Shown one piece after another: positions 1 to 42,282 of a DNA stretch of 42,282 nucleotides. This stretch comes from Tranzscheliella williamsii. Its lineage: Eukaryota; Basidiomycota; Ustilaginomycetes; Ustilaginales; Ustilaginaceae. The notes under the pieces were generated by a model. That model searched no databases. It saw nothing but the letters and a program-made list of their open reading frames with translations, and had not been told where the DNA came from. The number at the start of each line of letters is the position of its first letter. Position 1 is the first letter of the stretch. The stretch lies in assembly GCA_023212725.1 (NCBI GenBank), contig JALBYF010000102.1:1-42282 (forward strand), given 5' to 3'. Position numbers and translations under genes: made by a program.

Positions 1-99
1 ATCAGAGCTGATCGCGCAAATCGGGAAGTTGGGTGTGGGGATAATGGAAGTGGGTGTGGCTGTAACATTGCCCTAGAAGAAATAAGATAAATTACTCTG

Positions 100-3000
100 A
101 TGGCGCTTGCCCTCTTCGCTCATCCTCGCTCCACCGTACCGCTATCACTTGTGTCTCTTCTGGCATCTCCAGTATCGTCCCTCGACCACGAGCTGGTTTC
201 CATGCTGAGGTCAGTATTGCGGGCCTCGGGCTCGCAGCGTAGAGCAGGCCTAGTGCCGCTGCTGAGCGCATCTACGGCGGGCAGCCACCGGCTGCCATCC
301 TCGCGCAGCCTTACCCACCACGACTCCGACCGCGCCGCGTTTCATTCATCATGTTGCGCCTGTGAAGGAAAGTTTGGCGACTCGTCGTCTTTCAAGGGAC
401 GGCATTCTGATGAGGATCGGCCACAGTCACGCTCGCGGCCGCCGCGTTCAGAGGGTGGCCGCAATGTCAGTGCCAACGAGCGCAGCCGTCGCAACAAGCT
501 CACCGACACGCTGCTTACTGCTTCGCGCCTCGGCGATGATCCGCAACGCGTCCGCAAGGACCATTCCGACCGCTTTTCGGGCTGGCAGAAGACGCCAGGT
601 CCAAGCAGCCGCAGAAACGTCGGCTATCCTAAGCTCTCCAAGGAGGCCGGGAGGAGCAGGGCGAAAGGCGCCATAGATATCGCCACCCTGCTGGGCCCGC
701 ATTCTGCACGCGTGCTGGGCCAGGACCTGCTGGCCAATGCATCGGACGAGCAGACATCGTTGTCCTATCTCGACTTTGTGCATCCGCGCAAGAATGTCCA
801 GCCCGGCGATTTCGTAGAGCTTAGGCGTCACGGCTGCACAGCCACTGGCATCGTCATGCCCGCCCCCAAGGCTGATCGAATGGAAGCCGCGCCAACGTCC
901 ACAAGAGCGGCACAGCAGACCAACAATTTAAGAGACCTCTACATTCTTGTAACGTCAGGCCAAGTGGTCCTCTACCGTGACACGGATGTGATGATTCAGA
1001 TACCCGGCGTCGTCGAGCCGGAGCTGACGTATGCCGCTGCACCTATCAGTCGAGACTATGTTGTGTCGAGCAACACTATGGACATACCCTCCAGCAGCCA
1101 AGGCGCCTACGACACCCATCAAACTGGGGCCAACGACCAGATCGACCCTTCCGAAGGCAAATCATTGCAGGAAGAACCGATCGACGAGCCGCGCTTCGAG
1201 GCCAGGGCTTCAATCTGCAACAAGCTTAGGATCCTCGAGAGGCAAAAGGAGAAAGAACTTCAGCGCATCCTTCCGGCGTTTCAAAGTCTCTTCTTGGTCG
1301 ATGGATCCCCGTCGAAGCAGAGCGATATGCATCTTCCCAACCGAATGGATCTGCGCACAGGCACCCTCACTACGTTTGAGGCGACGCGCATGTTGCACGA
1401 AGTTCTCTTGCGGAACGCAGCCCGTGCCGGCACCAATTTGAAGAGCGTGGCGCCGCTGACGGCCTCAACGGTCTATGCATGCCACGCTTTGCTCATGTCG
1501 AACCCCGTATACTTCCTGGCCGATGGCCTTTCGCATCGCACTAGTCAGCTTTTCACCTGTCGAAGTCGTGGTGAACGGCGGAACATGGAGCTGGTCGCGC
1601 ATTGGATCGCTTCGCCACCCAAGACGACCGGCCAGGGTTTCATCGATTCGTTCTGTCGCAAGGCCTCCAAGATCCGCCAGTGGAAGGAGGCGCATCCGTA
1701 TGACGACGCTGGGGCGCCACGCGTGGTGCCGGCGCCTTCGGCGGACGTGGATGTCGAGTGGACGGAGCAGGATCGCGCCATTATCGAGTTTTTGCAAGCG
1801 AGCCTGGGCTCTCGCCGGGAGATCCAGGACGACACGCACGGCAGCAACGCCATGGAGATCATCAAGCGCGCGGGTGCCCATTTGCTCATCAAGCCGCATG
1901 CAAACGTGCCGGAGACGTACGACGTGGACAAAGCGATGCAGCTCCTGTTGGGCGAGCACGACCGCTCGCGCGCGCACAGCAGAACAATCCTGCAGGACGT
2001 CGGGACCGAAGTTGGCGCCGGCGGTGATCTGCAGCACGCGCTTGTCATGCGCTTCCTCAAGGACATTGGCGCCCTGCCGCCGTGGCAGAACCCGCTGCAG
2101 CTCGATGCGAGCTTCCGCAACATGACGGCGAGCGTCCCGGAGGGAATGACCGAGAGCGTGCTCCATCCGGAGCCTGCCCAGACGCCTCCCTCTGGCCCAG
2201 CGCACACAGCGACGTCCAATGCACGGCAGCACGTTGCCACCCTGGATGCGTCGGTCGAGGCCATTCGCCACGACTTTGGCCGCGACATGGCGGTGTATGT
2301 GATCGACGATGCCGATGCTTTCGAGCTGGACGACGGCATCTCGGTCGTGCCTGCCGGCCCTGACCAGGCGTGGATTCACATCCATATCGCTGACCCAACC
2401 GCGCTGGTTGAGCCAGACGACGCACTGGGCAGGCTTGCCGACCGCCGCTTCACCACTCTCTATTTCCCCGAGGCGAGGTGGGCCATGTTTCCCGATGAGT
2501 TTGTCTCCGCCGGCGTGGGCCTTCGGGCCTCTGCAGCGGACGGCGACGGGCAGCGCGTGATGACGTTCAGCGCACTTGTGGACCTGTCCAGCGGGCAAGT
2601 GCAGGACTTTAAGGTCCGGCCCAGCTTGGTCCACGATGTCCACGTGGTCTCCTACGACCACGTAAGCAGCCTTCTGACCTCGTCCGCGGGCGTTGGCGAG
2701 GGGCCTGAAGCGTCCGGGAGGAAAGCGGCGGACCTGTCGCTGCTGTTCAAGGCCGCCAAGGCACTGAGCGAGAACCGCGCGCGCGGAACTGCGTTTCAGG
2801 CGTATCGAAACACGCCGTCGGTCTCGGTCTCGCCGTTGCCACTCCCCGCCCTGCCGCTGTCGGCGCCGCTGTCCGATCGGCCGCACTTTTTTGCCGGCTA
2901 TCCGACGGTCGATGTCTCGGTCGCCTCGAGCGCGACCGCCGCTTCGCCCGGGTCAGGAGAGAAGCGTGCGCCGCCGGTGGCGCAGTGGATGGTGGCCGAG

Positions 3001-3807
3001 TTTATGGTGCTGGCCGGGCGGGTCGCTGGCAGTTACGGCAACGAACACCGCCTGTCGCTGCCGTACCGCTACCAGAGCCGGCCGGAGAGTGACGAGGAGA
3101 TCCAGGCGATCCTCGATATGCGGGCCAATGTTCCGTCGGCCGGGCGCGACGGGGCAGAGACGCCGGTGGTGACGGGCACGGGGATGGTGGGGCACGCGCT
3201 GATTGCGTTCCACGACTTGCTTGGGCAAGGGCTTACCATTCCCGGCGGCGGGTATGCGGTGGCGGCGGCGGAGCACTTTTCGCTCGGCATATCGCCGCCG
3301 CCCGGCGCGCGGCATACGCTGTCGGCGGCAGAGCGGGATGCGCTCTTCCGCGGCGGGTACGTGCGCGCGACATCGCCGCTGCGCCGCTACCCGGACCTGG
3401 TGGTGCACTGGCAGCTCAAGCACCACCTCGTCCACGGCCGCGCGCGCTTCACCGCACCCGACATCCTCGCGCAGCTTCCGCAGTTCGAGCGCCAGGAAAC
3501 CCTCGCCAAACAGCTCATGCGCTCCGCAGACCGCTTCTGGGCCCTCGCCGCCCTTCAGCGCTCGCTGCTCAACCCCTCCACAACCCCCGGCCCCTTCTCT
3601 GCAAGGTGCATCCTCCCCGACCTCCGCGTCAACACAGGCACCCTCACCGCCAAAATCCGCGTCGAAATCGACCAGCTTGGCCTCCCCGCCGACCTGGAAT
3701 GGCACCTAGACGAGCCCCCACCTCGCGTCGGCGAGACCTTCACCGTCGTCCCCACCGCCGTCATCATGGCCGGCATCAGAGCAGGCCTCGTTGTCCGACG
3801 TGCATAG
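100..3807 (+). CDS. DSS1: Mitochondrial RNB-family 3'-5' exoribonuclease (DSS1/CYT-4 type)
   Basis: This is an intronless 1235-codon frame. It carries the RNase II/RNB signature DADAFELDDGISV at about residues 737-749 and the second RNB block ATSPLRRYPDLVVHWQ at about 1090-1105; the acidic cluster of the first block binds the catalytic metal in this family. The C-terminal 70 residues resemble a small beta-barrel (S1-like) tail. In fungi the mitochondrial member of the family is the exonuclease of the degradosome (with SUV3) that turns over and processes mitochondrial RNA. The first ATG gives a Leu/Ser-rich leader. An internal ATG at 202 starts MLRSVLRASGSQRRAG, a much better amphipathic matrix-targeting presequence, so the true start may be 202. 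The long N-terminal half before RNB is Ser/Arg-rich and poorly conserved. The gene converges on SPG1. Other RNB proteins (Dis3, Ssd1) are less likely because PIN and cold-shock domains are not evident. Confidence 0.88.
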   Translation: MALALFAHPRSTVPLSLVSLLASPVSSLDHELVSMLRSVLRASGSQRRAGLVPLLSASTAGSHRLPSSRSLTHHDSDRAAFHSSCCACEGKFGDSSSFKGRHSDEDRPQSRSRPPRSEGGRNVSANERSRRNKLTDTLLTASRLGDDPQRVRKDHSDRFSGWQKTPGPSSRRNVGYPKLSKEAGRSRAKGAIDIATLLGPHSARVLGQDLLANASDEQTSLSYLDFVHPRKNVQPGDFVELRRHGCTATGIVMPAPKADRMEAAPTSTRAAQQTNNLRDLYILVTSGQVVLYRDTDVMIQIPGVVEPELTYAAAPISRDYVVSSNTMDIPSSSQGAYDTHQTGANDQIDPSEGKSLQEEPIDEPRFEARASICNKLRILERQKEKELQRILPAFQSLFLVDGSPSKQSDMHLPNRMDLRTGTLTTFEATRMLHEVLLRNAARAGTNLKSVAPLTASTVYACHALLMSNPVYFLADGLSHRTSQLFTCRSRGERRNMELVAHWIASPPKTTGQGFIDSFCRKASKIRQWKEAHPYDDAGAPRVVPAPSADVDVEWTEQDRAIIEFLQASLGSRREIQDDTHGSNAMEIIKRAGAHLLIKPHANVPETYDVDKAMQLLLGEHDRSRAHSRTILQDVGTEVGAGGDLQHALVMRFLKDIGALPPWQNPLQLDASFRNMTASVPEGMTESVLHPEPAQTPPSGPAHTATSNARQHVATLDASVEAIRHDFGRDMAVYVIDDADAFELDDGISVVPAGPDQAWIHIHIADPTALVEPDDALGRLADRRFTTLYFPEARWAMFPDEFVSAGVGLRASAADGDGQRVMTFSALVDLSSGQVQDFKVRPSLVHDVHVVSYDHVSSLLTSSAGVGEGPEASGRKAADLSLLFKAAKALSENRARGTAFQAYRNTPSVSVSPLPLPALPLSAPLSDRPHFFAGYPTVDVSVASSATAASPGSGEKRAPPVAQWMVAEFMVLAGRVAGSYGNEHRLSLPYRYQSRPESDEEIQAILDMRANVPSAGRDGAETPVVTGTGMVGHALIAFHDLLGQGLTIPGGGYAVAAAEHFSLGISPPPGARHTLSAAERDALFRGGYVRATSPLRRYPDLVVHWQLKHHLVHGRARFTAPDILAQLPQFERQETLAKQLMRSADRFWALAALQRSLLNPSTTPGPFSARCILPDLRVNTGTLTAKIRVEIDQLGLPADLEWHLDEPPPRVGETFTVVPTAVIMAGIRAGLVVRRA

Positions 3808-4081
3808 CTCCTCATTTCCACTTTTCCTGCGGCACGCACACCCGGCCGCACCGCCACCTCTCCATGCGAAATGGAGTCGCGATCGGAAAGATGCGCACGC
3901 TTCCTAGATAAGGAGGGTGTGCTATGCTGTACCGACATCAGAACAGACTACGGAGGCTGGAAACGAATGCAGTGTTGCGGCAACGGACCGGGCCCCTCGG
4001 CATGTCTGTAAGGGTATATATAGTTAGAGTGATGCGGGGCAACAATACCGGTGACGCTCAGGCGCCCGAATTGAGGATGTT

Positions 4082-5036
4082 TATACATCGAGCTGTTGGG
4101 TTGTGTTGAGAGAGGAGCGAAGTTAGTGTGTGTGAGTCTTGTGCGGGTAGTTTCGCCGGTTCCACTCACGTAGATGAGGACCGGCTCGCCGAGACCTCTG
4201 ATTTCGGGGATGGTGCACTTGAGATCGAAGGCCTTGGCCAGGAGGACCTTGAAGATCTTCTGCACATTGATCGCGTGACTGGTAGAGCAGAAGATGAGCG
4301 GCGCCTTCATGGCGCGGCTGAATCTGCGGGCTTGCTTGGTGATCTCCTCTTGTTCTTCCCGGGGCAAAGTGGCGTAGTGATCGTATTTGGTGCCGACGAG
4401 GAACGGGATCGCGGTCTTGTTGAAGCCTCTAGCTTGGCGATACCACTCTTTTATCGAATTCAGCGTAGACTTGCGTGTCAAGTCGAACATGAAGAGAATG
4501 GCTACCGCATCGTTGCTGTCAATTGAGGGGATACGGTGAAAAGGATTGATGAGCACGTTGCCGGCCTGTCGTTCGGACTTGAGCAAGGGACGGGAGGCAG
4601 GTTACTTACCAAACCAGAGGCAGCATGTTGACAAACTCCCTTTGGCCACCTAGGTCCCAAATCGAGAAGGTGATTTCGGTGTTACGGATCGAGATGGTCT
4701 TCTCCATGAAATTGACGCCAAGCGTCTGGATGTAGTCTTCGTTGAACGATCCTTCGACATATCTGACCATGAGCGATGTTTTTCCAATTTGCGAGTCACC
4801 TACCATGCCGACCTTGAGGATGACGCTGACAAGATGCAGTGGACACCAGGTCGGCGAAAGATGTGGTCAGAGCCGCATGCCTTACAACAAGCGAAACTAG
4901 CCTGCAAAGCGCAACAAGGCAATGCATCTACGTACCTGGACTTGTCTGCCTCTGCATGACTACTGCTGCCGCTAGCGCTGCTGTCGTGCGCCTCTTGGCT
5001 GCTCCTTGCGGACGAGGACGATGCTTGCGAAGCCAT
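4082..5036 (-). CDS. SPG1: Septum-promoting small GTPase Spg1/Tem1, four exons
   Basis: Ras-like GTPase at the top of the septation initiation / mitotic exit network, acting at the spindle pole body. Exons on the minus strand are 5036-4936, 4825-4610, 4515-4170 and 4093-4082 (675 nt, 224 aa). All three introns (110, 94 and 76 bp) have GT-AG ends and restore the family reading: [20 protein letters not shown] across intron 1, LPLV-CNDAVAIL across intron 2, and LIY-LDV-stop across intron 3. Visible motifs are the P-loop [10 protein letters not shown]3 WDLGGQ, the Spg1/Tem1-type G4 TKYD in place of NKxD, and [14 protein letters not shown]. There is no C-terminal CaaX box, as expected for Spg1. 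The last exon encodes only Leu-Asp-Val and the stop. An upstream in-frame ATG exists at 5096, but 5036 ([12 protein letters not shown]) gives the usual length. It diverges from IES2. Confidence 0.93.
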
Positions 5037-5761
5037 GACAAGGAGTGGCACTTGGAGCTCTATACCGACGGTCCCGGTGAACCGACAAGTCTGCAATAGG
5101 TGCGAAGCGAGTTGTTGCCGGCCAGCTGGAGAGTCTAGGTGCTTCAGGTGTAGGCGCTGCTACTACACGCAATTACTTTCTATGGCCGCGGTGAACTTGA
5201 GCTAGAGAAGGAAGCCAAGATGCTGGGCGATGACAACAGCGAATTTGGTCGGGCACTGAGATCCGTCTGGCTGCGGTGTTTGTCGGCAATACGGCAGGAA
5301 TAGGGGAAATCCGAAGGGGATGAATGAGTGGAAGAGAGGGTGACAAAAGGAGAGTGCTGTGCTGAGCGGTGCTGGATGAGAGCATGAAAGCGGAGGAAGT
5401 GTCCGAGACCAACACTCGCACACTCGCACTGCGACTGTTGCTTTGCAGCTGTCAGTGCTGTAATCACCTCACCATTCCCGATCTCGTTTGAATTGTGAGT
5501 CTCGCCCGATACCCCACCTGCCCGATTTTCAAGCGGTGGAAATTACCGCTTGCAGCTGCAAGCCAAGCTACTCACCTTCCTCTTTCTCAGAGCCTCCCAT
5601 TCTTGCAGAGCCCACTTAAGCTCTCGTCACTAGACTACGGCAAGCGGTGAAGCTAGAGGCACTAGCGGGACGCAGCTCAAATCGGCAGCAACCACATACT
5701 CAGCCAAAACCCACTCAAAATCTCTCCAACGCCGTGTCGCCGTCACGCATCTTGACTTGCA
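5037..5761. promoter_or_regulatory. Divergent SPG1 / IES2 intergenic promoter region
   Basis: This 725-bp stretch separates the two divergent starts, so it should hold both promoters and 5' UTRs. No convincing coding frame is present. Its notable sequence is around 5531-5563: an inverted AAGCGGT / ACCGCTT pair followed directly by the 16-bp perfect palindrome GCTTGCAGCTGCAAGC (5548-5563). A related GCAAGCGGT occurs near 5640. These are possible dimer-protein binding sites; no factor is assigned. Confidence 0.5.
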
Positions 5762-7510
5762 ATGCCACCAGCAGAGTATGACGCCCTCTCCGACGGCAGC
5801 GACTTGACGGGAGACGATCCAGACCTCGCTGCTGACCGCGACGCCGAGGAAGACGAAGAGATGGCGGCCAGTGTGCTCCGCACTCCTTCAAAGAAGCGCA
5901 GGCGCATCGTACACGTCGCTGAGGATGAGGACGACGATGACGACGACGAGCAGCAGCAGCAGGTCGCGGAAGCGAATTCGGATGACGAGGTCGATGCATC
6001 GCTTATCGAGGAGGAAGACGACAACGATGTGGATGCCGACCAGCTCGATGACGATGACGGTGAAGACGATGACGACGACGACGACGATGGCGAGTTCGGT
6101 GCGCCTCCTGGTCCGCGTCCTGGCCGTCCACGCGGTCGTCCAAGTCGCAGCGCGGCAACGTCGGCCGCATCCCCCGTCCCAAAGAGAACACCGAGGAACT
6201 CAGCTCGTAGCTCCCTAGCTACAGCCGCGACGCCATCGGCTCCTTCTAGCGCAGTAAAGAAGACACTCAAGGTCAAGTTGACGAGGACACCAAACAAGAA
6301 GGAGGAACCGTTGCTAGCCACGCCCTCTAGCACCGCCGGATCTAGCAAAGCAAATCCATCAAAAGCAGCGACCGCCAATCGCAAGCCGAAAATTGCATCC
6401 AAGCTGCAATGGAAGCCACGTGCAAAGGGCAAGGACTCGGAAGAGGACGAGGACGAGATCCGTACGATCGACGACGATCAGCTGCCCGATGAGGATGGCG
6501 AAATGGAGCTGGACGACCTCGACCTCTCGCGTGCGGTGACGGTGGATGGCGACGGCGGCTCGCGACAAGATGCGATCTCCGACGCATCCTCTGCCGGCGA
6601 TGAGTCCGAACCGGACGAGGCGACGGCGGCGGAAATGCAGGCCATAGCCGGCAAAACTGCTCGCCAGCTGGCACGCGAGTCGGGTGTCGAGTCCTCGCAC
6701 ATGGAGCTTCCCATGTCGGACCCTGCCCGCAAGAAGAAGCTCACCGAAAACGAACTTGCCTTGCGTCGGTCAGAGACGGCGCGAAAGCGCAAGAATCAGA
6801 CCGAGAAGAAGCTCGAGGACGACAAGGTGGAGACCATCAACCGCCTCCTCAAAAAGCAGGTCGGACGCAGCAGGAACAAACTTCCGCGCGCCGGCAGCGT
6901 CGAGGAGTCAGACGAAGAGGCCGAGAAAGCCAAGCAGAAGGGACGCGAGGAAATCTCGCGCAAAGCGCTCAAGGAGATGCCTGCGCCCTTCTTCCGCTAC
7001 CTCGATCGTGCCGACGGCAAGATCCTCGCCGTTCCAGCCGGCCCAATACTGGCCCAAGATCTGCTGGAACCCAACTACGTGACTGCAAACCAGGCGGTGC
7101 TGCAGCTGCTCGATGCACCCATCCCCGCCACCTTGCATGGCAAACAAAGATCGCTGCAAGAGCGCGCCAGGCAGCGTCTGGAAATCCAGCAGAAGCAGTG
7201 GAACGACGACCAGGAAGTGCAACAGATCTGGGGTCAGGAAGGTCTATACGAGCTCAAGCTGAGGACCGCCCTCGGGCAAACCAGGAGAGACTGGTTGGCA
7301 GGTCGACCGCCGCCCGCTCAGACCACTCATGCTCCAGATGAGGCCCAATTCAACCCAGAAGACGAAGACGCGGCCCAAGATCCCTCGGCTCAAGACCCCT
7401 CGGCAGATGCACCGACCGGCGACAACGACCAAGAAGGCGAGGTCGATGACATGCATGTCGACGAGGACGTCCAACACGCACAACTCGGAGCCAAGGCTGT
7501 CCAGACCTAA
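5762..7510 (+). CDS. IES2: INO80 chromatin-remodelling complex subunit Ies2 (PAPA-1 family)
   Basis: The frame is intronless and encodes 582 aa. The conserved part is a PAPA-1/INO80B-type block (RRSETARKRKNQTEKKLEDD followed by KVETINRLLKKQ) at about residues 331-370, then the Ies2 motif MPAPFFRYLDRADGK..LAVP at about 403-425. Ies2 sits on the Ino80 ATPase module and stimulates nucleosome sliding. The N-terminal third is strongly acidic, with long Asp/Glu runs near residues 55-115, and is followed by an AT-hook-like GRPRGRP at about 121-127, which suggests DNA contact in the minor groove. The C-terminus is again acidic. The start at 5762 is the first ATG of the open frame and is followed directly by the acidic leader. 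It converges on the unassigned gene at 8252-9304. Confidence 0.85.
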   Translation: MPPAEYDALSDGSDLTGDDPDLAADRDAEEDEEMAASVLRTPSKKRRRIVHVAEDEDDDDDDEQQQQVAEANSDDEVDASLIEEEDDNDVDADQLDDDDGEDDDDDDDDGEFGAPPGPRPGRPRGRPSRSAATSAASPVPKRTPRNSARSSLATAATPSAPSSAVKKTLKVKLTRTPNKKEEPLLATPSSTAGSSKANPSKAATANRKPKIASKLQWKPRAKGKDSEEDEDEIRTIDDDQLPDEDGEMELDDLDLSRAVTVDGDGGSRQDAISDASSAGDESEPDEATAAEMQAIAGKTARQLARESGVESSHMELPMSDPARKKKLTENELALRRSETARKRKNQTEKKLEDDKVETINRLLKKQVGRSRNKLPRAGSVEESDEEAEKAKQKGREEISRKALKEMPAPFFRYLDRADGKILAVPAGPILAQDLLEPNYVTANQAVLQLLDAPIPATLHGKQRSLQERARQRLEIQQKQWNDDQEVQQIWGQEGLYELKLRTALGQTRRDWLAGRPPPAQTTHAPDEAQFNPEDEDAAQDPSAQDPSADAPTGDNDQEGEVDDMHVDEDVQHAQLGAKAVQT

Positions 7511-8251
7511 CGATAATCGCTTGCCCCCTTCCAGATTGCATCAAAGCCTGTATAATATATCCATCTTTTCGTCACACCCAATTCTCCTGTTCGGTCGTCG
7601 GTCCGCGGCGTCAACATATCATGAAATTTGTTTGCTATCATAAAGAGGCGCTACAATACTACTACAAGCCGTTAGGGAGTTACAAGTTCAACCGGTCTGT
7701 GCTGGGGGAGAAGAAAACGGAATGCTGATGTTACAAGATACATGTGAATTTGAGATTGCTTGCGATGAGATGATTGCTGGGCCGACAAAGGCGGACTGGA
7801 GTAGAGGCACAAAGTTGTTGTGATATTGATGGGTGCACCTAGCCAGGCATGGGTCCATAACCTCGTGATGAAAGGAGTGGATGGCTAAGGCGGCGCTGTC
7901 ACCCGAGACGAGAACCGGAAGAAAAAGTATCCGCAAACGGCTTTGCAGAAGGTACGGAGCGGATCTGGATCGCAGCCGGGTCTTGGGAGGCGAGAATCTC
8001 GACGAGCCAATTGGTATGGGTTTTTACGAGCCTTTTCTGAGGGCGCAACCGAGAAGAAGAAAGATTCGAAAGGCATTGTGATGAGACCATCGACAATGCT
8101 GGCTTCTGGAACAGGCAAGTACATAGGCCAAAGCTAGACCTGGTCAGAGCGGCTGCGTGCAGCAACAACAAACTGTATCACTTCGCTTAGTTATCGAGGC
8201 TGACAATGGCGACGACAAATAAGTGGCGATGGTTGCCACACGTAGCCGCTC
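7511..8251. other. Convergent 3' intergenic region, no gene seen
   Basis: Between the 3' ends of IES2 and the next gene. AT-rich TATAATATAT near 7551 probably belongs to IES2 3'-end formation. Short open frames exist on both strands but none shows conserved motifs, splice sites or a codon pattern that stands out. Confidence 0.5.
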
Positions 8252-9304
8252 TTATGCACTTGCCTCCACCACGGCAGGCGCCTTGAGCGTCTTGTTCTTC
8301 TTCGACTTCTTCTTCTCCGACACGGGCTTGGGAGGCAGCTTCTCTTCCCAGACCTTCTCGTTGAGGCCCTTGACATCGCGGGTGTGGGCTCGCTTGGGCT
8401 CCTGAGCGGCCCGCATGGTCGCCTCGTAAGCCTGATCGCCCAAGATCTTGCGAAGCTCAATCTCGTTCTTCTTCATCCAAAAGGCCGGAGGCAAGACTCG
8501 GAGCATCTTCTCGCTGGCGGCAAAGACAGCTCGGTGTCGCATGGCGGGGGCCTCCGGGTCGTCTCGAAGGTCAGATTGCTTGGTGCCTGCTTGCATAGCA
8601 TCTTTGCGGTTGTACTGCAGACGGGCCGTTCCCGGAGAAAGACACTGAACAAGGTAGAAGATATTCTCCAGAGGCTCAGGCGTGTCCAGGATGACGTTGG
8701 GCTCACGGCCGCTCTCCTCGCTGTCGCCATCAACGCGAACTCTCCAGATAAACTCGTTGTCAAGCTTGTAGGAAAAGGCATTCTCCTTACGTCGGCGAAG
8801 CGTCTTCCTCTTCTTGTCCTCTTCAGTCTGCTCCTCTACCTTGTCGTCATCAGCGGGCCTGCTGGACCGGTTGAAGTCGATGAACTTCTTTGGGATCCTG
8901 ATGTACATAAAGCCATCCTCGCTGAAGGAGCCATGAGGAGCGTTGCGTCGGAGGACGTACATCTCGGTACGAGCATGGTCAATGCCGGTCCACCCGCTGG
9001 TCTCGAGCTTTTGTCGTTGCTCGAGGATGAAGGGTCGCGCCTTCTCCCAGGATTCTCGAGTCCACGGCTTCGAGATGTGGTCAAGACGGACCATCTTCCT
9101 GGTCTCGTCTAGAACCGCATCAGAGCTGTCGAACAAAACACCACAGTCCTTGGGGCCCTGCGAGGTAGACAAAAGCGAGGAAATAAAAAGGCATCAGCAT
9201 TGGCGGACAGTCAAAACATGTAGCTAGACTGGTTGGCAAGAGGCACTTACTGCATTGGTGAGGTCGACAGTCTGTTCCTGATTCTTGTTCTGTTTCTTGC
9301 CCAT
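8252..9304 (-). CDS. Unassigned conserved-looking lysine-rich protein, two exons
   Basis: Exon 1 is 9304-9251 (MGKKQNKNQEQTVDLTNA). The donor is GTAAGT, the 93-bp intron ends CCTCGCAG, and exon 2 is 9157-8252. Together they give 319 aa in phase 0. I do not recognise the family. The protein starts with a Lys/Gln-rich leader and has a globular middle with aromatic and charged residues, including GWTGIDHARTEMYVLRRN and FSEDGFMYIRIPKKFIDF. A charged insert follows (EEDKKRKTLRRRKENAF), then a predicted folded part (IFYLVQCLSPGTARLQYNRK), and it ends in a KKKSKKNK tail typical of nuclear or ribosome-associated proteins. There are no membrane segments and no signal peptide. The splice junction, length and non-repetitive sequence argue for a real gene. 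Nuclear or nucleolar localisation is inference only. Confidence 0.72.
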
Positions 9305-9576
9305 TGTGAATGAGAATTGTGAAGGGCCGGGAAGAGAGGGGGGGGGGCGATAGCCGGTAGTGAGACGCTTTGTTGAGAGTAGGTAGAGGCTGTAGGCCTG
9401 AACTTGCTTGTTACAGAGACGAGGCGGGCGTGCTCAGTGTGAGTCGCTCGCTACTGGTCAAAGGGACGGGTCTTTAGGCCGTTGTGCGGTGACAGAAGCG
9501 AAAAAAGTAATAATGTAGGGATACGCCGGGATAAGCGTTGGGAGGCGTAGTTGCAAGTTATTTGCGTCAGTGGAGG

Positions 9577-9892
9577 CTATCGGCTTGTGCGCTGCGTCGC
9601 TTGATATCGACGGAAGGAAGTGTTGTCTTCTGATACGTTAGTAAGAAGGAGGGGGAGAAAGGGATGGGCGGATGTAGCTACCTTTATACAGATCTTTCGG
9701 AGCAAGGTGGTGTAACAGCTCTCTAGTGGCCAAGCCTGGGATGCTGGGCCCGTGAGCACGGGTCGGACGAGCAGAGTCATTGGCCTGCGTGTACGGCACC
9801 AGCATGAGACCCACGCTGCCTGCTAGGGCCGCTTCAAAAGTAGGCCGCCAGAGCGCAAGGGCCACTCTGATGGCAAATGCGGGCGAAAGTGC
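9577..9892 (-). CDS. Candidate small spliced gene, start unresolved
   Basis: A minus-strand exon (9892-9682) begins right after an acceptor-like CCTAG and stays open as ALSPAFAIRVALALWRPTFE..., then a 52-bp intron (9681-9630) runs from GTAGCT to a textbook TACTAAC branch site and GTATCAG. The downstream exon continues in frame for 17 codons and stops at 9577 (ending RRYQATQRTSR). The deduced peptide has one hydrophobic stretch (ALAGSVGLMLVPY) that could be a membrane anchor. No upstream ATG could be joined with confidence: the exon's own first in-frame ATG is internal (MLVPYTQANDSARP). The intron is the strongest evidence. Function unknown. Confidence 0.35.
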
Positions 9893-12460
9893 CTAGGTGG
9901 AGCACATTGCGAGAGGAACCCTACCCAACGATGACTAGGTTCTGAGCAAGCTAGGAAGGTGTGTGGGGTTTTTCGACCACGCTTCTCCCCTTCCGCCTTT
10001 CCCGTATCACTATCATTTGAATTGCTTTGTTCGCCTACTGCCGGCCTCCGGACCCAGCTTGGCTACGCTCTACTACAAAAAGGCAAGAAGGCTTCAGGAG
10101 TGCACAACGGCCATGTCTATCTGCTATGGCTTGACACTGAGGGGTGAAAGTTAACTGTAAGGAAAAGCATGGCTGTACACGCCGCGGCCACGAAGCGAAG
10201 AGGGTAATGTAATGCGCAATAGTAGCTGGAATGCACAAGTAGGATTGCCCGAAGCAGTCAATCAGCTAACATCAGTGTCGGCCTAAACAAGAGGTCCAGA
10301 TGTTGGGCCGGCAGCTCTAGAGCCTGTGCTTGCAAGGTCAGCTGAACCTAGCAGATGTCGTAACTGCTTTCGTGCTTGTCACAGCTGCGTCGCCTGGAGC
10401 CTTCCATTTTTTGAGTGACTGCCCATGCGCAATTGGCTTTAGTGTTGCCGCACGCCTGATTCTGCGATTCTGTGGAACGACCGTATCCGACTCGCCTGGC
10501 TCCAGCCAAAGACGGCATCCTGCCTTGGGATATGCGACGCACTCCCACTCCTGCGTCGTGCGGACCCGACCTTTCATTTCCGAAAGCCTTAAAGACTTGA
10601 GCCAACATCTGGGGCGGAAAATGCGCCCAGATAGTCCTCAATACTGGGGAAATGTGCCTGTTCACACGTCCTGATTGGGGATGGGCTCGGGAACCGACTG
10701 ACTCTGCTACGCTTAACGGCCTTGACCTTCAGTGCGCAAGCAGAGCGTCACGAGAGAGCAGAGCCATCTAGCCGAGCTAAGGAAAGATAACGCACAAAAA
10801 GGCAAAAAGTGTGGGGTAGCGTATGCAGGGTTTGCAGGCAGCGTGTGCGTAGTCGCGCTGTCCATGCGAGATTACAAGCACTTTAGGTTCCGCTCCTCCC
10901 TTTACCTCCATCGGGCGGGTTCGAGGACGGCACATTTCCAGTTCCATTTCCATTTCCATTTCTCTTTCAGTAGACCCACGCAGGTGTCTCATGATCTTGT
11001 GACCTTCCCACGGGAGCATGCAGTTGTGACCATGCAACTGGCACTGCCCTTCCTCGCTCACTCACCCAGCACCTGCATAGGCCCTAGCGCAGCCTGCCTC
11101 CACTTTCAAGAGCACTCAAGCCTGAGGTTTTCCCCCAGCTCTCCTACCTCACCTGTTGCATTGGACGTGGCGCATGGTGCTTGTCTAGACCCGTCCTTCC
11201 GTCAGATGAGCGTGTCAGCATCGATGAGTTGCCCGAATCGGCACGGTCCTCGCTTTCCATCGGTGTAAGACATGGCTGAACGGGCGTGGTCCCCCCGACC
11301 AACATCCCAGTTTGACGGTTCTCTTGCAATTCCGTTCACTACTCACAGACTCCTCGTTCGAGATCTCATCCACGAGTATAGTGATCGCGTTCCGGAATTG
11401 TCCAAACTTATCTCTCCTTGTCAGGGGCGGAGTTGCCGACATGCATACATTACCATAGTCGCTAGCCCTGCTAGATGGAGAAAGCGGCGATACGCTCTTT
11501 GCGCTGGTAGCCTAGCTTGTGCAGCTCGGCCATCTTGTAGTCCACCCGACTATATTACGCTTTGGGAGCGTCCACAGCGAGGCTGCAGCGGTGGTTGGCT
11601 GTGAGTCACAGTGTCGGAATGATGGCGGCTGATGCGTAACAACGCATACCTTCGTGTATAATCGTGAATGCCACCTGGTGTGGTTTTTTGAGATCATCTG
11701 TTGTTAGACCATCTTCCCTCTCCATCTTGTCAAAATTGCTTGCTCCTTCTCGCTTTGTCCCTACACCGGCATCTGCGCATCTGTGAATGGAGACGAAATG
11801 GCCTACTCAGATGTGATCGTGGCTACGCTGTCTCGCGCCTACCAGGTGGAAGCAGGCTTTGCCCGAGAACAAACCAACTCGCACATGATTGCCAACGACG
11901 GTCATATTTGAACAAGGCCCGCCAAAACCATCGGAATCTCTAGCCACTGATCATTTATCTGTACTCTATTGCAATCTGCGTTTTGCTGCCTAATACAGAA
12001 GTAGCTCGAGCTTCCCGCCACAAACTAGCGCCAAGCAACGATGGGATCGTGGAGAGTGTGATGAGACCTTCTTGTCAAGCGAACGAAGGTCTGATCAGGA
12101 CATAGTAGCCGTATCTGCGCACGCTCCGCAGCCAGGCCCGGCCAGATCGCTGCAGCAAGGCGACCAAATCTTCGGCCCGCTAGTGAGGCGCCCTGCTGTG
12201 TGCTTCAATTAGCCATTTTGATTGCCACCATCCAACTGCTCGTACACAGTCTTGGGATCGATCGCATACCTGCCACGACCGGGCAATTGTCGATAGGTGG
12301 TGTGTTACTGTGTATACAGCTGTCCAGCTATATCCTGTGGGTTGCAATCTACAAGGATATGAAAGGTCGAGGCCGATTATCGCTACTTTTGCGGCCCGTA
12401 ACCGCCTCTACACAGTTGAAGATCTTCGGTGGCGCGTGTCATACTGCTGAGCGGCGATGC
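9893..12460. other. Gene-poor 2.6-kb region upstream of HPC2 3' end
   Basis: This stretch holds overlapping open frames up to 178 codons in several phases, but their composition (Cys, His, Arg, Ser scattered) does not look selected, and most begin at non-ATG codons. A short (TTCCAT)n run near 10940-10965 leads into CTTTCAG. An ATG-initiated 110-codon frame at 11272-11604 has no recognisable motif. I see no RNA gene. It may contain UTRs, promoters or unrecognised multi-exon transcripts. Confidence 0.4.
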
Positions 12461-14656
12461 TCAAGGCGGTGCAACGCTGCTGGAAGGACTGTCGGCGAAG
12501 ATTTCTTCTCCCCTTGCTTCTTGGCGGTCTTTCTTCTTCTTGAGCTGCGCGTATTCTCTAGAAATGTTGGTGGACGTAGTCCAGCCGTCTTCTGGGAAGA
12601 GCTCCGCCATCTGCTTGTAACAGGCTTTCCGGGCGTTGATTTCGCTGTACTGTTCAGCAGCGTTCTCAAGCTTGAGCTTCTCGTTGCGGAGCTCGCTCAT
12701 CGCATTCTCAATAGTTATGAGGATGAACACCTCCTCCCGCATGTCTTCGGTCCATTTCCAACGTCTTACCGGTTCAACCGACTCATCCTCTGCAGCCTTC
12801 TGCGCATCAGCGTCCATAGAACCGTTGGCCTCGTGCTGTTCAGTATCATGGTTGGTGACTGCATCGGTTTCCTTGGGAGCCTCTCCGCGATCGATCCAGG
12901 CCTTCTGCGCAGCCTCGAATTCGGCTTTCTGTGCCGGAAAACTCTCTTTGATCATCCGGCTTAATTTGTCGAAATGGTCCTGTCGGAGCTCCTCAAAGTA
13001 CCTGATGTGCTGAGGGAAAAATTCCCTTTTCACCAATTTCATCATTGTGAATCGATTGTATGGGAATATCGTTGGGAGATGGTTGAAGAAGTTGTCATCG
13101 TACTCGCCCAACATCACAGCTAGCTTGGCAGTCTCGATGAGAGGTGGTTTGAGCGTTGGTGGGAATTTTGTCTTTACAGCAAAGTTCTCAGACTCCACCT
13201 TGTTCCGTAAATCGTCGAACGCAGCCTGGAGACGCGGGTCGACTGGTAAAGTCGGGTATCGATTCTTTTTGCTTGCTTTGGAAGCGCTGTCAAGCTCATC
13301 CACTTTGATAGGCGAGTCTCTTGTGCCTTCTTGCCGACGACTATTGGTCAAGGCCGAGGCGCCAACGGCGGACGAAGTGCCTGCAGTGTTGAGCATAGAG
13401 CCAAGATGCATACTTGACGATGGGGTGGGAAGAGGAGGCAATCCAGTGCTTTGCTGTGCTTTGCGTGCGACCAGCCTGTTGATGGAACCAGCGAAACCTT
13501 GCTTGGAATCTCTGATGGTGAGCGCCTTTGGCTTGTCTTTATCTGTGGATGCTTGATCACGGCCTTTAGACTTCTCCAGCTCAACGGTGCCTTGGGTCAC
13601 ATAGAAGCCGTTTGCCTTGGGTTTGGCAAAGTGGGTTGGCTCATCTATGTTGAGCTCAGAATCATCAACAAACGGATCGCGCACGTCGTACTGGCCTATG
13701 TCGTATTTGTCATCCTCCTTACCCCGTCTCCTCTTTTTGTTCGCCCCGCCGCTAGCAGGGGTGGATCCTCCGTCGTCTGTCGGGTATTTGGCAAGCAGCT
13801 TGGCCAATCCACCGAAGCCTTCAAGATCTGGAGGTGCAGCTGCCTCAGGCACTGAAGGCGCCGGCAGATCCGGTTCTAGCGCTTCCAGTTGTTCTTCGTA
13901 CCACTTGGCCCAGGGATGACCCTTTCCTTTGAGTTCAGACAAGACCATTTCAGGAACGTTGATGAGATAGCCATCTTCCTTCGCATTCAATATCGAGAGT
14001 CTAACAGTAGGTCTTACTGGCGGAGGCGGCGCCTGATTCGCATCCACGGGCGATGGACTGCGCCGGCGCGAGCGTTTCTTGATTAGTACTGGCTTTTCGC
14101 CTTCTTTCGCCGCCTCCTTGAGCGTGGTAGCTGACCTTTCGCCTGGGTCGATGCCGTCTGCTTCTGCTTCGGAGGCGCTCTCTGCGTCTGTACTTGGACG
14201 GTCGTCGTCATCATCATCTTCCTCCTCCTCGTCCTCTCCATTTGCAGCGTCCGGTTCCGCCCCGGGAAGTATTGAGGCCATCTCAGCATCTTCTGGTAGA
14301 TCCTCTTCCGCATCACGAGAGAGTCGCTCATTAATGAGGTGTTGGGAATGAAATGTTTCGTGGTCTGCCTGTCCGCTGGGACCGGCTTCGGTGGTCTGTT
14401 GTTGTTTCTGGCCATTTGAAAAGTCAGTGCTGTTCCTTTTGCGTGGAGACGTTCGAGGCGAGTTGGGGAACGGAGAGGAGCCTGGGCCGGTGGGGCCTAA
14501 AAGGTTCGCTAATGAGACTCTGGAAGCGGCTGACGCCCGGGGCATCTCTTCGTCGTCATCATATGGGTGGCCATTCATCTTGACGGCGATGGGGAGGGGT
14601 ATTGGAGAGGAGGATCGGTCGCTTATAATAATAACATCCGGTTCAGAAGCAGGCAT
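12461..14656 (-). CDS. HPC2: HIR histone-chaperone subunit Hpc2 / ubinuclein
   Basis: Intronless, 731 aa from the ATG at 14656. The diagnostic element is the Hpc2-related domain (HRD) YDIGQYDVRDPFVDDSELNI at about residues 310-335, which in yeast Hpc2 and human UBN1 binds the histone chaperone (HIR/HIRA complex; replication-independent H3-H4 deposition). A second conserved block at about 465-570 (VDPRLQAAFDDLRNKVES... IFPYNRFTMMKLVKREFFP) matches the ubinuclein middle domain. The N-terminal 200 residues are acidic and Ser-rich with a basic KKRSRRRSPSP patch that may be a nuclear signal. The open frame extends upstream to about 14716 without an ATG, and an acceptor-like GCATTAG lies just before the chosen start, so a short 5' exon cannot be excluded. 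A histone-gene silencing role is family knowledge. Confidence 0.88.
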   Translation of the reverse strand: MPASEPDVIIISDRSSSPIPLPIAVKMNGHPYDDDEEMPRASAASRVSLANLLGPTGPGSSPFPNSPRTSPRKRNSTDFSNGQKQQQTTEAGPSGQADHETFHSQHLINERLSRDAEEDLPEDAEMASILPGAEPDAANGEDEEEEDDDDDDRPSTDAESASEAEADGIDPGERSATTLKEAAKEGEKPVLIKKRSRRRSPSPVDANQAPPPPVRPTVRLSILNAKEDGYLINVPEMVLSELKGKGHPWAKWYEEQLEALEPDLPAPSVPEAAAPPDLEGFGGLAKLLAKYPTDDGGSTPASGGANKKRRRGKEDDKYDIGQYDVRDPFVDDSELNIDEPTHFAKPKANGFYVTQGTVELEKSKGRDQASTDKDKPKALTIRDSKQGFAGSINRLVARKAQQSTGLPPLPTPSSSMHLGSMLNTAGTSSAVGASALTNSRRQEGTRDSPIKVDELDSASKASKKNRYPTLPVDPRLQAAFDDLRNKVESENFAVKTKFPPTLKPPLIETAKLAVMLGEYDDNFFNHLPTIFPYNRFTMMKLVKREFFPQHIRYFEELRQDHFDKLSRMIKESFPAQKAEFEAAQKAWIDRGEAPKETDAVTNHDTEQHEANGSMDADAQKAAEDESVEPVRRWKWTEDMREEVFILITIENAMSELRNEKLKLENAAEQYSEINARKACYKQMAELFPEDGWTTSTNISREYAQLKKKKDRQEARGEEIFADSPSSSVAPP

Positions 14657-15595
14657 ACGAGCAGGGCGGTCTGATCCTAATGCGTAACGAGGCTCACACC
14701 CAGCCGTCGAAGTCAATCCCTGTAAACAGCCGCAACTTGTGTGATCGTGTCGACTGTCGACGATTTGCAGGGCCGGCTGATCAAGCCGTAGCTCTGACGA
14801 GTGGGGTTTAGGTGCTGTCCTCTAGAGCCACTCGGATACCGGAATGGAGGACATACGTTGAAAGGTGTATAACCAAGTTGCGTGGGAACGTAAGCAGACT
14901 GCGGTGCCACTGGAGGTGCAGGATGGGGTTAGCAAGTGAAAAGCTCAGTGTACGCCGGTGGAGGAAAGATGGTGAAGGAGCGTGGCATGGTAGACCACAC
15001 AATAAATATCTGCGACGAGCAAGCGAGCGCTGCAGCGAAATATGATTGCCATCCATTCATGATTCGGTTTCAAGTTTCGCATTGAGCTCATTGATTTAAG
15101 CTTGAGACTTGACCGACCTCTGTCCGCTTGAAGCTGCCCGTCTTGATTCGCGGATGGGGTCCAACACGGAGCCTGTCAAAAGAATGTCCTCCGCTTGCTC
15201 AATTTTGGCTATAACAATCTCTCACGCTGACCTGTTACGCGACTAGGTGGCTTAAGGATCGACGGGGTTGCCGAAAAGTCTCTTTCCACTAAGCACGGTC
15301 TTACGCTCCACGGAAGCTTTCTTCTCTCACGCTACAGCATCGCCCGAAGCCGAGCTTGATCACAGTTCGCAAGTGTATTCTTCGCGATGCTAATGGTGAA
15401 TGTGTGGCAGCAAGCCAGGAGCAAGTCGCATAAGCAATGTTAAGTCCTAGCGCGGACCCATCATCACTTGATTGCGCACAAGATGCTGATCTGAATAGCG
15501 AGGTGCACCGACCTCAGAGCGCAACTGGTTGATGAATGCCCGAAGAGGGGTGGTTGTCAACGCAGAGACAGCAGTACATGTTGGTTAGCGGTTAG
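14657..15595. other. HPC2 upstream region
   Basis: About 940 bp between the HPC2 start and the 3' end of the candidate transcript on the same strand. No coding frame, tRNA or repeat that I can support; it should include the HPC2 promoter and 5' UTR. Confidence 0.45.
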
Positions 15596-16216
15596 CTACG
15601 CGTTGGGGATCTTCTGGCAGTTGATGTGTGTTTTGCTCGGATCTTGAGGTAGTGTGCAAAAGAAGTTGAGGCTCTGCATTGTCGAGAAAAGAGATTTGGC
15701 TGTGATAAAAGAGAGTGAATGAACGCTACAGTCAGTCGCTGAATAAGGCCCAGGACTATCTCTGGCACATCCGACACGCCTATGGCTCCGCTTGTTCTTA
15801 CCTTCCAGTGCAATTTCCGTACAAGTCAACTGTCCGTTAGCCTGCTGAGCACATAGTTGTGATGTTCCAGAACCCCTTTCACTATCCAGAGGTAAGAGGT
15901 AGATTCGGGACATTCCCTGGTCAGCGGTATGCGTGACAACAGGTTGGCCGGCTTGTCGGTCCTGCCGTCGGTCCTGCCGTCGCAGGGTTGCCACTACTTT
16001 TTGCTACGACGACTCTGAGCGGCAGAACGAAGCACATACCCGTCCAGTGTAAATAGTCCAGCCGCTGTCTGCTCAACAAACCGGCGCGCAGACAAATGAG
16101 CGGGTGAATCCATCCTCTCGGTAAGATTTGAGGTAGATCCAGACCTGTAAAAAGTATCAGTCTCTGATAAGTTTCGCTATCCTGTAGACCGTCCAAAGCG
16201 CCGCCGTGGCTTACAT
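15596..16216 (-). CDS. Candidate small multi-exon gene with a split start codon
   Basis: Three consecutive intron-like segments lie on the minus strand. Intron 16214-16145 runs from GTAAGC to CTTTTTACAG with a CTGAT branch. Intron 16039-15917 runs from GTATGT to GACCAG. Intron 15801-15700 runs from GTAAGA through CTGAC and a pyrimidine tract to TTATCACAG. Splicing the first joins AAGAT to G, creating an ATG, and opens a 65-aa frame (MSGSTSNLTERMDSPAHLSA...; 16216-16215, 16144-16040, 15916-15826) ending ...HNYVLSRLTDS. The last intron would then lie in the 3' UTR. Alternatively, an ATG at 15913 starts a 71-aa frame spliced across the last intron and stopping at 15596. I recognise neither peptide. 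The intron series is convincing; the coding interpretation is not settled. Confidence 0.33.
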
Positions 16217-16730
16217 CTTGGCTAGACAGAAAAGGCAGCGTCGTTGGACTGAACGACGTCTACAGCGGTGAAGGCAGTCGTTTCGATGTGGCAATGACTA
16301 GAGCCAGCACTTGCTACAACCAAGCCGACAACAGGTAGAACCCGAAAGTAGCCCTCCACCCAAGCAATTTACCATCTTCTCATCTCTGACGTCAAAGAAT
16401 CGTTATAGGATCCCCAAGTGAATGTGAGTATTAGAGATGCGACTTGAATTAGGCATCCAGCAGCGCGTTCGGATCCGAGCTTCGAGCTAAGCCCACAATG
16501 TGATTGTTAGCTCTTACATAGCCAAAGCGCACAAAATCCCGGAAATTTTGGAAATTTGGCGCAAGACGACACCTTGGCTGTGCCAAAATTTCTTCGGACT
16601 TGTGCATGGGCTGCGCAAGGCTGAGTCTTCTTGCCGCCTCGCAGAAATAGCAGGCGTCCATCTTGCGGGTTTCTCTTCATCTTCCTTCATAGCCATCCAT
16701 TCAATACCCTTCGAATAGCCCAGAGGAACC
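16217..16730. promoter_or_regulatory. NMD3 upstream region
   Basis: Roughly 500 bp ahead of the NMD3 start, shared with the 5' part of the candidate minus-strand transcript. Pyrimidine-rich CTTCATCTTCCTTCAT just before the NMD3 ATG is a typical fungal 5' leader. No repeats or RNA genes seen. Confidence 0.4.
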
Positions 16731-18383
16731 ATGGAGTATCATCCACCTGCGGCTCAGCACATGGTGCTCTGCGCCGACTGTGGCACGCCAATTACCCCGA
16801 ACAATGCCAATCTGTGTCTCTCGTGTCTTCGAAACTCGGTCGACATCACCGAGTCGGTGCCTAAACAGGCGACCGTCAACTTCTGTCGAAACTGCGAACG
16901 ATACCTCAATCCCCCAAACTCATGGGTTCCTGCCCGGCTCGAGTCTCGCGAGTTGCTTGCTATCTGTCTAAAGAAGCTCAAGGGTCTCAACAAAGTGCGG
17001 CTCATCGATGCGGGCTTTATCTGGACCGAGCCTCATAGCAAGCGACTCCGGGTGAAGCTGACAGTACAGAAAGAGGTCTTCACCTCTACCATTTTGCAGC
17101 AGATCTTCGAGGTGGAGTTTGTAGTCCAGTATGGTCAATGTCCCGACTGTACACGGCTTGCGGCCAAGAACACATGGAGGGCTATGGTGCAAGTGAGGCA
17201 GAAGGTACAGCATAAGAGGACGTTCCTGTATCTCGAGCAACTTATCCTCAAACATAATGCGCACCAGAACACGGTATCGATCCAAGAGAAGAAAGACGGC
17301 CTTGACTTTTTCTACACCCAGAGATCTCATGCCATTAAAATGGTGGAATTCCTCAGCTCCGTAGTGCCAATCAAAACGACCAAATCCGAGCAAGTCATCT
17401 CGATGGACGTACACACGTCCACTACCAACTACAAGTTCACCTACAGTGTTGAGATCGCGCCCGTCTGCAAGGACGATCTGGTCTGTCTTCCGGCAAAATT
17501 GGCCAAGTCATTGGGGAATATCGGCCAGCTGGTCTTGTGCAACAAGATCACCAACTCGCTTCGCTTCATTGACCCAGTCAGTCTACAGCTTGCCGAGATT
17601 CCCGCCGAAAAGTACTGGCGCGATCCTCTCCCGGCATTGGCGACTATCCCGGAGATGATTGAGTTCTTGGTTTTAGACATTGAGCCGACCGGTCGGTATG
17701 CGACCAACTCACACGGCCAACAAAACAGGAAGCTGGAGGAGGCAGACGCCCAGGTATCTCCTCTTAACGCCACGTCGTTTGGCGAGGCGGATGCTGTCTA
17801 CCACACACGGACCCATCTTGGCGCTATTTTGCAGCCGGGCGACACGGTCATGGGCTACCATCTGCGCATTGCCAACTTCAACTCTGTAGAATGGGACTCA
17901 TTACCGACGGAACGCATGCCTGATGTGGTCCTGGTCAAGAAGTCGTATCCTGAGCGCAAGAAGCGGTCGAAGAACCGTACCTGGAAGCTCAAGTCGATGG
18001 CCAAAGAGGCCGAGGATGCAAGCGCCGAAAATGCTGTTGGGCGAGGAGCCGTTGGCCGGAGAGGAGGTCTCGATTCGCAGCGTGTGGAACGAGACTACGA
18101 GCTCTTCCTGCGTGAGCTCGAGGAAGACGAGGAGATGCGCCAGACGGTCAACCTGTACCGCGACGCCAAGAAGGAGGAAGAGAAGAAGCTGCGCAGGGAA
18201 AGGGCTGCGCAAATCAAGGCCGAGCGAGAAGCGGCCCTGGCCAACGGCGGTATGGAAGAGGACGCCGATCTCGACGACGGCCTTACCACCGACGGAGAGA
18301 GCGAGTGGGGCGACGACGATGCCCCGCGCGTTGGGATCGACGAATTGCTCGATGACATGGAAGACATGGCGATCGAGGACTGA
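16731..18383 (+). CDS. NMD3: 60S ribosomal export adaptor Nmd3
   Basis: Intronless, 550 aa, full length for the family. The N-terminus holds the conserved treble-clef-like zinc cysteines CADC (14,17), CLSC (29,32) and CRNC (52,55), then QCPDC near residue 137. The central region matches Nmd3 closely (LIDAGFIWTEPHSKRLRVKL, KHNAHQNTVSIQEKKDGLDF, HAIKMVEFL). The C-terminal 130 residues are charged: a Lys-rich stretch (KKRSKNRTWKLKSM) serves as NLS in the family, and the acidic helical tail (EDDEEMRQTVNLYRDAK is similar to other Nmd3 tails) contains the nuclear export signal. The protein binds the nascent 60S subunit in the nucleus, recruits Crm1, and is released in the cytoplasm. The start ATG at 16731 has context AACCATGG. 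It converges on the UPF0538 gene. Confidence 0.96.
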   Translation: MEYHPPAAQHMVLCADCGTPITPNNANLCLSCLRNSVDITESVPKQATVNFCRNCERYLNPPNSWVPARLESRELLAICLKKLKGLNKVRLIDAGFIWTEPHSKRLRVKLTVQKEVFTSTILQQIFEVEFVVQYGQCPDCTRLAAKNTWRAMVQVRQKVQHKRTFLYLEQLILKHNAHQNTVSIQEKKDGLDFFYTQRSHAIKMVEFLSSVVPIKTTKSEQVISMDVHTSTTNYKFTYSVEIAPVCKDDLVCLPAKLAKSLGNIGQLVLCNKITNSLRFIDPVSLQLAEIPAEKYWRDPLPALATIPEMIEFLVLDIEPTGRYATNSHGQQNRKLEEADAQVSPLNATSFGEADAVYHTRTHLGAILQPGDTVMGYHLRIANFNSVEWDSLPTERMPDVVLVKKSYPERKKRSKNRTWKLKSMAKEAEDASAENAVGRGAVGRRGGLDSQRVERDYELFLRELEEDEEMRQTVNLYRDAKKEEEKKLRRERAAQIKAEREAALANGGMEEDADLDDGLTTDGESEWGDDDAPRVGIDELLDDMEDMAIED

Positions 18384-18727
18384 TTCAGAGCAACTCTGTT
18401 CTGCCCATTCGGCCGACCACTTTGGCATCTGCATGCCTGTCCTGCTTCATCAGTGTAACACCACTTTGATCCCTCGCCCACTTGGCGAACTTGTCAAGTC
18501 CTTGTCTGCATCCCATACCAGCATTTTGTGCGCGTCCTGCAATTCTCACTCTTTCGCTCTCTGTTATGGACATCCCTGTGTGGCTAAAGCTGTGTGACGG
18601 TAAGGAAGTAGGTGTGTGTGTGTGTGCGAAAATAAAGCTGGCTAGTTGAAATGACGTGGTATACAGATGAATTGACAGGCAAGGGCGGCAAGTGGACGCG
18701 GGCTCGTGTGCTGGTGGAGAAGGAGGG
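18384..18727. other. Convergent 3' region of NMD3 and the UPF0538 gene
   Basis: About 350 bp between the two stop codons. It contains a short (GT)n microsatellite at about 18610-18625 followed by AATAAA near 18630, a plausible polyadenylation signal for NMD3. No gene seen. Confidence 0.5.
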
Positions 18728-18736
18728 GAATGGGAC

Positions 18737-19315
18737 TCAGCCGGTGGCGTCCCATTTTGTGGCTGGGTTGGCGAGGAAGGCGTCGTACGCGTCCCTGTTG
18801 AAGAAGCTGAGTTCGGCCTCGTTTTCGATGCCGAGTTCTGCGAGGGTGGTGTTGGCCTTAGTTTTGGGGGTGGGGTGGGGGTGGGGGTTGGTGAGGAGGG
18901 CGGGGATGGTGTCGTTGGTGAGGAGCCAGTCGGGGTGGTCGAGGTTGATGATGAGGTTGGTGGTCTTGCTGCCGTGGGCGCGCGTGTAGAGCTTGAGGGT
19001 GTCCAGCTGGTCGGCGTAGTTGCGGAAGGCGCGGAATGCGCTGTTGGTCTTCACCTCGGCGCGGCACCGCTCCTCGAGCTCGGCCACCGTCGTCGCCGTC
19101 AGATCGAGCGACCGCGCCACGTACGCCTTCATCGTCCGGTACTCAAACGACTTGATAATGCGCACCGTAATCACCGCATCCGTCAGCGGCCGCGCTGTAT
19201 TCGTCTGCTGGTTGTCCGAAAAGTCCGCCTGCGGCTGGAACGCATGGTACCCTCCCGGTAGCAACCCCCCCGAGCCCGTCAACGCCCCACTACCATCCGT
19301 CGTACTATCCACCAT
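18737..19315 (-). CDS. UPF0538 (C2orf76-like) family protein
   Basis: A 192-aa product from the ATG at 19315. The core reads VITVRIIKSFEYRTMKAYVA near residues 46-65, then TVAELEERCRAEVKTNSAFR, FRNYADQLDTLKLYTRAHGS and the end ELSFFNRDAYDAFLANP, which matches the ubiquitin-like UPF0538 family (human C2orf76) along its length. Molecular function of this family is not established. An Ala/Gly/Ser-rich insertion at residues 7-25 and a His/Pro loop (NPHPHPTPKTK) look lineage-specific. The frame is open upstream, and an ATG at 19420 would add 35 residues beginning MKPWVVAALPLFLYTY, a hydrophobic leader. I prefer the shorter form because family members lack a leader, but the long form is possible. 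Confidence 0.75.
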   Translation of the reverse strand: MVDSTTDGSGALTGSGGLLPGGYHAFQPQADFSDNQQTNTARPLTDAVITVRIIKSFEYRTMKAYVARSLDLTATTVAELEERCRAEVKTNSAFRAFRNYADQLDTLKLYTRAHGSKTTNLIINLDHPDWLLTNDTIPALLTNPHPHPTPKTKANTTLAELGIENEAELSFFNRDAYDAFLANPATKWDATG

Positions 19316-19420
19316 CAAATAAGCGATCTTCTCTCGGTATCGCGGCGCGAGGTCGGTCTTGGCGGCAAAGTCGTACGTATACAAGAAGAGGGGCAACGCA
19401 GCAACGACCCATGGCTTCAT

Positions 19421-19781
19421 CTGCTGATTTTCCACGAACGCTTGTGAATCTTCTCCACACTAGTCGCGCGCGCGTTTGTCGTACGGCTGCAAGGGTCTGT
19501 GTTGGAATCCAATCCCGCCCTCAGTCACCTACTTCTCCTGCATATACAGCCGCGACACAGCGGGAGCATCGAAAACGGTGGAATGAGACGTGTATGCCTG
19601 GTGGCCGGCGTGGTATAGTGAGCGTGGTGGATCTATTCGCAAGAGTACATCGAGAGGAAGCAAGGAGACTGCATGTGAAGGTTGGCGTGCGCAGGCCTCT
19701 TCTTGTGGCAACAGGCTCTGGGCTGCACGACATGGGCGTCGGTGACTGCGGACGGCGAGGTGGTGAGGCTGGACGAGCAGA
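19421..19781. promoter_or_regulatory. Spacer between the UPF0538 gene and the long disordered-protein gene
   Basis: Both neighbours are on the minus strand, so this 360-bp spacer should hold the 3' end of the long gene and the promoter of the UPF0538 gene. A plus-strand open frame crosses it but is antisense to coding sequence further on and is not supported. Confidence 0.4.
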
Positions 19782-22700
19782 TCAGGCATCCGGGACTGGT
19801 GTCTTTGTACCGACAACACGCGCCGAGATGCCGTGCAGAAGCGCTTTCTCCTGCTGCGGGAACTTGCCCAGCATGTCCTCGAACGCACGCAGATCGGGAG
19901 ACTTGAAATGCGCGCACATGGCGCCGGGCGAGGCGAGAGGCGTCCTTGCTTCAGTATCGCTCGGCGTCGCTGGGAGATGGGCAGGCAGATGGGCAGGCAG
20001 ATGGGCAGGCAGATGGGCAGGCAGATGGGCAGGCAGATGGGCAGACAGATGGTGGCTCTGCCCGTTTTCAGGCGTATGCAGGCCATGCGAGTTGAAGGTG
20101 CCTTCGGAGGTAGAGGTAGTCATCGAGGTCTCTCCGCCATCCGTCTTGTTCGCAGAGAGGCCCTCTGTCCATTCAATGGAACCGATACCCAGTCCAGCAA
20201 CCGCCGTGGCTGAATTCTCGGTGGAGGCGGCCGTGTTGCCGACGTCTTCCGCAAGCCGTTGCGAAGAGCCATTGTTGGTAAAGAAGGAGGGCGTGATGGG
20301 GCTCGGAGCCAAGGCGATCGCTTCCACCTCGAGCAGCTTGGTCATCATCTCGGCAGCAGCAAGGCTGCTTCGGCCCGGTTGGTCGATACTAGGACGTGGG
20401 CCTGCACCGAGCGAAGGTCGTGGAAGGCCGCCAAACGACGGCCGAGGCCCACCAAACGAAGGGCGAGGGTCGGTCGACATGGAAGGTCTCGGCTCGAATC
20501 CTTCCCTCTCGTCACTAGCATGCTCGGGGTCTAAGATGATAACATCCGCAGGGCCAATGCCCTTGTTCAGCCCCCTCCCCTTGCCTTTGATGCCAAGACG
20601 CTTGATCGCTTGCCCCATCGCTCCGGCACGGTGGGCGGGCAGTGGAGGGCTGATGGGGCTCGCCACGGGGGCCCTGTCTCGGTCCTGTGAGAAAGACGTC
20701 CTTCCACTTCTAGGCGTGCTGAAGCCTGTGGACTTCCATGAAGGCGTCAGTGCATCCCCGAACGCGTTGGATGACGGACTCTTTGGGAAGAACAATTTGC
20801 TTGCGGCGGGCGAGTTTGTGGTTCCTGAGCCTGGCGAGATGGGCGACTCGCCCACCTTATCTCGAAGGCGATCGTAGCTGCCATCCCGCAGCACTTCGGT
20901 GCTAGCTGCGCCTTGACGCAACGGTTGAAGACTCGAAAGCTCAAGAGCAGGTGGTCCAGTCTGCTGCCGGGGATTGCCGCTTACCGTTCTACGGACGGAG
21001 CGATGCTCTCCAAAAGAGCGCGAGTTCGGAGAGGTTGGAATCGAGATGGAAGCTCGACCAGCATTTGGGTCTAGCAAATCAGAGGTATACGATAGCCGTT
21101 CGCTCCTTTCCTCGACTCGCGACAGCCGGTCCACAGGCGCATTGCTATGAATGAACCGCCCCAGCGGCGATCGAAACTTTGGCTCGCCCGTTGGGCCAAG
21201 CTCGGTAAGCTCTTCGGTCTCGTCGATGTGCCCTGGCGAGCCCCCTTCCCCGTCAGGCGAGGATCGAGCACGTAGGTGACCAGGTGCCGTTTCGCCATGA
21301 TCTAGACGGCCATTGATGCTAAGCTGGGGACTGTCGCTGAGCAGGGCGGGGCTGAGAGTTTTGCGGATGGTGGAGGGTGGCTGACCGTCGCCCAAGCCGT
21401 CGTCTTCTGGACCAACAACATCGAAACCCCTTGCTGACGACATGGACGAGCGAGGAGCTGCTTCTTCCACCACGTCTGGATGAGACATCTTGGGTGGCAG
21501 TGGCATAAAGCTGTGGATAACGGCATCCAGGTCCTCTTGTGTGCGTTTGCGTCGCAGCAGTTTGCCCAAAGAGCGAGCTCCCCTCTCCGAGACAGTGAAG
21601 CTGGCAGGCGAAGGAAGCTGCGGCGACTCTTCCCACACGGATCTGGACGGTTCCAGCTCAGGGGATACCCACGGCGCCGAGACCGACCTCGGAGTGGAGC
21701 GAGAGCCATTAAAAGTAGAAGTGGCCAGGTCAGCCAGTGCATACTGCTGGTTGGCACTGTCCATCCTAGTGATCTGGCCCATGGACCAGGCAGTAGGAAG
21801 GGGTGGTGGCGCAGCCAACGAAGCATCTTCTTTGCGCGACAGAGAGAGGCCTCGAACGGATGCAAATGATTTCACACGGCTTCGGAAAGGCCGATTTTCT
21901 CTCCTGGACTGCGTTTTGTCCGCAGCCACAGTCGGGGGCGATCCGCCCTGCAACGAGGCTTCGTCCCATCCACTGTGATTGCTTTCGGACATGGTGAAAC
22001 TGCCCGCTTCCAGCGACGGAATGCTGGATGTTTTGCTAGACGTGATAGTTCCCTTGACCCTTGTCAAGAAGCCGCCAAACTTGCGTCGCGAAGTGGAAGT
22101 TACGCTCTGCGCCGGCTGCATGGAAGCGTCGCTAGCGTCGGTCGCGCCGTGGTGGGAAGACTGACTGTTGGAGTGCGCAAAGCTGCGCTCGGCTGGCATG
22201 TTGGGCAGAGTGGAAGCTGCGTGGATGCCATCGGAAGCCTCCGAGCGATGCATGCCGCTAGTCCGAGCGTGGGAAGGCGGTAGTTCCGAGGTAAAGCCTG
22301 CATGAGAACGCTGCTTGCGAACCGGGCCATTCCGCCCCGGCGATACCGAACCTCGGTCTTCCGTAGCCAAGTGCGCTGCCTGAACGGAGCGGTCACCACG
22401 TCCATGCCGGGTTTCGCTTGGATGGCGACCGTGATACTGCTGGCCACCCGCCTGCTCACTACCATCGACAATGCGGTCTCTGTCCTGCGCATGCGCTACG
22501 CCCAGCCCCACCATGGCTGGCCGAAGCTCGAGGGGCGGTAGGAGGCCATCTTGGCCCAGCGACTGTAACGGCAAAGAATGGCTGGGTGGCAGAGAGCCGT
22601 CGAATGGTTCGCTTTCTGCGATCTCGGCGTCGGGATGATCCAGCACCTTGCTCAGCGGTCGCACTGGGCGGCCCCCCATGGTAGCCTGACGTGCGCGGGG

Positions 22701-24812
22701 CATGAAAGGTCGGACCAAACGCGAGTCTGAAAAGCTTCTGCGGCCTACTGCGATCGTGCTGTTAGCAGGAGATGCAAGGGAGCCCTTCTGCTGAGCCTGT
22801 GACCCCGGGAAAGGGGTCGTTTTGGATGCTGCGCTGTTCAGCAGACCGGCACGGAAGGGCGAGATAATCGAGTCCAGACTGCGCCGGACTACACCGGGAC
22901 TCCTCGCCGCTTTGGGTGGGACCGGCCGATTGAACTGAAACGCTGAGGACGAGAGACGTGGAAGACCGATCTGCGGTTCCGCGCCCTGAGGCCGTTCGCC
23001 GTCGCTATCGTCGGACATCTCGAATTCGTGGGCGTTGGCCGTGAACTCGTCGTCTCGGCGCAGCGGGAAGACATCGAGCAATACCCGATTCGCGTCTAGG
23101 CTATTTCGCATCTCTTCCTCCTCTGCCACGGTCATGGCTGGAACAGGCACCCGCGGTATGGACTGCGAGCTCTTGTGCTCCCTATATTTGACCCTCGGTG
23201 CATGTTCTGGGCCAGACTCTTGGTTGACCTCCTTTTTCCTGGTCATCATCATCGACTTGGACGGTACGGGGGGAGGCCGATCCGAATCGACTGTTTCCGT
23301 TACGGTGGCTTCCTCGCCCAGAATCTGGCGAATCTTGTTTAGGGACTTGCGAGGCCGCGTCTGATCTTCGCTACGGTGTGGTGGTGCAGAAGGCTGAGGA
23401 GATGAGCTTCGTGCCTCTTGGTTGCTCTGCTCAGCCCCGTGCTGCATCCTTCCGCTGCCGGACGAGACTTTCGGAAAGTCGAGGAAGCTTCTCTCTTCGG
23501 GTGCGGACGGTAGCCGGTGAGTATTGGATGAGGCGCCGCTGTTGTCGACGCTCGAGGAGGCGGTAGCATAAGCAGACTGGTACCCGGCGGGCGGACCGAC
23601 GAGACTGGAAGTCGATCCCGAGGCCTGCCAGTGGTGTTGTGCGTGGTCGTGACTTAAGGACACGCTTCCGTTGTAGGGTGAGTGCGACTGGCTGGTGACC
23701 GGCGTAGCGGAGAAATCCGCAGCGCGTCCATCGATCGAACCCTCCAGGGCGGCAGACGGAGCCAGCGGTGGGTCTCGAACGTGTTCAAAGGCAGAGGCAT
23801 CGGCATAGGGGTGCGGATGCCGGTTGGGCGGACTGCTAGTCGGGTCTGGCTCAGCCTCGTGCCGTTGTCGTTGAGCGTATTCGTCGCTTGCGACCCCATC
23901 GGCAGGAGGAGCTGATGCCTGCTGCTGCGTTGTTGCGAGTGCCGGCGTTGGTTCGGGAAACTCCTGAATCGAAGGCGAGCCAAAGGTGGATTGCCAATTG
24001 GTAGAGCTAGAAACGCGAGGAGGCGGGATGGGTGGCACAAAGGGTTTCAACTTGGCTATTTCGCGAGCTTTTCTTGCGCGTCGGCGATGATGGGAGCTGG
24101 AAACCGATGCAGCACGGTAGGAACGCAAAGAGCCTTCGGCAGAGGTGCCTATGCGAGGTGTGGTTTCCTCATCCGATGCGCCGAGTGGGTAGAGAGGGTC
24201 GTCTGCGTCGGAGCCGTGATAGTCGGTGGTGGCATAGGGTCCGCGTGCCGCTCGGGTGTTGCGAACGGCCTGCCGCCGCCTCTCAGAGCTGTCGAACTGG
24301 TCCATGGATTTTCGTCCAGGAACGGGAGAGGTGGAAGAGACCACCTTGTCGCGTTTGTGGCCACTGGAGAAGGAAGCACGCGACGACAGGTTGGTGAGAG
24401 AGCCGTAGCGATCTTTCCATGCTGCATGATCCGGATGGCGCGGGTCGGCTGCCTGGACGATGGCGTCGAAGATAGCAGCACCCTGCGGAGGCGACGGGAC
24501 AGATGCTGAAGCTCTGTTCTGTGGCGGGTCCGAACTAATAGCTGAACGTGATGGAGATAGGACAGCGGGGCGTGGCGGCACGCGGCGTGATGCGGACATG
24601 GCGTTCGAAGGAGTAGCGGATGGTGATGGAGGTTCTGGGGGACGCCGTGAACCAAGCATAGTTTGAGGAAGTACAAGAGGGCGGATTTGAAATCCACTGC
24701 CAGAACGCGGATTGTCGGTAGGGTTGTAATGCGAGGCGCTCCCAGACGCTGTAGAGTCCCATGACTGCTGCAGATGGTGCGTGGCAGGCTGTATGGAATC
24801 GTGGCTCTGCAT
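19782..24812 (-). CDS. Large intrinsically disordered protein with HLPA tandem repeats
   Basis: An uninterrupted frame of 1676 codons from a true ATG; a frame of this length at normal base composition is almost certainly coding. I do not recognise the family. The sequence is Ser/Pro/Arg-rich and mostly disordered, with scattered short islands that look conserved: AKLKPFVPPIPPPRVSSSTN near 265, RKFGGFLTRVKGTITSSK near 905, FRSRVKSFASVRGLSLSRK near 960, and KLLRRKRTQEDLDAVIHSFM..PPKMSHPDVVEE near 1085-1115. About residues 1588-1612 form six copies of His-Leu-Pro-Ala. The C-terminal 50 residues (FEDMLGKFPQQEKALLHGIS) look ordered and helical. Many SP and RxxS sites suggest heavy phosphorylation. 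Cortical or polarity-scaffold proteins of fungi often look like this, but that is only an analogy. Confidence 0.8.
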   Translation of the reverse strand: MQSHDSIQPATHHLQQSWDSTASGSASHYNPTDNPRSGSGFQIRPLVLPQTMLGSRRPPEPPSPSATPSNAMSASRRVPPRPAVLSPSRSAISSDPPQNRASASVPSPPQGAAIFDAIVQAADPRHPDHAAWKDRYGSLTNLSSRASFSSGHKRDKVVSSTSPVPGRKSMDQFDSSERRRQAVRNTRAARGPYATTDYHGSDADDPLYPLGASDEETTPRIGTSAEGSLRSYRAASVSSSHHRRRARKAREIAKLKPFVPPIPPPRVSSSTNWQSTFGSPSIQEFPEPTPALATTQQQASAPPADGVASDEYAQRQRHEAEPDPTSSPPNRHPHPYADASAFEHVRDPPLAPSAALEGSIDGRAADFSATPVTSQSHSPYNGSVSLSHDHAQHHWQASGSTSSLVGPPAGYQSAYATASSSVDNSGASSNTHRLPSAPEERSFLDFPKVSSGSGRMQHGAEQSNQEARSSSPQPSAPPHRSEDQTRPRKSLNKIRQILGEEATVTETVDSDRPPPVPSKSMMMTRKKEVNQESGPEHAPRVKYREHKSSQSIPRVPVPAMTVAEEEEMRNSLDANRVLLDVFPLRRDDEFTANAHEFEMSDDSDGERPQGAEPQIGLPRLSSSAFQFNRPVPPKAARSPGVVRRSLDSIISPFRAGLLNSAASKTTPFPGSQAQQKGSLASPANSTIAVGRRSFSDSRLVRPFMPRARQATMGGRPVRPLSKVLDHPDAEIAESEPFDGSLPPSHSLPLQSLGQDGLLPPLELRPAMVGLGVAHAQDRDRIVDGSEQAGGQQYHGRHPSETRHGRGDRSVQAAHLATEDRGSVSPGRNGPVRKQRSHAGFTSELPPSHARTSGMHRSEASDGIHAASTLPNMPAERSFAHSNSQSSHHGATDASDASMQPAQSVTSTSRRKFGGFLTRVKGTITSSKTSSIPSLEAGSFTMSESNHSGWDEASLQGGSPPTVAADKTQSRRENRPFRSRVKSFASVRGLSLSRKEDASLAAPPPLPTAWSMGQITRMDSANQQYALADLATSTFNGSRSTPRSVSAPWVSPELEPSRSVWEESPQLPSPASFTVSERGARSLGKLLRRKRTQEDLDAVIHSFMPLPPKMSHPDVVEEAAPRSSMSSARGFDVVGPEDDGLGDGQPPSTIRKTLSPALLSDSPQLSINGRLDHGETAPGHLRARSSPDGEGGSPGHIDETEELTELGPTGEPKFRSPLGRFIHSNAPVDRLSRVEERSERLSYTSDLLDPNAGRASISIPTSPNSRSFGEHRSVRRTVSGNPRQQTGPPALELSSLQPLRQGAASTEVLRDGSYDRLRDKVGESPISPGSGTTNSPAASKLFFPKSPSSNAFGDALTPSWKSTGFSTPRSGRTSFSQDRDRAPVASPISPPLPAHRAGAMGQAIKRLGIKGKGRGLNKGIGPADVIILDPEHASDEREGFEPRPSMSTDPRPSFGGPRPSFGGLPRPSLGAGPRPSIDQPGRSSLAAAEMMTKLLEVEAIALAPSPITPSFFTNNGSSQRLAEDVGNTAASTENSATAVAGLGIGSIEWTEGLSANKTDGGETSMTTSTSEGTFNSHGLHTPENGQSHHLSAHLPAHLPAHLPAHLPAHLPAHLPATPSDTEARTPLASPGAMCAHFKSPDLRAFEDMLGKFPQQEKALLHGISARVVGTKTPVPDA
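19977..20058 (-). repeat. 12-bp in-frame minisatellite encoding HLPA
   Basis: On the plus strand the unit AGATGGGCAGGC recurs about six times without interruption and then decays (GGCAGACAGATGG). Being 12 bp, each unit adds exactly His-Leu-Pro-Ala to the long disordered protein, so copy number can change without a frameshift. The near-identity of the units points to recent expansion. Confidence 0.93.
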
Positions 24813-25892
24813 TCTGATGAGCGCCTTGGAAAGAGACGAAAAGGCACGGAAACGGAAGAGACACGCTTCGTTCGTAGGGCGCTGAGAAGCGTCGGTCTGA
24901 ATCCCGTGCTCCGGGTCTATGGCTGCATTGGACGTTCAGAACATGAGATTGGATGGGATGGTTGCTGGCAAGAAGGATCCGTGTCAAGCAGATGGGTCTT
25001 TGACGAGCGCGCGTGCCGATGTTGGACGGCGACCAACGGACAGAAGCAAGCGGTGCAGAGAGGGGCGCAAAGCTAAGAAGCCGGGGGAACACCACCAGGA
25101 TCCACAGCAATGGTGGTTTAATAGCGATAGGAGACGGAGCTGATGGCGGTGAGCCAAGAGATGGATGGATCCGGGCAAAGAATCGGACGACGAGCGTGGC
25201 TCGGTTTTGGCCGATGGAAAGGCGGGCCGAAATGTGGAACAAAGCGCGCCGAAGGATGAGACAGGGAAAAGCGCGGCCATGTGCAGAAGGCGGTAGGAAT
25301 CACAATGGCGGATGGAAAATGAGTGGAGTTGACCGCAAGGCGGGCCAGGACAGAGAAATGGTTGACAGCTGAAGGACAGCTGAGGACAGATGAGGAGGAC
25401 AAGTGAGGATCCTCTCCCAATTCAACTTCTGATGCTTCGATTCGCGCTTTTCTTTGGTGGCCGCCAAGCGAGCCAGAGGCTGTTCACCGTCGGCGGCAGG
25501 GTGGAAAGGGCGAACGAGGAAAGGAGAAGGCGACGCAAGGCAGGGCAAGGCAAGGCATCGAGAAGAAGCGAGGCTGAGCATGCTAGTGCGCAGCCGAATC
25601 GAACCGAACTGAAGCGAGGGGGAGCATGCTCTCTGTCTTGTTAAGCACGCAGCAATGAAGAGGCAAGGCGGGAGTTGGTGCATGCGTGGGAAGAAGCTGC
25701 TCTGACAAGCGCAAGTGACCGTTGGTAAGCTCCTTTGTTCCCGCCACGGCCAAGGCCGGGCTCAAAGAAAAGAGTCGTCTGCATCGGCAGAATGAACTCG
25801 AGGGAAGCCGTCGCATTCATGGAAATCGAGGCTGAATCTAAGTACGCATATGTAGGCGCAAGCCAGACGGACCGCGACGAGTCTCTTGCATG

Positions 25893-25951
25893 GCGTGTTA
25901 ACGTTACATTCACATTCGGGCATTGCGTGTTAAGGTTAGATTCACATTCGG
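25893..25951. repeat. 27-bp direct duplication
   Basis: Units 25893-25919 and 25925-25951 start GCGTGTTAA and end TTCACATTCGG, with three internal differences, separated by 5 bp. The period is 32 bp. It lies in the spacer upstream of the long disordered-protein gene. Confidence 0.85.
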
Positions 25952-26461
25952 AAATGGCATTCTCTATACACGGTGAATGGAAATGTCAAAGGGGGGAGCC
26001 TTTCGAGAGCTACAGCGACAAGCGAGCGCGTATGGGAGCGGTGCGGGCGTGCATCCATCCTGCATAAGATGCTGCATGGCTGCTGTAATAGCGTTCCGAT
26101 TGGGCGTGCAGCCGGCGCATTCGAGTGGTTCTACTACAGTGGTGCAAATGGGCCAGTCGGTGCTGGGAATCGGCCACATTCCGGCTCGAGCTAGGAGCGA
26201 CAAAGATCGGGGGGCTTCCGTGCTTCCCCCTTTCATCGGTCGTGTTGGCGTCGGCCAGCGACTCAGCGCAACCAGTATGCCGAGATGAAGCCAATCGGGA
26301 ACGTGAGAAGGCGAAGGCTAACTCTATCCGGTTGTGATTTACAATTCTATTTTTGCTGCCAGATCTGCTGCCTGCAAGTGGTGCGTGCAGGCCCGATGCA
26401 GGTATGTACCGGCAAGATCCCTGCCCGCCCACCGCTCCATTGACAGCAGCGATTACAGTCA

Positions 26462-26494
26462 ACTCACTGTAAACTCACAGTAAACTCACTGTAC
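26462..26494. repeat. Three 11-bp tandem units ACTCACTGTAA
   Basis: Units at 26462-26472, 26473-26483 and 26484-26494 differ by one base each (ACTCACTGTAA, ACTCACAGTAA, ACTCACTGTAC). Adjacent CACTGT and ACAGT cores also make small inverted repeats. A possible protein-binding array or simple slippage. Confidence 0.85.
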
Positions 26495-27023
26495 CCGTTC
26501 CCAGCTGCAATGCATGTCTTGTGGGGCGCTTAGAAAGGTGCTAGGAAAGGGTACGCCAAGGATCCGTCCCACCACCGTGTGGCATGGTATCCGCCACTGC
26601 TGCAAGTTGTCGTGCAGCGGCCACAGCGTGCGTTGTGCTGCCGGTGCTACGGGGCGGAAATGGTGCAAGAACGCGCTCACAATGTCACGTTCTACTGCCA
26701 ACCACCTTTTACGGTTCCATGACCCCCACGCTTCTCGGACGGCTGGTCAAGGTGTCGATGGTGCTCTATGTGCGGCCAAACTGTGCCATTTCCAGCGTCA
26801 GGCCGTGGCAAGGCGCCAACCTTCATGCGGGTCCGCCCGCATTGCACCGCTTAGCGACCATCTATGTTGTGCGGCACACACTCACACGTCATCGGCGCCG
26901 GCTGGAGCCCAGAGGAGATGCAGAGGCTTTGTGGGGATGGTGATTGGTGCGAAATGGTATACATGCTTTCCCCCTGAGGTGTGGTGGCTGGTGTGGTGTT
27001 GAGGGGAGGATAGGGGGAGTGGA

Positions 27024-28251
27024 TCAGTTCGAGCTGAGATCTTGCTTGGTCTTGCGCGCGGGGGCGGCGGCGAAGCTGGGGCCCCTCTCGGCGAGGGCGG
27101 TCTTGGCGGGGCTGGCGGGGTGGGTGGGAGCGGCGGCCGGCTGAGCGGTTGCCTCGACGCGGACGCGCTTGTGTGGGCTGACCGCCGCGTCCACACCGGC
27201 GTTCTCTGACGGCACGGCTGCGGCGGCCGCCTCGCCGTCCAGCGCTTCGGCACTCCGCTTTTTGCTTGGGCTGGCAGGTCGTGACCCAGCCATGGCACTG
27301 CTGTTCGTCGTGCTCCCCACCCGGCTCCAGAAGTCCGCATAGCTCGTCAGGCCGTTGCCTGTCCCCGCCGAGCTCGCCCCTCCCTTGCCTGCACCTTGCG
27401 CCACCTTCCCCCCGCCACCGACCGTGCTTGGCGACCGCTTGTTCGCCCCATGCGCCTCCCCCAACTTGCCCGACCCAGCCGCGGCGTTCGGCGGCGAGAT
27501 CGGAGTAGACGAGAGCGAGCGCCCTCGCTTGCTGTTGAAGTACGACGTATGCGCGCCGGGCATCGTCCCTCCGGACGCTGGCGGCGTCGCCAGGCCGTAC
27601 CCTCCAAACACATCGCCCCCTTCCACCTCCGTCTTCTTTAGTGCAGCATCCTTAAAGAGCCGCGAGCCGACCGGATGCGCAGCAGAGGCAGGAGCATTCC
27701 CCGAGCTCTTGGTCGTTGCACCGGCGGGAGATGTCGACACGCTCTCCGCGGCCGCTGTCGTCGTTGGGCGCGCCTCATTCTGGCGGTAGTAGAGGTTCTC
27801 AACTTCCGACAAGGATTGCTTGGTCTGCGCAAAAGTGCCAAGTACATCACCTTAGGACATCAGCACAGTGGACGCCTAATAAAGCATCGATCTGCCGCTA
27901 CTTGTGCTTACCCAGCCATGTTCGACCTTGAAGTTGGCATACTGCAGGCGAGTCATCAAGTGCTTGGACAGCTGTTCGAACAAGCGACAGCCGGGGTGGT
28001 TAGTGGGCGGTAAACAGGCGCCTAGGCTGCCACAAAGCTGGACGACAACTCACCGCAACGAGTCTGGTCCTCTGCGCCTGCGCCTGCTTGCGCGCCTTGC
28101 TGGGTGTCACTGGCATCGCGGCGGACGATCCGAGCGAGCCAAGCAGCAAGGACTGCGTAGCAGATGAGCTCGAGTGAGAAGAGGCGGGCTGATGAGAAGA
28201 CATGGTGCCGGCGGCCGGGCCTGCGAAGGTGACCGTTTCCACCACGCTCAT
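27024..28251 (-). CDS. Three-exon protein with a Whi5/Nrm1-like core
   Basis: Exons 28251-28054, 27971-27912 and 27824-27024 encode 352 aa; the two introns (82 and 87 bp) have GTGAGT...CGAACAG and GTAAGC...GCGCAG ends and both are phase 0. The conserved-looking core is built across all three exons: RTRLVA (61-66), LSKHLMTRLQYANFKVEHGW (67-86) and TKQSLSEVENLYYRQ (87-101). Short RL..A..KV cores of this kind occur in a set of fungal proteins and resemble the G1/S-factor-binding motif of Whi5 and Nrm1, repressors of SBF/MBF; this assignment is tentative. The rest is low complexity, Ser/Gly/Ala-rich, with SP/TP sites (TPSKAR, SSTPISPP, SPKKR, SPHKR) that would suit CDK control, and Lys/Arg-rich nuclear signals. 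The gene structure is firm; the function is inference. Confidence 0.75.
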
Positions 28252-29262
28252 AAGAGGCGTCAAGGGCTTAACAGGATCGGACGGCGCAGCAAAGAAGAAC
28301 GCCTGGCCGAGGTTACTAGATACGAGACGACTGCAAAAAATCTGCGTCGAAAGCTGTAGCCGCTATGTTCTGCGGGCGCAGGTAGCGAGAGCGATCAGCG
28401 GCGAGGACAGAAAGGTCAGCGCAGTATCGCTGGCAGCAGCGAGAGCGCGTGGCTACACTTACGGAAAGAAGCAGGGTAGGAACGACAAGGATCAAGGTCG
28501 CTGACCGGTGTCGCTGTTCTGGAGAGCTCCAATTTGCTGTTTGATGTTGGAGAGATGATTCCTGCGGTGACTATGAAGATGCTGAGGTTTTGGTATTGTG
28601 TTGATGTGGCGACACCGAAAGCAAGAGACAGGGCAAGTCCTCGCAGCGCCAAAGGGTGATAAGAGACCAGGTAGCAATGCAGGCACGAAAGCGGAAGGGT
28701 AAGGATAAGTCGACGGTGGAGAAGGCGAGGCAGCTAGTAAACCAAGATGCTGTTTAGAGGTCGAGTAGGGTCCTTGTGCGAGGCTGCCTGGCTGGTTGCT
28801 GGCTAATCGAGAAAGGTACAACTGTGAATACCAATAGCCGCCTGTCTTCCGTACAAACCCTTGCGCACTGCTTGCCCACTGCTTGCCCACTGCTTGCCCA
28901 CTGCTTGCCCGCTGCTTGTTCGCTGCTTGTCAACTTGATGCAAAGATCATCATCACAACCCAACCTCAGAAGTGCTCCCAAACTCAGAAGCGCTCCGCCA
29001 AACTGCAGCGGGGAAGGGCGCGTTCTGCTTTCACCCACGCGACTCACGTGATGACCGTCGATTCAGCGAAGGTACCTCGAATGTTAGATCGCTTTTATTC
29101 TATCTGCCCGGCAGCGTGTCATAACGATACCCTCCTTAGCAAGAAGCTCTCCTACCTTCACGGTCCTTCCCTCCCGCCCGTCCTGTCTTTCGCGTCTCTG
29201 CTGGTGGTGTAGTGTTGGTCAAGAAGCAACTCGGCCTTGCAAACCACGTCTGCATCTGTCTT
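28252..29262. promoter_or_regulatory. Divergent promoter region with TRS33
   Basis: A 1-kb spacer between the divergent starts of the Whi5-like gene (-) and TRS33 (+). It contains the 11-bp repeat array at 28866-28931 and, just after it, two copies of an ACTCAGAAG(T/C)GCTCC element near 28966-29000. No gene seen. Confidence 0.5.
28866..28931. repeat. Six 11-bp tandem units CACTGCTTGCC in a divergent promoter
   Basis: Four identical units (28866-28909) are followed by two variants, CGCTGCTTGTT and CGCTGCTTGTC. An 11-bp period places each unit on nearly the same face of the helix. Located about 330 bp upstream of the TRS33 start. Confidence 0.92.
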
Positions 29263-30051
29263 ATGTCGAAGATGGCTGCTGTCTCGACGCCACCAGGCGA
29301 GCGGCCGTCGCATGCGTTACCTAGTCTGCCCACCGCCCTGGCGGGCAGCGGCGATCCCGGCTCTTCTACGTCCGCCAGTCTCATCACCCCCGGTGTGCTG
29401 CAGCTTGCAACTCCGCCGCCTCAGTTTGTTGACAGCCAGGCGCTGCACGCCTTGGCGACCGAGATGGTCTATGCGTTGATGCAAAGCTCGCGCTTCGTCT
29501 CTCGCAAGCAGGCGCTGGCAAGGGAGGACATGCAGCAGGCGGGCATCTCCATCCCCACTCCGCCGCAGCTCGCAGCTACCACGGCTGCTGGCGCGCCACC
29601 GACATCGGAGATTGACGCCATGGTGACGGCGAGGCTGGAAGCGATCGGGTTCCAGGTCGGTTCGCTCACCGCCGAGAACCTCGCGCGGGAACGGCCTCGA
29701 TTCATCGACACGCTCGATGTCCTCAAGTTCATCTGCAAAGAGGTGTGGACCGCGGTCTGGGGCAAGCAGGTGGACAACTTGCGCACCAACCACCGCGGCG
29801 TCTACGTGCTACATGACAACCATTTCAAGCCGCTGGCCCATGTCTCCACAGCCCAAGGCAGCCAGGAAACCGCGAAAGCGGCCAAGCTCTTCCTCGCCTA
29901 TCCGGTCGGCATTATCCGGGGAGCGCTCTCGCAGCTCGAAGTGCCCAGTGCCGTGGTCGCCGAGACCAACCAGGCGCCTCAATGCACGTTTCACGTCAAG
30001 ACCCAGCGCAGCGCAGCGCCACAAGCATCCACCATAGCACCCGCAGCTTGA
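29263..30051 (+). CDS. TRS33: TRAPP complex subunit Trs33 (TRAPPC6, Bet3 family)
   Basis: The frame encodes 262 aa from the ATG at 29263; a second ATG three codons on (29272) is an alternative. From about residue 55 the sequence follows the Bet3/TRAPPC6 fold: DSQALHALATEMVYALMQ, LEAIGFQVGSLTAENLARER, RFIDTLDVLKFICKEVWTAV, WGKQVDNLRTNHRGVYVLHD and FLAYPVGIIRGALSQLEVPS near the C-terminus. TRAPP is the Rab exchange factor and tether at the Golgi; Trs33 is a core subunit. Compared with yeast or human members it has an extended Pro/Ser-rich N-terminus, an Ala/Thr-rich insertion (residues about 95-120) and a short Gln/Ala-rich tail. No intron. Confidence 0.9.
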   Translation: MSKMAAVSTPPGERPSHALPSLPTALAGSGDPGSSTSASLITPGVLQLATPPPQFVDSQALHALATEMVYALMQSSRFVSRKQALAREDMQQAGISIPTPPQLAATTAAGAPPTSEIDAMVTARLEAIGFQVGSLTAENLARERPRFIDTLDVLKFICKEVWTAVWGKQVDNLRTNHRGVYVLHDNHFKPLAHVSTAQGSQETAKAAKLFLAYPVGIIRGALSQLEVPSAVVAETNQAPQCTFHVKTQRSAAPQASTIAPAA

Positions 30052-31352
30052 GCCCCACACGCCGCTCCTGGTGCTCGTATGCGTATCCTGCCTAGCTATC
30101 ACCTCTGTGCGTGCAGATTTCAGCTTCACGTACTGGTCAGGCCAGTACGCCGTGTCGCGGCAGCCCGCCCCCTCCATTGTCGCACTTGCTGCAAGATGGC
30201 TGGACATACCCAAGATACACGTTCGTCAGCACCGGCAAGCGGCTTACCGCTCTTTTATTGGCGCATCATTGTAGATCGGGCTGCTGCCTCCAGTGCCCGT
30301 CTGGTATCACTTGCGAGCGCAAGGACGCTGGCTTCGCAACTTGCCTTCGATATCTTGCCTGCGTCGGCGGCGGCGGAAGCCTGCATCGGCCGCGCTCACT
30401 TCCTGTTTGCACCGAGCCGCTCAGCAGAGCCTGGCAGGGCCACAGCGACGAAGCAATCAAACTATCCGGGCGGCACACACGCGCTTTCCGCCTCGACGCA
30501 TGCATCGCTGCGTCGCTCCTTGGCAACGCTTCGAAATGCATGCATCGCCCGCTCACAGCTCTGGCACGATCAGGCTCTGTCGTTTTGGCGCCAGCAGAGG
30601 CATGCTCGTCAACATATCCGGCAGATGCGCTCCCCCCCGTCTGCCTTTGCGGCCTGCCGCCATAGAAACCCGTCGCTGCCAGACATCGGTAAGCCAGACA
30701 TACGGGCGATGATGCTTGTCATGGCCACCCAGGCGCTAGTCTCATAGACAACCTTCACAATAGCATCACTATTATCGGCCTAGACCGGTCGACCTTGTAA
30801 CAGTTATACCAGTGCGTTGTACATTCTTGCAGCCTGATCTGGAGCGTCCCGCCAAAGCAGGTGATCCAAGCGTCAAAAGGCAGACGCGGGGGGCCGGTTG
30901 CTGGCGTCACTCGATGCACGGGTGGGAGCAAAATGGCATGTGGTCGCAGAGGACACAGTGAGACCGCTTCTTTGAGCACCGCTTGTAGCCCTGGTATCTG
31001 CTGCGGACCGGCGCCAGGCTGCGGCGCAAAGCCGAACCCCGCGACGCTTGGCATGATCCATCAGGATGAGACTATGTAGGCCCACTTTCTCAGAGATCCG
31101 GAACGGACTTTCATGGCTCGCCGACGTGGACACTGGCGGCCGCGACTAACTTCATACGACACAGACAACGTCGGAAAGCAAGTAACCGTGCGCTCTACTG
31201 TAAGAACCTTTGGCGTCGGGCACGCACCACCTCACAGACCCTCTTTCCCTTCCTGTTTGCCGCCGGGACGTAGAGTCAGCCGCCGAGACAGACCAGCTAG
31301 CGACTCACGCAGGATATGTGCACGCAGTGGTATGGAAGGTAAGCGAGCAAGG
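30052..31352. other. 1.3-kb convergent spacer, no supported gene
   Basis: Between the 3' ends of TRS33 and the PDCD5 gene. GC-rich, so long open frames occur by chance in all three plus-strand phases at once (30079-30747, 30111-30665, 30293-30712); none has a recognisable domain. I see no RNA gene or repeat. Confidence 0.45.
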
Positions 31353-32029
31353 CTACATGTCAAAGTCGCTGTCGTCCTCGTCCTGGACGGTTTTCTTGCG
31401 GGTGAACTGTGCAGCATGGCAAGGTTTGTGTCAGTGTACGGCGAGTCGTGGTGGAGGTGAGCAGCAGCGGTGGGGTTGCGGTTACGTACAGTGATCTTGC
31501 CTGCGCTGGTGTCGGTGTTGCCTGCGGACTGGTCGATCTGGGCGAGGAGGGAGATGAGCTGGTCTTCGGAGATGCGGGAGCGGATCTGGCCGGACTGGGC
31601 CATGCGGATGAGGAGGTCGGATGTCTGGCGGGCCTTTTGGGGCTTGACGAGGGCGATGCGCGATACTGTTGGGGGGTGGTGAGCGTGCGGGTTCGGCGCG
31701 GGAGAGGGGAGTGGGGAGTAACGTACGGCGTTCGCGCGCTTCAACGTCGAGGATGCTGCTGAGCATCTGGCGCTTGCGCTCTTCCTGCTGCGCGGCTTGG
31801 TCTTCCTGGCCCTTGCCCGCCTCGGCCCCCGCCGGCGCAGCGCCCCCAAACCCTGCGCACCACACAACAACGTCAGCTCTACACCCCACCACCACACCAT
31901 CTACCATACCATCGCCAACTCACCTGGACTGCGTCCACCGGCACCGCCACTGCCACCACCAGCTCCCCCTGGCCCGCGCAGCTCCGCCATGCGCGCTGCG
32001 CGGATCGCTTGTAGCTCGTCGTCCTCCAT
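31353..32029 (-). CDS. PDCD5-family DNA-binding/chaperonin-associated protein, four exons
   Basis: Exons 32029-31924, 31852-31727, 31665-31490 and 31406-31353 (462 nt, 153 aa) are joined by introns of 71, 61 and 83 bp, all GT-AG. Each junction restores the family sequence, for example REAR-type helix VEARER-LSRIALVKPQKAR, DTSAGKIT-FTRKKTVQDEDDSDF. The N-terminus MEDDELQAIRAARMAELR and the KRQMLSSIL helix are typical, as is the acidic DEDDSDFDM end. PDCD5 proteins form a compact triple-helix bundle; in animals the protein promotes apoptosis and binds the CCT chaperonin, and the yeast homologue (Ymr074c/Sdd2) is less understood. A Gly-rich linker (residues 19-50) is longer than usual. The start is separated by only 263 bp from the stop of the upstream reductase gene on the same strand. 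Confidence 0.93.
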
Positions 32030-32292
32030 ATCGTATAGCGTCCTCTGTCGTGGTTGCCAACCAACCCGGCCCGCCGCTCGACTCGCTCGATCAATCAAAC
32101 AACGAATCCCAAAGAAATCCGACTTCCGCTCTCCGTCTCCCGAGCACAACGCCGCGCGCTTCACAAACCCAATCATCGAATGCCTCTCGATGATCCTTGG
32201 TAGGAGATGACAACAATGGCAAGGATCGAGACGTAGATTGGCTGGAGATGCCTGCCTGTTATGTACAGAGGATGGTAGCGTACGACAAGGTG

Positions 32293-33533
32293 CTAGAGGA
32301 GGAAGGGGAGGACGGCCTTGCGCTGCGTGGGGAACTGGTCGCCAAACGTGTTTCGGTACCAGGCATGGCCGTTGAGAGCGCGTGGCGCCATGAGGCAGAC
32401 CAGCACGAACGGGAACAGGAACGGCGGTGTGGCGAGCGCGGTAGCCAGCCTGTCCTTGGCGCCGAGCAGTGTGAAGATGGGCAGCGAGTGGAGCGCGGCA
32501 AAGGAGAACGAGAACCACTCGAACCCTGGCCAGGTGGAGAGAAAGCGCACAAAGAGGGAGTCAGCGGTGCCAGCGGAGACACGGCCAGCAAGGCCGACTT
32601 ACATTCGCAGAAATAGTTGGGAAAGCTGATGTACTCGAACAGGCCGCCATGCGGGATGGAGTAGGTCCGCGCCGCCTTGCCTTTCCCGACGCTGGTGGAC
32701 CGGCCGTCCTTCTCTCCCTGGCGCTTGTTTCCAGACGAGGGTCGGCGGATCTTCATCAGGATCTCGTCATGATAGACGTTGCCGACAAAGCCTAGCAGCC
32801 AGCCGGCAAGGCCGAGATGCCACAACGGGCTCTTCCACACGGCGGTCGAGATGAGTCCGGGCGCGCTGATGCGCGCCGTGTCGGCGATGCCTGTCGCGAC
32901 CAGCTTGCGCGTCAGCTCCGAGTGCGCGATCCAGGCGGCCGATCCAGCCGGGAGTGCCGTGGCGGACAGCACGGCAGAAGCCACAGCGGGTTCGGGCAGA
33001 GCAGACCACGGCACCCTGCCGCCAAGCCAACTTCCCATGACAAACCCGTTGATCATGTTGAAGGCAATAGCCGACAGGGGCACCGAGATGTGGATTGGCG
33101 ACCGCTTTGGCGACCGGAGCGGCTGGAGAACGGCGCGGTGTACATAGTGAACCAGGTACATGAGCACGAGCGCCTGGTTCGGCGACGGCAAGGATGCGAA
33201 ATGCTTGATCGATGGCGAGAAGAGCGCCAACAAAGGCGGAAAATATGATCCGGTGCCACTCACCACCGAGGTGGACAACGGCGGGGAAAGGGCGCCCAGG
33301 ATGACAAAGATCGGTGACGGAATCTCCATCAAGAACCAGCCCAGATTGCCGTTGACATTGAGCAGGCTGTCAATGGCAAATCTGCCATGCGGGGCATTGA
33401 TCCGAGACAAGAGGGGAATCAGGAAGGGCCAACCTTTGAAGCTCGCCAGAACCATCGAGTACAGCTGTGCCGGCGAGAAGGGAGGCGATGGTAGCTTCCC
33501 GACGCCCACAACGTCCTTCAGCCAGTTCAACAT
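32293..33533 (-). CDS. Steroid 5-alpha-reductase-like membrane oxidoreductase, two exons
   Basis: Exons 33533-32603 and 32525-32293 (1164 nt, 387 aa) with a 77-bp intron (GTAAGT...GGCCAG); the junction rebuilds NYFCE-WFEWFSF, a hallmark of the family. Other conserved points are GNVYHDEIL (about 248-256), IPHGGLFEYISFPNYFCE (about 293-310), and the end NTFGDQFPTQRKAVLPFLL with the C-terminal pocket residues typical of SRD5A/DET2 enzymes. Several hydrophobic segments mark it as an integral ER protein using NADPH to reduce an enone; the substrate (sterol intermediate or long-chain 2-enoyl lipid) cannot be read from sequence. It is longer than animal SRD5A because of a basic loop RRPSSGNKRQGEKDGRSTS. 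The frame is open upstream to 33773 and ATGs exist at 33683; 33533 (MLNWLKDVVGVG) was chosen because it precedes the conserved part. It diverges from the KDM3 gene. Confidence 0.88.
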
Positions 33534-34376
33534 CGTGGTACCACGTTCTACGGCACGGAGGGGCAGTTCGATGTTGGTGGCAAAGACCAAGGTGCGGGTT
33601 ACTTTCACAGGGACGGACACCTCATGATGAGTACCAAGGGGAAAGCCCCATGCATGATGACCAAATATAGGTGCAATTAACATGCAAAAGAAAGCAAAAA
33701 TGGAGGGAGAAAATGTGACCCAAAAAGAGACGGAAAATTGGATACAAGGCGCACACCTTCCGGGTCGAAACATCGCTGTATTGCGTCGCTGCCGGTAGCT
33801 ATACGATTCCTTAGGACTTAGTACTACGCAGCGGAGCGGAACAGGCAGCTGACCAGCAGAAAGGTGCGGCTCGTGCCTTGACGCAATAGCGGTACGGAGG
33901 AGGGGCCACTCCCGCCCGAGTCTATTTAGGTAGAGTTCACCGATGGACCCTGAGTCCCGTCCGACCCTTTTTGGACGATCCGCATCCTATGACTGAATGC
34001 TGTCCGCATTGCGTCCACCCTGGCTGCGCTACTCGATTTCTGTCCGCGCTGCTCTTCCCACCTCGCCTCTATCCTTTCCTTCTTGTGCCGGTAGCGCCAG
34101 AGCAGCCTACGTGTCAGCTTCCTTATTTTGCACCGCATCTACTGGGATCGTGCGACACGGTTCCTGCTCGACCACCACTGGCAACGGAGCGACCTGTTCC
34201 TTCAGCTTTCCTCACACCAACAGCAGCTTACCTTGGCTCGCGGAGCCCATTCTTCAGTATTGATATATGGCTAAATTGGCCACCAAAGCAGCCGAGCAAG
34301 ACATTCGACGCCGACCCTGCAAGCAGACTCAGCGCAGCCGTCAGCACGTCCTTCTGTGCCTTTGCTGTCGTAAAAG
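33534..34376. promoter_or_regulatory. Divergent reductase / KDM3 promoter region
   Basis: 843 bp between the two starts. Near 33690-33720 there is an A-rich stretch (GCAAAAGAAAGCAAAAATGG), the most AT-rich part. No repeats or additional genes are supported; open frames at 33971-34597 overlap the KDM3 start in other phases and lack motifs. Confidence 0.45.
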
Positions 34377-36662
34377 ATGACGCCGGCCTGTGTCATATCG
34401 AAGGAGGAAGGCGTCAGAACGACATCGCTTGCGCCTGGTCTCGAATCGGTATTCCCTCGCAACTCGAGCAAGCGCCGCGCAGCGCAGAAGGCAGAGTCGA
34501 GTATCCATCAGTCGTTTGTAGAGGCCGCGTGGGACGATGCAGCCAAGGTTCCGCGCAAAAACAAGTCCGACTCTCCCCGCGCCGTGCTGGCGACTAGTGC
34601 TTCCGTCTCGCAAAAGCGTTCAACAGAAACTGCGTGCAGCCAGAGCCGGCGCAAACTCGACAGTGTGTTCCAGTTAGCCGATGGCACCAGCTGGGAGATC
34701 CAGAGGAACACATGCAACGTGCAGCGATATATCACCTGGAGGAAGTGCGCCCCCTGCATTGCCAAGGCGGGCGGCGACCTATGCCGGTTCGTTGGCATTC
34801 GAGCGTTTCCCGTCGATCCTACTACAGGGCTCCCGCTGCGAGCGAACGAGACGAGCCTCGGCCCTGTGTTGATATCCAGCACAGAGGCGGACGAGGTCAT
34901 GCAACTGCCGCAGAGACAGTTATCGGCTCAGGAGCTGTCCGAGGTCAAGAGGACCGTCGCCTTCTCGCTTCTCCCCGTCCTGCAGGCGGAACGAGAACAC
35001 GCCAAGCATCCTGATGTTTTGCGCCGGCAGCGCGAGACCCAATGCCGCCAGATGTGCGAGTTTTGCGCGACCAGCATCTTCTCCGCCAGCTGGTTCTGCC
35101 GCAAGTGCGGCAGGGAGTATTGCTGCCACTGCAAGGCAACCCTCGACCGACCTGAGAGCCTCGACTCGGCAGTGGCTAAGCGGATGACAACGTGCGAGAA
35201 GAAAGGCTCGCATACCTCGGACGACCTCATCCCGCTCACCCGCTTCGACATGGATCTGCTTGAGGCAGAAATCGAAGCAATGACGCAGGTGATCCGGGAC
35301 GATAGCGCACCGCCAACGGCGGCTGCGGATGCCTCGACCTCAAGCCAAGCGGAAGCCACGCAAGAGCGCAAGCCACTTGCATCTGGATCCGTCCCAGAAC
35401 CAGACCCCACTGCAGCTGGTAGTCGTGACGCGCCCGACTTCTTGGCCGAATTCGACTGGGAGGTGACAGACGACATCCACGCCGGCATCATGGCCGATCA
35501 GATCACTGGCAGCCTGCCCCTGCGCCGATTCGACAAGTGCCAACTGTCCGCCGATGTGTTTCGCCGCGAGTGGGCTTCCGGCGAACCTCTGCTGGTGCGT
35601 GATACGCTGCCAGCTACGCAGCATGCCTGGAACCCCGAGCTTTTCCAACAACGCTACGGCGAGGAAAAGTGCTGGATCGTCCGTAGCGACAACGAAAAAG
35701 CGCCGCCAAAGCACGTCTCGGTGGGCGCCTTTTTCAACACATTTGGCAAGCCTGAGGCGACCAAGGCGGAACTGCTTGGCAGAGGCTCTTGGAAGCTCAA
35801 AGACTGGCCGCCGTCTGCGGACTTCAAGTGCGAATTTCCAGAGCTTTATCAAGACTTTAACGCCGCGGTCCCCGTGCCAGAATATACGAGCAGAGAAGGC
35901 GTATTGAACCTAGGCAGCTGCTACCCGGAGGGCGTTATCCAGCCTGATCTTGGTCCGAAAATGTACAATGCTTGGCCTGGCAGCGAGGCGAAGAAGGGCA
36001 AGGGCACGACACGACTGCATATGGACATGGCCGACGCGGTCAACATTATGCTGTATGCCTCGCCGCCGAGCAGGGATGATCTGCCGGCGGAGCATGTGCC
36101 CGGCGTAGCGGCGTGGGACATCTACCGGGCCGAAGATGCGGACCTGCTACGGCGCTTCCTGCGCGAGCAACACAAGGAAACGATGCCCAAGGACGACCCT
36201 ATCCATGTGCAGCGGTTTTTCCTCGATGCCGAGCAGCGAGTGAAACTCTACCGGCAGTATGGCGTGCGCAGCTGGCGGATCTATCAGCACGTCGGCGAGG
36301 CGGTCTTCATCCCCGCGGGCTGCGCGCACCAGGTCTGCAACTTGGCCGACTGCATCAAGGTGGCCATTGACTTTGTCTCACCGCAGAACGTGGCGCGCTG
36401 CTTCCAGCTCACCGCCGAGTTCCGCGGCATGGTCCACGACTACCGCCGCGCGTGGAAGGAAGACGTCCTCTCTCTCCAGACCACACTCTGGTACGCCTGG
36501 TGCACCTACCGCCAGATCGACGGCCACGGCCCCAACGCCCGCGCCCGCGCCACAGCACATTCCGCTGCACCGCAGCGCCCCGTCAAGATGATCCCCCAGG
36601 ACGAGCCCTCAACGAAGCGCCAACCTAAGCCACCCCAATCCCCGTCCCCCTCCCCGTCCTGA
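34377..36662 (+). CDS. KDM3/JHDM2-like JmjC histone demethylase
   Basis: Intronless, 761 aa. A Cys-rich zinc finger CRQMCEFCATSIFSASWFCR plus KCGREYCCHC lies at about residues 223-252, as in KDM3 proteins. The JmjC domain follows (about 400-690): TRLHMDMADAVNIM supplies the Fe(II) ligands H548 and D550, and FIPAGCAHQVCNL supplies the distal H651; the 2-oxoglutarate-dependent triad is therefore intact and activity is expected. KDM3 enzymes demethylate H3K9me1/me2, so this would be an anti-silencing factor acting in the nucleus; substrate specificity is family knowledge. An upstream Cys-containing block (CNVQRYITWRKCAPCIAK, about 118-135) may be a second, fungal-specific metal site. The C-terminus is a Pro/Ser-rich tail. 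ATG at 34377 is the first in frame. It is the last conventional gene before the transposon-rich stretch. Confidence 0.9.
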   Translation: MTPACVISKEEGVRTTSLAPGLESVFPRNSSKRRAAQKAESSIHQSFVEAAWDDAAKVPRKNKSDSPRAVLATSASVSQKRSTETACSQSRRKLDSVFQLADGTSWEIQRNTCNVQRYITWRKCAPCIAKAGGDLCRFVGIRAFPVDPTTGLPLRANETSLGPVLISSTEADEVMQLPQRQLSAQELSEVKRTVAFSLLPVLQAEREHAKHPDVLRRQRETQCRQMCEFCATSIFSASWFCRKCGREYCCHCKATLDRPESLDSAVAKRMTTCEKKGSHTSDDLIPLTRFDMDLLEAEIEAMTQVIRDDSAPPTAAADASTSSQAEATQERKPLASGSVPEPDPTAAGSRDAPDFLAEFDWEVTDDIHAGIMADQITGSLPLRRFDKCQLSADVFRREWASGEPLLVRDTLPATQHAWNPELFQQRYGEEKCWIVRSDNEKAPPKHVSVGAFFNTFGKPEATKAELLGRGSWKLKDWPPSADFKCEFPELYQDFNAAVPVPEYTSREGVLNLGSCYPEGVIQPDLGPKMYNAWPGSEAKKGKGTTRLHMDMADAVNIMLYASPPSRDDLPAEHVPGVAAWDIYRAEDADLLRRFLREQHKETMPKDDPIHVQRFFLDAEQRVKLYRQYGVRSWRIYQHVGEAVFIPAGCAHQVCNLADCIKVAIDFVSPQNVARCFQLTAEFRGMVHDYRRAWKEDVLSLQTTLWYAWCTYRQIDGHGPNARARATAHSAAPQRPVKMIPQDEPSTKRQPKPPQSPSPSPS

Positions 36663-37163
36663 TTTACATGCACTACCGTTATCTTCATATCTATCTGCCC
36701 AAGCTGTTCAGCTCCACACCCAGTATCGATCGTTACCCAGGCTGGTCCCAGCACAATGAATATTTGTCCTATCCAATGTTTCTACCCATGGGCCGCATTT
36801 ACAACCCTCGGCCGGCGCAGCGTGAACGGTTGAGGCGGGTGGCGTTGAGCTGTTGCGCTGACGGTGAGCCAAGGCAGGAACGGGGCTGGTATGAGAGGCT
36901 GCAGGCCATTGCAACCGGCGACGCGGATCGGGCGTATCTATAATGAAATGTTCAATCCAGGGCCGTTATATAAGGGAAGTTATGTATTGAACCCCCTTTT
37001 CCCTAAACATGACCTGGCTTTCCCAATTTGCCCACTGAGACACAAAAGCACATCTCCCCATTGAAGTTGTGCAAATGAGAGCTCCAGCTTCTCTGTCCAT
37101 CAGGGACTGCTCATTGACATCCTTTGGAAAGCTGTTGGCATCACAAGAAGCATATTATGACAG
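36663..37163. other. KDM3 3' flank and transition to repeat-rich DNA
   Basis: About 500 bp in which GC content falls noticeably. The first part should hold the KDM3 3' UTR. From about 36950 the sequence is AT-richer and unlike the preceding genes. No gene seen. Confidence 0.4.
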
Positions 37164-37780
37164 TGTTGTAGCTCTTTTCTAGCTCATGCAATCATGGTTC
37201 AACACAACATTAACCCAACAGGCCTGAGCAAGGAAAGTGTAACGGGCATGCCGTCCGTGCCAGAGTCGTCGCTTGAGATGAGTGTGACAGGGTTGGTCTG
37301 CGACCCTGCACATGTCATAGCTCTCAGTGAGCCACATGCGCACCATCGCGCGTCCCGAAGGTAAGAATGGTGATGCCAGTGGCTGCAGGATCAGCCATTG
37401 GATCACACACATGCACACTCACTTAATATCGAGTTCCCACTATGTGGAGCTGTCGGCTGTGCCATGTCTCCACAGTAGGTGGATGATAGACCACTCACAT
37501 GTATATAGTACGGCACTCCAAGACTGGAGGAGGTTGACCCTCATCCAGTCTAGTCAATTCACACATGGTCTATACCATTGAGGGTATCTGTTGGAACTTT
37601 AGTGCTATGGGCGCCCAAGTCCTAACAGTCCGGCACCACGGTGAAGGTCCCGGGTACCTTGGACCGACAACTCCGATATATTTATCAAGTACCAAGACAC
37701 CGGTACAAACAACCGGTGGGAGAACCCGACAAACATTTCCACATGAAAGGTGCTGCCGCGGCTCAACGCACTCTACAACA
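37164..37780. mobile_element. Candidate LTR-like segment X (TGTTGTAG...CTACAACA)
   Basis: 617 bp bounded by perfect 8-bp inverted ends TGTTGTAG and CTACAACA of the TG...CA type expected for LTRs. Inside is TATATA at 37502-37507, then 13 nt and an inverted repeat AGACTGGAGGAGG / CCTCATCCAGTCT (37521-37533, 37539-37551). The same TATA-hairpin block recurs near 39025-39076. No target-site duplication flanks the ends (GACAG against ATGAT), so the boundaries may be wrong or the copy rearranged. No coding potential. Confidence 0.38.
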
Positions 37781-38114
37781 ATGATCTGTGAAAGACCCAG
37801 GTCCATGGAGTTGCAAGCCCGGAGATAGGACCGGCTCACCGGGGAGAATGGTCAAGGTATCCGAGCCATCGGCCCAAGCAAGGTCTCTCTAGAGCAAGCA
37901 CCCAATCCTACAACGATAGGACTGGGTACCCATAGCTACGAGCATCTCCTATGACCATCTCACACTCTACCTACACAACAAGATAAGTACAAGCTATATA
38001 AAGGACACCAAAGTATGAGACAATGTATGGTAGTCCTATCAATCTAGATCACTCTGCACTAGCCCGAATCCTCACACGACTGTGCCGAGTTAAGTCCCTG
38101 TTGCTCCTACCCCC
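37781..38114. other. Repeat-derived spacer before solo LTR 1
   Basis: AT-rich, with a TATA box (CTATATAAAGG near 37996). It continues, in sequence character, on the far side of solo LTR 1 at 38669, meaning the LTR interrupted a pre-existing segment. No coding frame. Confidence 0.4.
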
Positions 38115-38663
38115 TGTTAGAACCTGGCTGTGTGTCGGCGAACCCTATAAGGTGTCGCACGCACGTGATCCCCTTAGGGCCCTCATTAGAACGAATTCTT
38201 CTCTGCGTCCTACGCAGGGAGCGAATTCCTTCTCTGCAAGAATATGTTCTTTGTTCCCAACGGAACGCAAGTACACGATGTTCGCTCCCTGCTGGGAAAC
38301 ATCGTCTGCTGTGCTGAACTCCATTGACACGGAGGCACTGGACGAGAGCTACCCTAGGTGAGCTCTCGCCTGCTCAGCAGAGACACTCACCATATGCCCA
38401 CTATTGCGCCTATGGTCCACACTTCGTTCCCCTTATAGCACGAAGTGTACATATATAAGCACTATGCCCTCGACCCCCGACGAGAGCAACATGTCCATTC
38501 TTACAACATTCTTCCTAGCCCCAAGTGTGACGAACGCTCACTCTGTGAACCGATTGACTCACTTGAGATTTAGCATCAACTTGCATTAGGTAAACTATCG
38601 CCGTCTACTGTGAACGTCATATCCTACCAAAGCGCGTTGACCACCAGACGCACAAGTTTAACA
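38115..38663 (+). mobile_element. Solo LTR, family A copy 1, TSD CCCCC
   Basis: 549 bp starting TGTTAGAACC and ending GTTTAACA, so the ends form the inverted TGTTA/TAACA pair of an LTR. It is flanked by CCCCC at 38110-38114 and 38664-38668, a 5-bp duplication (low complexity here). About 97% identical by eye to 39288-39837. It contains ACACTTCG...CGAAGTGT (a hairpin) just before TATATA at 38452-38457 and a remnant hairpin CTCG/CGAG after it. No internal coding sequence of the element remains, as expected after LTR-LTR recombination. Confidence 0.9.
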
Positions 38664-39106
38664 CCCCCTTCCGTCACGGTACCCATCTCCTGGACAAGTA
38701 CGCTGGGTCCCCTCTCCCTCTGCTAAGTCGCACAGTATCTCCCTGCTCAACAGGCAGCAGGGGCAATACTGACGGGCACTCTGCCCGGCACAGCATGGCG
38801 GAGCACGTGCGCTCTTTACAGTGCCCAACGCCAACACCACCAACACCATCAGCATGACTACCGCCTGTTACGGGTTTGGGGAACCTTGGGCCGGTATAGC
38901 TCAAGGGGCAGCCGCCATGGCGCTGCCGTGGCCTTCATATAAAAGTATGGGTGCATAAACAGTTCCCACCAGTGGACGTGGTGCTAGCGGGTCTACCCAT
39001 TGTTCAGGTGGAAGAGAGACTATGTATATAGGCAGCGCTTTCAAGACTGGAGGAGGACTGGTTCCTCATCCAGTCTAGTTAATACTAAGCATATCTCTAC
39101 CTCTCG

Positions 39107-39136
39107 GTATAGTTCGTAGGGTCCTACGAACTATAC
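39107..39136. repeat. Near-perfect 30-bp palindrome
   Basis: Arms GTATAGTTCGTAGG (39107-39120) and CCTACGAACTATAC (39123-39136) are exact complements around a 2-nt centre. This is the first and longest hairpin of the cluster. Confidence 0.93.
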
Positions 39137-39209
39137 TCCGGTACGCTGAGTACTGATAGGCGGGTGCGCAACACGCACGCCTAAGTTACGCTGATACTAA
39201 TCACACCAG

Positions 39210-39234
39210 CGCTGTAGCGCCTCTCGCTACAGCG
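39210..39234. repeat. Perfect 10-bp stem hairpin
   Basis: CGCTGTAGCG (39210-39219), loop CCTCT, CGCTACAGCG (39225-39234). Third hairpin of the cluster. Confidence 0.93.
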
Positions 39235-39287
39235 GTATCAATTGTCGTTGCACTACAGGGTAAAGGGTCGCCACCCGTAGTGCGTCA

Positions 39288-39837
39288 TGTTAGAATCTGG
39301 CTGTGTGTCGGCGAACCCCATAAGGTGTCGCACGCACATGATCCCCTTGGGGCCCTCATTAGAACAAATTCTTCTCTGCGTCCTACGCAGGGAGCGAATT
39401 CCTTCTCTGCAAGAATATGTTCTTTGTTCCTAATGGAACGCAAGTACACGATGTTCGCTCCCTGCTGGGAAACATCATCTGCTGTGCTGAACTCCATTGA
39501 CACGGAGGCACTGGATGAGAGCTACCCTAAGTGAGCTCTCGCCTGCTCAGCAGAGACACTCACCATATGCCCACTATTGTGCCTATGGTCCACACTTCGT
39601 TCCCCTTATAGCATGAAGTGTACATATATAAGCACTTTGCCCTCGACCCCCGGTTGAGAGCAACATGTCCATTCTTACAACATTCTTCCTAGCCCCAAGC
39701 GTGACGAACGCTCACTCTGTGAAGTGATTGACTCACTTGAGATTTAGTATCAACTTGCATTAGGTAAACTATCGCCGTCTACTGTGAACGTCATATCCTA
39801 CCAAAGCGCGTTGACCACCAGACGCACAAGTTTAAGA
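39288..39837 (+). mobile_element. Solo LTR, family A copy 2, TSD CGTCA
   Basis: 550 bp from TGTTAGAATC to GTTTAAGA (terminal CA mutated to GA). Flanked by CGTCA at 39283-39287 and again at 39838-39842, a perfect 5-bp target-site duplication that fixes both ends. Same orientation as copy 1, but the separate duplication shows that it is an independent insertion. TATATA at 39625-39630 is preceded by the ACACTTCG hairpin and followed, after 11 nt, by CTCGACC CCC GGTTGAG. Confidence 0.94.
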
Positions 39838-39900
39838 CGTCACTCTCTGTCGTCACTGCCATTGAGTCCCTGAACGGGCGACTCACACGGTGGTCCTAGG

Positions 39901-40230
39901 TGTTACGCCCCAGGGTCTGGTAACCTCTGGCACTGGGTAAAGCACCGGTGTGACCGGTGCTGGGGTAGAGGCTGGGGTACTCGGTGGTGCACCGCTACGA
40001 GAGGCCGTACGATGGCGACGAGGTGGTTAGGGTCAAGTACTTCTCCTATTGGGTAGCAATAGACTAAATACATTCGACAACCTCCAGGAGGGGAGGTTGT
40101 GGGTACTGTTGGGTATATATACCGTAGACTTGGGGCGGGGATAGGGGTAGAGAAGGCACGGACCAGGTATGGTGCCGCAGATTGAGGTGTCGTGCCGGCA
40201 ACCGGTCTTGTTAGGTGGTGAACCGTAACA
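39901..40230 (-). mobile_element. 3' LTR of a Ty3/gypsy-like element (minus orientation)
   Basis: 330 bp bounded by perfect 7-bp inverted ends TGTTACG / CGTAACA. Read on the minus strand it is immediately preceded by CCACCGGGGGGGTAA (40245-40231), a G-rich polypurine tract of the kind found just before the 3' LTR, and the reading through it encodes RHRGGNVTV, a common C-terminal ending of fungal gypsy polyproteins where the polypurine tract is translated. TATATATA (about 40114-40121) is followed after 13 nt by the hairpin ACAACCTCC / GGAGGTTGT. The outer flank is CTAGG (39896-39900); its partner would lie beyond the window. Confidence 0.72.
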
Positions 40231-40565
40231 TTACCCCCCCGGTGGCGAGGGGTCAGCTCCGGTGACACCGGTAGGCCTGGCGCGTCGATTAGCTCAGCAC
40301 TGGGAATAAGGTTAGGGTGAGATGAAGTGTGCGTGCGCAGCAGAGATTTAGGTAGGGTGGACGAGCGCTGCTTCTCTCTTTCCCGCCACCACCTCCTTGA
40401 TCGACTGGGGACTCGGCGCCATGCATCCAGGTGAGTATATGGTGTTTCAGGCGGGGGTGGTGGGTGATGAGGGCGTCAGGTGGCGGCTGACGCGTTGGAT
40501 TTGGTCTGTTAGACCACAGCAGCCGGCTCCGCTCCACCCGGCGCGAGGATCCCAACGAGGCGGCT
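40231..40565 (-). pseudogene. Probable gypsy polyprotein C-terminal remnant
   Basis: Adjacent to the 3' LTR on the minus strand. A frame through here ends with PELTPRHRGGNVTV and crosses into the LTR, but is closed upstream by TGA near 40480, and the alternative phases are short. No integrase, RNase H or reverse-transcriptase motif is visible, so this is at most the degraded end of pol or untranslated internal sequence. Confidence 0.35.
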
Positions 40566-40570
40566 GGCGG

Positions 40571-41098
40571 TATTAAACTTGTGCGTCTGGTGGTCAACGC
40601 GCTTTGGTAGGATATGACGTTCACAGTAGACGGCGATAGTTTACCTAATGCAAGTTGATGCTAAATCTCAAGTGAGTCAATCGGTTCACAGGGTGAGCGT
40701 TCGTCACACTTGGGGCTAGGAAGAATGTTGTAAGAATGGACATATTGCTTTCGACCGGGGGTCGAGGACATAGTGCTTATATATGTACACTTCGTGCTAT
40801 AGGAGGGACGAAGTGTGGATCATAGGCACGAAGATGTTCGTATGGCGAGCCCTCCTTAAGGGGCTCTCGTCAAGTGCCTGCGTGTCGCTGGAGTTCGACA
40901 TGGAAGGCGATGTTTCCCTGCGAGGAGCGAACATCGGCTGCTTGCGTTCCCTTGGGAAGAAAGAACACTTCCCCGCAGAGAAGGAATTCGTCCCCCCTGC
41001 TGGCGTGCAGGGAAGGAATTCGTTCTCATCGGGGATCGCAAGAGTGGCACGTGCGTGCGACAGCTCACCGAGCTATCCGACACAGCCAGATTCTAACA
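40571..41098 (-). mobile_element. Solo LTR, family A copy 3 (inverted), TSD GGCGG
   Basis: 528 bp whose reverse complement starts TGTTAGAATCTGGCTGTGT and ends CAAGTTTAATA, clearly homologous to copies 1 and 2 but more divergent. Flanked by GGCGG at 40566-40570 and 41099-41103, a perfect 5-bp duplication. On its sense strand TATATA (40783-40778) is followed after 12 nt by TCGACC CCC GGTCGA, the best-preserved version of this hairpin. It sits inside the gypsy-like element and is therefore younger than that element. Confidence 0.94.
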
Positions 41099-41170
41099 GG
41101 CGGTGCCCTGACGCTCCGTACGGTGGACTCGCCGACTAACGCTCGTCGGGCGAGCGAAGGTTCTTTGCCG

Positions 41171-42217
41171 ATGGTTCCTATGCCGGCGCCTCGGTTGGGT
41201 GAGCTACGGCTCGGGGTGGGTACGATCGGTCCAGCTTCTGGAGGACCTCCGGTCGTCGGGGACAGCACAGCCGACGGGGCAGTTCCCGGCGCCATTCGTT
41301 CTGCCCCGGTGGAATCTCTGCCACCAACCCCTGGGCTACCGGGCGGAACGAATGCTCCTTCCCCCGGCGTAGCACCTCAAGCACCTACCGCTGGGGGAAC
41401 GACCCAGGCCGCCGACCTCTTTCGTGGTGAGTCGGACTCCTTGCCTCCCTGTTCGCCTCTGCCCGTCAACGACGGCGTACCCGACGGTGACCTCCCGGTG
41501 TCTGTCACCGCCGACGCTCCCTCGCCCGGTTCAGCAGCACCAGAGTCGCCGATGGTGTTCGTAGAGACTGAACCGGTCGGCGATTCTGGTGGGGAGTCGT
41601 CCAGTTCAGCCTCCGATGGTGGGGATGGCTGGACTGGGGTAGGCTTGTGGGACCCTCTCCCGGGGCCCGGCCCTCGCTCGAAAGAGGAGGGTCTGGTCGA
41701 AGACCCCTGGCGCTCGTGCTACGCGTGCTTGGTTGCCCCTGGCGGGCCATGCCGCTGCAAGGTTCGAGTGCCGGGTGAGCGTTGCACGCGCTGCGATGAC
41801 AAGCAGATTGTGTGTGACGCTCTGGGCCGCGACACCGGGATTGGTGTCCGTAGGGAGGGGGAGTTCCGGCGGGCAGCCTACCTGGAGCTGCTGGCCAGAT
41901 GGCGGGAACACGGTGGTGTGGCGGAGTGGCGACCCCACCCAGAAGCCACCTTGCCGCAGATCCGCAGGCGGTTGACTCACCTGTCGGCGGAGTTGCAGGC
42001 GCAATTTCCCGCCGTCTGGGCCCGAGATCAGGCGAAGGCGGACGAGGGGCACGGGAGTCGTCGTGGTCATTCGCGCCTGGGCCCCGGTGAGGGTTCACGG
42101 TCGAGTGCCCAAGGGGTACCCTCCCAAGGTCAACCGGCGATTGACCGACCTTTGTCCGAACATGGTCGCTTCGTGGCGACCGCGCTGGTGGAGATGAGCA
42201 GGGCATATACGACTTAG
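41171..42217 (+). CDS. Cysteine-rich, putative metal-binding protein encoded antisense to the gypsy-like element
   Basis: 348 aa from the ATG at 41171 to TAG at 42217. Residues 1-165 are Pro/Gly/Ser-rich and acidic towards the end (GESSSSASDGGDGW). Residues 183-215 hold seven cysteines in the order CxxC-x7-CxC-x8-CxxC-x6-C (CYAC...CRC...CTRC...C), suggesting one or two zinc sites. The region after it (LELLARWREHGGVAEW, LTHLSAELQAQFPAVWARDQ) is predicted helical, followed by a Ser/Gly tail. I do not recognise the family. The frame is open further upstream through solo LTR copy 3 (to 40874) but that part is LTR sequence. It lies opposite to the orientation inferred for the retroelement. It could be an accessory antisense gene of the element, or a gene captured by or next to it. 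Confidence 0.5.
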   Translation: MVPMPAPRLGELRLGVGTIGPASGGPPVVGDSTADGAVPGAIRSAPVESLPPTPGLPGGTNAPSPGVAPQAPTAGGTTQAADLFRGESDSLPPCSPLPVNDGVPDGDLPVSVTADAPSPGSAAPESPMVFVETEPVGDSGGESSSSASDGGDGWTGVGLWDPLPGPGPRSKEEGLVEDPWRSCYACLVAPGGPCRCKVRVPGERCTRCDDKQIVCDALGRDTGIGVRREGEFRRAAYLELLARWREHGGVAEWRPHPEATLPQIRRRLTHLSAELQAQFPAVWARDQAKADEGHGSRRGHSRLGPGEGSRSSAQGVPSQGQPAIDRPLSEHGRFVATALVEMSRAYTT

Positions 42218-42282
42218 CTAACTGGGGATACGCTCTAGCGTAGAGCTGGCGAGGAGTACTATCCGGGTAGACGGGTCAGTCT

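What the first reader, a model, noticed from the sequence alone, without database searches (positions are those of the whole stretch)
37502..40783. Shared TATATA - 11 to 13 nt - hairpin module in LTR-like units of different sequence
Segments X and Y have TATATA, exactly 13 nt, then a hairpin with 13-bp arms (AGACTGGAGGAGG / CCTCATCCAGTCT) and different loops. The gypsy-like LTR has TATATATA, 13 nt, then ACAACCTCC/GGAGGTTGT. Family A copies 2 and 3 have TATATA, 11-12 nt, then a 6-7 bp stem around CCC; in copy 2 a base change is accommodated as a G-U pair. In copy 1 the stem is reduced to CTCG/CGAG. Sequence differs while position and pairing persist, which suggests selection on structure at the probable 5' end of the element RNA (start of R), for example for template switching, packaging or translation control. 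I know of no standard description of this arrangement for fungal LTRs.
Basis: partly seen in the sequence, partly recalled or inferred. Interest (0 to 1): 0.78.

Follow-up and report, generated by a model that had tools for sequence, protein, structure and literature searches.

The report
LTR promoter hairpins before RNA start
Dead jumping-gene ends in a smut fungus carry a short self-complementary stretch between the TATA box and the point where the element's RNA probably starts, so the stretch is real but probably sits just outside the RNA start rather than at it.

Summary
The window tail is a nest of LTRs in a Ustilaginaceae smut. X and Y are not independent: they share an 81% identical block and are two of at least six related LTR types ('XY'). 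XY is the strong case: TATA, 12-18 nt, then a stem with three doubly changed pairs. The G lineage, with a second LTR type H, is moderate (18 of 30 copies p<=0.05). Family A's stem is decaying, mainly by CpG-type changes.

The main correction concerns the RNA start. A full-length chromodomain Ty3/gypsy element with G-type LTRs has a primer-binding site exactly complementary to GTCGAATGTA at the base of the hairpin, as in self-primed Tf1; an H copy has the same junction. That puts the inferred start of R after the hairpin, 39-45 nt from TATA in 28 of 28 copies with long enough flanks. The hairpin is then the end of U3. A different hairpin starts at the inferred RNA 5' end.

Loop inversions between relatives point to template switching, so covariation alone does not prove selection. 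The function and the true RNA start are untested.

The parts
37502..37551 (+). LTR X: TATATA (37502-37507), 13 nt, inverted repeat 37521-37533 / 37539-37551 (12 of 13 paired), loop TTGAC
39025..39076 (+). LTR Y: TATATA (39025-39030), 13 nt, inverted repeat 39044-39056 / 39064-39076, loop ACTGGTT
40077..40121 (-). LTR G: TATATATA (40121-40114), 13 nt, inverted repeat ACAACCTCC / GGAGGTTGT (40100-40092 / 40085-40077); inferred last part of U3
40069..40078 (-). GTCGAATGTA: inferred start of R and self-primer; exact complement of the primer-binding site TACATTCGAC found after the C84 and C79 LTRs (the window copy has no primer-binding site)
40032..40078 (-).
38452..38484 (+). LTR A copy 1: TATATA, 11 nt, stem reduced to CTCG/CGAG
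39625..39658 (+). LTR A copy 2: TATATA, 11 nt, CTCGACC CCC GGTTGAG (one G-U, CpG-type change)
40751..40783 (-). LTR A copy 3: TATATA (40783-40778), 12 nt, TCGACC CCC GGTCGA
37283..37588 (+). 5' part of LTR X (TGTGACAGGG...), cut by Z at target GTATC; X goes on at 38735-38865
   Evidence: target-site duplication read
37589..38734 (+). LTR Z (TGTTGGAAC...GTCGCACA) with A1 inserted at 38115-38663 (target CCCCC); its TATATA at 37995 has no significant hairpin
38866..39900 (+). LTR Y (TGTTACGGG...) with A2 inserted at 39288-39837 (target CGTCA), cut short by LTR G (39901-40230, minus)
40571..41098 (-). LTR A copy 3 with 5-nt target duplication GGCGG

Best explanation
These are core promoters of LTR retrotransposons of a smut fungus. 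In two LTR lineages, XY and G/H, an inverted repeat fills much of the space between the TATA box and the point where the element RNA begins. It is roughly the last 20-35 nt of U3. The RNA made from the 5' LTR therefore lacks it, and only the 3' LTR copy of the RNA carries it, directly before the second R.

In G/H the RNA start is set by a Tf1-type self-primer: the first 10 nt of R (GTCGAATGTA) pair with the primer-binding site after the LTR. The repeat most likely helps to fix the start-site region as promoter DNA, or acts as RNA at the 3' U3/R border. Its arms are kept alike partly by template switching between them.

Shown: the repeats, their positions, the primer-binding-site complement, the near-constant TATA-to-block distance, and the loop inversions. 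Inferred: the RNA start, the extension of this layout to XY, and the function.
For: Position: in the C84 element (LTR pair with one difference in 367 bp; RT, integrase and chromodomain in one open 1607-aa frame) the 5' LTR is followed by T then TACATTCGAC, the exact complement of GTCGAATGTA, which lies at the base of the hairpin. An H-type LTR at C79 ends in the same junction; its own block has one CpG-type change (ATCGAATGTA), other H copies have GTCGAATG. A genome-wide search for the 17-nt junction finds C84 and C79 exactly and C15 with one mismatch outside the 10-mer; the reversed control pattern gave 1 match at up to 2 mismatches. TATA-to-block distance is 39-45 nt in 28 of 28 G/H copies with otherwise different U3. 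The block is nearly invariant.

Repeat: 14 of 14 XY representatives p<=0.05; 3 of 13 XY pairs doubly changed, 0 of 2000 reassortments of whole arms pair as well; G/H stems differ in sequence but end 1-5 nt before the GAATG anchor, 18 of 30 at p<=0.05 against simple shuffles.

Reach of XY: a V-LTR query matches just its TATA-hairpin part at C31:16440-16503, 1.2 kb after the integrase of a gypsy frame on the same strand.

Template switching: loops of W1/W2 (AGGAT/ATCCT) and U/U2 (CTTCT/AGAAG) are reverse complements, 2 of 45 loop pairs.
Against: No RNA 5' end has been mapped. No primer-binding site could be read for XY or A: copies whose ends I saw run into unrelated flanks, and the contig-edge V copy at C78 shows, by eye, no such site. 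Many G types have no significant hairpin (9 of 12 representatives; 12 of 30 copies). The C84 copy itself gives p=0.14 with dinucleotide shuffles. Z has none, and the piece of the C67 element's presumed 3' LTR that I could read shows no TATATA. Extra stems occur elsewhere in most of these LTRs. The inner pairs of XY are conserved in sequence, which a protein site would explain as well. A-C cells are not rarer than G-U cells overall (25 against 15), so there is no sign of selection on the plus-strand RNA alone. The compensatory change in U2 is CpG-type on both arms and may be two ordinary decays. G arms do not vary less than the rest of the LTR (0.059 against 0.048).
Confidence: 0.5

Rival explanations
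1. One reading: RNA starts just before the hairpin, so the hairpin caps the 5' end of the RNA (start of R) and acts in strand transfer, packaging or translation, like TAR-type stem-loops.
For: Position and pairing persist in XY. Some G-U pairs are shared within XY types (pair 3 of V and U). R-start stem-loops are known in retroviruses (PMC2664473, passages).
Against: The hairpin begins about 17-27 nt after the first T of TATA (sequences), very close for a start site (recalled knowledge of promoters; no smut data found). In G/H the self-primer complement begins only at the hairpin base. A separate hairpin begins at that point. In A, G-U cells are fewer than A-C cells, 3 against 12.
Confidence: 0.17
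2. Mutational by-product: short inverted repeats arise and stay matched in these LTRs through template switching by reverse transcriptase or DNA polymerase, with no function in the repeat itself.
For: Loop inversions W1/W2 and U/U2, the latter together with a two-sided arm change, which is however CpG-type on both arms. PMC8794818 calls a compensatory change with loop inversion the strongest support for the model and extremely rare; PMC8604942 gives arm homogenisation and spacer inversion as its marks (passages read). C15 has R-U5 inverted between the 10-nt self-primer and primer-binding-site repeats. Extra stems occur in most of the LTRs tested.
Against: It does not explain the near-constant place after TATA and before R, nor the conserved inner arm sequence GATGAGG/CCTCATC in XY types whose flanks have diverged. 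X arms vary less than most of the LTR (5 of 476 windows as low), although Y does not separate (105 of 402).
Confidence: 0.22
3. Coincidence of separate things: XY has a conserved palindromic protein-binding site, G/H and A have short stems of the size expected by chance and CpG decay, and the shared layout is the reader's selection.
For: 9 of 12 G representatives not significant. A arms decay. Z has none. X and Y are one related group. CpG-compatible sites diverge about 14 times faster than others in X (0.191 against 0.014), which imitates G-U and compensatory changes.
Against: 18 of 30 G/H copies reach p<=0.05 with stems of different sequence at one anchored place. In a scan of 131,923 non-redundant bases, of 22 pairings of a stem of 10 or more with a TATAWA within 60 nt upstream, 13 lie at 10-19 nt, although related copies and overlapping TATAWA are counted apart.
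Confidence: 0.11

Closest known systems
Tf1/sushi group of self-primed chromodomain Ty3/gypsy retrotransposons (Tf1, Tf2, Tj1, Tosmo)
   Same: Primer-binding site next to the LTR end is complementary to the start of R; chromodomain after the integrase in the C84 element. PMC4600332 and PMC10085805 (passages read) describe this arrangement in fission yeasts.
   Different: Here an inverted repeat sits between TATA and the self-primer, and the three-duplex 'pretzel' could not be shown. XY and A show no readable primer-binding site.
Stem-loops at the start of R in retroviral LTRs (TAR of lentiviruses, gamma- and betaretroviral R loops)
   Same: A hairpin near the RNA 5' end with structure kept better than sequence (PMC2664473, passages). 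The downstream R hairpin of G (40078-40032) fits this.
Quasipalindromes evolving by template switching (PMC8794818, PMC8604942, passages read)
   Same: Loop inversion between relatives; a possible compensatory change together with loop inversion.
   Different: The passages I read treat RNA genes and yeast coding DNA; here it is an LTR promoter, where reverse transcriptase is a natural further source.
Conserved LTR layout of Benachenhou et al. 2013 (PMC3601003, passages read)
   Same: TGTTRNR...YNYAACA ends, TATA box, R-U5.
   Different: The passages I saw describe no inverted repeat between TATA and the start of R.

Membership tests
Tf1/sushi self-primed chromovirus (G lineage) | Primer-binding site beside the 5' LTR complementary to the 5' end of R | tested here: met
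   Exact 10-nt complement in C84. The C79 (H) copy has the same primer-binding site, but its own block has one CpG-type change. C15 has the 10-mer too. The window copy has the R block but no primer-binding site.
Tf1/sushi self-primed chromovirus (G lineage) | Gypsy order RT then integrase, with chromodomain | tested here: met
   C84 minus strand: RT 126125-125643, rve 124577-124275, Chromo 123683-123540, each reported in an open frame of 1607 aa
Tf1/sushi self-primed chromovirus (G lineage) | Two further duplexes flanking the primer duplex ('pretzel') | tested here: inconclusive
   Best flank complements p=0.17 and 0.16 (C84), 0.065 and 0.57 (C79)
Tf1/sushi self-primed chromovirus (G lineage) | mRNA 5' end mapped to the self-primer | not testable with these tools
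   No expression data; inferred from the primer-binding site and the 39-45 nt TATA distance
Tf1/sushi self-primed chromovirus (XY lineage) | Self-complementary primer-binding site | not tested
   G/H only, by inference: the inferred R start comes after the 3' arm, or overlaps its last 1-2 nt. XY and A: not testable here.
Quasipalindrome under template switching (XY) | Loop inversion between relatives | tested here: met
   2 of 45 loop pairs, W1/W2 and U/U2; the two-sided arm change of U2 is CpG-type and could be separate decays
Known structured RNA family | Match to an Rfam 15 model | tested here: not met
   0 matches up to E=1 in window 36700-42282

The most novel reading that the evidence does not exclude
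A fold-back spacer is a selected core-promoter module of smut LTRs. The inverted repeat starts about 20 nt after TATA, where the strands would be opened, and ends at the transcription start 40-50 nt after TATA. In the opened promoter it folds out and delivers the polymerase to a fixed start, which self-primed elements need because the primer is the first bases of the RNA. Template switching during reverse transcription keeps the arms matched, so the module changes sequence freely while keeping its fold.
Probability: 0.13. Interest if true: 0.75.

Novelty: new variant of a known kind. Interest (0 to 1): 0.42.

Why it matters
Self-primed retrotransposons need a precise RNA start, because the first bases of the RNA are the primer. 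A structure between TATA and that start, kept while its sequence turns over, would be a new handle on how start sites are fixed. The set also holds footprints that look like template switching (two loop inversions; an R-U5 inversion between primer and primer-binding site). It is therefore a good place to separate selection on a fold from a mutational process that imitates it.

Tried and rejected
RNA 5' end from C15: I first read the C15 locus as a run-off at the RNA 5' end (note). The 40 bases read showed element-internal sequence before the R block, so it is an R-U5 inversion between the two 10-nt repeats and maps no 5' end. Rejected.

Primer-binding site of XY from C78: the V LTR at the contig edge is followed by sequence in which I see, by eye, no complement to the R region. 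No help.

C67 element: no LTR pair in the two stretches fetched; what looks like a 3' LTR start after a G-tract (judged by eye) shows no TATATA in the part seen.

Copia at C102: the RT match ends 980 bases before the contig end and only the 5' LTR region was read; a 5-bp stem after TATATAAA gives p=0.01. The half-tRNA-iMet reading of its primer-binding site is from memory.

G-U evidence in family A: rejected. Rfam: no match. TATA-to-start distance in smuts: two papers listed, not read.

Counts and dropped rows: one search counts only stems with at least 8 pairs near a TATA; the copy with a deleted 5' arm (L068/L094) and the L051 variant are left out. One search leaves out copies with short flanks. 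One search takes only copies with 60 nt upstream and a TATA or TATTTA in them, and uses the furthest one; two of the 30 copies fall out for short flanks. One search took 16 of 18 distinct G rows; two rows cut by insertions were left out and H rows not used. One search counts BLAST pieces, not whole copies. In one search the stem and loop lists were chosen by hand: the window's A1 stem was left out, one G/H stem of unequal arms was skipped, only ten 5-nt loops were compared, and L051 (loop AGCAG, the reverse complement of V's CTGCT) was left out because Z interrupts it. Stem counts are against 30 simple shuffles.
Full report
WHERE IT IS. The window is contig C5 of an 18.18-Mb, 135-contig genome. 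Its genes match RNB, JmjC, ubinuclein and NMD3 families; NMD3 is 94% identical to Pseudozyma hubeiensis and 93% to Sporisorium reilianum, so this is a smut of the Ustilaginaceae. The tail is a nest of LTRs. X (from 37283) is cut by Z (37589-38734, target GTATC), which is cut by A1 (38115-38663, target CCCCC). Y starts inside X at 38866 and is cut by A2 (39288-39837, target CGTCA) and by G on the minus strand (39901-40230, no target duplication seen). A3 (40571-41098, minus, target GGCGG) lies beyond. Each LTR type has many relatives in the genome: 37 matches for A, 50 for the X/Z query, 69 for the X/Y query, 49 for G (pieces, lower bounds).

XY LINEAGE. Searches show at least six types (X, Y, W, V, U, T) and further subtypes. 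The usual spacer after the six TATA letters is 13, range 12-18. Among 13 distinct stems, pairs 4, 6 and 7 of 13 change on both sides (C-G/G-C, G-C/C-G, G-C/A-T; the last is a CpG-type change in one copy). 91% of cells pair against 32-47% when the partner is slid by 1-3, and no reassortment of 3' arms in 2000 pairs as well. The inner arm GATGAGG/CCTCATC is conserved as sequence too, with G for T in X and Y. A V-LTR query matches only its TATA-hairpin part at C31:16440-16503 (83%), 1.2 kb after the integrase of a 1579-aa gypsy frame on the same strand. XY therefore probably belongs to Ty3/gypsy; I could not read that stretch.

G/H LINEAGE AND THE START OF THE RNA. C84 carries a full-length element: two 367-bp LTRs with one difference (in the hairpin loop), and RT, integrase and chromodomain in one open frame. 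After the 5' LTR end TAACA come T and TACATTCGAC, the exact complement of GTCGAATGTA in the LTR, which lies at the base of the hairpin. A second LTR type, H, has the same block. Its C79 copy has the same junction, although that copy's own block reads ATCGAATGTA, one CpG-type change. A genome-wide search for the 17-nt junction gives these two exactly and C15 with one mismatch outside the 10-mer; the reversed control gave 1 match within 2 mismatches. [quoted passage not shown] passages). The distance from TATA to the block is 39-45 nt in 28 of 28 copies with 60 nt upstream, although the U3 sequences differ. In the RNA it can then be present only at the 3' LTR.

A second hairpin, GTCGAATGTATTTAGTCTAYTG...GAC, starts at the inferred RNA 5' end. 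Its structure was taken from the C84 copy. 89% of cells pair over 16 distinct rows (of 18; two cut by insertions left out) against 38-52% when slid. Against shuffles of the 3' letters, paired cells are reached in 12 of 500, the covariation score in 8 of 500, and the two doubly changed pairs in 64 of 500, so support is moderate; two of its 19 pairs mostly fail outside C84. This is the better candidate for a 5'-end RNA structure, and its first ten bases are also the self-primer.

Stems before the block differ widely (ACAACCTCC/GGAGGTTGT, GCGCCCG/CGGGCGT, TGGGTCTTC/GGAGACCCG, CGCCCT/AGGGCG, CGACCCTTG/CAGGGGTCG). 18 of 30 copies reach p<=0.05 and 8 of 30 p<=0.01 against simple shuffles, so 12 do not reach 0.05. 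With the stricter test most G types are not significant, C84 included (p=0.14).

FAMILY A. Of 19 distinct copies, 6 keep 7 pairs, 8 keep 6 and 5 keep 5. The changes are mainly CpG-type: 3 G-U against 12 A-C cells in 14 distinct stems. Arms vary more than the rest of the LTR (0.141 over 8 sites against 0.054), and G arms do not differ (0.059 against 0.048). X arms are quieter than most windows (5 of 476), Y arms are not distinct (105 of 402). CpG-compatible sites diverge 0.191 against 0.014 at other sites in X. The G-U pair in copy 2 is therefore most simply ordinary decay.

TEMPLATE SWITCHING. The loops of W1 and W2 (AGGAT, ATCCT) and of U and U2 (CTTCT, AGAAG) are reverse complements, within similar (W) or nearly identical (U) flanks: 2 of 45 loop pairs against about 1 in 1024 expected per pair. 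U2 also carries a G-C to A-T change, CpG-type on both arms, so it may be one template switch or two decays. PMC8794818 names compensatory change with loop inversion as the strongest support for template switching and as very rare; PMC8604942 gives arm homogenisation and spacer inversion as marks (passages). At C15 the whole R-U5 is inverted between self-primer and primer-binding site, which is the same kind of event with a large loop, or recombination at short repeats. Pairing here can thus persist without selection on the fold.

VERDICT. The inverted repeats are real and non-random in XY, moderate in G/H, and fading in A. Their most likely place is the end of U3, between TATA and the RNA start, not the RNA 5' end; for XY and A this is by analogy only. 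Selection on the fold is possible but not shown. I saw no description of such a repeat between TATA and R in the passages read of PMC3601003 and PMC2664473, nor in the listings. That is a limited search of open papers only.

Noticed in passing
40078-40032 (minus) and the same block in L003, L006, L011, L012, L084, L096 and others: 47-nt hairpin that begins at the inferred RNA 5' end; its first 10 nt are also the self-primer, so hairpin and primer duplex would compete.
   Followed up: partly
G000:C15:566-908, L102: R-U5 of a G-type LTR is inverted between the 10-nt self-primer and primer-binding-site repeats; a fossil of pairing between them or a recombination at short inverted repeats.
   Followed up: partly
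L066, L025 (W types); L045, L003, L065 (U types): Hairpin loops inverted between relatives, once together with a two-sided (CpG-type) arm change.
   Followed up: partly
38419-38448 (A1) and the U-type LTR in L045: A further inverted repeat upstream of or around TATA: ACACTTCGTTC/GCACGAAGTGT before TATATA in A; AGCACTCCC/GGGAGTGCT with TATAA in the loop in U (read by eye).
   Followed up: no
X, Y, A, G LTR families: CpG-compatible sites diverge about 3 to 14 times faster than other sites; decay of methylated CpG or similar is the main source of copy differences.
   Followed up: partly
[not shown]
   Followed up: partly
39107-39136: Y has a second, longer hairpin about 30 nt after the first (GTATAGTTCGTAGG GT CCTACGAACTATAC).
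   Followed up: no
40874-42217: 447-aa frame overlapping A3 and beyond, no Pfam match; nature unknown.
   Followed up: no
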